From contig JAMOQH010000101.1 in the NCBI GenBank assembly GCA_027064085.1, positions 1 to 41,709 of the forward strand: a stretch of DNA of 41,709 nt. The letters run 5' to 3'. This document shows positions 1 through 41,709 of the stretch, in pieces (the first letter of the stretch is position 1; each line of letters starts with the position of its first letter). Both the position numbers and the translations under genes were made by a program. Origin of the DNA: a bacterium (GTDB lineage: Bacteria; UBP6; JAFGXH01). Under the pieces are notes generated by a model. The model was not told the origin of the DNA, made no database searches, and saw only the letters and a program-made list of their open reading frames with translations.

Positions 1-2
1 AG

Positions 3-542
3 GGGCATCCTGATAAAAAATGTCCTGGTGTTGAAGTTGCAACAGGTTCACTTGGCCATGGATTAGCTATGGCTAATGGTATTGCAATGGGATTTAAAAT
101 GGATAAAAAGCTTAATAGGGTTTTTGTAATTATGGGAGATGGAGAGATACAAGAAGGAGAAATTTGGGAAGGAGCTATGGCGGCTAGTCATTACAAGTTG
201 GATAATCTTGTTGGTATAGTTGATCATAATAAGCTCCAAATTGACGGAAATGTTTCAGATGTTATGAATGTTGATAGTGTGGAAGATAAATTTAGGGCTT
301 TTGGCTGGTATGTTATAACTATTGATGGCCATAATTTTGAGGAAATTATCAATGCTCTTAAAGAAGCTGAAGAGGTTAAAGGTAAGCCAACAATGATAGT
401 TGCAATGACTACAAAGGGAAAAGGTGTTTCTTTTATGGAAAATCAAGCTGGTTGGCATGGAAAAGCTCCTTCAATGGAAGAGTTTAAAGTGGCTTTAAAT
501 GATTTAGGCGTTAAAAATTTTGATTTTTCAGTATTTGAATAA
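3..542 (+). CDS. Transketolase, N-terminal (ThDP-binding) subunit, 5'-partial
   Basis: This frame is open from the window edge and starts upstream of it; the in-frame ATG at 69 is internal, because homologous sequence (GHPDKKCPGVEVATGSLGHG) precedes it. Transketolase moves two-carbon ketol units between sugar phosphates in the non-oxidative pentose phosphate pathway, using thiamine diphosphate (ThDP) and a divalent metal. The ThDP/Mg motif is visible as GDGEIQEGEIWEG followed by DHNKLQIDG. The protein ends after the ThDP domain and an SD-bearing second gene follows 11 bp later, so this is the two-subunit form of transketolase found in many bacteria and archaea, not a frameshifted full-length enzyme. 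It is a cytoplasmic partner of the next gene product. The family assignment is firm; the pathway role (tkt rather than a related ThDP enzyme) is family knowledge. Confidence 0.93.
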   Translation, partial: GHPDKKCPGVEVATGSLGHGLAMANGIAMGFKMDKKLNRVFVIMGDGEIQEGEIWEGAMAASHYKLDNLVGIVDHNKLQIDGNVSDVMNVDSVEDKFRAFGWYVITIDGHNFEEIINALKEAEEVKGKPTMIVAMTTKGKGVSFMENQAGWHGKAPSMEEFKVALNDLGVKNFDFSVFE

Positions 543-553
543 AGAGGTAAAAG

Positions 554-1480
554 ATGAAAAAAGCAACTAGACAAGCTTATGGTGAAGCTTTAGAGAAATT
601 AGGACATGAAAATAAAAGTGTTGTTGTTCTTGATGCTGATTTAGCAGGTTCTACAAAAACAAGTATATTTAAAAAGTCATTTCCTGAAAGATTTTTTGAT
701 ATGGGAATTGCAGAAGCAGGTATGGTTGATACTGCAGCGGGGTTAGCACATACAGGTAAAATACCATTTGCATCTACATTTGCAATTTTTGGAGCAGGAA
801 GAGCATTTGAGCAGGTGCGTCAATCTATGGCTTATCAAAAGGCAAATGTTAAACTTGTAACAACTCATGGTGGTATATCTGTTGGAGAAGATGGAGGAAG
901 TCATCAAGCTATTGAAGATATTGCAATTATGAGAGCAATTCCAAATATGACTGTTATTTTGCCTGCTGATGCAACAGAAACCGAAAAGGTAATTAATGCA
1001 ATTGCAGAATATGAAGGACCTGTTTATGTAAGATTATCAAGAATGAATACTGAAATTCTTTTTGATGATAATTATAAATTTGAAATAGGTAAAGGAAATG
1101 TTCTTGAAGAAGGAAGTGATATTACTATTATTGCAATGGGAATAATGGTAGAAGAGGCATTGAAGGCTCAAAAAGTATTAAAGAAAAAGGGTATTTCTGC
1201 TGCTGTTATAAATATGGCAAGTGTAAAACCAATTGATAAAAATCTTATTGTTGAATATGCTAAAAAAACTAAAGCTATTTTAACTGTTGAAGAGCATAGT
1301 TATGTTGGTGGATTATATGGCGCTGTTGCAGAAGTTATTGTTAAAAATGCCCCTGTTAAAATGGATTTTGTTGCAATGAATGATAGTTTTGGTAAAAGTG
1401 GTAAACCAGCTGATTTATTAAATCATTTTAATTTAACTGCTGATGCAATTGTTGAAAAAGCTGTAAATTTATTGAAATAG
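554..1480 (+). CDS. Transketolase, C-terminal (pyrimidine-binding) subunit
   Basis: This 308-residue protein is the second half of a split transketolase. It carries the pyrimidine-binding domain (about residues 1-160), with GIAEAGMVDTAAGLA holding the glutamate that activates ThDP, then HGGISVGEDGGSHQAIEDIA. A C-terminal transketolase domain follows (about 180-308), with VEEHSYVGGLYGAVAE. The length fits the family. The ATG at 554 is preceded by AGAGG and lies 11 bp after the stop of the N-terminal subunit, so the two are co-transcribed and should assemble into one enzyme. DXS is a distant relative with similar domains, but it is normally one chain of about 620 residues. Confidence 0.94.
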   Translation: MKKATRQAYGEALEKLGHENKSVVVLDADLAGSTKTSIFKKSFPERFFDMGIAEAGMVDTAAGLAHTGKIPFASTFAIFGAGRAFEQVRQSMAYQKANVKLVTTHGGISVGEDGGSHQAIEDIAIMRAIPNMTVILPADATETEKVINAIAEYEGPVYVRLSRMNTEILFDDNYKFEIGKGNVLEEGSDITIIAMGIMVEEALKAQKVLKKKGISAAVINMASVKPIDKNLIVEYAKKTKAILTVEEHSYVGGLYGAVAEVIVKNAPVKMDFVAMNDSFGKSGKPADLLNHFNLTADAIVEKAVNLLK

Positions 1481-1510
1481 ATAATTTAAAAAACTTAGTA
1501 GGAGTAAAAA

Positions 1511-2167
1511 ATGAAAACTATAATTTTAATTGTTTTTGTTAGTTTATTAGTTGTAGGGTGTCATAAAAACGAGCAAAAAAGTCAAAAAGATACTCACAAA
1601 ATAAATAAAATAGATACTCATAAAAAATTTCAAAAAGAAAGTTTTTATGGAAAATGGAAAACTTCTATGGATATTACAATAGATGCAAAAAAAATTTTTC
1701 AGGAACAAATGCCAAAGGATATACTTGAAAAAATACCAAAAGACATCAAGATTATGATGAATATGAAAATTAATGAAACTGAAATTTATGATAAATCTGG
1801 AATAACTAATAGCAAAGGGATAGTGACGATTACTTATAGTCTTTCAGGTAAAGAAGGTTATCAAACTTCAATTATTATGAAGCTTAAACTTGAGATTTCT
1901 GAAAATTGGTATTTAGATGAAGATAAGCAAGAAATTGTTACAACTGTTATTGATAGTAAAATTACTCCTATTAATAAGATTGCTAAAGAAATTCTTAAAA
2001 ATGACCCAAATACATTAAATGATTTTAGAATTATTAAAGGTGAAATAAGTAAAAGTAAGATTATTTCTATTTCTAAAAATGAAATTGAGATTGAAGAAGT
2101 AGAAAATGATAAAGATACACCAAAAGAATTTAAAAATTTAAAATTTAAATTAATCAGAGTAAAATAG
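1511..2167 (+). CDS. Small lipoprotein of unknown function
   Basis: This 218-residue protein begins with a hydrophobic signal ending in a lipobox (VVGC, Cys17), so it should be lipidated and membrane-anchored. A Lys/Gln-rich linker follows to about residue 45. The rest looks like one beta-rich domain with regular alternating strands (MKINETEIYDKSG, YSLSGKEGYQ), as in small periplasmic lipid- or ligand-binding folds. No catalytic motif is recognised. SD AGGAG precedes the ATG. It lies 30 bp after the transketolase gene on the same strand and may be read through from it; a hairpin at 2192-2209 follows. The function cannot be named. Confidence 0.8.
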   Translation: MKTIILIVFVSLLVVGCHKNEQKSQKDTHKINKIDTHKKFQKESFYGKWKTSMDITIDAKKIFQEQMPKDILEKIPKDIKIMMNMKINETEIYDKSGITNSKGIVTITYSLSGKEGYQTSIIMKLKLEISENWYLDEDKQEIVTTVIDSKITPINKIAKEILKNDPNTLNDFRIIKGEISKSKIISISKNEIEIEEVENDKDTPKEFKNLKFKLIRVK

Positions 2168-2191
2168 ATTTATACTTTTAAGCATTTCAAT

Positions 2192-2213
2192 CAATATTTA
2201 AAAATATTGTTTT
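2192..2213 (+). terminator. Candidate AT-rich intrinsic terminator
   Basis: CAATATTT and AAATATTG form an 8-bp inverted repeat around two A residues and are followed by TTTT. It lies 25 bp after the lipoprotein stop and before the promoter of the next gene. The stem is short and AT-rich, so strength is uncertain. Confidence 0.4.
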
Positions 2214-2263
2214 CCATGCAAAATTTAACTAACTTTATTTTATAAAGTGGATTTAAATTTTAT

Positions 2264-2292
2264 TTGTTATTTTGTTATAAGTTTGATAAGAT
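2264..2292 (+). promoter_or_regulatory. Candidate sigma-70 promoter of the scramblase-like gene
   Basis: TTGTTA, 17 bp, then TAAGAT with an extended TG (TGATAAGAT). Predicted transcription starts near 2299, about 28 nt before the ATG at 2327. Confidence 0.45.
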
Positions 2293-2326
2293 AAACTCTT
2301 ATTAGGGTTTATTGAAAGGAGTAAAT

Positions 2327-3094
2327 ATGATTACATGTCCAAATTGCGGAAGGGAGAATAACGATAGTGAAATGATGTGTTATTATTGTGGAGAAGATTT
2401 AGATTCTGAATCCCCTCCACAAAAGGCTAAAAAAAGCAAAGGTTTTCAAAAAAGAAAGACTCAGCCTACAAAGAGGGCTGGTAATGTAAATCCTTTGGCG
2501 ATAAATGAAGATTTTTTGATAATAGAGCAACAGGTGGAGTGGCTTGAAACTTTTACTGAATATGAAACTGAAAACAGGTATGCAATATTAAATCAATATG
2601 GTGATGAACTATTTTTTGCAGAGGAAAGGTCTTCATTTTGGGCTAGGATGTTTTTGCCATCTCAAAGACCTCTTGATATAGAAGTTTTTAATAATTATGG
2701 TGAACTTGTAATGGCAATAGAGAAGCCGTTTAGATTTTTTGTTCCTGATATTACAGTTTACAATGAGAATGACCAACCTATAGGGATAGTGAAAAAGAAA
2801 TTTTGGTCATTAAGAAGAACTTTTTTTGTTTTGGATATAAATGGTAATGAAATCTACAAGATTGTTGGTCCTATTTTTCATCCATGGACATTTAAAATTA
2901 TGAAAGATGGAAAAGAAATTGGTAAAATATCCAAAAAATGGAGTGGTATGGGCAAAGAAATGTTTACTGATGCTGATACATTTAATGTTGAATTTCCCCA
3001 TGGTGCAACAGATGAAGAAAAGAAAATTTTTGTTGGTGCAACTTTTTTAATTGATTATTTATATTTTGAAAACAATACTAAGGGAAGATACTAG
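2327..3094 (+). CDS. Zinc-ribbon protein with phospholipid-scramblase-like (LURP-one/PLSCR) domain
   Basis: The start is taken at ATG 2327, preceded by AAAGGAG; a TTG 15 bp upstream overlaps that SD and is rejected. The 255-residue product opens with a zinc ribbon (CPNCGRENN then CYYCG, residues 4-24) and a basic linker. A scramblase-family domain follows from about residue 55 to the end: QQVEWLETFTEYETENRY, the central region RPLDIEVFNN, and the C-terminal signature DADTFNVEFP with VGATFLIDYLYFE. That signature closely resembles the Ca-binding-like segment and terminal hydrophobic helix of animal PLSCR proteins. Family members are beta-barrel lipid-associated proteins; whether bacterial ones scramble lipids is not established. 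It is a single gene convergent with ald. Confidence 0.8.
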   Translation: MITCPNCGRENNDSEMMCYYCGEDLDSESPPQKAKKSKGFQKRKTQPTKRAGNVNPLAINEDFLIIEQQVEWLETFTEYETENRYAILNQYGDELFFAEERSSFWARMFLPSQRPLDIEVFNNYGELVMAIEKPFRFFVPDITVYNENDQPIGIVKKKFWSLRRTFFVLDINGNEIYKIVGPIFHPWTFKIMKDGKEIGKISKKWSGMGKEMFTDADTFNVEFPHGATDEEKKIFVGATFLIDYLYFENNTKGRY

Positions 3095-3118
3095 AAGTCT
3101 AAAGTTTCTATTGTATAA

Positions 3119-3139
3119 AAGCAAGATTTTAGCTCGCTT
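3119..3139 (-). terminator. Weak hairpin between convergent genes (possible ald terminator)
   Basis: A 7-bp stem (3119-3125 with 3133-3139) with a 7-nt loop pairs fully only on the minus strand, where a G-U pair replaces an A-C mismatch. TTTTAT follows in that direction, downstream of the ald stop. The U-run is poor. Confidence 0.3.
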
Positions 3140-3175
3140 TTGCGAAATAAGACTTTATTTTAAAGGTTGCTTAAA

Positions 3176-4282
3176 CTAAAATTCTAGTTTATAATACTTA
3201 TGTCTTAATGCGTCTGCAACAGCTTTATGAGTTAAATGTCTATCGTGAGTATTCACACCTCTTTTTAAATCAGGATACACATTAGTAGCTTTTTTTAGGC
3301 CAAGTCTCGCAATTTCCTTAATATATGGAATGGTAATATTTGTTAATGCAAAAGTTGAAGTTCTTGCAACGGCACCAGGTATATTTGGGACAGCATAGTG
3401 TATTACATTGTCTACTTTATAAATAGGATGTTCAAATGTTGTAGCTTTGATTGTTTCTGTAATTCCTCCTTGGTCAACAGAAATATCTACAATAACAGAA
3501 CCCTTTTTCATTTGTGAGAGATAATGTTTTTTTATTAATTTAGGAGTTTTACCACCTGGAATTAAAGCTGACCCGACAACAACATGTGATTGAAATAGTG
3601 CTTCTTCAATATTTAGAGTATTAGAAAACATTGTTTGTATTTGACCTTTGTATTGATTATCTAGCTCTCTTAATCTTTTCATATTTACATCAAGAGCAAT
3701 AACATTAGCTCCAATTCCTAAAGCCATTTGTATTGCATTTTGACCAGCAACGCCAGCTCCTATTACTGTAACAGTACCTTTTTTTACACCAGGAACGCCC
3801 CCAAGTAAAGTACCCCGACCGCCCTTATTGTTTTGAAGAAAATAAGCTCCTAATTGTATGGCCATTCTGCCTGCAATTTCACTCATAGGTGCTAAAACAG
3901 GTAAATAACCACAATCTTCTTCTATAGTTTCATACCCAATGGAAGTTATTTTATTTTCAAGTAAAAAATTTGTTAAATTTTCATTGATAGCTAAATGAAG
4001 CATTGAGAATAAAATCTGATTTTCTTTGAAGTACTTAAATTCACTTTCTGCAGGCTCTATTACTTTAACTATAATCTCTGATTTTTTATATAATTTTTTT
4101 ATATTATCTTCTATTTGAGCACCAGCTTTTTTGTATTCATTATCTGTAATTCCTATGTCAATTCCGGCATTATGCTCAATGATAACTTTATTACCCTGCC
4201 TAACTAATGACTTTACATTTGCAGGAACTAAACCAACTCTATTTTCATCTTTAGCAATTTCTTTAGGTACTCCAATAATCAT
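3176..4282 (-). CDS. ald: Alanine dehydrogenase
   Basis: This 368-residue protein should catalyse NAD-dependent interconversion of alanine with pyruvate and ammonia in the cytoplasm. The N-terminus (MIIGVPKEIAKDENRVG) has the substrate-binding arginine and the family's opening signature. The first catalytic domain continues through FSMLHLAINENL. The Rossmann segment is GTVTVIGAGVAGQNAIQMA, near residue 170. Late motifs DISVDQGGITET and YAVPNIPGAVARTST are diagnostic for Ald over NAD(P) transhydrogenase alpha subunits, which are longer here. The length equals that of typical Ald. The ATG is preceded by AAGAGG. It is an isolated gene, convergent with the scramblase-like gene and 74 bp from the preceding minus-strand operon. 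Confidence 0.96.
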   Translation of the reverse strand: MIIGVPKEIAKDENRVGLVPANVKSLVRQGNKVIIEHNAGIDIGITDNEYKKAGAQIEDNIKKLYKKSEIIVKVIEPAESEFKYFKENQILFSMLHLAINENLTNFLLENKITSIGYETIEEDCGYLPVLAPMSEIAGRMAIQLGAYFLQNNKGGRGTLLGGVPGVKKGTVTVIGAGVAGQNAIQMALGIGANVIALDVNMKRLRELDNQYKGQIQTMFSNTLNIEEALFQSHVVVGSALIPGGKTPKLIKKHYLSQMKKGSVIVDISVDQGGITETIKATTFEHPIYKVDNVIHYAVPNIPGAVARTSTFALTNITIPYIKEIARLGLKKATNVYPDLKRGVNTHDRHLTHKAVADALRHKYYKLEF

Positions 4283-4356
4283 ACTTGCCTCTTAAATAAA
4301 AACATTTTATACCTTTTTATGATAGTAATCAAGTAGTAATATCTTAAATTATGTAT

Positions 4357-6249
4357 TTAATCGTTTTCTAATGGAAATATCTCTTTTCCATTTTTTAGAT
4401 TTTGTATAATTAATTTTCCTGAATTTTTATCTAATTTTCCATTATAGTTTTCAAAAATAATGATTGTACTTGCTTTAATTTTGCTATTATATGAAAATAA
4501 TTTTGTGTAATTATTGGGCTTTTTAAACTCATATATAAACACAGTATTGTCTTTAATCCCTATTGCTGATAATATTTTTTGATATTTTTTATTTTTTATT
4601 TTTAATTTTTTATTATCATTAAATATTACTTCACCTTCTTTGTAAAATAAAGTATTTTTTTTATTATCTCCTATTTTGCATTCTAAATCGTTAATAATAA
4701 ATGCTTTCATTTCTTTTTTACCATTATAATATAGTTCATTATTTGAGTATAAGCCATCTGGGTTTATGGGGTCTATTGCTCCTAAATACGATGAGATAGA
4801 ATTATTAGTAATTATTTTATTATTAATATCAAGTTTTTTAGCTATAATAGGGTCTGATTTTCCTAGTTGATATGATAATCTTAAATTTCCACATGGTATT
4901 TTATAAATTTTTATAAATTTATCTTCATATTTTTCCAAGAATTTATATTTATCAAAAGATGAGGATAGGTTTATTTGATTTTTAGGTATTAAAGCTAATT
5001 TAGGCCTATTATTTTCTATCCTTTTTGTGCTTATATTTTGAGTATTTGTTTCAACTGCATAATCACAATCTATTAAATATAAGTAATCAATTAATAAATT
5101 TCTGCTTCCAGATATCTGAAAATATCCAATGATATTATTTTTTAAGCAGATTCCTGTTCTTAATTTATTTTTTTTAGCTGATTTAGTTAAGTTTTTTTTT
5201 AAATTCTCTATTTCAATATTTTTTTTACCTTTAAATATTAATGGATAATTAAATTGTAACAAAGTATTTTTTTCTGATGATTTTTTATTTAAAAATCCAT
5301 AAGCAATATTATTTTTTCCATTAATTAAAATGGTAGGATAATTCGTGATTATTGGCCTAATTAAGTTTTTTTTATCTTGTAATCCTCCTTTTGTACTAAA
5401 ATCTAAAAAGATATTATTTTTATTATAAGTATTGTTTTTAAAAAAAGAGCCTGTTTTAGAATATTTTACTCCTCCTGAATCAATTACTTTTAAATAGTAA
5501 TTTTTTTTATTAAAAAAGTATATTTCAAAGTAATTTTTTTTAGGTATTTTTATTTTTAAATATTTAAAGGGTAATTTTTTATTTGTAGAAATTTTAGAGT
5601 CTTGAATATATTTATAATTATTATTCCAATTATTAGTTTTTAAAATTTTATTTAAGTTATTAAAATATATAGTATCATTTATTTGTAATAATTCTTTATA
5701 AACTTTAAATACTTTATTGGTTTTTAAATTATTAATATTATATTTATGATTATCTACTATTAAAAAATCTTTTTTATAATAAATATTATCAATTTTTTGC
5801 TTACTAATTAAATGTACTAGCTTTTGTTTTTTTATGATATTTATAATTAAATTATTTCTAAAATTATTTTTATATATAAATAATTCGTTATTTGAGTATA
5901 TAATACTCTCGTCACTTAAAGGAGTTTTTGTTATTTGATTAATATTTTTTAAGTTGATTATTTCACCTAAATTTGTAGTTCTTATCTCTGCACTAAAAAC
6001 ATCTTTTAATCCATTTTTCTCTGCAATAAAAAAGAGTTTTCTATAATTAAATTTATAATTGATTTTTATATTTTGTGTAGTTATTAGTAATAATTTTTTT
6101 TTGCTTAATTCAGTTTTTAAATAATTTGTAAAAATATTGTTTTTAGCTTTTATATTTTTAGGCTTTATTATAATTAATATTAAAAAAATTATAATAGTGA
6201 TTATAATCAAAAAATATTTCCGAGATTTTAAATAATTACTTATTGTCAT
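4357..6249 (-). CDS. Membrane-anchored exported protein, possible degenerate phosphodiester-glycosidase (NAGPA-like) domain
   Basis: The 630-residue product starts with a short basic stretch and one strong transmembrane segment (about residues 13-29), so the bulk should lie in the periplasm. Composition is extremely rich in Asn, Lys and Ile, reflecting the AT-rich DNA. I do not recognise the family with confidence. The part TILINGKNNIAYGF ... RTGICLKNNIIGYFQISGS ... LYLIDCDYAVETN has the order of elements seen in the NAGPA family (NG-F near the start, R-x-GI strand, then a loop), but the usual DGGGS-type motif is not seen. The start overlaps the stop of the preceding PATAN-membrane gene by 14 bp, so it is the last gene of the kinase operon and may be its output or sensor. 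Confidence 0.6.
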   Translation of the reverse strand: MTISNYLKSRKYFLIIITIIIFLILIIIKPKNIKAKNNIFTNYLKTELSKKKLLLITTQNIKINYKFNYRKLFFIAEKNGLKDVFSAEIRTTNLGEIINLKNINQITKTPLSDESIIYSNNELFIYKNNFRNNLIINIIKKQKLVHLISKQKIDNIYYKKDFLIVDNHKYNINNLKTNKVFKVYKELLQINDTIYFNNLNKILKTNNWNNNYKYIQDSKISTNKKLPFKYLKIKIPKKNYFEIYFFNKKNYYLKVIDSGGVKYSKTGSFFKNNTYNKNNIFLDFSTKGGLQDKKNLIRPIITNYPTILINGKNNIAYGFLNKKSSEKNTLLQFNYPLIFKGKKNIEIENLKKNLTKSAKKNKLRTGICLKNNIIGYFQISGSRNLLIDYLYLIDCDYAVETNTQNISTKRIENNRPKLALIPKNQINLSSSFDKYKFLEKYEDKFIKIYKIPCGNLRLSYQLGKSDPIIAKKLDINNKIITNNSISSYLGAIDPINPDGLYSNNELYYNGKKEMKAFIINDLECKIGDNKKNTLFYKEGEVIFNDNKKLKIKNKKYQKILSAIGIKDNTVFIYEFKKPNNYTKLFSYNSKIKASTIIIFENYNGKLDKNSGKLIIQNLKNGKEIFPLEND

Positions 6250-7186
6250 TTATAATATTTGAATAATTCTTTTTAAAAAATTTATCTACTTTTTTCTCAA
6301 CATTAATTACTTTAATTATTTTACCACTATCTTTAACTTTAGATATAGATGAGAGGGTAAGAAGTAATAATATTATTATAAAACTAGATACAGATATAGA
6401 CAGCATAAGTGTATTTAATTTATCATTAATAATACTTGTATCATATTCATCAATATATGTTGATAGAAGTTTTTCCTTTTCATCTTCATTAATATATTTT
6501 GTAACAACAATCTTTCCTTTTTGTGAGATAGAATATAGTAAATTAATATAATCAAAGTGATTTATTAGTATCCTTGTTCTTAGCATATCCAGATCTTCTT
6601 CTTGCTTAATTAATTCATACAATGAATATTCATCCTGAGTTAAGTCATTTTCTATTATATCAATTTTACTTATTTTGGCATCTTTGATTGGAATTGATTT
6701 TTTAATTATTTTTAATTCATCCCTTTGTCTAACATACTCTAATAATATTTGTTCAATATAAAAAATTCTAAAGATATTTTTGTTATTGTTTTTATTGTCA
6801 GGATTAAATGAGAATTCACCTTTTTTAATATTTAATATTTCTCTAAACGCATCATCATAATATACTTCAGTGATAAGATTTTCTAAATCTTCTGATATAT
6901 ATCCATTTTCTAAAAGTATTGTTGTTATACTTTTTATTTCCTTTTTAGCTCTTGAAGTAATTTTTTTTAGTATCTGTTTTTGTATTATTTGTTTTTTTAC
7001 TAAAAAAACACCTAAACTTTTATTTATATCTTTGTAAGAAAGGTCAATAATATTGCCTTTTAAAAAAAAAATTGAGATTTCTCCGAGATTTTGTGATTTT
7101 ATTGTAAGATTACCTGATTTATTTTGCTGGTTTAACATTTCAAAAATAGATATGATATTAAAATCAGTAAGCTTTCCTTTTAACAT
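6236..7186 (-). CDS. PATAN/DUF4388 domain protein with C-terminal transmembrane anchor
   Basis: The N-terminal 130 residues match the DUF4388 (PATAN) domain: MLKGKLTDFNIISIFEMLNQ, then KSGNLTIKS, and FLKGNIIDLSY, followed by a helical region that includes YDDAFREILNIKKGEFSF. The middle (residues 170-255) is helical and winged-helix-like. One transmembrane helix (about 261-280) precedes a short basic tail, so the domain is probably cytoplasmic and held at the membrane. PATAN domains are associated in deltaproteobacteria and cyanobacteria with response regulators, roadblock GTPase switches and cell polarity. The gene lies 9 bp after the kinase gene and overlaps the next, forming one operon. A direct partnership with the kinase is inferred. 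Confidence 0.8.
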   Translation of the reverse strand: MLKGKLTDFNIISIFEMLNQQNKSGNLTIKSQNLGEISIFFLKGNIIDLSYKDINKSLGVFLVKKQIIQKQILKKITSRAKKEIKSITTILLENGYISEDLENLITEVYYDDAFREILNIKKGEFSFNPDNKNNNKNIFRIFYIEQILLEYVRQRDELKIIKKSIPIKDAKISKIDIIENDLTQDEYSLYELIKQEEDLDMLRTRILINHFDYINLLYSISQKGKIVVTKYINEDEKEKLLSTYIDEYDTSIINDKLNTLMLSISVSSFIIILLLLTLSSISKVKDSGKIIKVINVEKKVDKFFKKNYSNIINDNK

Positions 7187-7195
7187 ATAATTACC

Positions 7196-10100
7196 TTATA
7201 AATTTTTTTCTAATTTAAGTTCTTTAATTTTTTTATAGTAAAATTTGGCTTTTTCACTGTCTTTTTGTTTATGTAAGTTATATAGCTTCTCATAAGATAA
7301 CATTTTTGCAATATAGGATTTAGCCACAATCGCTAGTGATAATGCTTTTAAAAAATAAAATTCACCATTTTTAATATCATGTTTTCTTAAAGAATCTTCA
7401 CCTCTTAAAATATTTATAATTGATAAATTATATTTATTACCTGCTCTTAAGGAGTAATACTCTGCTTTATCGCATTCATCTCTAAATTTTTCATCATTAT
7501 TAAGTTTTAAATAAACTTCAGCTAAAAGTTGATGAGTTTCATATCTGAAACCTTCTAGTTCCATTTCATTTAACAGTTCAAGGCTATATTCTAATAATTT
7601 TAGAGCTTGGTTATAATTTTTATTTTGTAATTCTAACGCGCCCATATTGTTGCTTAATAATGCTTTAATATATGGATTTCCCATATATCTATTATTTATT
7701 TCCAAAGCTCTTTTATAGTAGATTTTAGCTGTTTCTATTTGATTAGATTCCCTATAAGTTTCACCTAAATTATTAAGAGCAAGTAGGGTTTCGTGCCAGT
7801 TTTCCTTCTCGATATTATAATCAATTATCATTTTAGAATATTTAATTGCTTTATTATAATTACCTTTTTCTGATAATATTGCAGACATAACTCTATATAC
7901 ACCAATTAATTCCTCTTCATATTCATTATTTTTTTTATTTGATAATTTATTATGAATAATACTTAATTGTTTCATTGCTTTATCAAGTTGATTTTTAGTG
8001 TAATATGCCCAAGATTCCTTTAGTATTAGATTATAGTATTCCTTGTCATTACTTACAAAAGTTTTAGCAATATTTATACTCAAAAATGATTTGGCAACAT
8101 CACCTATAATTTGATAGTTATCGAAATATTCTAAATAGAGTTCAAAATAAATGTTTTTATCAAAGATTTGTGATGCTTTTAAGTATTTTTTAGCCACATC
8201 AAGATATAATTTACTATTTTTATGATTTCCTTTTTTTCTATAAATTTTTGAAATTGCAAGAGCGGTTCGTACATATAATTTTATATCAGGTCTATCAATA
8301 TTTTTAAAGAATAATAAAACTTTTTTATAATATATTAATGCTTCATCTAACCATGATTTATTCATTGAACTTTTTGCTGCTTTAAAATAAAATTCAATTG
8401 CTTTTTGATAATTACCTGCATTTTCATAATGATATGCTAGTACAAAGTCAATATCTTTTAATTCTTCGTTTGTTGATGAAGTTAAAAGATTTGCTAAACT
8501 ATTATGGTAGTATTTTTTTAGATTTGGCATAATACTATTGTATGCAACATCTCTAAGAAGAGCATGCTTAAATATATATCTTTGATGAATATTGCTATTT
8601 TGAAAAGAATTTCTAAAAATTAATTCTTTATCTTCTAGATTTTTTAATATTTCATCAAGAGAAATAGATAGGTCTATTTCAGAATTAGATGCGTAAATAG
8701 TTCTTAGTGGCTCAATCCAAAATTCTCTTCCCATTACAGATGCAATTTGCACAAACAGTTTTTCTTCAAAAGTTAAAGAATCTATTCTTGCTTGTAAAAT
8801 AGATTCTATTGATAGAGGTATTGCTACTTCTTTAAATTTTTCATGGTTAATTTTAATATTATCATTTATGGTTAATATTATTTTTTTATCAATAAGGACT
8901 TTTATAATTTCCTCAATAAAGAAGGGTACACCAGATGATTTATTATAAATTTGTTCAATAAAATTTTCACTTATATCATTAGTGTTTTTTAGAATAGAAA
9001 CGATTAATTTTTTAGAGTTTTCTTTATCTAAACCATTTAGAGTAATTTTTTTTACTAAAGGGTTAGTTTCAAGGTATGTTTTTCTTCTTATAAAAATTTC
9101 AGGTCTAACTGCAATAATAATATGTACAGGCAATGATTTATAATATGATATTGATTGTTCTATTATATCCAATACTGCATCAGCAGCCCAGTGAATATCT
9201 TCAAATACTAATATTAAAGGCTTTCTTTGAGATAATATTTTAAAAAATAGTTTTACATATGTTAATTCTAGGGATTTTAATAAATTGGAGTCTAGTTTTA
9301 AATTTTGAAGATATGAATTTTCTCTATAATCAATGCCAATAAAATTACCAATTAATAGTTTTATCTCTGTTTTCTTTTCTTCATCTTTGATAGATTTAAG
9401 GTATTTTCCTATTTTTGCTTCATAAAAAGTTTTATCTTTTAACGATTTAATTGATAAAAAATCCTTAATTGCATCAATGAATATAGAAAAGGGGGTTTCG
9501 TTTTCGTATGATAATGAATGAGATTTTATTAAATAGTATTTTGAATGGGTTAATTTTATCCTTTTAATTAGTTCAAATATAAATCTACTTTTACCCGTTC
9601 CGGCCTCTCCAACTAGAAAGACTGTATTTTTATTTATTTCTGAATTATTGTGTTCTAAAACATTAATTGCTTCTTGAAATTCTTTTTCTCTTCCTGTAAA
9701 TAAAGTTTCAAGGCCAAAAAATTTATTTATTACTGATTTTGAAGTTTTTATTTCTTTAATGATTAAAGAAACCCTGCTGTTTTCACCTTTAGTTAAGAAA
9801 TTATTTGTTATTGTACTTTTAAATTCATTTACAATAAATACACCACTATTATTGTTTTCTGCTAAATTTCTAGTTTTTTTCAATACATCGTCTATTGGTA
9901 ACATTTTTATTTTCATGTCAGAAAAAATTTTATTGACTAAAATAGTCCCTTTATTTATTACTATCGTTAGTTCTATAGGCAAATTAAAATCTTTTATGAA
10001 TGCTTTAAATGAATCATATAGTTCTAATGAAAACTTTACAGCTCTAAAAGAATCATCCTCTCTTGAAATAGGTGCACCAAAAATAAAAGTCATACCATAG

Positions 10101-11278
10101 TGATCTAAGAATAATATAGAAGCTTTATATTTATAAACCATATTTTCTACAATGTGGTAAAAGTCTTCCATTAAGTGTTCAAATACAGTTCCTTTTACTA
10201 TATTAAATATTGTATATAACTCTTTAAAATCTCCATAAACCAAATTTACAGTTTTTTTCTCTTCAGTAATAAGTTTTTTATTAAATGCATGCTCTGTAAA
10301 ATAAGATAAAGACCCTAAATCTGTTTTTCCTACTTCGGGGCTTGTAACTTCTTCTGATATTGATGGTGATTTATCTATTATAAAAAGCTCATTTTCCTTA
10401 ATGTAGTTCTCAAAATCAAAATGATCAAATAGTAATTCATTTTTTATTACATAGTTATACACTTGATCATAAAATTCTTTTGTAGATGTGTATCTCTCTT
10501 CTTTATCGTATTTTACGGCTTTTTGTATTATATCTGATAAATCGCTATCTATATTTGGATTTATTTTTATTATTTCTGGTACTCTTAGCTTAAGAACATC
10601 TTCTTTTGTTTTATATCTATTAAGATCAAATGGTTTCTCTCCGGTAAATAATCTCCATATAAGCATGCCAAGAGCATAAATATCAACCCTTTCATCAATG
10701 ATTTCTTTTCTTAGTTGCTCTGGAGCCATATAAGATAATTTTCCTTTTAAATCATCACTTACGATTAAATCTCCTGTTTTAGCAATTCCAAAATCAACAA
10801 TTTTCACATCTCCATCTTTAGATACAAGTATATTATTTAAACTGATATCTCTATGAACTAATTTACCTGTTGAATTTCCTCTGTTGTTATGAGCATAATT
10901 TAAACCCTTTAATATTTCTAGTAGTATGTATAAAATAGCTTTTGGCTCTATTTTTCTTTTATTGAAGTGATATAATCTAAATAATTTAGTTAAATCAAAT
11001 CCATCAATAAATTCCATTGCAATATAGTATTCATTATTAATCTTTCCGAAGTCAAAAATTTGAACGATATTTCTATGGTTAAAATTAACCGCAACTTTTG
11101 CTTCATCTATAAACATAGATATAAATTTTTTATTGTTTGCAAATTTAGGAAGTATTTTTTTTATTACTAATTCTTTTTTAAATCCCTCAATAGATACATA
11201 CTGAGCTAAATATAAATTTGCCATGCCACCCACAGCGATTTTTTTCATTAATTTATATTTTCCAAAAGATTTAACCAT
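7196..11278 (-). CDS. Ser/Thr protein kinase fused to cyclase-like, AAA-type ATPase and TPR domains
   Basis: This is a 1360-residue regulator from the ATG at 11278; a TTG 15 bp upstream is the alternative. The kinase domain spans about 5-285: VGGMANLYLA loop, VIKK lysine, HRDISLNN catalytic loop near 143, DFG near 163 and MAPE. Residues 340-500 resemble a class III nucleotide cyclase domain (VNLVYGDFKEL, FIFGAPISREDD), but the second metal aspartate position reads Tyr, so it is probably inactive. A STAND/AAA-type ATPase follows (TGREKEF, Walker A GEAGTGKS near 560, Walker B LILVFEDIHW near 695). The last 400 residues are TPR repeats. This architecture is well known in myxobacteria as a stress or development regulator. 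Two membrane proteins follow in the operon. Targets are unknown. Confidence 0.93.
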   Translation of the reverse strand: MVKSFGKYKLMKKIAVGGMANLYLAQYVSIEGFKKELVIKKILPKFANNKKFISMFIDEAKVAVNFNHRNIVQIFDFGKINNEYYIAMEFIDGFDLTKLFRLYHFNKRKIEPKAILYILLEILKGLNYAHNNRGNSTGKLVHRDISLNNILVSKDGDVKIVDFGIAKTGDLIVSDDLKGKLSYMAPEQLRKEIIDERVDIYALGMLIWRLFTGEKPFDLNRYKTKEDVLKLRVPEIIKINPNIDSDLSDIIQKAVKYDKEERYTSTKEFYDQVYNYVIKNELLFDHFDFENYIKENELFIIDKSPSISEEVTSPEVGKTDLGSLSYFTEHAFNKKLITEEKKTVNLVYGDFKELYTIFNIVKGTVFEHLMEDFYHIVENMVYKYKASILFLDHYGMTFIFGAPISREDDSFRAVKFSLELYDSFKAFIKDFNLPIELTIVINKGTILVNKIFSDMKIKMLPIDDVLKKTRNLAENNNSGVFIVNEFKSTITNNFLTKGENSRVSLIIKEIKTSKSVINKFFGLETLFTGREKEFQEAINVLEHNNSEINKNTVFLVGEAGTGKSRFIFELIKRIKLTHSKYYLIKSHSLSYENETPFSIFIDAIKDFLSIKSLKDKTFYEAKIGKYLKSIKDEEKKTEIKLLIGNFIGIDYRENSYLQNLKLDSNLLKSLELTYVKLFFKILSQRKPLILVFEDIHWAADAVLDIIEQSISYYKSLPVHIIIAVRPEIFIRRKTYLETNPLVKKITLNGLDKENSKKLIVSILKNTNDISENFIEQIYNKSSGVPFFIEEIIKVLIDKKIILTINDNIKINHEKFKEVAIPLSIESILQARIDSLTFEEKLFVQIASVMGREFWIEPLRTIYASNSEIDLSISLDEILKNLEDKELIFRNSFQNSNIHQRYIFKHALLRDVAYNSIMPNLKKYYHNSLANLLTSSTNEELKDIDFVLAYHYENAGNYQKAIEFYFKAAKSSMNKSWLDEALIYYKKVLLFFKNIDRPDIKLYVRTALAISKIYRKKGNHKNSKLYLDVAKKYLKASQIFDKNIYFELYLEYFDNYQIIGDVAKSFLSINIAKTFVSNDKEYYNLILKESWAYYTKNQLDKAMKQLSIIHNKLSNKKNNEYEEELIGVYRVMSAILSEKGNYNKAIKYSKMIIDYNIEKENWHETLLALNNLGETYRESNQIETAKIYYKRALEINNRYMGNPYIKALLSNNMGALELQNKNYNQALKLLEYSLELLNEMELEGFRYETHQLLAEVYLKLNNDEKFRDECDKAEYYSLRAGNKYNLSIINILRGEDSLRKHDIKNGEFYFLKALSLAIVAKSYIAKMLSYEKLYNLHKQKDSEKAKFYYKKIKELKLEKNL

Positions 11279-11409
11279 AACTCTACTAAACAAAACTTAA
11301 CACATACTCTCATAAATTTAATTTAACTTCAAGATTTTAATTTTATTTTAATTAAAAAATGATAAAATACTAAAATGTAATATAAATTACTTAAAATTAG
11401 TATTTTTAC

Positions 11410-11438
11410 TTGACATTATATAAAACTAAAAGTATATT
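11410..11438 (+). promoter_or_regulatory. Consensus sigma-70 promoter giving an apparently leaderless mRNA
   Basis: A perfect TTGACA (11410-11415), a 17-bp spacer and TATATT (11433-11438). The ATG of the next gene begins at 11446, eight bases after the -10 box, where transcription would start. No SD is present before that ATG. Confidence 0.65.
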
Positions 11439-11445
11439 TTTTTCT

Positions 11446-13185
11446 ATGAAAGGATTTTATCTATTTTTACTAGTTTTTTTATTTTTTATTCGGTCTATTA
11501 CACTGTTCTCTAATGATGATATTAGTTATTTTAAATCTATAAGTGTAGAAGTTACTGAAAATCATAATATTGATAAAGTATACTGTGATCCTAATAATCA
11601 AAATATTATTTACTATATCTCTTATGATAGGTTATATAGATTTAAAGATGGTGTATCAGAGTCAGTTATTGATTTAAGTAAAATCAATGAAGATGAAGAT
11701 GATAATAGTGATAAGTTTCAAAAAGCTAAAAAAGAATTATATTCTACAATCTATCAAGAGGAAAAAGAAAATATTGAAGATGAGTATCAAATTGATGATG
11801 CAGAAGAATATTATCAAGACTTGATAGAAACAAGAGCTCAAAGAAGATATGAAGACGAACTAGAGCTATTAAAAGATGACTTTAAATATAAAAGAATAGG
11901 GGTTACTAAAGATACTCAAAAGATTGTTCCAATTAAATCTTTATTATTTTTGCAAGATTTATCTAGCCATATTATTGTTGATGCAGTTGATTCATTTTTT
12001 ATTTCAATTAATGGTGGTGAAAGTTTCTTTACACAAGATAAATCTGATATTACTTCAATGAAGGTTGCTGAAGTGTCTCTAAGTAAAAGGGAGGTTTTGT
12101 TTACATCAAACAATAAGTTATATCTTTTTGATGCCAAAGAAAATATCATATCTAAAATAGATATTTCAGATTATAATAATGAAATAATTATTGCAACTAC
12201 AACTTATTATCCTTATATAGTAATTTTAACAGACAAAAATATACATTTATTGAAACAAGATCAAGATAAGCTAATAAGGGTAAAAAAAATAGGTTTTACT
12301 CCTAAAAATACAGAAGAGTATAAGTTATATTATTTTAGTGGTAAATATATTTTTATTACAACAAGGCATGCTGTTATGGTATATGACATATATTCTAATA
12401 GTGTAAAAATAACAAATTTTAAGTACTATGAAGTGAATGATATAACTTTTAAGAATAATACTTTATACATTGGTACAGACTTAGGTTTTTTATCTTATAA
12501 TATGTATACTCAAAAAGTTAAGAATATAAGCTTAGGGCTTTTACCTGAACAAGTATACAGTTTGTCTGTATCGACAAATAAAGATATTTTTGTTACCAAT
12601 CATTATAGTCTCTATCAATTAAAACAATTTAAAACAATAAAGGGATTATTAAAAGATAAAAATCTATTTGCGATAATGAAAAAAGTTCAGTTAACTTATC
12701 CTCCGCTTGAGGAAATAATTAATGCTACATATAAACATAATTCTATTTCAAGGTCTAAAATTTCTTCTATGTATTCAAGAAGTAAAATTGCACCTTTCCT
12801 TCCTACTTTAAATCTTAAATATGTAAAGCCAATGCAAAATGCAATAGATCCAATGCACGGAGATTCAAATCATAATCCTATATTAGATGGACCTCTCTAT
12901 AGTGCTCAATATTCTTCAAATCCATATTTTGAAGCGTTTTTATATTTTGATTTATCTTCATGGGTTTTCGATATAAAGGAAATGAGAGTAAACAGACTTA
13001 ACAGTGAAATGAATGAATTTAGAGAAAAACTAAGTTATGAAATAACAAATTATTATAATAGTAGACAAGTATTAGAAGTACTGTACATTTTAACAAATAA
13101 TTTATCAGAAAAGCTTTCGTTTAAAATTCAAATATTAGAACAAGGAAAGTTGATAAATTCTTTATCAGGTAAGAAATTTTTTTAA
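11446..13185 (+). CDS. Exported protein with propeller-like N-terminus and a C-terminal module shared with the next gene
   Basis: The start is taken at ATG 11446, because the upstream TTG (11410) forms the -35 box of a strong promoter. The 579-residue product has a signal peptide (KGFYLFLLVFLFFIRS). An acidic coiled-coil insert (about 80-150, EEKENIEDEYQIDDAEEYYQ) follows. Next comes a region of repeated beta-strands with sialidase/BNR-like turns (SINGGESFF, NKLYLFDAKE, YIGTDLGFLSY), suggesting a propeller. The last 170 residues carry APFLPTLNLKYVK ... FEAFLYFDLSSWVFDIKEMRVN and a helical tail. This C-terminal module recurs in the adjacent HhH gene. Membership of a cell-envelope assembly is inferred from the signal peptides of all three genes. 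No enzyme activity is apparent. Confidence 0.78.
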   Translation: MKGFYLFLLVFLFFIRSITLFSNDDISYFKSISVEVTENHNIDKVYCDPNNQNIIYYISYDRLYRFKDGVSESVIDLSKINEDEDDNSDKFQKAKKELYSTIYQEEKENIEDEYQIDDAEEYYQDLIETRAQRRYEDELELLKDDFKYKRIGVTKDTQKIVPIKSLLFLQDLSSHIIVDAVDSFFISINGGESFFTQDKSDITSMKVAEVSLSKREVLFTSNNKLYLFDAKENIISKIDISDYNNEIIIATTTYYPYIVILTDKNIHLLKQDQDKLIRVKKIGFTPKNTEEYKLYYFSGKYIFITTRHAVMVYDIYSNSVKITNFKYYEVNDITFKNNTLYIGTDLGFLSYNMYTQKVKNISLGLLPEQVYSLSVSTNKDIFVTNHYSLYQLKQFKTIKGLLKDKNLFAIMKKVQLTYPPLEEIINATYKHNSISRSKISSMYSRSKIAPFLPTLNLKYVKPMQNAIDPMHGDSNHNPILDGPLYSAQYSSNPYFEAFLYFDLSSWVFDIKEMRVNRLNSEMNEFREKLSYEITNYYNSRQVLEVLYILTNNLSEKLSFKIQILEQGKLINSLSGKKFF

Positions 13186-13194
13186 GGGGTTTGT

Positions 13195-14025
13195 ATGAAG
13201 TTTTTCTTTATATTATTAGCTATTTTAACTTTACCTTTAATGGCAAAAGTAGATTTGAATACTGCATCTAAGAGTGAGTTAACAACATTATCAGGAATTG
13301 GGGCAGCAAAGGCTCAAAAAATAATTAATTTTAGAGAATTTGAACATCCTTTTAATTCTGTAGATGATTTATTAAAAGTTAGTGGGTTTTCTGAAGCTTT
13401 AGTTGAGAAAATTAGAGATGAAGTAACTATTGGAGTCGTTTCTAAATCAGCTACTTCTAGAAAGGCAAAAAGAAGAAAATCTGCAAATGCTGATAAAATA
13501 GATAGTATTATGAGTAAATTTGATAATGAGCCTAAAATAGAAGAAGTCCAAAAAGAAGCTTTGAAATATGCTCATATTAATAATGGAAGATTTGAGTCTT
13601 GGATTTCAAGAGCAAAAAATCAAGCATGGCTTCCTAAAGTGTATGTAAAAGGTCAAGTAAGAAGAAAAGATAAAAATGATTATGCTAAAGATGTCTTTTC
13701 AACAGGAACTTTTACAGACCAAGGAGTTACAGTTGAAGATCAATCATATATTGAGGCAAAAGCAGAATTTGATTTAAGAGAGCTCGTATTTCATCCTGAT
13801 GAGCTTAGAGTTAATAAAGAAATTTTAACATCAGTAAAAGATAGAAAAAAATTATTAGAATATATCACGAAGTTATATTTTAATAGAAGAAAAAATCAAA
13901 TTAATTTAGTTTTAAATCCTCCAAGAAGTTCAAAAGGTCTTTTAAATGCTAAAATGAAAATAATGCAACAAACATCAATTATTGATGCTTTAACAAATGG
14001 ATATTTTAGTAAAAATATTAAATAA
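13195..14025 (+). CDS. Exported ComEA-like helix-hairpin-helix protein with the shared C-terminal module
   Basis: A 276-residue protein with a signal peptide (MKFFFILLAILTLPLMA). Residues 18-80 are a ComEA-type helix-hairpin-helix domain (VDLNTASKSELTTLSGIG, then INFREFEHPFNSVDDLLKVSG). After a basic linker, residues 120-276 match the end of the previous protein: ESWISRAKNQAWLPKVYVKG, then EAKAEFDLRELVFHPDELRVN, then a helix with LYFNRRK. ComEA domains bind DNA outside the cytoplasm during natural transformation, but similar HhH domains occur in other exported proteins, so a DNA-uptake role is not shown. SD AAGGGG; 9 bp after the preceding stop and 10 bp before the next gene, so these are co-transcribed. 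Confidence 0.85.
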   Translation: MKFFFILLAILTLPLMAKVDLNTASKSELTTLSGIGAAKAQKIINFREFEHPFNSVDDLLKVSGFSEALVEKIRDEVTIGVVSKSATSRKAKRRKSANADKIDSIMSKFDNEPKIEEVQKEALKYAHINNGRFESWISRAKNQAWLPKVYVKGQVRRKDKNDYAKDVFSTGTFTDQGVTVEDQSYIEAKAEFDLRELVFHPDELRVNKEILTSVKDRKKLLEYITKLYFNRRKNQINLVLNPPRSSKGLLNAKMKIMQQTSIIDALTNGYFSKNIK

Positions 14026-14035
14026 GGAGAAGATA

Positions 14036-15718
14036 ATGAAACGAATAAATATCTTTTTAATAGCTTTCTTCTCTCTTTTATTTATTTCTTGTGGCTATAC
14101 ATTTGTTCCAAATTCTGATTATGATGTAGATTTAACTCCGCCTTATGTTCTTGGAGTAACTTGGAATGGAAATAATAAATTAGATATAAGTAGAAAAACT
14201 AATAGCTCTTTTGATGAAATATTAAATATATCAGATGAGGAAGCGAGTGTAAAAGGCAAAAACTATAATGTAGCTATTGACCCACAACTACTTATTACAT
14301 TTTCAGAAGATATGCATGTAGATTCATTATTTCAGTATGGAGTATCGGAATCTGTTGTAGTAATAGAGGGCGAACCATCTAAATCATTTCTTTCTGATAT
14401 AGCATCTCCACCGCTTAGTGACACTAATGTTGGTAAAATATTAAGAGTAAAAGTGAAAATGCTTGGTGATAACAATAAAAAAGAGTTGTTGCTAGATTTT
14501 TCAGATGCTGATGATTGTGTTACTGAAGATGATTTTAAAACAAAGTTTTGTAAGCTTAAAAAGGACACAAACTATACTTTGGTTATATCAAAAAAGGTAA
14601 TGGACAGTAATGGTAAAGAATTAATTTTAAAGTTAGATGATGGAAGTAAGGCTGATGATAATTTTGTTTTATTATTTAGAACAACAGGTACTCCTCCTAC
14701 AGTAACATCTACCCAACCGCAAGATTTAGAATCAGGTATTTGTTTAAATTTACAGGAAGTTAAGGTTAATTTTTCTACTGAAATGGATACTTCATCTGTT
14801 ACTAGTAACTCACTTTATCTTTCTGCAAATGGTACAAATGTTACTGATACTGATTTAACTGTAGAAAAACAAAGTGCAACATTAAAGCTAAATTCAAATT
14901 TAACAGCAAATACTACATATAAAATTAATGTGGAGGCGAGAGTAAGGTCAAAATCAAGAGTAAATATAGAGCCTGTTACTTTTACTTTTACTACAGCGGC
15001 TTCTGCTTCTAATCAAGGTCCTGCTTTTACACAAGACCCATTAGCAACAGTTATTGGTAATTCAATTACAGTAACATGGAAAACTGATGTTAAGTCACTT
15101 GCTGATATAAAATATGGAAAAGGAGCTACTGCAAATACAGTTTTTCCTTATAGTACCTATGATATTAATCATTCAGTAACTTTTGATGTAAATCAGGGGC
15201 CTGGTAATTATGTTGTTTCTATAACCCCTAAGGATAGATGCGGCAATGTTTCAAGTCCTAGAATGGCAAATGCTACTATATTAAATCATCCACTTATTTC
15301 AGAGGTTTCAGCAAATCCAAATACAAGTAGTAATGAATTTGTTGAATTGTATAATTCAGGAGATGCACCGATCAATCTTTCTGATTATACTCTTGTTCTT
15401 GGAAGTGATGAATATCCTCTTGAAAATCAAATACTGCCTTCAAATGGATATGCCTTGTTAATTGATACAGGAAATAATCTTAATATAAGCGGGGCTGATG
15501 TTGTAATATTGCAGGATATTGATTTAACAAAATCAGAAGATGTGTATTTAAAATACAATGGAACTAATGTTGATTCATATACATACAATCTTTCTAGTAG
15601 TGCAACAGCAAGTGCAAATTTATCAGCACAAAGAATTGATGTGTCTCTAAGAAATAGTGATGATGCAAATTACTGTGAAGCAACTCCTACTCCGGGAGTA
15701 GCAAATGCTTGTCCATAG
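14036..15718 (+). CDS. Lipoprotein with Ig-like domains and C-terminal lamin-tail domain
   Basis: The start is ATG 14036, preceded by AAGGAG; earlier in-frame codons overlap the previous gene and lack an SD. The 560-residue product has a lipobox (LLFISC, Cys19). Residues 30-220 and 220-320 hold two SbsA/Big_5-type Ig-like domains (LITFSEDMHVDSLF, VKVNFSTEMDTSSV, then NTTYKINVEARV). A fibronectin-like domain follows (about 330-415; SITVTWKTDVKSLADIKYG, PKDRCGNVSS). The last 130 residues are a lamin-tail domain (LISEVSANPNTSSNEFVELY, then GDAPINLSDYTLVL). Bacterial lamin-tail domains occur on secreted nucleases and surface proteins and are thought to aid anchoring or binding. It closes the three-gene exported operon. 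Function is structural or adhesive by inference. Confidence 0.88.
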   Translation: MKRINIFLIAFFSLLFISCGYTFVPNSDYDVDLTPPYVLGVTWNGNNKLDISRKTNSSFDEILNISDEEASVKGKNYNVAIDPQLLITFSEDMHVDSLFQYGVSESVVVIEGEPSKSFLSDIASPPLSDTNVGKILRVKVKMLGDNNKKELLLDFSDADDCVTEDDFKTKFCKLKKDTNYTLVISKKVMDSNGKELILKLDDGSKADDNFVLLFRTTGTPPTVTSTQPQDLESGICLNLQEVKVNFSTEMDTSSVTSNSLYLSANGTNVTDTDLTVEKQSATLKLNSNLTANTTYKINVEARVRSKSRVNIEPVTFTFTTAASASNQGPAFTQDPLATVIGNSITVTWKTDVKSLADIKYGKGATANTVFPYSTYDINHSVTFDVNQGPGNYVVSITPKDRCGNVSSPRMANATILNHPLISEVSANPNTSSNEFVELYNSGDAPINLSDYTLVLGSDEYPLENQILPSNGYALLIDTGNNLNISGADVVILQDIDLTKSEDVYLKYNGTNVDSYTYNLSSSATASANLSAQRIDVSLRNSDDANYCEATPTPGVANACP

Positions 15719-15820
15719 TTTATTAACCATATTTAAAAGTTCATATTAAATAATTAAACTTTATTTTATATTTATAAACTCCATATAGGATTTCTACTAT
15801 AAATCATAAGTAAAGTTAAT

Positions 15821-15848
15821 TTGACATTTTATATATTAATGATAGAAT
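15821..15848 (+). promoter_or_regulatory. Sigma-70 promoter of the deiminase gene
   Basis: TTGACA (15821-15826), a 16-bp spacer and TAGAAT (15843-15848). Predicted start near 15855, giving a short leader with AAGGAG before ATG 15873. Confidence 0.6.
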
Positions 15849-15872
15849 AACTATTCATTTTAAGGAGTATCT

Positions 15873-17852
15873 ATGATATTAACCCGATTTTTAATTGTTT
15901 TTACCATGATTTTATTTTCTTTTCCCATTTTTTCTGCAAAAACACATACTTTTAAAGTAAAAAAACTTTCTAAAAAAATGTTACCTAAGTGGAAAACACA
16001 AAAAGAGAAATTATCAGATAACAGAATTTTAAAAAATACTACCTTTAATGCTTCGCCAACAGGAGAATTATATTTACCTGCTGAATTTGCAAAAATGGAA
16101 GGTATTTTGATTCAACCCGGGCTTTTTGATTCAGAAAGTATCACTTATTACAAAAATATGGTTAAAGCAATACATGATTCTGGAGCAAAACCTTTTATTA
16201 TCACTAAAAATAATTCAGAAAAACAAGCTGTAATAACAAAATTATTACAACCAAATAATATCCCTGATATTGATGTTAAATTTTTAATGTTTAATTATGA
16301 TAGCGTTTGGGCTAGAGATTATGGTCCTTGGGATACATATCTTGAAGGAAATAGAATAACTATTGATATGCGTTACTATTCAGATAGAACAAATGATGAT
16401 AATATTCCTATTGTACTTGCAAATCTTCTTGATGAAGATATTTACAAGGCGAATCTTTTTACCGAAGGTGGAAACTTTATGAGTGATGGATTTGGGTCAT
16501 GTTGGGTAAGTCAAGGGGTTGTAAATTATAATCGTAATTATAATGGTATGAATGAAACACAAGTAAAAAACATTTATAAAAACTATATGGGCTGTAATAC
16601 GGTAACAGTAGTTCCTCCAATTCCAGACGAAGGTACTACTCATATAGATATGTTTTCTAAAGTACTTAATCAAGATACTATTTTAGTAGGCTATTCTAAG
16701 ACAGAGTGGGGAGCTCAACAAAGAGAAATTGACCAGTTGAATGCTGCTGCTGAAGTGTATAGAAATTCACCTAAGGCAGATGGCAACAAATGGAGTATAA
16801 TTAGAATTCCTATGTCATTTGAAACTTATAATGATCCGGATTGGGGAGATTATAGAGTTTACTATACTCACACTAATGCTTTGCTTGTAAATAATTATGC
16901 ATTAATTCCTTTTTATGGCAGAGGAACAGACATGGAAGCCAAAAGGATATATGAACAAGCTTTACCAGAATACACTGTAGTAGGTATTGATTCTAATGCT
17001 TTTATTCCTTATGGTGGGGCAATTCATTGTACAACTATGCAAATACCTGTTAAAACTCAAAATGATTGCGGAAATGGTGTTATTGATGAAGATATGAATG
17101 AAGAATGTGAAGATAACTATCTTAATGGTAAATCATGTAGTGATTTTAATTTTGTAAGTGGTGATTTAAAGTGTAATAGCTGTAAATTTGACTATTCTGA
17201 ATGTGTTTTAGGAGAGGCTCCTTTAAGTGATAAGCAAAGTGGTATTTGTAATGGTAGTAAAAAAGTTTTTTCTTATGATACTTTAACTTGGCTAGAACCT
17301 GATTATGCACAAATTACTAATTATGAAATAATAGAAACCAAGTGTGATGGATTTGATAATGACTGTGATGGTTTTATTGATAATAATTTAACAGCTTTAG
17401 ATAATGTAAACCAAAAAGGTGTTTGTAAAGATAGTAAAATGACTTGTGACGGGGTAAATGGTTGGAAAGAAGATTATAGTCAAATCGCTAATTATGAAGC
17501 AACAGAACAATCATGTGATGGGCTTGATAATGACTGTGATGGAGAAATTGATAATAATTTAACAGCTTTAGATAATGTAAACCAAAAAGGTGTTTGTAAA
17601 GATAGTAAAATGATTTGTGATGGGGTAAATGGTTGGAAAGAAGATTATAGTCAAATTACTAATTATTCTAAAAAAGATAATAATAATGATGGATTGGATA
17701 ATAATTGTGATGGCCAAATAGATGAAAATCAGAAAAATTATAGTGGGAGTAGTTGTAATTATAATAATTCAAATAATGCAGGAGTATTGTTTTTATTTAT
17801 GATTATTTTTATTATTTATCTCCAAAAAAGAAAACATAAAGGAGTAAAATAA
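15873..17852 (+). CDS. Secreted agmatine deiminase/peptidylarginine deiminase family protein with MopE repeats and MYXO-CTERM-like tail
   Basis: A 659-residue protein with a signal peptide (ends near FPIFSA). Residues 60-395 are a PAD_porph/agmatine deiminase domain. The guanidine-group hydrolase residues are present: WARDYGP at 146, EGGNF at 198, His257 in DEGTTHIDM, and nucleophile Cys386 in GGAIHCTTMQ. The enzyme should convert a guanidino group (agmatine or peptidyl-arginine) to a ureido group with release of ammonia. The C-terminal part has a Cys-rich stretch (CGNGVIDEDMNEECED), then MopE-type metal-binding motifs CDGFDNDCDG, CDGLDNDCDG and a degenerate NDGLDNNCDG. It ends with SSCNYNN, a hydrophobic helix and KRKHK, like a MYXO-CTERM sorting tail. 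The combination suggests a surface-retained enzyme. Substrate is unknown. Confidence 0.9.
   Translation: MILTRFLIVFTMILFSFPIFSAKTHTFKVKKLSKKMLPKWKTQKEKLSDNRILKNTTFNASPTGELYLPAEFAKMEGILIQPGLFDSESITYYKNMVKAIHDSGAKPFIITKNNSEKQAVITKLLQPNNIPDIDVKFLMFNYDSVWARDYGPWDTYLEGNRITIDMRYYSDRTNDDNIPIVLANLLDEDIYKANLFTEGGNFMSDGFGSCWVSQGVVNYNRNYNGMNETQVKNIYKNYMGCNTVTVVPPIPDEGTTHIDMFSKVLNQDTILVGYSKTEWGAQQREIDQLNAAAEVYRNSPKADGNKWSIIRIPMSFETYNDPDWGDYRVYYTHTNALLVNNYALIPFYGRGTDMEAKRIYEQALPEYTVVGIDSNAFIPYGGAIHCTTMQIPVKTQNDCGNGVIDEDMNEECEDNYLNGKSCSDFNFVSGDLKCNSCKFDYSECVLGEAPLSDKQSGICNGSKKVFSYDTLTWLEPDYAQITNYEIIETKCDGFDNDCDGFIDNNLTALDNVNQKGVCKDSKMTCDGVNGWKEDYSQIANYEATEQSCDGLDNDCDGEIDNNLTALDNVNQKGVCKDSKMICDGVNGWKEDYSQITNYSKKDNNNDGLDNNCDGQIDENQKNYSGSSCNYNNSNNAGVLFLFMIIFIIYLQKRKHKGVK
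17343..17713 (+). repeat. 171-bp tandem repeat encoding MopE-type motifs
   Basis: Two nearly identical units start at 17343 and 17514, and a partial third begins at about 17685. The period is 171 bp (57 codons). Long stretches differ by only single bases, for example atgacttgtgac against atgatttgtgat, pointing to recent duplication within the gene. Confidence 0.85.
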
Positions 17853-17858
17853 ATTTAT

Positions 17859-18506
17859 TTATTTAATTTTATGCTTTTCAATAAAGTCACTTAATAATTT
17901 TAAATGTTCTGGGTATTTATCAAATAGCATTTCAGGGTGCCACTGAACAGCTAATATTTTCTTGTCAGTATTTTTGAATGCTTCAATTATTCCATCTTCT
18001 GCTATTGCAACAACTTCTAGGTTTTCACCTAATTTATTAATAAACTGATGATGATGGCTATTAACTTTTATTTTTTTAGAATTATAAACTTTCTCTAAAT
18101 ATGGTGATAAATCTACTTTATGAATTAATTTTTGATATGGTTGTTCACAGTGATATGATAAGTTTTCATTTAATAAACGATAATCCTGATATAATGTACC
18201 CTTGAAGTATATGTTTAATAACTGAAAGCCTCTACAAATACCAAAAACAGGTTTTTTTGCTTCTAAAAATAAACCAAGTAGTTTAATTTCAAAATTGTCT
18301 CTTTTTTTTATAATTGTCCCTAAATATTTATCTGGTTTTTGCCCATAAAGCTCTGAATCAGAATCTTCACCACCTGACAATAACAGCATGTCTGTATTTT
18401 TTACAATGTCAAATAAGTAATTATCATTATCAAGGGGAGATACTAAGATAGGAAAACCACCTGAATTATATACATAAGACATATAATCTTGGGTTGTTAA
18501 AATCAT
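17859..18506 (-). CDS. Class I glutamine amidotransferase, peptidase C26 (PuuD-like)
   Basis: From the first canonical start (ATG 18506) this gives 215 residues. The nucleophile elbow is FGICRGFQLLN, the catalytic His is in VQWHPEMLF with Glu two residues later, and GGEDSDSELYG is the family's oxyanion-region segment. Members hydrolyse gamma-glutamyl amides such as gamma-glutamyl-GABA in polyamine breakdown; the exact substrate here is not shown. The expected N-terminal strand is missing from this start but is encoded in frame just upstream (FKIAITSYYLPNKN) with no ATG, GTG or TTG. Real translation may therefore begin at an ATT (18590) or ATA (18596), giving about 243 residues. It follows the roadblock gene directly and converges on the deiminase gene with a 6-bp gap. 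Confidence 0.88.
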   Translation of the reverse strand: MILTTQDYMSYVYNSGGFPILVSPLDNDNYLFDIVKNTDMLLLSGGEDSDSELYGQKPDKYLGTIIKKRDNFEIKLLGLFLEAKKPVFGICRGFQLLNIYFKGTLYQDYRLLNENLSYHCEQPYQKLIHKVDLSPYLEKVYNSKKIKVNSHHHQFINKLGENLEVVAIAEDGIIEAFKNTDKKILAVQWHPEMLFDKYPEHLKLLSDFIEKHKIK

Positions 18507-18592
18507 ATCTTGACCAACAACACCTCTTATTTTTTTATGGTCAAAATTTTTATTTGGTAAGTAATATGATGTTATAGCAATTTTAAAAATAT

Positions 18593-18955
18593 TTATCTCA
18601 AAAATTTCATGATGTTAGTTGTTGCCATTTTCATTTTTAGCCTTAATAAACCTAGATTTCCCTTTCTTACACTTACTGCTGCACCAAAGTATATTGAATC
18701 ATTAACCATTCTCATAACAATATAGTGAGAGCTTGAAGTAATTAGAACATCTTCAAATTCTCCCCAGTTTGTTACATTAAAGGATTCTCTAGATGATTTA
18801 ACTACTTCAGTAAAGTATGCTGCAGGCAACATAACATCTATGTTTTCATCAAAAGAACCACCTGCAACAGGTGTGCCATCTAAATTAACAATTGCAACAG
18901 CTGCAATTCCTGATATTTCCTTAGCCCAATTCATTATAAAACTTTGTAAATCCAT
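18593..18955 (-). CDS. Roadblock/LC7 domain protein
   Basis: This 120-residue single-domain protein matches the roadblock/LC7 fold: an opening helix (MDLQSFIMNWAKEISGI), strands AAVAIVNLDGTPVAGG, a central helix ending in VVKSSRESF, and strands DVLITSSSHYIVMRMVND and YFGAAVSVRKGNLGLLRLK. In deltaproteobacteria MglB-type roadblock proteins act as GTPase-activating partners of MglA in polarity and motility. No MglA-type GTPase is visible in this window, so the partner is unknown. The ATG lies 3 bp after the stop of the preceding PATAN gene, so the two are translated from the same message and probably interact. Confidence 0.88.
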   Translation of the reverse strand: MDLQSFIMNWAKEISGIAAVAIVNLDGTPVAGGSFDENIDVMLPAAYFTEVVKSSRESFNVTNWGEFEDVLITSSSHYIVMRMVNDSIYFGAAVSVRKGNLGLLRLKMKMATTNIMKFLR

Positions 18956-18958
18956 ATT

Positions 18959-19618
18959 TTACTCCAAAAAATTTCCATTCGGTAATAACAACTCGGATAC
19001 TTCTTTATTATTCTTTAGTAAAATAAATCTTTTACAATCTAATTTTTTACTTGATTTACAATAAACGCGTATCCACATATTTTTAATCCCCTCACTTTTA
19101 CAGTTTTCAAAAAGAGGGCAGTCTTCATAATTTTCACATAATTCACTAAATATTTCTTCTGATTCTTGGTTGTATTCTAAAATTGTTGCAATTTCTTTAT
19201 TTTCGTCAGAGTTATTATTTATTGTAGAATTTACACATTTTAATAAATCATCTGTTTCGTTTAGGGATTGTGGTTTTCTATTTTCTAAATTATCAATATA
19301 TTCTGCTGCTTGTAAAAGTAAATTACCTCTATCCTTTACATTTTCTTTTAACATTTTATTAATTTCTATATCTTTAAATACTCCATTTTTCCAACTCATT
19401 ATTTCGCAAAAAGCATCATTTCCTTTTTTTCCTGCTGAAGTTTTTGAAAATATTACTTTCCCAAGAAGAATTTGTATAACTCCAAGTAAATTACGAGATC
19501 TAACTTCAATAGTTTTGGTTTTTTTAGTCATTATTAACAATTGTAAGTAATCAAATAAGGATATACCTTTTATTGTTGCAGAAAATCCTTCTTCAAAAGA
19601 AGAAAATTTATCTTCCAT
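18959..19618 (-). CDS. PATAN/DUF4388 domain protein (paralogue 1)
   Basis: The start is taken at ATG 19618, which aligns with the start of the neighbouring paralogue (MEDKFSS against MDKNNFSS); a GTG nine bases upstream is the alternative. The 219-residue product has a PATAN domain in residues 10-125: GFSATIKGISLFDYLQLLIM, EVRSRNLLGVIQILLGKVIF, then ISWKNG-like SWKNGVFKDIEI. The C-terminal 90 residues carry a Cys cluster (CENYEDCPLFENC, then CKSSKKLDC) that could bind a metal or iron-sulphur cluster; this part is absent from the paralogue. It sits first in an operon with the roadblock gene and the amidotransferase. A scaffold role linking the roadblock protein to a signalling output is inferred. 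Confidence 0.85.
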   Translation of the reverse strand: MEDKFSSFEEGFSATIKGISLFDYLQLLIMTKKTKTIEVRSRNLLGVIQILLGKVIFSKTSAGKKGNDAFCEIMSWKNGVFKDIEINKMLKENVKDRGNLLLQAAEYIDNLENRKPQSLNETDDLLKCVNSTINNNSDENKEIATILEYNQESEEIFSELCENYEDCPLFENCKSEGIKNMWIRVYCKSSKKLDCKRFILLKNNKEVSELLLPNGNFLE

Positions 19619-19644
19619 AGCTCCCACCTGAATAAGACTCCTTT

Positions 19645-19674
19645 ATTCTAGCAGAAAATGCTTATAAAAATCAA
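19645..19674 (-). promoter_or_regulatory. Extended -10 promoter of the PATAN-roadblock operon
   Basis: On the minus strand: TTGATT (19669-19674), an 18-bp spacer and TAGAAT (19645-19650) preceded by TG one base upstream. AAAGGAG lies between it and the start. Confidence 0.55.
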
Positions 19675-19722
19675 CTAAATAATAAAAATCTAAATTTTCT
19701 ATATGTTTAATATGGTATAGGT

Positions 19723-20130
19723 TTATAAGTCAAGAGGTAACTCAGATAATAGTTCGTCATTGCTTTCAGGAGATAGTTCTTGTATTCTTGCTTTATCTAT
19801 TGCTTCTGTAGCTACTAATAGTAAATTTCTTGTATCTTTAATGTTTTCTCTTATACTTCCCATTATTTCCATATCTTTAAATGAGCCATTTTTCCAAGTC
19901 ATAATTTTCAAAAACGCATCTAAACCTTCTTGTTGAGTATTGTTTTCTGTTACTTTTGCAAAGATGATTCTACCGTTTTTAATTGCGATATAACCTAGTT
20001 TATTTTTAGATTTAATTTCAACTAATTTTCTTTTATTTGTCATTATTATTAATTGCAAGTAATCAAAAATAGAAATACCATTTATTGTAGCAGAAAATCC
20101 TTCAAATGAAGAAAAATTATTTTTATCCAT
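19723..20130 (-). CDS. PATAN/DUF4388 domain protein (paralogue 2, domain only)
   Basis: The start is ATG 20130, preceded by TTGGAGC. Codons further upstream overlap the consensus promoter at 20153-20181 and cannot be translated from it. The 135-residue product is a bare PATAN domain: GFSATINGISIFDYLQLIIM, IKSKNKLGYIAIKNGRIIFA, MTWKNGSFKDMEIMGSIREN. It is clearly a tandem duplicate of the next gene and lacks that protein's Cys-rich C-terminus. It ends in an acidic tail. It has its own promoter, with about 100 bp and a second promoter before the next gene, so the two copies can be expressed differently. Confidence 0.87.
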   Translation of the reverse strand: MDKNNFSSFEGFSATINGISIFDYLQLIIMTNKRKLVEIKSKNKLGYIAIKNGRIIFAKVTENNTQQEGLDAFLKIMTWKNGSFKDMEIMGSIRENIKDTRNLLLVATEAIDKARIQELSPESNDELLSELPLDL

Positions 20131-20152
20131 TATTGCTCCAATATAAAATCGG

Positions 20153-20181
20153 ATTATACTATCATTTTGTAAAATTGTCAA
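20153..20181 (-). promoter_or_regulatory. Perfect-consensus sigma-70 promoter
   Basis: On the minus strand TTGACA (20176-20181), exactly 17 bp, then TATAAT (20153-20158). Both boxes match consensus. Transcription should start near 20146, about 16 nt before the SD-bearing ATG at 20130. It implies strong expression of the small PATAN protein. Confidence 0.75.
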
Positions 20182-20198
20182 TTATTTAGTGATTACTT

Positions 20199-22925
20199 TT
20201 ATTCTGGTTCAGTGTACTTAATTGAAAAGCTAAGTATTTTTAGATTTCCTATATCTCCAGCATAATCATCACAGACTTTTAATCTTAATTTTTTATCTCC
20301 TAATGAGTTACCATTAAAGTTATCATAAGTTCTATTGATTAAATCTATATCTGCATCATTTTCAGGGTCATCATCTCTGTCATTATCTAAAATTGAAGAT
20401 GGAGTTGTTGATCTAGTCCAAATTTGAGTATAAGTTTCATCTCCTATAGCTAAATATATATTAATATCAGAAAGGTATTCATGCGTTAATAATAGTTTAT
20501 TCATTTTAAATGATTTTATTGTAGCTGTTGTAGAATCAACTTGATCTGAAAAATCAGCTTCAAAAATTTTACACTCATCATCAAGTAAATCATAATTTTG
20601 ATTGCCTGTATCAAAGAAAACTTCTTGCTTTATAACTTTTAGAGTGTAACTATTTTGATTATCATCCCACCAGCCTCTTACCTTTATAAAGTAATTCCCA
20701 TCAGTTGGGATCTCATAATTTATTACTTCTTGGTCATTTAATCCATAAGTGCCTTTTAGCTGAGTATTGTCATCGTCGTATAGAAAAATATCTAAGTCTC
20801 CATTAGAATTAATTAAATCAAGAGTTATTTTAATGCTATCACCTGCATTAAAATAATATTGATACCAATCGTCATCATAATCACAAATCATTCTTGTATA
20901 AGGAGTATTTAAATTAAATGATTTTGCTTCACTTTTAACATCATCTTGTTCAGCAACTGAATAGCTTTCTTCGTCATCAATACAACCGTTAAAAATATTG
21001 GCTGTAAGAGTATATGGGGAGTCACAATTGGATTTATATCCATATACTTTAATATAGTAGGTTTCTACAGTTTGAGTATTTCTAACATAAACAGTTTCTC
21101 GTCCTGTTGAATAAACTGATGAATCTACTTGTGAAAGATTTCCATCTACCATTTTATATAATTTTACATCAATATCACATTCTAAATCAACATGAGTATA
21201 GTTTACATCAACTTCTAGTCCAGAATTAGCTTCACTTTGTATTTTATACCAATCTTCATCACCTTCACATATAGTTAAATTTGTGTATTGACTATCTCTA
21301 GCATCTGCATCAACTATTAATGATGCAGTATCTGATGAATTATTAGATTCAAATTCATCATCACAAGCGATAGTTCCATTTTCAATACAAGTATTTTCAT
21401 CTTGATGATATCCAGCATTACAATTCCATGCACAATCATCAGGAAGTTCCCAACCACTACCGTCTGTATATGTAACTTCTACATCAACATTAACAGTAGT
21501 AGCATTTATTGGTGTAACATCATGGCAAGGAACTGTTTTGGTATTACTTACACATTGATTATTTTCTTCATGTTCGTTATCTGAACAATTAAGCCCATCT
21601 TCAATACAAGTATTTCCATCTTTGTGATATCCATCATTACACCCCCATGTACAATCTTCTGGATTGCTCCAACCAAGTCCTTCTGTATAGATTATTTCAA
21701 CATTGGAGTCTACTTTTGTTGCATTATTAGGTGTAACATCATTACAAGCTACCATTTTAGTATTACTTAAACATTCATTTGATTCTTTATGAAAATTTGT
21801 ATTACAATTCCAATTACATGCATTAGGAATAGTCCAACCAGAGCCTTCTGTATAAGTTATTTCAACTTGAGAATTTATTTTAGTTGCGTGATTTGGAATA
21901 TTGCTATCATCACAATCAACTTGTTTTGTGTTTGAAGCACATGAATTTCCTTCTTTATGAAAAGTAGCATTACAATTCCATAAACAATCTGCTGGAATAG
22001 TCCAACCTGCTCCTTGATTATATGTAATTTCAACTTGAGCTATTACTGTTGTTGCGTGTTCAGGAGTGTTTTCATTGCAATCAACCATTTTGGTATTATT
22101 TACACAAACGCCATTTTCTTCATGTTTACCTATTTCACATGTAAGTTCATTTTTTTCACATGATTGTCCGTCATTGCTCTTGTGAAAACCTTCATTACAG
22201 TTCCAAGCACAATCTTTAGGAATGCTCCAACCACTGTCACTTGTATATGTGATTTCTGTTTGTGTTTCTGTTTGTGTTGCATTTTCAGGAGTAACATCAT
22301 TGCAATCAACTATTTTGCTATTTGAAACACAGGTTTCAGATTCTTTATGAAAGCCACTGTCGCATAGGCAAATTCCCGCATCACAAGAAGAATTATTTCC
22401 ACAATTTATGTTTGCACAGGGGTCAACTTCACTACTAACACATTCTTCATTATCATTTTTACTGAATCCTTCATCACATTCTATTTCACAATATGGAATA
22501 GATTGCCATGAATTATTTTCAAATTTAATTTCAACATCTTTAACTATTTCATGACTATCTTTTGGAAGATTTGGATTGTTTTGGCAGGAAACTGTTTTTA
22601 TACTAATTACACATTCTCCATTCTCATCATGATAGTTATCATCACATAAGCATATCGGGAAATTATTATCATTATTACAAATTGTTCTGTGTTCTGTGTT
22701 GCAAGGATTGGGATTACATGGATTATTTGTTTCTGCTTTTTTTATACAAATTCCATATTTATCTTTGTAGCCCTCATCACATAAACACTTATAAGTGCTT
22801 CCATTTGGTTTACAGATAGTTCTATGAGCATCTTTGCAAGGATCTCCATTACACAAGCTATCCGCACTTGGGTTGGCACATGAGTAAATAAAAAGACTTA
22901 AAATTAAAAATAATAATTTATACAT
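20199..22925 (-). CDS. Large surface lipoprotein: EGF-like, six Cys-rich repeats, two PPC domains and a P-domain
   Basis: A 908-residue protein with a lipobox (LFIYSC, Cys16). Two EGF-like modules (about 20-110) come first (ICKPNGSTYKCLCDEGY, ICNNDNNFPICLCDDNY), with a third near residue 170. Six copies of a repeat of about 60-70 residues follow, with the pattern VDC(N/D)D-TP-NAT ... EITYTEGSGWTIP--C-WNCN-G-HK. Residues 535-655 and 660-770 are PPC (pre-peptidase C-terminal) domains (DDDWYQYYFNAGDSI, NGDLDIFLYDDD, GNYFIKVRGW). The last 130 residues resemble a proprotein-convertase P-domain (LLLTHEYLSDINIYLA, LRLKVCDDYAGDIGNL). No protease domain is present, so this looks like an adhesive or binding surface protein. 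It follows the VWA lipoprotein gene. Confidence 0.87.
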   Translation of the reverse strand: MYKLLFLILSLFIYSCANPSADSLCNGDPCKDAHRTICKPNGSTYKCLCDEGYKDKYGICIKKAETNNPCNPNPCNTEHRTICNNDNNFPICLCDDNYHDENGECVISIKTVSCQNNPNLPKDSHEIVKDVEIKFENNSWQSIPYCEIECDEGFSKNDNEECVSSEVDPCANINCGNNSSCDAGICLCDSGFHKESETCVSNSKIVDCNDVTPENATQTETQTEITYTSDSGWSIPKDCAWNCNEGFHKSNDGQSCEKNELTCEIGKHEENGVCVNNTKMVDCNENTPEHATTVIAQVEITYNQGAGWTIPADCLWNCNATFHKEGNSCASNTKQVDCDDSNIPNHATKINSQVEITYTEGSGWTIPNACNWNCNTNFHKESNECLSNTKMVACNDVTPNNATKVDSNVEIIYTEGLGWSNPEDCTWGCNDGYHKDGNTCIEDGLNCSDNEHEENNQCVSNTKTVPCHDVTPINATTVNVDVEVTYTDGSGWELPDDCAWNCNAGYHQDENTCIENGTIACDDEFESNNSSDTASLIVDADARDSQYTNLTICEGDEDWYKIQSEANSGLEVDVNYTHVDLECDIDVKLYKMVDGNLSQVDSSVYSTGRETVYVRNTQTVETYYIKVYGYKSNCDSPYTLTANIFNGCIDDEESYSVAEQDDVKSEAKSFNLNTPYTRMICDYDDDWYQYYFNAGDSIKITLDLINSNGDLDIFLYDDDNTQLKGTYGLNDQEVINYEIPTDGNYFIKVRGWWDDNQNSYTLKVIKQEVFFDTGNQNYDLLDDECKIFEADFSDQVDSTTATIKSFKMNKLLLTHEYLSDINIYLAIGDETYTQIWTRSTTPSSILDNDRDDDPENDADIDLINRTYDNFNGNSLGDKKLRLKVCDDYAGDIGNLKILSFSIKYTEPE

Positions 22926-22953
22926 TTTTACTCCAAAAGATTTCAGATGTTTT

Positions 22954-22981
22954 ATTATAACATAAAAGATAAAAAAAACAA
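22954..22981 (-). promoter_or_regulatory. Extended -10 promoter of the Cys-repeat lipoprotein
   Basis: On the minus strand TTGTTT (22976-22981), a 16-bp spacer, then TGTTATAAT giving an extended -10 (22954-22959). TTTGGAGT precedes the ATG at 22925. The gene can thus be expressed apart from the VWA gene upstream. Confidence 0.55.
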
Positions 22982-22999
22982 GTAGTTAATTGTTTGCCT

Positions 23000-24439
23000 T
23001 TACTTAACTTCTTTACTTATTATTGCTTTTAATTTTTCTATCATTTGTCTTTCTTTTGTTATTTGCTCATCATTTAAAATTGAATTGACTGCATCTAGAT
23101 CTGCTAATAGTTTATTTAATAATTCTTCTGCTTGGTAGTCTTGGCTCTCATAGTATAAATCACATACTTTTTTTAAAACAGTAATCATATTTACTAAAAA
23201 AGGAAGTTTTTCTGAACCACTGATAGAATATTCATAATTACCACTTGTTGTAGCAAATGGTGAAAAATATTTTGCTTCTGATTTTTCAAATTTAACATTA
23301 TCTAAGTTATCATAGCTCCATTCAAAATTGAATATTCTTTCATTATTCATAGGTATGATAATGTCACTGTTTGGATTATTATATTCAAACTCTATAGCAA
23401 TAGCTCCTTTACTCTTATTCAAGAATAATGTTTTAGCACTTAAGGTGATTTCATTACTCTTTTGTTCTGGTAAACCGTAAGAATTTAATATATTAAAATT
23501 TTCAGAAGATTTAATTTTTAAATTAAAGTTGTTTGCAATTGGAGATATTAAAAATTCAAAATTATCATCTAATTTATCTTTAATTTCAGAAATACTTGGC
23601 AGAAATATATAATTTCCTCCCCGAGTTTCAGAAATAGCTTTTGCTAATTCTTGTCCAAAATCAATTCCAACACCAAAAACTGTTAAACCTATATTATTTT
23701 CATAACTTTTTATGATATCAACAAATTCTCCTTCTCCTGTTGCATTTACATTAGGCCTTGCATCAGTAATAAGAATAATTCTCTTATTAGATTTTTCTCC
23801 ATTTGAATTTAATCTTTTGTATGCTTCTTTTAGGGCAGATTCTATATTGGTAGAACCGCCTACTCGAAAATCATCAACTTGATTCAATAAAGCCTCTCTA
23901 TTTGAACCAACTATAGATAAACTTCTTTCTACTGTAAAATCTTGATCGAAAGTGATAATACCTAAACTGTCTTCATTTCTTAATTTCTTTATAATTGACT
24001 TTATAGCTTCTTTAGATTGTTTAAATCTTTCTCCAGTCATAGAGCCACTTTTATCTAAAACTATAAATAAATCAACAGGAGTATGTTTAAAATTTTCACT
24101 ATTAATATTAGAAGACATTATAAGTTGTGCAATATATTTGTCTTTACCATTTTCAGAAATAATAGGTTTATATTTTGAGAAAACAGTTTCTATACATATA
24201 GTGTTATTACATTCAGAATTACTGTCTATAAAAAAATCATGTTCAGAAAATGCACCTTCATAGGTAAATGCACTAGATTTAGGAACAATACCTTCATCAA
24301 TTACTTCTTCTGCATAACCATTATCTTGAGAGCCTCCTGGAGTAACTCCTAATTTATTGCTTCCTAAATCAGCACTACCACAAGAAGGTAAAATTAAAAT
24401 GGTGAGTAAAAAAATAATACTTAATAAAATCCTTTTCAT
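23000..24439 (-). CDS. Von Willebrand factor A domain lipoprotein
   Basis: A 479-residue lipoprotein (LILPSC, Cys20). The VWA domain spans about residues 118-300 with a complete MIDAS start at D129 (DLFIVLDKSGSMTGERF), a threonine loop in RVGGSTNIESALKEAY and the late aspartate in IILITDARPN. This matches the secreted, calcium-activated-channel-like VWA proteins common in Gram-negative and environmental bacteria, which bind metal ions and protein ligands. The C-terminal part (300-479) is beta-rich and then helical (KVCDLYYESQDYQAEELL). SD GGAGG precedes the ATG. It is probably exposed on the outer membrane, alongside the adjacent Cys-repeat lipoprotein. Ligand unknown. Confidence 0.88.
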   Translation of the reverse strand: MKRILLSIIFLLTILILPSCGSADLGSNKLGVTPGGSQDNGYAEEVIDEGIVPKSSAFTYEGAFSEHDFFIDSNSECNNTICIETVFSKYKPIISENGKDKYIAQLIMSSNINSENFKHTPVDLFIVLDKSGSMTGERFKQSKEAIKSIIKKLRNEDSLGIITFDQDFTVERSLSIVGSNREALLNQVDDFRVGGSTNIESALKEAYKRLNSNGEKSNKRIILITDARPNVNATGEGEFVDIIKSYENNIGLTVFGVGIDFGQELAKAISETRGGNYIFLPSISEIKDKLDDNFEFLISPIANNFNLKIKSSENFNILNSYGLPEQKSNEITLSAKTLFLNKSKGAIAIEFEYNNPNSDIIIPMNNERIFNFEWSYDNLDNVKFEKSEAKYFSPFATTSGNYEYSISGSEKLPFLVNMITVLKKVCDLYYESQDYQAEELLNKLLADLDAVNSILNDEQITKERQMIEKLKAIISKEVK

Positions 24440-24581
24440 ATTTAACCTCCATAATCATAAGATAAATTATAATGAAGCAATTTATTTTCCTATTAAAAAC
24501 CCTCATTTTTTATTGTTTTTAATGAAAATCAAGTAAAAAATGTCCTAGTTTTATATTTTATTAAAAAAGGAAGAACTATTC

Positions 24582-24610
24582 TTGAAAACAATATCAATTT
24601 ATAATATAAT
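24582..24610 (+). promoter_or_regulatory. Near-consensus sigma-70 promoter
   Basis: TTGAAA (24582-24587), 17 bp, TATAAT (24605-24610). Transcription should start near 24617, 26 nt before ATG 24643. Two SD-like GGAG motifs lie in that leader. Confidence 0.65.
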
Positions 24611-24642
24611 ACAAATTCTTTATTAGTAGGAGTAGGAGAAAT

Positions 24643-25644
24643 ATGTCAGAGTTAAACAAGTCTAGATGGGTACTTGGAAAACGAGGTTTTTATGATAATT
24701 ATGCTATAACCTTTAAAATAGAACAACAATCGATATATATTACATTATTATATAATTTATTTTCACCAATAGATATTTATGATCCTCACTTAAAAATTTC
24801 TTGTTTAATACAATATAAAGATGACCCTTTAAAAAGTTTTTCAATTGAAGAAATCACAACTATGGAAAATGGTACATTTTCTTCCGAAACTTTTTTTGTA
24901 AAAATTAAAGAAAATATATTAAAAAACGAACGAATAAAAGGAAATATAAAGAATAATGACAATAATGTCAGTTGGGATTTATCTAATAAAGATTATCATC
25001 CGTCTTTACTATATCCGTTAAATGTATTTTATGACTTTAAATTACCTACAAATAAAATAGTTACACCTGCTATAGACTTGGCATTGTTTGGGGAATTTAT
25101 TATTAATAATAAAAAATATAAACTAGATGATGTAAAAGCTATTCAAACACATAATTGGGGTTCATCAAGGCCTTATAATTGGATTTGGGGACACAGTAAC
25201 AGTTTTAAAAATAATGAGGATAGTTTTTTTGAGGCATATATCTGTAAAAGGAAATTACCTTTAAATTTTATATCTCAAGCTATGTCGTTTTTCCACCTAT
25301 TTTATAAGGGAAGGTCTTATTATTTTAATAATCCAATATACATGTTAAAAAATAAAAATGATTATCACATAGGCTATTGGAGTTTTAAAACAGAAAATAA
25401 AGATTTAAAAATATCTGGTTCTTTTGAGGTAGAATATAAAGATTTAATTGCATTAAGATATAAAGATGTAAATAATGAAAGCTTATTTGCCCATTATACA
25501 ACAATTGGAAAATTAACTATTGACATATATCAAAAAATAGCTTGGAGTTATAATAAAATGGAAACATTAATTGATGAGAATAATGCATCTGTTGAATTTG
25601 TAAATAGATATAAAGATCCTCATGTTGAGCTATTAATTGATTAA
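24643..25644 (+). CDS. Lipocalin-like/CrtC-like protein of unknown function
   Basis: A 333-residue cytoplasmic-type protein with no signal peptide. The central signature THNWGSSRPYNWIWGHSNSF followed by FFEAYICKRKLP resembles the NWG/WGH-type motifs of double-calycin proteins related to hydroxyneurosporene synthase (CrtC), AttH and tocopherol cyclase. The rest is beta-rich, as expected for two calycin barrels. These families bind or hydrate hydrophobic ligands, but the assignment rests on motif resemblance only and no carotenoid genes are nearby. SD GTAGGAG is repeated before ATG 24643. It has its own strong promoter and lies 57 bp before deoC, perhaps sharing the message. Confidence 0.7.
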   Translation: MSELNKSRWVLGKRGFYDNYAITFKIEQQSIYITLLYNLFSPIDIYDPHLKISCLIQYKDDPLKSFSIEEITTMENGTFSSETFFVKIKENILKNERIKGNIKNNDNNVSWDLSNKDYHPSLLYPLNVFYDFKLPTNKIVTPAIDLALFGEFIINNKKYKLDDVKAIQTHNWGSSRPYNWIWGHSNSFKNNEDSFFEAYICKRKLPLNFISQAMSFFHLFYKGRSYYFNNPIYMLKNKNDYHIGYWSFKTENKDLKISGSFEVEYKDLIALRYKDVNNESLFAHYTTIGKLTIDIYQKIAWSYNKMETLIDENNASVEFVNRYKDPHVELLID

Positions 25645-25656
25645 AAGAAGAGAGTC

Positions 25657-25673
25657 GTGAATTTTATATTCAC
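25657..25673 (+). other. Small hairpin upstream of deoC
   Basis: GTGAAT and ATTCAC form a 6-bp perfect inverted repeat around TTTAT in the 57-bp gap before deoC. There is no U-run, so it is not a clear terminator; it could be an operator or an mRNA-processing stem. Confidence 0.25.
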
Positions 25674-25701
25674 ATTATAAAATAATTTACAGGAGAAAAA
25701 A

Positions 25702-26520
25702 ATGGAATTAGAACAAATTTTAAATCAAGTATTAGACAAAGTTAAGGAAATGATTCCTAAAAATGGAAATATTCAAAATGATAATAATGATGAAATTATT
25801 GATGCTGTTCCTTATATTGAGGCTGAGGCAAATATGGGAAATCAAGATTTTTCAGATTTATCAGAAGAAGAAATTATTGAAAGAATGCCTTCTTTCATTG
25901 ATCATACAATTTTAAAGGCAGATGCGACTAAAGCAGATGTTGATAAGGTTATTGATGAAGCTTTAGAATATAAATTTTATTCTGTGTGTATAAATTCTTG
26001 CCATACTGCTCATGTGTCTAATAGATTAGCAGATAGTGGGGTAAAAACATGTACTGTTGTTGGATTTCCTCTAGGTGCAATGAGTATTTCAGCAAAGGCT
26101 TTTGAAGCCAAAAAGGCGGTTGAAGATGGAAGTGAAGAAATTGATATGGTTATTAATGTAGGTGCTTTAAAATCAAAAGATTTTACTACTGTATTAAATG
26201 ATATTTCAGCTGTTGTTAAGGCTTCATATCCTGCAAAAGTAAAAGTTATTATCGAAACATCTTTATTAAATGAAGAAGAAAAGATAGTTGCATGTACTCT
26301 ATCTAAAACAGCAGGAGCTCATTTTGTTAAAACATCAACTGGTTTTTCAACTAGTGGTGCAACAGTAGAAGATATCGCATTAATGAGAAAAATGGTAGGT
26401 CCAAATCTTGGAGTTAAGGCAAGTGGTGGAGTGAGAGATCAAAAAACAGCAATTGCAATGATTAAAGCAGGAGCAAGTAGAGTAGGAGCAAGTTCTTCTA
26501 TTAAGATTGTAGAGGGGTAG
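25702..26520 (+). CDS. deoC: Deoxyribose-phosphate aldolase
   Basis: A 272-residue protein that should cleave 2-deoxyribose-5-phosphate to glyceraldehyde-3-phosphate and acetaldehyde in deoxynucleoside breakdown. The TIM-barrel domain runs from about residue 65: [53 protein letters not shown], the Schiff-base lysine in [14 protein letters not shown], and [14 protein letters not shown]. All core residues are present. The first 65 residues, acidic with [16 protein letters not shown] and EEEIIERMP, are an extension longer than in typical DeoC. SD ACAGGAG precedes the ATG. No other deoxynucleoside-catabolism gene is visible next to it. Confidence 0.95.
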
Positions 26521-26542
26521 TTCTTTTATTAGCCGTCGTTTC

Positions 26543-26559
26543 AACCCGATAAATCGGTT
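26543..26559 (+). terminator. Possible hairpin between convergent genes
   Basis: CGAT and ATCG with flanking C, A-rich bases form a short imperfect stem (one bulged C) 22 bp after the deoC stop, with only a modest T-run after it. It could end deoC transcription; evidence is weak. Confidence 0.25.
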
Positions 26560-26599
26560 TTACACGGTAAAAAGTAACTGCTAAGCATTTCTTTTTATA

Positions 26600-27343
26600 T
26601 TATTCTTTATTTAAAAATTTCCAAATTCTTTGATGCCAATCAGCAGTTGAATATAAATAAGCGAAGTTATCTCCACTATAGAGGTTGTTTTCAGTATTAG
26701 CATAAGAATTAATAGTTTGTTTAGTTAATTCTAGTGCTATTGAGCTTGCTTTAAGTAATTGTTTGGTGATTTTGGTAATTAATCCTTCTATTTCATCATC
26801 TGATGTAACATAAGATGCAATATTTAATTTTAAGGCTTCATTACTATTTATTATTCTACCTGTTAATAATAAATCTTTTGCTACTTTCATTCCAACAGTA
26901 GCAACTAATCGTTTTGTACATGCAACAGGTAATATTGCTCCTATTCTAACAGCAGGGAAACCAAGCTTTACATTTTCTGTAAATACTGAAATATCTGTAT
27001 TTAATATTAATCCGGCTCCGGCTCCAAGTGCAAAACCATCAACAATTGAAATTGTTGGTATTTTAAAATTAAATAGTTTATTCATAGTATTTTCCATTAA
27101 TATTGCAAATTCTTTTGCATCTATTGTAGATGGAAAATTTATTAATTCATTTAAATTCACACCTGCAGAAAAATTTTTTCCTTCACCTTTTAGTATTAAA
27201 ATTTTTATTTTATCATTACTTTCTATTTTATTTAGTGTTTCAGTAAATTCAATAAAAAATTCTCTTGTTAGTGAGTTTTTTTTAGAAGGGTTTGAGATTG
27301 TAACTATTGCAATTTCTTGATTGATTTTAGAATTTATAAACAA
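26600..27343 (-). CDS. Enoyl-CoA hydratase/isomerase family protein
   Basis: A 247-residue crotonase-fold protein. Visible elements are the N-terminal strand ISNPSKKNSLTREF, the first oxyanion-hole segment KGEGKNFSAGVNLNEL, and the second, IVDGFALGAGAGLILNTDISV, followed by VKLGFPAVRIGAILP. The position that is a catalytic Glu in enoyl-CoA hydratase reads as part of VRIGAI without a clear acidic residue, so isomerase or another crotonase activity is possible. The pathway is not evident, since no other beta-oxidation gene is nearby. It starts 1 bp after the stop of the small membrane-protein gene and must share its message. Confidence 0.88.
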   Translation of the reverse strand: MFINSKINQEIAIVTISNPSKKNSLTREFFIEFTETLNKIESNDKIKILILKGEGKNFSAGVNLNELINFPSTIDAKEFAILMENTMNKLFNFKIPTISIVDGFALGAGAGLILNTDISVFTENVKLGFPAVRIGAILPVACTKRLVATVGMKVAKDLLLTGRIINSNEALKLNIASYVTSDDEIEGLITKITKQLLKASSIALELTKQTINSYANTENNLYSGDNFAYLYSTADWHQRIWKFLNKE

Positions 27344-27344
27344 T

Positions 27345-27569
27345 TTACTTGCCTATTGAGTGAAATTTTTCCATATCTTCAATTTTAATATTGTTATTAC
27401 TATTAATTGCTCCAAAAAGTTTAACCGAATGTATTACTATAAAGAAAAACCATGATACTGCCATTATTACAGTTAAATCAAAATTAAAATTTGATAGTAT
27501 CGTAGCTAAAGTTAATAGCATTGTAACAGCTACATTTATATAAAACTCTTTGTTTAATAAATCATCCAT
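27345..27569 (-). CDS. Small two-helix membrane protein
   Basis: A 74-residue protein with two predicted transmembrane helices (about residues 9-26, NVAVTMLLTLATILSNF, and 31-52, DLTVIMAVSWFFFIVIHSVK) and a charged tail. It resembles bacterial 2TM-type small membrane proteins but I do not recognise a family. The ATG has a strong SD (AGGAGG) and an extended -10 promoter 27 bp upstream, which supports a real gene. The crotonase-family gene follows 1 bp after its stop. Confidence 0.7.
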   Translation of the reverse strand: MDDLLNKEFYINVAVTMLLTLATILSNFNFDLTVIMAVSWFFFIVIHSVKLFGAINSNNNIKIEDMEKFHSIGK

Positions 27570-27595
27570 GATAATCCTCCTACTAAAACATTGGT

Positions 27596-27604
27596 ATTAT
27601 AGCA
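27596..27604 (-). promoter_or_regulatory. Extended -10 element before the small membrane-protein gene
   Basis: TGCTATAAT on the minus strand, with TATAAT at 27596-27601 and the TG at 27603-27604. The -35 is poor, as is common with an extended -10. Confidence 0.45.
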
Positions 27605-27718
27605 AATTTTATTCCAAAATTTAAGTGTAATATTTTAGCTTGTTAAATCAGCTACTTGTATTTGGTATCAAGGTAATCGTGAATAAAATGTCGTGCTTTT
27701 GTTTGCGTTTTATAAGGG

Positions 27719-28114
27719 CTATTTGTATTTATTTTTATTTTTTGTAATCAAAGATATTTTATTTATATGGTATTTTTTTAATAAATTTAATAATTCTGAT
27801 ATTTTTTTATATTTTATATTTTCATCAATTTTTATTTCTATTGTTTTTCCTTTATCTATTTTTTTTATTTCAATCTCAAGTTTTTGGTAGCTTATTAACT
27901 TATTATTTATTAAAATTTTATTTTTTGATAATTTTATTTTTACTGATTTTTTATTATCTTTATGAACTTCATAATTTGTTGTTGTTGGTAAATTAATATC
28001 TAGTTTAGCTTCTTTAGGTTTAAAAGATGTTGCCACTAAAAAAAATGTAAATAGTATAAATACTATATCAATAAGAGGAGTGATATTTAAATCTATTCTT
28101 TCTCTTTTTTTCAT
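27719..28114 (-). CDS. exbD: ExbD/TolR-type biopolymer transport protein
   Basis: A 131-residue protein with the ExbD N-terminus (RERIDLNITPLIDIVFILFTFFLV), which includes the conserved membrane aspartate in PLIDIVF needed for proton-motive-force use. The periplasmic part has strands such as KLDINLP and ISLITKNKNK. ExbB and ExbD form the proton-driven motor that energises TonB at the outer membrane. The start overlaps the exbB stop by 4 bp. It is the last gene of an operon that begins near 31952. TolR is the close alternative, but an adjacent TonB favours ExbD. Confidence 0.92.
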   Translation of the reverse strand: MKKRERIDLNITPLIDIVFILFTFFLVATSFKPKEAKLDINLPTTTNYEVHKDNKKSVKIKLSKNKILINNKLISYQKLEIEIKKIDKGKTIEIKIDENIKYKKISELLNLLKKYHINKISLITKNKNKYK

Positions 28115-28626
28115 TTTTTATTCTCATTAATAAGTTCAATTGTATTTTTATTAATTTTAATTTCTATGATATCTATAATTTTAATCAAATAATTGTATCC
28201 TATTGTGTTAGGGATTGCTACAATTAAGCCTCCTATTGTTGTTATTAATGCAAGTGATATCCCCGATGCAAAATATGAAGCTTCCATACCTTTAGATGCA
28301 ATCTTTTCAAATGAATCAAGTATTCCTATAACTGTTCCTAAAAGCCCTAATAATGGGGCTACTGTTGATATTGTTTTTACTGTTTCCATACCTTTTTCTA
28401 GGTTAATTATAAGTAATGAAACATCTTCTTTTATTAATTCTATAATTATTCTATCATTTTTCTCTTGATTTTTATTTATTATATTTTTTGATACTTTTTC
28501 TATATTTTTTTTAGTTTTTAGTAGCATAAAGAATTTCCAAATTAGAATAGTTATGCCTATAATGCTTAAAAAAGCTAGTATATACATGATTATTCCACCT
28601 TTATCTAAATAATATGCAAGTTTCAT
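28111..28626 (-). CDS. exbB: ExbB/TolQ-type proton channel protein
   Basis: A 171-residue MotA/TolQ/ExbB family protein. It has an N-terminal transmembrane helix (IIMYILAFLSIIGITILIW), a cytoplasmic helical part, and two later helices with the family signature: TVAPLLGLLGTVIGILDSFE and ISLALITTIGGLIVAIPN. It forms the inner-membrane pentamer around ExbD. At 171 residues it is shorter than many ExbB proteins (about 240) but complete in the three-helix core. SD AAGGAG precedes the ATG, 13 bp after tonB. Confidence 0.92.
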   Translation of the reverse strand: MKLAYYLDKGGIIMYILAFLSIIGITILIWKFFMLLKTKKNIEKVSKNIINKNQEKNDRIIIELIKEDVSLLIINLEKGMETVKTISTVAPLLGLLGTVIGILDSFEKIASKGMEASYFASGISLALITTIGGLIVAIPNTIGYNYLIKIIDIIEIKINKNTIELINENKK

Positions 28627-28639
28627 ATTACTCCTTAAT

Positions 28640-29353
28640 CTATTTAAGTCTATATACCATAGGAATTTTAATATTCCAACTAATTCTTTTTAGTTCATTT
28701 GGTATTTTCTTAAATCTTTTTATATTTTTTATTGTTTTTATGGCTGCTTTATCTAGTATTTTACTCCCACTTGACTTTTCTATATTTATTTTAGTAATTA
28801 TTCCATCCTTATTTATTGTGATAGATACATATATTATACCTTGTTTTTTTAACCTTCTAGCTCTTCTTGGATATTTTATATTGTTTTTTATTATTCTTCT
28901 TATATAAATTAAATAATTTTTTTCTATTTCTTTAGTTTCCACTTCTTTATTTTCTACTTCTTTAGTTTCCACTTCTTTATTTTCTACTTCTTTATTTTCT
29001 ACTTCTTTAGTTTCTATTTCTTTAGTTTCTATTTCTTTAGTTTCTACTTCTTTAGTTTCTACTTCTTTAGTTTCTACTTCTTTAGTTTCTACTTCTTTAG
29101 TTTTTTTTCTTTTTATTTTTTTATTGATATTTTTTTTATATTTATGAGTTCTAATTATTTTATTATTATTTTCAAGTATTATTTTTTTATTTTTAGGTTT
29201 AACTATTTTAGACTCTAGTAGATTTATTGTGATTTTTTGTGTATTAGATTTTGTTTTAGGAGCTTTTTTTATATCAATTTTTATGTTAAATAATACAACA
29301 TGAAATGTTGTAACCAAAAAGAATATAAGAAAAAATATAAATTTTTCTGTCAT
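28640..29353 (-). CDS. tonB: TonB-type energy transducer with a pentapeptide repeat linker
   Basis: A 237-residue protein with one N-terminal transmembrane helix (FIFFLIFFLVTTFHVVLF), a basic stretch, a periplasmic linker made of twelve 5-residue repeats (residues 86-145), and a C-terminal TonB domain (about 146-237: IKYPRRARRLKKQGIIYVSI, SSGSKILDKAAIKTIK). TonB couples the ExbB/ExbD motor to outer-membrane receptors; no TonB-dependent receptor is in the window. The usual Pro-Lys/Pro-Glu spacer is replaced by an acidic-basic KEVET-type repeat. The start overlaps the stop of the MtnA-like gene (ATGA). Confidence 0.9.
   Translation of the reverse strand: MTEKFIFFLIFFLVTTFHVVLFNIKIDIKKAPKTKSNTQKITINLLESKIVKPKNKKIILENNNKIIRTHKYKKNINKKIKRKKTKEVETKEVETKEVETKEVETKEIETKEIETKEVENKEVENKEVETKEVENKEVETKEIEKNYLIYIRRIIKNNIKYPRRARRLKKQGIIYVSITINKDGIITKINIEKSSGSKILDKAAIKTIKNIKRFKKIPNELKRISWNIKIPMVYRLK
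28919..29098 (-). repeat. 15-bp tandem repeat in tonB (12 units)
   Basis: Twelve consecutive in-frame 15-bp units encode KEVET, KEIET, KEVEN or KEIEK. The units differ by single bases. It is a likely site of copy-number change that would alter the reach of the TonB linker. Confidence 0.92.
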
Positions 29354-30381
29354 TTTAGATTTGAAGACTCCAATACTCCATCTTCTGTAATTATAGCGGT
29401 AACTAGGTTATTTGGAATAATATCAAATGAATAATTTAGTATCTTGCTGTTAGTAGGGGCTGTTCTAACTCCATTAAGAAGTAAAATTTCATCTTTTTTG
29501 CAATTCTCAATAGTTACACTACTTCCTTTTTTTAGTAAAGGATTTATAATGGTGGTTGATGATACTATAAAAACAGGAATATTAAAATGATTCGCAATAA
29601 TAGATAATGGTAAGCTACCTATTTTACTAATAACATCCCCATTTGAAGCAATATGCTCTGTCCCAATTAAAACGGCATCTATTTGATTATCTATAATCAC
29701 TCTTGCTGTTTCACTAGATGTTATTATTGTGTATGGAATATTTTTATTTTTTAATTCCCATGCGGTTAATCTACTACCTTGAAAATGAGGGCGAGTTTCA
29801 TTTATAAAAACTTCCACTGCTATGTTTTTTTCAATTAATTTTGTAAATATTCCTGTAGTATGACCAATACCACCAGTTGACAAGGCTCCATAATTACCAA
29901 TTGTGATAAATTTATATGATTTTTTCTTGTTGAAAACTCTATTTATTGCTAGTTCTGAAATTTTTTCAGAGTATAACTTCTCTCTATTTTCAAACATTAT
30001 TGCATTATCTTCTAATAGTTGTATTGTTTCTTCAATAGTTAAATCATTATTTTCTATAATTTTATCAAAATATTCAAAAATATAAGACAATGACCTAGTT
30101 GTTTTTCTTGTTTTTAAAAACAAGATTTTAATACTGTTATAATACTTTTTAAATTCATCTTTGTTTATAAATGATTTATTGTTTAAAGAGATTAGTAAGC
30201 CATATGCAGCGGCAATTCCCACAAGATTTGTTCCTCTTATTTTCATGGCATCAATAGCATCAAGAATGTCTATATAATCAGAGTAAGTTTCATATTCAAC
30301 GATTGAAGGTAATAATAATTGATTTAATATTATCAGGTTATCTCTTTCGTATTTAAGTGGCTCGAATGCGATATACTTCAT
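29350..30381 (-). CDS. MtnA/eIF2B-alpha family protein lacking both MtnA catalytic residues
   Basis: A 343-residue member of the methylthioribose-1-phosphate isomerase/eIF2B-alpha family: RGTNLVGIAAAYGLL, NETRPHFQGSRLTAWEL, IASNGDVISKIGSLPLSIIA and GVRTAPTNSKILNYSFDIIP. In true MtnA a Cys in the HCN-G-LAT motif and an Asp in GADRIA are catalytic. Here those positions read GNYGALST (Gly162) and GTEHIA (Glu242). The scaffold and sugar-phosphate loops are kept, so this may bind a related ligand or catalyse a different isomerisation; it should not be annotated as MtnA on similarity alone. It lies 4 bp after the HEAT-repeat gene and overlaps tonB, in a TonB-ExbB-ExbD operon. Confidence 0.85.
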   Translation of the reverse strand: MKYIAFEPLKYERDNLIILNQLLLPSIVEYETYSDYIDILDAIDAMKIRGTNLVGIAAAYGLLISLNNKSFINKDEFKKYYNSIKILFLKTRKTTRSLSYIFEYFDKIIENNDLTIEETIQLLEDNAIMFENREKLYSEKISELAINRVFNKKKSYKFITIGNYGALSTGGIGHTTGIFTKLIEKNIAVEVFINETRPHFQGSRLTAWELKNKNIPYTIITSSETARVIIDNQIDAVLIGTEHIASNGDVISKIGSLPLSIIANHFNIPVFIVSSTTIINPLLKKGSSVTIENCKKDEILLLNGVRTAPTNSKILNYSFDIIPNNLVTAIITEDGVLESSNLK

Positions 30382-30385
30382 AATG

Positions 30386-31381
30386 TTAGAAATTAAAAGA
30401 GAATCCTAATACAGTTGCTTCTCCATTTGTAAAAAATATAGGTTTAAAAGCAGTTGCCTTTGCTTTATCATTTTGAGAAGAAACGGACATTACAGGCATA
30501 ACAATATCCCAAACATAACCAATTAGAAAGATAGTTGCACCTCCAATAAATGCATAATGTTTTCCCGGGTTAACTAACTTATTATCTTTATTCATATCAT
30601 TAAAACCATTATAACCATAAGCCATCATTCCAACAGCAGCACCTTCTAGTACGAAATTTGTTATTGCTAGCATAGTTTCACCTGAATACCATAAACCTAA
30701 ACCATTAATAGGAGCAACTCCAAGTAATAATGCAGTAGAAGTACTTTTTAGATTTTCATTTTTTACACCAAGCTTATATAATGATGATTGAGCATTTGCC
30801 TTAACTTGGTTATCTTCATCTATTTTGACTATCTTTTTTAGTGCAGGAATAGCTTTTTTATTTTCTAATTCTCCAAGTGCAACAGTAATCTTTCTTCTAA
30901 CTAAAGCTGAATCATCATCCAAGGCTTCAATAAATGCATTAAATACTGCCTCTGTTTTAATATATTTTAGCGTTTGAACAGAAACTGATCTAATATATTC
31001 TGTTTTTCCAGTTTTTAAGACATTAATAATGGCATTAATTGCATCTTCATTATTATCATATTTTGATAAAGAGCTTAAAATTGATGATTGTAAATCTTCT
31101 TCTTTTGAAGACTTAAGAGTATCAAGCAAAGTTTTTAAAGATTTATCATCTTTATACACACCTAAAGTTCTAGCGGCAATCATTTTTACTTCTAAATTTT
31201 CTGATTCAGAATTTAAAATTTCAATAACCTTATCTTCATATTTTTTATCTTTTTGAGCATATCTTAAACCCATTTTCTTTTGCATTATATCTGTTGAACT
31301 TAATAAAGCATTAACATCTTCTTCTGCAAAAATAGATGTTGAAAATAAAATTAAAAATAAAGCGATTAATAAGTTTTTCAT
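30386..31381 (-). CDS. Exported HEAT-repeat protein with C-terminal membrane helices
   Basis: A 331-residue protein with a signal peptide (MKNLLIALFLILFSTSIFA). Residues 25-205 form about five HEAT-type helical repeats (VKMIAARTLGVYKDDKSLKT, YIRSVSVQTLKYIKTEAVFN, LVRRKITVALGELENKKAIP). The C-terminal third is hydrophobic, with segments near 212-230, 235-255 and 270-295 (AFIGGATIFLIGYVWDIVMP), resembling small P13-like or DUF5683-type membrane tails. HEAT repeats bind proteins or peptides, so it may be a periplasmic scaffold at the membrane. It follows the coiled-coil exported gene with a 1-bp gap and precedes the MtnA-like gene by 4 bp, all in the TonB operon. Confidence 0.8.
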   Translation of the reverse strand: MKNLLIALFLILFSTSIFAEEDVNALLSSTDIMQKKMGLRYAQKDKKYEDKVIEILNSESENLEVKMIAARTLGVYKDDKSLKTLLDTLKSSKEEDLQSSILSSLSKYDNNEDAINAIINVLKTGKTEYIRSVSVQTLKYIKTEAVFNAFIEALDDDSALVRRKITVALGELENKKAIPALKKIVKIDEDNQVKANAQSSLYKLGVKNENLKSTSTALLLGVAPINGLGLWYSGETMLAITNFVLEGAAVGMMAYGYNGFNDMNKDNKLVNPGKHYAFIGGATIFLIGYVWDIVMPVMSVSSQNDKAKATAFKPIFFTNGEATVLGFSFNF

Positions 31382-31382
31382 G

Positions 31383-31952
31383 TTAACTCCTATTCTTTTC
31401 GATTTTTATACCAAGCATATTCTCTGGATGTTTACTGTCTTCACCCTTTTTATAAATAATAATTTTAAGTTTAGATTTACCTATGTCGTGAACCTTTACT
31501 TTTACTGTTCTTTTTATTCTAAATTTATATGATTTCATGTAGGTAAAAATACCATAACCGGCACCTTCAACATATAAGTCAAAGTTAAAAGTATATAAAC
31601 CTGGAGATGATGAATCATTGAATATAGTTAATTCTTTTTTACCCAAACGATCTTTTGTTAAAATATTATTGCCATTCATTGTGATTTTTACTTTTGTAAT
31701 TTTAAAGTATCCATCATCTTTATTAAGTAGTTTTACAACTAGTTTTGATGCAGATATTTCATTGTTAATCAATGAGTTTTTAAGAAAATCAATATCCTTT
31801 TCTTCTTTTTTAATATCTTGATTAATTTGATTAATAATTTTATCAAATTCTTTAATTTCATTTTGATATATTGAGTCACTATTATTTTCTTTAGAGTAAA
31901 GACTAAAAGAGATGCTAAATATTATAGTTATAAGAAATAATACCTTATTCAT
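31383..31952 (-). CDS. Exported protein of unknown function
   Basis: A 189-residue protein with a signal peptide (MNKVLFLITIIFSISFSLYS). A helical, probably coiled-coil segment follows (about 30-75; EIKEFDKIINQINQDIKKEE), then a beta-rich domain (DGYFKITKVKITMNGN, PGLYTFNFDLYVEGAGYGIF) ending in HDIGKSKLKIIIYKKGE. No family is recognised. It is the first gene of the operon leading to HEAT, MtnA-like, TonB, ExbB and ExbD, from the promoter at 31979-32008. Its SD is weak. A role in the envelope together with the HEAT protein is inferred from position only. Confidence 0.78.
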   Translation of the reverse strand: MNKVLFLITIIFSISFSLYSKENNSDSIYQNEIKEFDKIINQINQDIKKEEKDIDFLKNSLINNEISASKLVVKLLNKDDGYFKITKVKITMNGNNILTKDRLGKKELTIFNDSSSPGLYTFNFDLYVEGAGYGIFTYMKSYKFRIKRTVKVKVHDIGKSKLKIIIYKKGEDSKHPENMLGIKIEKNRS

Positions 31953-31978
31953 TTAAACCCGATAAAAAGTACAGAATT

Positions 31979-32008
31979 ATAATATTATTAACTTGGTAGG
32001 TTTGTCAA
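31979..32008 (-). promoter_or_regulatory. Sigma-70 promoter of the exported/HEAT/TonB operon
   Basis: On the minus strand TTGACA (32003-32008), an 18-bp spacer and TATTAT (31979-31984). It separates this operon from mreBCD, whose last stop is at 32021. Confidence 0.6.
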
Positions 32009-32020
32009 GATTTTTTAATA

Positions 32021-32494
32021 TTAATATATAATATGTATCTTTTTTTCTTTAATAAAATTATTTATCTGATAATAAAGATATAAAAAGAATACTGTAGAGA
32101 TTATTTCAAAAATAAAAGAGCCCATATCTCTATTAATGACAATATTAGAACTAATGCTCAAATTAAACAGAATAAATATTAACTTTTCCATAAAAATAAA
32201 GGTAAATGTAATTCTGAGTAAATTTATAAAATCAAAAACAATAAATTCTTTTATTTTATAAAAAAGAATTAAATATATCAAGAAATAGGTAAATGTATAT
32301 ACAGGATAATTTGCATAATAAAAAACATCTGTAAAGTATCCTGCAATTAAAACATATGTTCTAAAATAATTTTTATTAATATTTTTTTTATATGATAATA
32401 AAATTATTGATAATAAGAATAGCTCGGGAACGGATTTAGAATAATATGACAATACTATCATTATTATTGTATTTATAAAAAAATATATAATCAT
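32021..32494 (-). CDS. mreD: Rod shape-determining protein MreD
   Basis: A 157-residue, highly hydrophobic protein with about five transmembrane helices (YFFINTIIMIVLSYYS, LFLLSIILLSYK, YVLIAGYFTDVFYYANYPVY, FTFIFMEKLIFILFNL, FIFEIISTVFFLYLYY). The size and helix spacing match MreD, and the motif GYFTDVFYY sits where MreD proteins have a conserved G-x-x-x-D. Sequence similarity alone would be weak, but the gene overlaps mreC by 4 bp directly downstream of mreB-mreC, which makes the call secure. It is an inner-membrane part of the elongasome. Confidence 0.85.
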   Translation of the reverse strand: MIIYFFINTIIMIVLSYYSKSVPELFLLSIILLSYKKNINKNYFRTYVLIAGYFTDVFYYANYPVYTFTYFLIYLILFYKIKEFIVFDFINLLRITFTFIFMEKLIFILFNLSISSNIVINRDMGSFIFEIISTVFFLYLYYQINNFIKEKKIHIIY

Positions 32495-33294
32495 CTTTTA
32501 ATCACAAAAAAATATTTATCATTATAAAGTTTTTTGGGAAGCTCTACATCAATATTTACAAAAATATTATTTTTAATTTCTCTCACTTTAATAACTTTCC
32601 CAATATAAATTCCTTCTGGAAAAATGGAATCGTAACCATTGGTAACAATTTTATCATTTGCTTTAATGTTAACCCCATTTTCAACATATTTTAACTTTAA
32701 TTTTAACTTCTTTTTATCATTTATACCTGTTGCAAATGCAAATATTTTATTTTTACCTACCCAAACTGGAATGGAAATCTCTTTACTCGTAATCGGAATA
32801 ATTTTAATTTTATTTCCTTGTATTTTATCTGTTATTCCAATTACACCTTTAGCTGTAATTATACCTAAATCTTTTCTTATTATTTCATTGGATATATTTT
32901 CTGCAATTAAATTATTATTTACCGAGGTAAAATTATTTACTATATGCTTAATTGGAACTAAATTAAGTTTTATGTATGATTTCTTTAGGTTTAAAGCGTC
33001 TTTTAATTCACTAATTTCAATTTTATAAATTGAAATTAGTGAATTTTCTATTAATAACAACCTATTTTTATTTGCTAACTGAATGTTTTCTTTTTTTATA
33101 TTAACTAAATCAATGTAATCCACAAAGAAAAATTTTATTGTGTCAAAAAAAGATGAAGTACTTTTTTTCATTGTTGTGATTGAATTATTAATTGGAGAAT
33201 AAATTAATAGATTTTTGGTATTTACTCTAAATATAAGCAATGAAAATAATATTATTACGAGCCAAAAATCCAATTTCTTATAATTTTTTATCAT
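32491..33294 (-). CDS. mreC: Rod shape-determining protein MreC
   Basis: A 267-residue bitopic protein: a short cytoplasmic start, one transmembrane helix (residues 9-24, FWLVIILFSLLIFRV), a coiled coil (about 60-105) and a beta-rich periplasmic domain (GVIGITDKIQGNKIKIIPIT, ANDKIVTNGYDSIFPEGIYI). MreC links MreB filaments to the periplasmic peptidoglycan machinery. The length and domain order are typical. It overlaps mreB and mreD by 4 bp on either side. The coiled-coil DNA contains a 19-bp perfect inverted repeat (33005-33045). Confidence 0.92.
   Translation of the reverse strand: MIKNYKKLDFWLVIILFSLLIFRVNTKNLLIYSPINNSITTMKKSTSSFFDTIKFFFVDYIDLVNIKKENIQLANKNRLLLIENSLISIYKIEISELKDALNLKKSYIKLNLVPIKHIVNNFTSVNNNLIAENISNEIIRKDLGIITAKGVIGITDKIQGNKIKIIPITSKEISIPVWVGKNKIFAFATGINDKKKLKLKLKYVENGVNIKANDKIVTNGYDSIFPEGIYIGKVIKVREIKNNIFVNIDVELPKKLYNDKYFFVIKR
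33005..33045. repeat. 19-bp perfect inverted repeat inside mreC
   Basis: Bases 33005-33023 and 33027-33045 are exact reverse complements separated by TAT. In mRNA this would form a long uninterrupted hairpin within the coiled-coil codons of mreC. Even in AT-rich DNA such a match is unlikely by chance. Confidence 0.9.
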
Positions 33295-34295
33295 TTTTTA
33301 TATTTACTTATATCTTCAAGCATTATTCCAGCTCCTCTAACAACTGAGAGGAGGGGATCGTCTGCTGTTGAAACAGGAACACCAGTTTTTTCTCTAATAA
33401 CTTTATCTAAGCCATGTAATAAACTTCCTCCACCTGTTATAACAATACCTCTTTCGGCAATATCTCCCGCTAATTCTGGAGGAGCTTCATCTAGTACTTT
33501 TATAATAGATTCAATTATTTCATTAACTGTTTTCTTTAGTGCATCTAAAATTTCATCAGAGTTAATTGTAATTGTTGTTGGTAGCCTTGTAACTGTATCA
33601 TATCCTTTTATTTGTGCTTCTTTAATTTTTTCTGTTTTTACAGCTGTGCCTAGTTCTATTTTAATTTGTTCAGCTCTATTTTCTCCAATTTGTAGGTTTT
33701 TATTACTTTTGATATATTGCATAATTGCTTCATTCATTTTATCGCCACCAACAATACCTGAATATGATGCAACTGTTTCTGAAAGTGAAATTAAACCAAC
33801 CTCTGTTGTTCCTCCACCAATATCAACAATCATACTGCCGCCGGCTTCATTTATTGGTAATCCTGCACCTACTGCAGCCGCTAAAGGCTCTTCTACTAAG
33901 TAAACTTCTCTAGCTCCAGCTGTTCTTCCTGCTGATTCTACAATTTGCCTTTCTGCATCAGTTATTCCTGTTGGAACGGAAATAATAATTCTTGGCTGTA
34001 TCAGCATTCTTTTACTATGGGCTAATCTAATAAAATGTTTTAACATTTCTTCTGTTTTTTTAGCATTAGAAATTTTTCCATCTTTTAGAGGTCTTACTAT
34101 TTCAAGGCTTACGGGGTTTCTACCTAACATTCTTTTAGCTTCTATTCCAACTGCAAGAACCGCTCCTGTTTTTTTATTTATTGCAATAACACTTGGTTCA
34201 TTGATTACAATTCCTCTTCCCTTTACATATACAACAGTATTTGCTGTACCTAAATCTATAGCTAAATCAGATGCCCATCTTGAAAATAATCCCAC
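33291..34295 (-). CDS. mreB: Rod shape-determining protein MreB
   Basis: A 334-residue actin-fold ATPase that forms membrane-bound filaments directing cell-wall elongation. Motifs: phosphate 1 DLAIDLGTANTVVYVKGRGI, phosphate 2 IVDIGGGTTEVGLISL, adenosine GIVITGGGSLLHGLDKV, and VVRGAGIMLED at the end. Length and sequence are typical of rod-shaped bacteria. The start is GTG 34295, eight bases after a strong SD (AAGGAGG). It is first in mreB-mreC-mreD. The presence of MreB indicates a rod or curved cell. Confidence 0.97.
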   Translation of the reverse strand: MGLFSRWASDLAIDLGTANTVVYVKGRGIVINEPSVIAINKKTGAVLAVGIEAKRMLGRNPVSLEIVRPLKDGKISNAKKTEEMLKHFIRLAHSKRMLIQPRIIISVPTGITDAERQIVESAGRTAGAREVYLVEEPLAAAVGAGLPINEAGGSMIVDIGGGTTEVGLISLSETVASYSGIVGGDKMNEAIMQYIKSNKNLQIGENRAEQIKIELGTAVKTEKIKEAQIKGYDTVTRLPTTITINSDEILDALKKTVNEIIESIIKVLDEAPPELAGDIAERGIVITGGGSLLHGLDKVIREKTGVPVSTADDPLLSVVRGAGIMLEDISKYKK

Positions 34296-34348
34296 TCTAG
34301 ATGCCTCCTTTTATTTTTAATAAGTATAATACAAAACAATAAAGACAA

Positions 34349-34377
34349 GTTATATCAAATTTATGAATACTTTACAA
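34349..34377 (-). promoter_or_regulatory. Candidate promoter of mreBCD
   Basis: On the minus strand TTGTAA (34372-34377), 17 bp, then TGATATAAC with an extended -10 (34349-34354). The leader to the GTG start would be about 45 nt. The rest of the 338-bp divergent intergenic region (34296-34633) holds the opposing promoter at 34587-34614 and nothing else I can identify. Confidence 0.45.
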
Positions 34378-34586
34378 TTAATTTTTTAATAATTATTTAA
34401 TGCTTTCTTATGACAAAAGTTATAAAATATTTATAGCTATTTTATGATAAAAATATTGTGTTTTAAAGTAATAATGAATGGAATATTAATATTTTATTTA
34501 GCACATAGTAAGTTTTAAGCTTTAATAATAGGAGTAATTGATTTTTTTTAATTAAATGTTCAATTCCTAAATTTTATTTTATTAAT

Positions 34587-34614
34587 TTGCACTTTTTTCA
34601 TTATTTCATATAAT
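34587..34614 (+). promoter_or_regulatory. Promoter of the YprB-like exonuclease gene
   Basis: TTGCAC (34587-34592), 16 bp, TATAAT (34609-34614). The -10 box overlaps an ATG at 34613, which therefore cannot be the translation start; the SD-bearing ATG at 34634 is used instead. Confidence 0.55.
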
Positions 34615-34633
34615 GAAAATCCTTGGAGGAACT

Positions 34634-35473
34634 ATGATAGAAAATACATTTTTGCATGTAAAGGGTATAGGACATAAATCTGAAGAAAAATTTTGGCATA
34701 AAGGTTATTTAACTTGGGAGGATTTTATAAGAAGAGGAGGTACTTCAAAAAAGAATCATTTGATAAAACTTGAATTAGTTAAATCTAAAAATGCTCTTGA
34801 AACAAAAGATTATAGTTACTTTCAAAATAGATTAGCTAAAATTGAAAGATGGAGATTCTTTGATTATCTAAGAAGTAGTGTGGCCTATATTGATATTGAA
34901 ACAACTGGCTTTAAAAGTGGAAATAATTATATTACTACTATTGCTTTATATGATGGAAAAGAAGTAAAATATTATGTTTATGGTAAAAATTTAAAGAAAT
35001 TTAAACAAGATATTAAAAACTATGATTTAATTGTAACTTACAATGGTGATTTATTTGATTTACCGTTTATAAAGCAATATTTTAATATTGATTTACCTCA
35101 ATTTCATATTGATTTAAGATGGATTTTTGCAAATCTTGGATACAGAGGTGGTTTAAAGGGGATAGAAAAGGCCTTGGGTATATCAAGAGGTGAATTAGAT
35201 GGAGTAACTGGATATTTTGCTGTTTTATTATGGCGGGAATATAAAAAAAATAAAAATAAAAGAGCTCTTGATACATTAATTGCATATAATATTGAAGATG
35301 TTATTAATTTAGAGTACTTAATGTTTACGGCATATAATGTTAAACTTAAAGAATTATCCATCTATAAAGAAGAACTGCTCTTAAAGATACCTACTCCACC
35401 CGTTATTGATATTCAACCAGATGTGGAATTAGTGAATAGATTAAAAGAGTATGTAAATAGATTTAATTATTAA
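34634..35473 (+). CDS. YprB-like RNase H-fold DEDDy exonuclease
   Basis: The start is ATG 34634, preceded by GGAGGA. The 279-residue product has a short N-terminal region (FLHVKGIGHKSEEKFWHKGY) seen in YprB-type proteins, then an RNase H-like 3'-5' exonuclease domain. The acidic residues are placed as expected: YIDIETTGF (D and E), VTYNGDLFDLPF (D), and YNIEDVINLEYL (Y and D), with HIDLRW and GLKGIEKALGI between. These bind two metal ions for phosphodiester cleavage. YprB homologues are often next to a DEAD helicase (YprA), but none is here. Its nucleic acid substrate is not known. Confidence 0.88.
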   Translation: MIENTFLHVKGIGHKSEEKFWHKGYLTWEDFIRRGGTSKKNHLIKLELVKSKNALETKDYSYFQNRLAKIERWRFFDYLRSSVAYIDIETTGFKSGNNYITTIALYDGKEVKYYVYGKNLKKFKQDIKNYDLIVTYNGDLFDLPFIKQYFNIDLPQFHIDLRWIFANLGYRGGLKGIEKALGISRGELDGVTGYFAVLLWREYKKNKNKRALDTLIAYNIEDVINLEYLMFTAYNVKLKELSIYKEELLLKIPTPPVIDIQPDVELVNRLKEYVNRFNY

Positions 35474-35501
35474 TTTTAAAAACCAAAAATCTTACTCAAA
35501 C

Positions 35502-35530
35502 TTGACATAAAGTTTAAAAAGTATTTTAAT
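35502..35530 (+). promoter_or_regulatory. Candidate promoter of the nucleotidase-pur genes
   Basis: TTGACA (35502-35507), 17 bp, TTTAAT (35525-35530), ahead of the TTGGGAG SD and ATG 35555. The tight packing downstream suggests transcription into purM and purL. Confidence 0.45.
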
Positions 35531-35554
35531 GGAAAATATTATTTGGGAGTACAA

Positions 35555-36415
35555 ATGAAAATACTTGTAAGTTTACTATTAGTTTTTATGGTTTCATGTA
35601 GTGGTGGTAGTACATCAAATAAAGATATTACATATAAAACCAATAGTAAGGATAAGACGGTGTCTTATCCTACTAAAAATACAAATGGAGAGAAAAAAAA
35701 TAAAAAATATAAGAAAAAACATAAGAAATCTTATTACTCAAGAGAAGATAATCGTTTTGTAGAAATTAAAGATAGACAAGATGTAAGAGTAGCTCCAAAT
35801 TCTAAAGTTGAAGACTATTTAAAGCCATATAGAGCAAGTTTAAAAAAGAAAACAGATGAAGTTATTGCAAAACTTAAAATTGATTTAACGAAAAAGGGCT
35901 ATAGTAATTCATTAGGTAGATTCGCTTCACAAATCATACTTGAGAAAGCAAGAAAATATTCAAAATTACATGTGGATTTTGCTCTTTTAAATAATGGAGG
36001 TCTAAGAAAACCTTTATATAAAGGAGATATTAAAATTAAGGATATTTATGAATTAATGCCTTTTGATAATTACATTGTTGTTGTTTCTGTAAAAGGAAAT
36101 GAAGTGAAAAAAATGTGTGGAGAAATAATACATCATCATGGTTTGCCTATGGCGGGTATTGCAATTCGTGCAGGAGAAACAGATGATAAATACTGTAGAG
36201 TTAATGGAAAAGATATAGATGAGAAAAAAGATTATTTAATTGCAACTATCAATTATTTATATAATGTGGGTGAGGGTGTTCCTTCTTTAAAGCATGGAAA
36301 ACTTGTTAAAAATATGACTAACCACTTATTTAGAGATGCAATTATTGAATATGTAAAAGAAAAGAAAGTGATAGATAAAATTATACCAGTTAACTATTCA
36401 TATCCAAGAAAATAA
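35555..36415 (+). CDS. Lipoprotein with 5'-nucleotidase C-terminal (substrate-binding) domain
   Basis: The start is ATG 35555, after TTGGGAG; a TTG 12 bp upstream overlaps the SD and is rejected. The 286-residue product has a lipobox (VFMVSC, Cys15), a low-complexity Lys/Asn/Ser linker to about residue 65, then a 5_nucleotid_C domain: NSLGRFASQIILEKARKYSK, DFALLNNGGLRKPLYKGDI, IYELMPFDNYIVVVSVKG. The NNGGLR motif binds substrate phosphate or ribose in whole 5'-nucleotidases. The catalytic half is the next gene, so the two domains are in reversed order on separate proteins. A 10-bp-stem palindrome (35645-35674) lies in frame in the linker (encoding DKTVSYP). Confidence 0.87.
   Translation: MKILVSLLLVFMVSCSGGSTSNKDITYKTNSKDKTVSYPTKNTNGEKKNKKYKKKHKKSYYSREDNRFVEIKDRQDVRVAPNSKVEDYLKPYRASLKKKTDEVIAKLKIDLTKKGYSNSLGRFASQIILEKARKYSKLHVDFALLNNGGLRKPLYKGDIKIKDIYELMPFDNYIVVVSVKGNEVKKMCGEIIHHHGLPMAGIAIRAGETDDKYCRVNGKDIDEKKDYLIATINYLYNVGEGVPSLKHGKLVKNMTNHLFRDAIIEYVKEKKVIDKIIPVNYSYPRK
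35645..35674 (+). repeat. In-frame palindromic element in a coding sequence
   Basis: AGGATAAGAC (35649-35658) and GTCTTATCCT (35662-35671) are a perfect 10-bp inverted repeat with loop GGT. The match extends outward to AGT/ACT with one bulged A. It lies in the disordered linker just after the lipoprotein signal and keeps the frame. Confidence 0.85.
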
Positions 36416-36428
36416 TTAGGAGCTATGT

Positions 36429-37316
36429 ATGAAAAGAAGAGATTTTATAAAAAAGACAGTTATAGCTGGTGGATTATTAGCTTCAAGTAACTTATTAGCA
36501 AGTGAAAAGCCTAAAAATTCAACACTAACTATTTTGCATACTAATGATACTCATTCAAGGCTTGACCCATTTCCTAAAGGCAGTGGTTATCGTTCGGATA
36601 TGGGAGGAGTATCAAGAAGGGCAACACTCGTAAATCTTTTAAGAAAAAAGTATCCTAATTCTCTATTACTTGATGCAGGAGATGTTTTTCAGGGTACTCC
36701 ATATTTTAATTTTTATGAAGGACGCTTAGAATACGAAACTATGAGTATGATAGGTTATGATTACGGAACATTAGGAAATCATGACTTTGATTTAGGAACA
36801 GAAAAGCTACTTAAAGCTATGGATTTTTTAAATTTCAAATTAATTAACTCTAACTATCATTCTGATATACCAAAATTTAAGAAATTCGTTTTAGAAAATG
36901 AAATTATTGAAAGACAGGGGGTTAAAATTGGTTTATTTGGTTTAGGAGTAAGTTTTAAAGGTCTTGTTTCTTCTGAATCACATAAAGGAATCAAAGAACT
37001 TGATAGATATGATGTTGCCACTAAGCAAATTAAATATTTAAAAGAAGAGAAAAAAGTTGATTTTGTGATTTTAATCTCACATTTAGGTGTTGATGATGAT
37101 GAAAAATTTGCTAAAAAAATAAATGGAGTTGATTTAATAGTTGGAGGGCATAGCCATACAAAAATAAGTAAGCCATTAGTTGTTAATGATACTTTAATTC
37201 TTCAGGCTGCATCTAGTGGTATATTTTTAGGTAAATTAGACTTGAATTTTGAAAATAAAAAGTTAAAATCTTATGATTATGAGCTGATTCCAGTAAAAGA
37301 AGATACAAAAGTATGA
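36429..37316 (+). CDS. Tat-exported 5'-nucleotidase/metallophosphatase catalytic subunit
   Basis: A 295-residue protein whose N-terminus MKRRDFIKKTVIAGG is a twin-arginine signal, so it is exported folded. The calcineurin-like metallophosphatase domain carries all metal-site motifs: LHTNDTHSR, LLDAGDVFQGTP, LGNHDFDLG, ISHLGVDDD and VGGHSHTKI. This is the N-terminal half of UshA/YchR-type 5'-nucleotidases, which hydrolyse periplasmic nucleotides. It lacks the C-terminal substrate domain, which is encoded by the preceding lipoprotein gene 13 bp upstream. ATG 36429 is used, 6 bp after TAGGAG. Tat export of this half and Sec/lipoprotein export of the other is inferred from the signals. The stop overlaps purM (ATGA). 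Confidence 0.92.
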   Translation: MKRRDFIKKTVIAGGLLASSNLLASEKPKNSTLTILHTNDTHSRLDPFPKGSGYRSDMGGVSRRATLVNLLRKKYPNSLLLDAGDVFQGTPYFNFYEGRLEYETMSMIGYDYGTLGNHDFDLGTEKLLKAMDFLNFKLINSNYHSDIPKFKKFVLENEIIERQGVKIGLFGLGVSFKGLVSSESHKGIKELDRYDVATKQIKYLKEEKKVDFVILISHLGVDDDEKFAKKINGVDLIVGGHSHTKISKPLVVNDTLILQAASSGIFLGKLDLNFENKKLKSYDYELIPVKEDTKV

Positions 37317-38590
37317 AAAAACAAAGTGGAATAGATATTTCATTAAATGATAAAGCTAGTAAAATCGCTTTTAATTATGCAAAAAAGAGTTTTAAAAATA
37401 TAAAAGATGTAAAATCAGTTACAAAAGATGGTGATTTCAGCGGTGGTTTTATATGTAGGGGCGAACCTCTGTGTTCGCCCTATGGTAATGATAATATAAA
37501 TATTTCTATAGCATCAGATGGAATAGGGACAAAAGTTGAAATTGCAGAAAGGTTAAATAAATATGATAGTTTGGGTTATGATTTATTGGCAATGGTTTGT
37601 GATGATTTAATCTCCAATTTTTATGAACCAAAATTTATATCAAATATTTTAGATATTGATTATATTGATTTAAACATAGTTAATGAGTTAATGCAAGGCC
37701 TTAATAAGGCTGCAAAAGAAAGTAATGTAATAATATCAGGTGGAGAAATTGCCGAATTGGGGAATCGTATTAACGGTTATGGTAAATCCATGCATTTTAA
37801 TTGGGGTGCAACCGCAATAGGTTTTAAAATGAAATCCTGTAGAGACGACGGCACTGCCTCGTCTCTGAATCAAAAAAACGCCTCGTCTCTGAATCAAAAA
37901 AATGCCTCGTCTCTGAATCAAAAAAACGCCTCATTCCTGAAGCAAGAAGATAATGAAAATGATGTGAGTCAAGGCAATGCCTTGACTGTACGAAAGCAGG
38001 TATTTGAAAAAGATAATAAAGATGATGTGAGTCAAGGCAATGCCTTGACTGTACGAAAGCAGGTATTTGAAGAAGATAATAAAGATAATGTGAGTCAAGG
38101 CAATGCCTTGACTGTACGAGTGGGAGATAAAGTTTATGCTCTTAAATCCAATGGATTTCGGAGCAATGGATTTTCTTTGGCAAGAAAAATTCTATATGAT
38201 AATTATGGTGATAATTGGCATAATTTTAAATTCAATAAATATGAAAGCTGGGGGAGTATATTATTAAAACCATCAAAAATTTATACTCCTATTATTAAAA
38301 AAATAATAAAAAACGGTGTTCTGATAAAAAAAATAGCACATATCACTGGTGGTGGCTTCATAAATAATACTAATAGAATTTTACCTGATAATTTAAAAAT
38401 AAATATTACTAATCCAATAAGTACACCTGAATATTTTAAAAAATTAATAAATTTAGGTAATATTTCCCAAAAGCAAGCAGAATTAACATGGAATATGGGT
38501 TATGGTATGGTAATAATCACAAAAGAAGCTATAGGCACATCAATAATAGATTGGCCAATGCAATATATTGGGGAAATAATAGAAAAATGA
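37313..38590 (+). CDS. purM: Phosphoribosylformylglycinamidine cyclo-ligase with in-frame palindromic inserts
   Basis: A 425-residue AIR synthetase; typical PurM is about 340. It uses ATP to close the imidazole ring, making AIR from FGAM in purine synthesis. Conserved parts: ISIASDGIGTKVEIAERL, GYDLLAMVCDDLI, VIISGGEIAELG, LKSNGFRSNGFSLARKIL, IAHITGGGFINNTNRILPD and TWNMGYGMVII. Two foreign-looking insertions keep the frame: residues 48-57 (palindrome at 37456-37482) and about 177-269, made of a palindrome, three ASSLNQKN units and 21-residue repeats. Both sit where PurM has surface loops, so the enzyme may still fold. Start overlaps the nucleotidase stop; purL overlaps its stop (ATGA). Confidence 0.93.
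   Translation: MKKQSGIDISLNDKASKIAFNYAKKSFKNIKDVKSVTKDGDFSGGFICRGEPLCSPYGNDNINISIASDGIGTKVEIAERLNKYDSLGYDLLAMVCDDLISNFYEPKFISNILDIDYIDLNIVNELMQGLNKAAKESNVIISGGEIAELGNRINGYGKSMHFNWGATAIGFKMKSCRDDGTASSLNQKNASSLNQKNASSLNQKNASFLKQEDNENDVSQGNALTVRKQVFEKDNKDDVSQGNALTVRKQVFEEDNKDNVSQGNALTVRVGDKVYALKSNGFRSNGFSLARKILYDNYGDNWHNFKFNKYESWGSILLKPSKIYTPIIKKIIKNGVLIKKIAHITGGGFINNTNRILPDNLKINITNPISTPEYFKKLINLGNISQKQAELTWNMGYGMVIITKEAIGTSIIDWPMQYIGEIIEK
37456..37482 (+). repeat. In-frame palindromic element A in purM
   Basis: GGGCGAAC and GTTCGCCC form an 8-bp stem around CTCTGT, flanked by TA on both sides with one bulged G. It is markedly richer in G+C than the surrounding gene. It encodes RGEPLCSPY within a PurM N-terminal loop. 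Confidence 0.88.
37841..37866 (+). repeat. In-frame palindromic element B in purM
   Basis: AGAGACGA (37841-37848) and TCGTCTCT (37859-37866) pair as an 8-bp stem, with an inner GGC/GCC stem around ACT and one bulged C. It begins the large second insert. Confidence 0.87.
37856..37951 (+). repeat. 24-bp tandem repeats in purM
   Basis: Three nearly identical 24-bp units (starting 37856, 37880, 37904) and one decayed unit (37928-37951) encode ASSLNQKN. Each unit includes the right arm (TCGTCTCT) of element B, so the array seems to have grown from that palindrome. Confidence 0.9.
37961..38119 (+). repeat. 63-bp tandem repeats carrying palindromic element C in purM
   Basis: Units begin at 37961 and 38024, with a partial third from 38087. 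Each contains a perfect 9-bp inverted repeat (AGTCAAGGC, loop AAT, GCCTTGACT) at 37967-37987, 38030-38050 and 38093-38113. The period is 21 codons, so the frame is kept. Confidence 0.92.
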
Positions 38591-41445
38591 ATACAATTTT
38601 AATAGAAAATAAATATAATTCTAAAAAATCAAAGCTATATGTTATAAATTATGATTTTAATAAAAAAGAATTAGAACAAATAGCAAAATTAATAACAAAT
38701 ACTGTTAGCCATAAGTATTTTATCAATGCCTTCAAAGATTTAGAGGAAAAATTATTTATTTCTAAAAAACAAGGTGTAACAGATGATGAAGCTAAAAATC
38801 TAGAATTAATAATTAAAGATAATTTTAATGTAGATAATGATAAACAATTTGTATATACTATTGATATTATAGATAAAAATTTTGATACATCTATGTATAA
38901 TCCTATTATTTATAATTTTACAGAAAACTTTGATAATTTATTTTCTCTATTTTCTGAAAAAAAAGAAAATGTAAAGAATACAAAATTTCAGTTCAAAGAT
39001 ATGGTAAAAAAAATAAATATTGATTTGAATGATGATGATTTAATGAAATTATCTAACTCTAGGCACCTTTCTTTAGATTTAAAAGAAATGCAAACCATAA
39101 AAAATTATTTTCTAGATGAAGATATTATAAAAAAAAGAAAGGAAATAGGACTAGATAAAGAATTAACTGATTGTGAGCTTGAAATATTTGCCCAAACATG
39201 GTCGGAACACTGTAAACATAAAGAATTTAATGCTATTATTGAATATAAAAATTTAGAAACAGGTGAAATTGAAATAATTGACAGTTTATTTGATACATAT
39301 ATTAAAAAAACAACAGAAATTGTAAATAAAAATCTAGGAGAGGATAACTTTTTAGTAAAAGTATTTTCTGATAATTCTGGTGTTGTTAGAATTGATGAGA
39401 ACAGTGTTTTTACATTTAAAGTTGAAACTCATAATTCTCCTTCTGCTATAGACCCTTATGGTGGAGCAATTACAGGAATACTAGGAAATAATAGAGATCC
39501 ATTAGGAACGGGTGTAGGAGGAGGGAAATTAATTTTTAATACAGATATATTATGTTTTGCAGAAGAAAACTATAGTAAGAAATTATTAAATAAGCAATTG
39601 CACCCTAAAATTGTCAAAAATGGAGTAATAAAAGGGATAAAAGATGGTGGAAACAAAAGTGGTATACCCACTATAAATGGTGCTGTTATTTATGATGACA
39701 GATATGCTGGAAAACCATTAGTTTTTTGTGGAACGGGTGGGATTATGCCTAGTAAATATAATGGCAAAAATTCGTGGGATAAAGTTATAGAAAATGGATA
39801 TATTATTTATATGCTTGGGGGAAGAGTAGGTAAAGATGGAATTCATGGAGCGACATTTTCCTCTAGGCAATTAGATAAATTATCTCCTAGTTCTGCTGTT
39901 CAAATAGGAAGTCCTATTACTCAAAAATTGGCTAGTGATTTTTTAGAAATTGCAACTAAGAAAGGGCTTGTTTCTGCTACAACAGATAATGGAGCTGGTG
40001 GATTATCATCTTCAATAGGAGAATTGGCTACTATTTCTAATGGAGCAAAAGTTTTTTTAGATAGAGTACCATTAAAATATGATGGTTTATTGCCTTGGGA
40101 AATTTTTATTTCTGAATCACAAGAAAGGTTTACTTTAGCTGTTGAACCTAAAAATAAAGATGAAATAGAAAAATTAGCTCTTGAATATAGTGTAGAAATT
40201 ACTGATATAGGTAATTTTACAAAAACAGGTCTTTTAGAAGTTTATTACAATGATAACATAGTTACATATTTGGATTTGGATTTTTTACATAATGGAGTTC
40301 CTAAAAAGTATTTATATGCAGAATGGGAAACTCCGTTTTTTGAAAATTCAAAAATAAAAAACATTGATTTTGATTTTTTAGATATAATTAAAAAACTACT
40401 TGCTTCTAGTAATATAAAATCAAGAGAAAATATTGTTAGGCAGTATGATCATGAAGTTCAAGGAAACACTGTTTTAAAACCATTGATGGGGGAAACAAAA
40501 AATGCTCCACAAGATGCAGGAGTTGTTAGAGTAAGTCTTGGTTCTAATAAGGGGATAGCTGTTTCTAATGGTATCGCTCCTAAATATGGAGATATTAGTG
40601 CCTATGATATGAGTTGTTCTGCTTTTGATGAGGCAATTAGGTCTATTATTTCTATAGGTGGTGAATTTCCAAGTAAAAATAGATTTTGGTCTGTAAACGA
40701 TAATTTTTGTGTCCCAAACAGCGTTTTTGATAGTAAAAACAATAAAGATGGAAAGTATAAATTAGCTCAGTTGGTACAAATGAATAAAGCTTTGTATGAT
40801 ATGGGGACATACTTTAATATTCCATTTACTTCAGGTAAAGATAGTATGAAAAATGATTTTTATGATGGAAACATTAAGATATCAGTTCCTCCAACTATTT
40901 TATACTCTGTAACAGCATTGATAGATGATATAGATGACATAGTAACTAGTGAATTTAAAAATAGTGGAGATTTAATTTATCAGCTTGGGGAAACCTACAA
41001 CGAATTAGGGGGTAGTGAGTTTTATAAGATTTTTGGCTATATTAGTAATATAGCTCCGTCTGTGAGATTTGATAAAGCAAAAGACTTGTACAGGAGAGTA
41101 ATAAAATCTAATGAAAAAAAATTAATAGAATCTAGTCATGATATTTCAGATGGAGGAATGATAATAGCTCTTATAGAAACAGTGTTTGGAAATGAAAATT
41201 TAGGTTTTGATATAGATATTTCAATAATCAATAAGCCAGAATATATATCTTTATTTTCAGAATCAAACTCTAGATTTATTGTAAGTATTAAAAAAGAGAA
41301 CAAACAGTGTTTTGAAGAAGTTTTTAAAGAAAGAGCCTTTTATTTAGGGAAAGTAACAAATGATAATAAAATAAAAGTTTATAATAAAAATACTTTATTA
41401 ATAGATGCTAAAAAAGATGAATTATTAAAAGTTTGGAGAACTTAA
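38587..41445 (+). CDS. purL: Phosphoribosylformylglycinamidine synthase, synthetase subunit without GATase domain
   Basis: The start is ATG 38587, whose ATGA overlaps the purM stop; an upstream in-frame ATG inside purM is rejected. The 952-residue product makes FGAM from FGAR with ATP and ammonia. It has an N-terminal PurS-like domain (about 1-100), a linker with the catalytic-region motif [14 protein letters not shown] near residue 205, then two PurM-like halves: [42 protein letters not shown] and [10 protein letters not shown] near 748, and [16 protein letters not shown]. The size and fusion of a PurS-like part are those of large-type PurL, but the C-terminal glutaminase domain is missing. 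Ammonia must come from PurQ, encoded convergently at the window end. Confidence 0.94.
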
Positions 41446-41709
41446 AAACGCTGTTCTTTTATGTGAAAAATAATATTTTTAAATATTTGTAAACCTTCTC
41501 CCGCTTGAGAAATGTTAGGGTTATCTTTTTTAAGTTTACTCCAGTTTGGGTGGTTATAAACGGTTAGAAATGCTTCGGGATGTGGCATCATTCCTAAAAT
41601 ATGTCCTGTTTTATCTGTTAAAGCTGCTATATCAAGTTCTGAGCCATTAGGATTATCTTCATAAGTTAAAACATCTAAATTATTTTTTATTATTTCTTCT
41701 TTTATTTTA
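41442..41709 (-). CDS. purQ: Phosphoribosylformylglycinamidine synthase glutaminase subunit, 5'-partial
   Basis: Only the last 89 codons are present; the gene continues past the window end. The minus strand reads [20 protein letters not shown], then [18 protein letters not shown], then [19 protein letters not shown] and a stop. HPE holds the catalytic His and Glu of class I glutaminases, and NPNGS with [10 protein letters not shown] is typical of PurQ or of the glutaminase end of large PurL. It should supply ammonia to PurL. It converges on purL and their TAA stops share a 4-bp TTAA (41442-41445). Confidence 0.92.

Follow-up and report, generated by a model that had tools for sequence, protein, structure and literature searches.

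How do palindromic repeats get into coding genes? This is an old puzzle for the RPEs of Rickettsia, for which no enzyme has been visible so far. The same question is raised by a contig of 41,709 nucleotides (JAMOQH010000101.1; by "the window" we mean this whole stretch), which is part of a 3.65-Mb draft genome with 27% GC in 195 contigs (GCA_027064085.1). An initial annotation of the window described palindromes within coding sequence and suggested a Rickettsia-like RPE system in a deltaproteobacterial-type genome. The genome actually falls in a separate small phylum among the genomes that we compared, and its PurL is at best 46–48% identical to Geobacteraceae. Here we ask what the palindromes are and what spread them.

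Palindromes in the window

All of the palindromes that had been described (A, B, C, and three copies of D) are present, and all are in frame (Table 1). They have the anatomy of REPs: the hairpin is short and covarying and has a 5' GTA(A/G) foot, and C and D form an inverted pair. The two host genes were thought to be neighbors, but a Metallophos gene lies between them. The palindromes are indeed unlike each other, but they are not several unrelated elements: purM contains two insertions, which are B and a composite that has C and D as its two ends. The same composite is found in three other genes (on C8, on C18, and in a transposase gene on C182).

Element A is at residues ~36–46 of the lipoprotein, which is outside the PF02872 domain. 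The flanks of the wider A cassette are common to about eight other genes, and the cassette encodes (K..S.D)KANSKDKTxSYPTKNTNGEKK. Aside from these elements, the perfect G+C-bearing hairpins in the window with arms of at least 8 are one with an 8-bp arm and an 8-nt loop, which is chance-like, and one of 19 bp, which is AT-rich. (Element C is absent from the list of perfect hairpins because it has a one-base bulge.) We also note a repeat that the first reading of the sequence overlooked, a 24-nt unit comprising half of a palindrome, in four copies.

Table 1. Genes, insertions, and tandem arrays in the part of the window under study.
Feature	Positions	Strand	Basis or domains
Lipoprotein with 5'-nucleotidase C-terminal domain (P0001), hosts element A just past the lipobox	35543..36415	+	PF02872, 5.8e-18, residues 119-250
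Element A (F1 family), AGTA-AGGATAAGAC-ggt-GTCTTATCC-TACT, translation SKDKTVSYPT	35645..35674	+	
Wider A cassette, limits approximate	35605..35706	+	10-copy alignment, coding orientation
Metallophos gene between the lipoprotein gene and purM	36429-37316		
purM (AIR synthase), 425 aa, host of B and C+D	37313..38590	+	PF00586, residues 61-155; PF02769, residues 269-406; PDB PurM relatives
Element B, GTAGGGGCGAACCTCTGTGTTCGCCC, translation CRGEPLCSP	37455..37480	+	Perfect-hairpin scan; genome pattern search
Whole composite insertion (GTAG-hairpin C ... hairpin D-GTACG), PurM residues ~176-268	37839..38118	+	Orthologue gap; predicted disorder
Element C, left end of composite, GTAGAGACGACGGCACTGCCTCGTCTC, translation CRDDGTASSL, imperfect (one-base bulge)	37839..37865	+	
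24-nt tandem array of C right half, 4 copies, (N)ASSLNQK	37855..37950	+	
63-nt tandem array, 3 copies, one D hairpin per copy	37944..38132	+	
Element D copy 1, AGTCAAGGCAATGCCTTGACT then GTACG, translation SQGNALTVR	37967..37987	+	
Element D copy 2	38030..38050	+	
Element D copy 3, right end of composite	38093..38113	+	

Dispersed families of hairpins

The palindromes are real, non-random, and genome-wide. A 497-kb sample of the genome contains 20 hairpins with at least four G/C in the arm, while first-order Markov controls contain 2. The F1 family, to which element A belongs (GGAYRAGNC-nnn-GNCTYRTCC), has 82 sites in the 3.65-Mb genome, and the reversed pattern, which was our control, has none. 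For the core of D (CRRGGCANTGCCYYG), there are 18 sites. The families of B and C are small. B looked unique when we used a pattern of fixed length, but a pattern with a variable loop identified six relatives. This makes seven B-like GTAGGGGCRA hairpins in all, among them a near relative on C105 and a hairpin within a transposase gene on C185. Similarly, the bulge in C kept a fixed pattern from matching it; C recurs with the same hairpin and in the same frame wherever the composite is found, always with a D hairpin as its right-hand partner. Thus, the palindromes are not unique to this locus, which is the result that the initial annotation had expected of mobile elements.

Neither F1 nor the core of D has any sites in G001 or G002, which are both from the same family, and in the rest of the phylum, F1 has 0–2 one-mismatch matches per genome, which is the level of those genomes' own controls.

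The stems of F1 covary. At stem position 4, we found T-A 36 times, C-G 20 times, and C-A 4 times; at position 5, we found A-T 31 times, G-C 26 times, and A-C 3 times. Therefore, selection on pairing, or else copying of paired subfamilies, is visible within coding sequence. The foot of F1 is GTAA in 35 of 60 copies and GTAG in 12 of 60, and the feet of B, C, and the copies inside transposases are GTAG. The GTAA foot is a degenerate form of GTAG. The excess of GTAA could indicate that the copies in host genes are dead, or these feet could have been altered by selection.

Orthologues lack the insertions

If the palindromes had inserted into genes, then orthologues might lack the residues that they encode. 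The closest genomes with orthologues have ~45–54% protein identity, which is too low for reading an empty site exactly or for reading the target sequence. PurM residues ~176–266 are missing from the same-family genomes, from contig DMJA01000240.1 (which has the nearest named PurM/PurL sequence), and from Geobacteraceae. The residues of B are missing from the same-family and DMJA sequences. The orthologues of TilS and of an ABC-F ATPase also have a gap at the element. So the encoded residues are not shared with distant orthologues of these three proteins, as the initial annotation had warned they might be if the elements were not mobile. In YidC, the element is in the linker that joins the first membrane helix to the periplasmic domain, and its absence from orthologues is only rough. 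The corresponding linkers of DnaX and CheA orthologues are too variable to be informative.

The elements in PurM, YidC, TilS, and the ABC-F ATPase all lie between Pfam domains. AlphaFold gives PurM a confident folded core and gives residues 177–263 a pLDDT below 50 (this is a modest model, with only 10 sequences), so the composite segment is predicted to be disordered.

Transposases that contain the same hairpins

The initial annotation saw no transposase in the window and left the factors behind any spread to the rest of the genome. Candidates for such factors can now be named: outside the window, the genome encodes three REP-associated tyrosine transposases (RAYT/TnpA_REP) with internal hairpins of types A, C+D, and B, which are in frame and right after the HUH motif. 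The RAYT on C192 has several A-type hairpins (GTAGGGATAAGGCGTTGCCTTATCC, CRDKALPYPV) after MPNHIH; the RAYT at C182:61497 has the C...D composite (RRDDGTASSLN...RQGNALSVR) after MPDHIH; and the RAYT on C185 has a B-type hairpin (RRGEVVTRP) and a second, inverted hairpin after MPNHIH. The frames of these internal hairpins are the frames of the dispersed copies. A fourth RAYT (C182:24612) has no insert, and a GTAG hairpin lies directly after its stop codon. A search for Y1_Tnp gave three matches; two more transposases, in which inserts interrupt the HMM match, were identified by the hairpin scan, and a third by a profile search. We did not find any phage DNA that resembles the C192 RAYT.

Hairpins within RAYTs are not peculiar to this genome. 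We compared 46 RAYT genes of this kind, drawn from many genomes: a tagged hairpin follows the HUH motif in 37 of them, whereas 0.65 would be expected from shuffles. (A tagged hairpin is found before the motif in 10 of the 46, but that stretch may include 5' flanks.) RAYTs from many unrelated genomes have different hairpins in this same place. Judging by their internal REPs, which are in frame between HuH and Y, our RAYTs appear to be of the subclass-2.4 type. Having a REP inside a RAYT does not automatically lead to wide dispersal into genes: in the one such genome that we checked (G036, which is unrelated), the RAYT-internal REP has just six copies, of which five are within ~500 bp, in one contig stretch with the RAYT.

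One orientation and one frame

We chose the stretches to sample by their hairpins and not by their coding state, except for a RAYT stretch that was added for the per-ORF count of frames. In the sampled stretches, 59 of 66 F1 sites are in ORFs of at least 100 amino acids, and exact matches to F1 are found at 32 loci in ORFs and 2 non-coding loci. Because 93% of the sampled sequence is in ORFs this long, an intragenic location is not enriched per se. What is unusual is that REPs are normally pushed out of genes, whereas here they are not excluded from them.

The orientation and the frame of the F1 copies are far from random. One phase accounts for 57 of the 59 coding sites, and it encodes [KR]D[KE]xxx[YHR]P. 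Counting by ORF, 30 of 32 loci have one orientation and frame, which are those of the transposase itself. The antisense strand offers a second open frame at all 32 loci, and if the choice between the two open frames were a coin toss, then the probability of two or fewer exceptions would be ~1e-7. (A few ORFs at the ends of contigs might be fragments of the same gene, but this would change the probability very little.) One of the two exceptions, on C137, is probably non-coding, as it has stop codons upstream. Also, some copies near N termini, such as in a SufC-like ORF on C144 and an oxidoreductase on C18, may be upstream of the true start codon.

Tandem arrays of 24–189 nt are common. Every spacing in the coding arrays is divisible by three, while the spacings of the non-coding array on C189 are 70, 136, and 70. 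The periods of the coding arrays are 33–189 nt (11–63 residues) and differ between genes, and none is 75 nt. Some contigs end inside arrays.

How did the palindromes spread?

We think it likely that the palindromes are intragenic REPs of the GTAG superfamily, including the REPIN-like C...D composite, and that they are non-autonomous repeats. Their cognate enzymes would be the genome's RAYTs (TnpA_REP), single-strand HUH transposases that appear to be of the subclass-2.4 type. The RAYT would recognize the foot and the hairpin in single-stranded DNA and copy them into new sites. Any insertion that breaks a gene or is read in a hydrophobic frame would be lost; the survivors would be insertions into linkers in the hydrophilic frame, which gives the motif above for A and RDDGxASSL...QGNALxVR for C+D. 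The survivors would later expand by in-register tandem duplication. Three parts of this reading are inferred: that the elements transposed, that the inserts are translated, and that the bias in frame is due to selection. Transposition that depends on the hairpin alone leaves the near-exclusive orientation unexplained.

The main rival is that most of the spreading was between low-complexity linkers that are rich in lysine and asparagine, by homologous recombination, gene conversion, and tandem duplication, and that the RAYTs received the repeats as any other gene would. If coding sequence were copied to coding sequence, then a single orientation and frame would be expected. The abundance of tandem arrays also fits, as do the type-A copies, which have ~100 bp of coding sequence in common that match only loosely beyond the hairpin. 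However, the copies of D and C and most copies of F1 have just the foot and the hairpin in common, with unlike flanks. Nor would recombination between linkers lead us to expect covarying stems, the full-length copies with two feet in non-coding DNA (GTAGAGACAAGGCA..TGCCTTGTCTCTAC), or different hairpins in the same place in the RAYTs of unrelated genomes. We consider this explanation unlikely, but we take it seriously.

A bolder version of the transposition hypothesis is that RAYTs with REPs in their own frame form a system for extending proteins in frame. Such RAYTs would copy REPs to transcribed genes with a fixed orientation and phase, and later expansion would be by multiples of three. A REP lineage would have switched from an extragenic life to a coding one, and it would be diversifying the linkers of core enzymes across the genome. 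We are doubtful about this idea.

It is quite improbable that the insertions are selected features, either adaptive linkers or hairpins for control at the RNA level, instead of tolerated mobile DNA. The single hydrophilic frame would make sense for selected features, and some of the hosts are core genes (PurM, YidC, DnaX, TilS, CheA, and FtsK-like). On the other hand, the host genes have no common protein class, the elements are not conserved in the sister genus, and disorder is predicted.

As to the RPEs of Rickettsia, the initial annotation was right about the behavior: like RPEs, these are dispersed palindromic inserts, in frame in the linkers of many unrelated genes, and gone from orthologues outside the group. 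But kinship to RPEs is very improbable. The foot, GTA(A/G), is the tag of GTAG REPs, and RPE-4/6 have been equated with CGTC repeats, which have no link to RAYTs (Di Nocera et al. 2013, PMC3733652). Here, cognate RAYTs are present, and the phylum is unrelated. On the tag and the RAYT link, we reject membership in a system homologous to RPE/WPE, and we regard the likeness to RPEs, which are described as 100–150 bp (PMC3767692), as an analogy only.

Finally, although the assembly is a draft of 195 contigs, some of which end inside arrays, chance palindromes or an assembly artefact have practically no probability and are refuted by the copy counts (82 + 18 in the genome versus 0 for the control), along with the covarying stems and the 20 versus 2 hairpins in 497 kb.

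Relation to known repeats

Some of this was already known. REPs that are in frame inside transposases were reported for TnpA_REP subclass 2.4 (Quentin et al. 2018, PMC6006769), and intragenic GTAG REPs were reported in, for example, Opitutus terrae (Di Nocera et al. 2013, PMC3733652). As in subclass 2.4, our REPs are within tnpA_REP between HuH and Y, but in this genome dozens of other genes have these hairpins as well, in one frame, and the feet in those hosts are mostly GTAA. Like the REPs of Di Nocera et al., ours are GTAG-tagged hairpins that occur as singles, pairs, and clusters, that are sometimes in ORFs, and that are associated with RAYTs. Most of theirs are intergenic, whereas nearly all of the F1 loci that we sampled are intragenic. 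The foot, the dispersed copies with complementary changes in the stem, and the association with RAYTs are all as expected for a GTAG-type REP; the mostly extragenic location, which is typical but not strictly defining, is absent.

The C...D composite, in purM and in the three other genes, resembles a REPIN (PMC3116915) in that two inverted hairpins surround a spacer. The fit is loose, as the two hairpins are not identical, the right foot is GTAC, and the spacer is in the coding frame and has expanded in tandem. PARCELs (Roske et al. 2010, PMC2996958) are also tandem coding repeats with dyad symmetry in the DNA, but PARCELs have a 25-residue amphipathic motif and are in ORFs without assigned functions, whereas our inserts are short and are in identified genes. 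Judging by the periods of the arrays, the 25-residue repeat is absent.

So we file these elements with the GTAG REPs of the RAYT subclass-2.4 type, as an intragenic, oriented, and phased variant that works like RPEs but with a different tag. Their unusual features are that F1 is nearly all intragenic, that nearly all of its ORF loci have one orientation and frame, and that the periods of the coding arrays are divisible by three. "Extragenic" is not a general property of REPs. And whereas the RPE puzzle had no enzyme, here each family of in-frame palindromes can be matched to a candidate transposase, whose own gene contains that family's hairpin in the frame of the dispersed copies. Two questions are now directly testable: do RAYTs write REPs into genes, and does the one frame owe its prevalence to mechanism or to selection?

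Other transposases and hairpin arrays

One further RAYT (REP-associated tyrosine transposase) in the source genome lacks an internal REP, and GTAGTAGGGGTAGATTCCATATCTACCC, directly 3' of its stop codon, is a classic flanking REP. In the RAYT protein from sequence stretch L295, the REP-encoded repeat at residues 106-119 matches Pfam's SpoU_methylas_C (PF12105; 7.8e-7), and this model may itself be contaminated by repeats of this kind. A shorter Y1_Tnp protein looks like a different IS200/IS605-like element. Its C-terminus (HQQGVATPCFRCRASDGG) is encoded by a palindrome, and similar palindromes lie upstream.

In the non-coding array on C189, the hairpins are accompanied by cgcccgtag and by AT-rich spacers, and the period is no multiple of three. 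Assembly breaks interrupt coding hairpin arrays at contig ends C24/C72 and C56/C116 (L246, L249, L247, and L254), so the copies counted in the genes concerned probably fall short of the true number. The MSQGSALTVR element is common to two near-duplicate genes, in L063 (at the end of C141) and L064 (C174), one of which may be a recent paralogue or the product of a split contig.

Other features of the window

The AT-rich palindrome at 33005-33045 is dissimilar to the REP types. The 5'-nucleotidase is encoded as two separate genes with the domain order reversed: the first encodes the C-terminal domain, as a lipoprotein, and the second a Metallophos domain that has a separate signal-like N-terminus.

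Locations of the features discussed
Feature	Location	Description
Palindrome	window 33005-33045	Perfect, AT-rich, 19-bp arm; inside minus-strand ORF 32491-33294
Split 5'-nucleotidase	window 35543-37316	
Fourth RAYT	G000:C182:24612-25109 (L046:9612-10109)	Same group as the three REP-bearing RAYTs
Tandem array	L048:3744-4223 (G000:C189)	Non-coding; five GGATAAGGCGTTGCCTTATCC hairpins
Y1_Tnp protein	L045:4223-4765 (G000:C32)	Shorter

Follow-up and report, generated by a model that had tools for sequence, protein, structure and literature searches.

Short hairpins with GTAN feet are dispersed in frame through about 50 genes of the genome analysed here, among them purM, which has two inserts made from such hairpins and from tandem arrays of their parts. 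The best explanation, which we regard as likely, is insertion of REP elements by a RAYT-type transposase, followed by tandem growth and by filtering for the reading frame and for a harmless hydrophilic linker. The window, 41,709 nucleotides long, is one complete contig, C101, from a draft genome of 3.65 Mb in 195 contigs. Its features that matter for this reading are:

37313–38590, plus strand: purM (phosphoribosylformylglycinamidine cyclo-ligase), 425 amino acids including both inserts
37455–37480, plus strand: element A, REP-like hairpin GTAGGGGCGAACCTCTGTGTTCGCCC with a GTAG foot, in frame as CRGEPLCSP; the first (N-terminal) insert
37839–37865, plus strand: element B, REP-like hairpin GTAGAGACGACGGCACTGCCTCGTCTC with a GTAG foot, sense, reading CRDDGTASSL; left end of the second insert
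37856–37932, plus strand: 24-bp tandem array, 3.2 copies, 96% match, unit GCCTCGTCTCTGAATCAAAAAAAC
37947–38119, plus strand: 63-bp tandem array, 2.7 copies, 96% match, one palindrome C per unit; right end of the second insert
37963–37991, minus strand: element C, copy 1, with its GTAC foot on the minus strand
38026–38054, minus strand: element C, copy 2, within the 63-bp array
38089–38117, minus strand: element C, copy 3, within the 63-bp array
35646–35670, plus strand: further family member GTAAGGATAAGACGGTGTCTTATCC, sense and in the common phase, reading SKDKTVSYP, in the ORF at 35543–36415

The purM reading frame is open throughout, a domain search matches both AIRS domains, solved PurM structures match the protein with an E-value of 3e-39, and the motifs DGIGTK, GGEIAE, SNGFSLARK and HITGGG are all present in the translation. 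A search of the genome for a second PurM found none, which leaves this ORF as the sole copy found. Element A adds about 7 residues to an N-terminal PurM loop; it is the first of two inserts that a sequence-only reading of this DNA had noticed, and it is real. The same reading had described the second insert as some 90 residues built from palindromes beginning at 37841, and this was confirmed, with element B starting two bases earlier at 37839. The insert covers residues ~175–265 and lies between AIGFK and VGDKVYALKSNG, where the loop of same-family PurMs is only some 10 residues long; a short loop was replaced, as claimed, with a net gain of about 83 residues. Its layout, palindrome B followed by 24-bp units built from B's right arm (GCCTCGTCTC) plus a tail and then by 63-bp units with palindrome C, was likewise recovered in both arrays. 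Palindrome C (AGTCAAGGCAATGCCTTGACT) lies at 37967, 38030 and 38093, three occurrences versus none in 100 dinucleotide shuffles.

Orthologue alignment and structure modelling had both been proposed as checks on this insert. In the alignment, 24 PurM relatives lack the second insert, and no shared, conserved version of it was found among them. Two of these relatives come from genomes of the same family (G001 and G002), with PurMs of 45–52% identity and the ten-residue loop at the site, and this absence at the family level points to an insertion event. The AlphaFold model, built with 39 sequences, has a mean pLDDT of 75; values in the core are mostly about 90 or higher and fall below 50 for residues 176–264 and, at element A, for residues 51–59. 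Compared with crystal structures by Foldseek, the model matches PurM with a best E-value of 1e-25 and a TM-score on the target of up to 0.87. Residues 176–264 thus probably form a disordered, floppy stretch on an intact PurM fold and, because fold and conserved motifs are intact, the enzyme is probably still functional.

The reading of the purM insert as insertion followed by growth is well supported because the same pattern recurs genome-wide. Here the sequence-only reading was incomplete: it had picked out the purM inserts and overlooked both a dispersed REP-like family and RAYT genes in the genome. A, B and C are members of one family of hairpins with GTAN feet that is found across the genome and resembles the REP elements of REP-associated tyrosine transposases (RAYTs). 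On the minus strand, C reads GTACAGTCAAGGCATTGCCTTGACTC, a diverged form of B (GTAGAGACGAGGCATTGCCTCGTCTC), and eleven copies of B and C align with compensatory changes in the stem. The elements measure 25–30 bp and their stems covary. With a covariance model, R1, this genome yields 59 matches at E<=0.01, whereas each of 27 relatives from the phylum yields between 0 and 9; a degenerate pattern matches 118 times when both strands are counted, and its reversed control once. Pattern and model searches, with subsequent retrieval of the matched places, yielded a catalogue of 126 elements, 103 of them in 58 ORFs of at least 100 amino acids and 23 outside; it was seeded largely with in-gene copies, which biases the in-gene fraction and the phase count given below upwards.

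Pairing in the stem is maintained by compensatory changes. Among 45 distinct in-gene copies, taken as one per gene, 92.8% of stem positions are paired and 55 cells are compensatory versus 20 in shuffles, none of 500 shuffles reaching as high; the signal is gone when the partner strand is slid along. The covariation at positions 8, 9, 21 and 22 was not built in by the search, because the pattern left each of them free between two bases. A foot of GTAG is found on A, B and the double-foot copies, and the majority of in-gene copies have GTAA, GTAC or GTAT. There are five double-foot REPs (GTAG...CTAC) in the genome, and they are intergenic. Inverted B...C composites occur in six ORFs, those of purM, a QTMAN-like glycosyltransferase, a radical SAM protein, a RAYT and two related phosphoesterases; elsewhere in genes the elements mostly occur singly or in direct arrays. 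DNA-uptake sequences were considered as the identity of the elements and dropped; these are short non-palindromic words. The further member in the window, at 35646–35670, lies in an ORF for a 5'-nucleotidase C-terminal domain, close to its N-terminus. This domain (35543–36415) and a metallophosphatase domain (36429–37316) form separate ORFs directly upstream of purM, in reverse of the usual domain order.

The 58 host ORFs count as about 50 genes because C24/C72 and C56/C116 are apparently genes split over two contigs and C174/C141 are apparently paralogs. Besides PurM, the hosts include DnaX, TilS, CheA, YidC, a secretin, an ABC-F protein, a NuoI-like ferredoxin, a GltD-like protein, an amidase, protein kinases, the radical SAM protein, the QTMAN-like glycosyltransferase and three RAYT-type transposases, together with an NFACT protein whose element is a weak match. 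Where the host has a recognisable domain, the element lies outside all Pfam domains in 16 of 18 cases (7.8 expected). The first element is in sense orientation with one codon phase in 52 of the 58 ORFs (p about 4e-25 against four usable frames), and model R1 taken alone puts 39 of 57 in-gene elements in this phase. Its codons, nGT ANR GAY RAG, encode a peptide of the form [SRC][KR]D[EK]A.... Across 66 distinct elements the used frame is the most hydrophilic, with a mean Kyte-Doolittle value of -1.38; four of the other frames are open in between 34 and 54 elements, and one sense frame is open in just 3. Right ends of the C type lie antisense and keep to one further phase (QGNALTVR). Hydrophilicity explains the strand bias only in part, since one antisense frame, too, is frequently open and hydrophilic; the bias exceeds what peptide hydrophilicity alone would predict and may have its source in the insertion mechanism or in spread from gene to gene. 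As to the off-phase ORFs, two on C144, one at a contig edge (C141:3-893) and one on C112 may be spurious or edge ORFs, and two genes on C80 are either genuine off-phase cases or weak matches.

All 29 in-gene array periods, from 9 to 189 bp, are divisible by three, versus 3 of 7 intergenic ones, and an array touches an element in 27 of the 58 host ORFs, where 2.9% would be expected at random places of the same ORFs. Often one arm with its neighbouring sequence is reused as the array unit, as in purM and on C69, C138 and C8. These statistics are the clearest support for the slippage idea and extend it beyond purM; a literature search on slippage at palindromes found nothing. The proposal of palindrome insertion followed by tandem growth in threes is therefore well supported. 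Its companion claim, that selection acted only to keep the frame, is too weak: orientation and codon phase are near-fixed, stem pairing is compensated, and the elements sit at linker sites.

Several further arrays were noted. In the window, ORFs contain arrays at 28921–29103 (15 bp x 12), 17310–17713 (171 bp x 2.4) and 21376–21779 (219 bp x 1.8), with periods that are all multiples of three. An intergenic block (L083, C189:3793-4279) alternates GTAGGGATAAGGCGTTGCCTTATCC hairpins with GATAAATTTAATCCGCCC units at a period of 70 bp, not a multiple of three. A CRISPR-like array was considered and dropped; the units are coding hairpins and there are no variable spacers. Contig ends fall inside coding arrays at L085/L086 (C24, C72) and L097/L101 (C56, C116), where single genes are apparently split, and because contigs end within coding arrays the draft probably underestimates the true repeat numbers.

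Candidate transposases are encoded in the same genome. Three RAYT-like ORFs (C182:61497, C185:19063 and C192:20069) have elements and arrays between their HUH and Tyr motifs, and a fourth (C182:24609) is without elements. They match the NCBIfam model NF047646 with E-values of 5e-15 to 5e-19 (best 4.7e-19) for the three insert-bearing ORFs and 5.8e-21 for the insert-free one, all scoring below the curated cut-off of 80 bits. NHIH or DHIH is present, WH stands where WQ is expected, and YIINNP occurs in two of the three insert-bearing RAYTs. Inspection by eye of about 350-400 bp on either side of the four genes revealed no flanking REPs.

We picture the process in three steps. A RAYT of the HUH/tyrosine, subclass 2.4 type would insert a single-stranded REP or REP pair; in purM, an inverted REP-like pair, B on the left and C on the right with GTA(G/C) feet pointing outward, would have inserted into the loop joining the two PurM domains. 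The hairpin or its arms would then provoke slippage or recombination, yielding the units of 9 to 189 bp; growth itself is evident, and in purM parts of the insert would subsequently have been amplified in tandem in this way. Selection would finally purge frame breaks, stops, hydrophobic readings and insertions into folded domains, a cause suggested by the observed pattern, and the survivors would be in-frame, hydrophilic, disordered linker sequences that the host presumably tolerates. Several points count against this reading: most in-gene feet are not GTAG; the pairing of RAYTs with these elements is putative, no flanking REP pair having been seen in the stretches read; the evidence for insertion is an absence at the family level; and the excess strand bias and the seeding of the catalogue, both described above, also weigh against it.

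The foot difference also enters the principal rival account, in which spread within genes needs no transposase and proceeds by gene conversion or template switching among copies already there, so that orientation and phase are inherited and not reselected. This would account directly for the agreement of 52 of the 58 ORFs in orientation and phase, and it suits the common GTAA foot of most in-gene copies, which differs from the GTAG of intergenic double-foot copies. We nevertheless judge it unlikely, as no shared homology was seen in the host flanks beyond the element and a short tail, RAYT genes exist in the genome and themselves carry elements, and a few elements lie in other phases or outside genes.

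A different view of the same regularities is that the encoded peptide is useful, as a solubilising or spacing linker or as an interaction site, and that selection on it keeps both insert and frame. The dominance of one hydrophilic reading, the location of inserts in linkers, and the several cell-envelope or multidomain proteins among the hosts would fit such a role. Set against them are the unrelated functions of the hosts, the PurMs of the sister genus, which work without the insert, and the unrelated peptide encoded by C-type ends; moreover, residues covary with stem pairing (D-E-A..R-P vs D-K-A..Y-P), indicating that DNA pairing is conserved and not the peptide, and we think this view very improbable. 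Least credible of all is that the arrays are assembly or polymerase artefacts. The draft does consist of 195 contigs, several of them ending inside arrays, yet copies differ within arrays, every in-gene array keeps the frame, which is unexpected of artefacts, and single elements are present in dozens of genes. Insertion by a RAYT-type transposase with growth and filtering thus remains the reading we prefer.

Relatives of this system have been described. GTAG-tagged intragenic REPs lie in frame in unrelated genes, where they are thought to be tolerated in loops, and their clusters encode up to 82 amino acids, the surveyed REPs being mostly intergenic (Di Nocera et al. 2013, PMC3733652). The present elements share the short palindromes, the in-frame position within unrelated genes and, on A, B and the double-foot copies, the GTAG foot. 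They differ from that survey in having 103 of the 126 catalogued copies within ORFs, in a catalogue seeded largely in genes, and in the single phase of 52 of 58 ORFs; as far as we found, that paper mentions neither a fixed phase nor a period rule for intragenic REPs. Rickettsia palindromic elements (RPEs) are selfish palindromes, also in frame in many unrelated protein genes (Ogata et al. 2000, 2002, summarised in PMC10969869). They are about 150 bp in size (PMC10969869) or, in the case of RPE-4 and RPE-6, have a CGTC foot (PMC3733652), whereas our elements are 25-30 bp GTAN-foot hairpins that grow by tandem repetition and have neither this size nor this foot. REPINs consist of two inverse REPs with a spacer and are extragenic, only 14 of 1,067 core 16-mers overlapping genes in SBW25 (Bertels and Rainey 2011, PMC3116915); the B...C composites resemble them in having an inverse pair with spacer, but all six found lie in ORFs and are coding.

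Intragenic in-frame REPs (PMC3733652), RPEs (PMC10969869) and REPs within RAYT genes (PMC6006769) have all been described before, so the purM insert taken alone is a large new example. New are the scale, the majority of known copies residing in about 50 genes, the phase lock and the three-base period rule, for which we found no prior description. Tentatively, the REP population may have adapted to genes, one strand and phase encoding a harmless hydrophilic linker while the DNA hairpin is kept; we put this forward as a possibility that we somewhat doubt. If it were true, most of the population would reside in coding sequence and conserved proteins would keep lengthening. Independently of this possibility, small mobile hairpins are a steady source of new protein sequence in this genome, with in-frame linkers derived from them in about 50 genes, dnaX, tilS, yidC, cheA and purM included. 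As the phase is near-fixed and every in-gene period is divisible by three, a single genome offers a readable record of the insertions and expansions that selection let through, and the long-standing question of how selfish palindromes persist inside genes becomes testable.

The closest parallel is the TnpA-REP (RAYT) subclass 2.4, with in-frame REPs in a length-variable region between HUH and Y, the motifs NH[IFV]H, WQ and YIxNNP, long and double-foot REPs (GTAG...CTAC), and REPs on the flanks of the transposase gene (Quentin et al. 2018, PMC6006769). The family described here appears to work like this system, sharing the HUH/Tyr transposase with in-frame REPs between HUH and Y and having five double-foot REPs. 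Unlike subclass 2.4, its REPs also occur in some 50 further genes, where GTAA feet prevail and there are extensive arrays in multiples of three bases; we do not class it as a full member because of WH in place of WQ, the sub-cut-off NF047646 scores and the lack of visible flanking REPs. In the sister genus, two RAYT-like genes (L052/L201 on C208 of G002, and L200 on C338 of G001) have insertions rich in repeats immediately behind the HUH motif; the one in the G002 gene holds a matching hairpin, AGAGACAGGGCATGCCCTGTCTCT.
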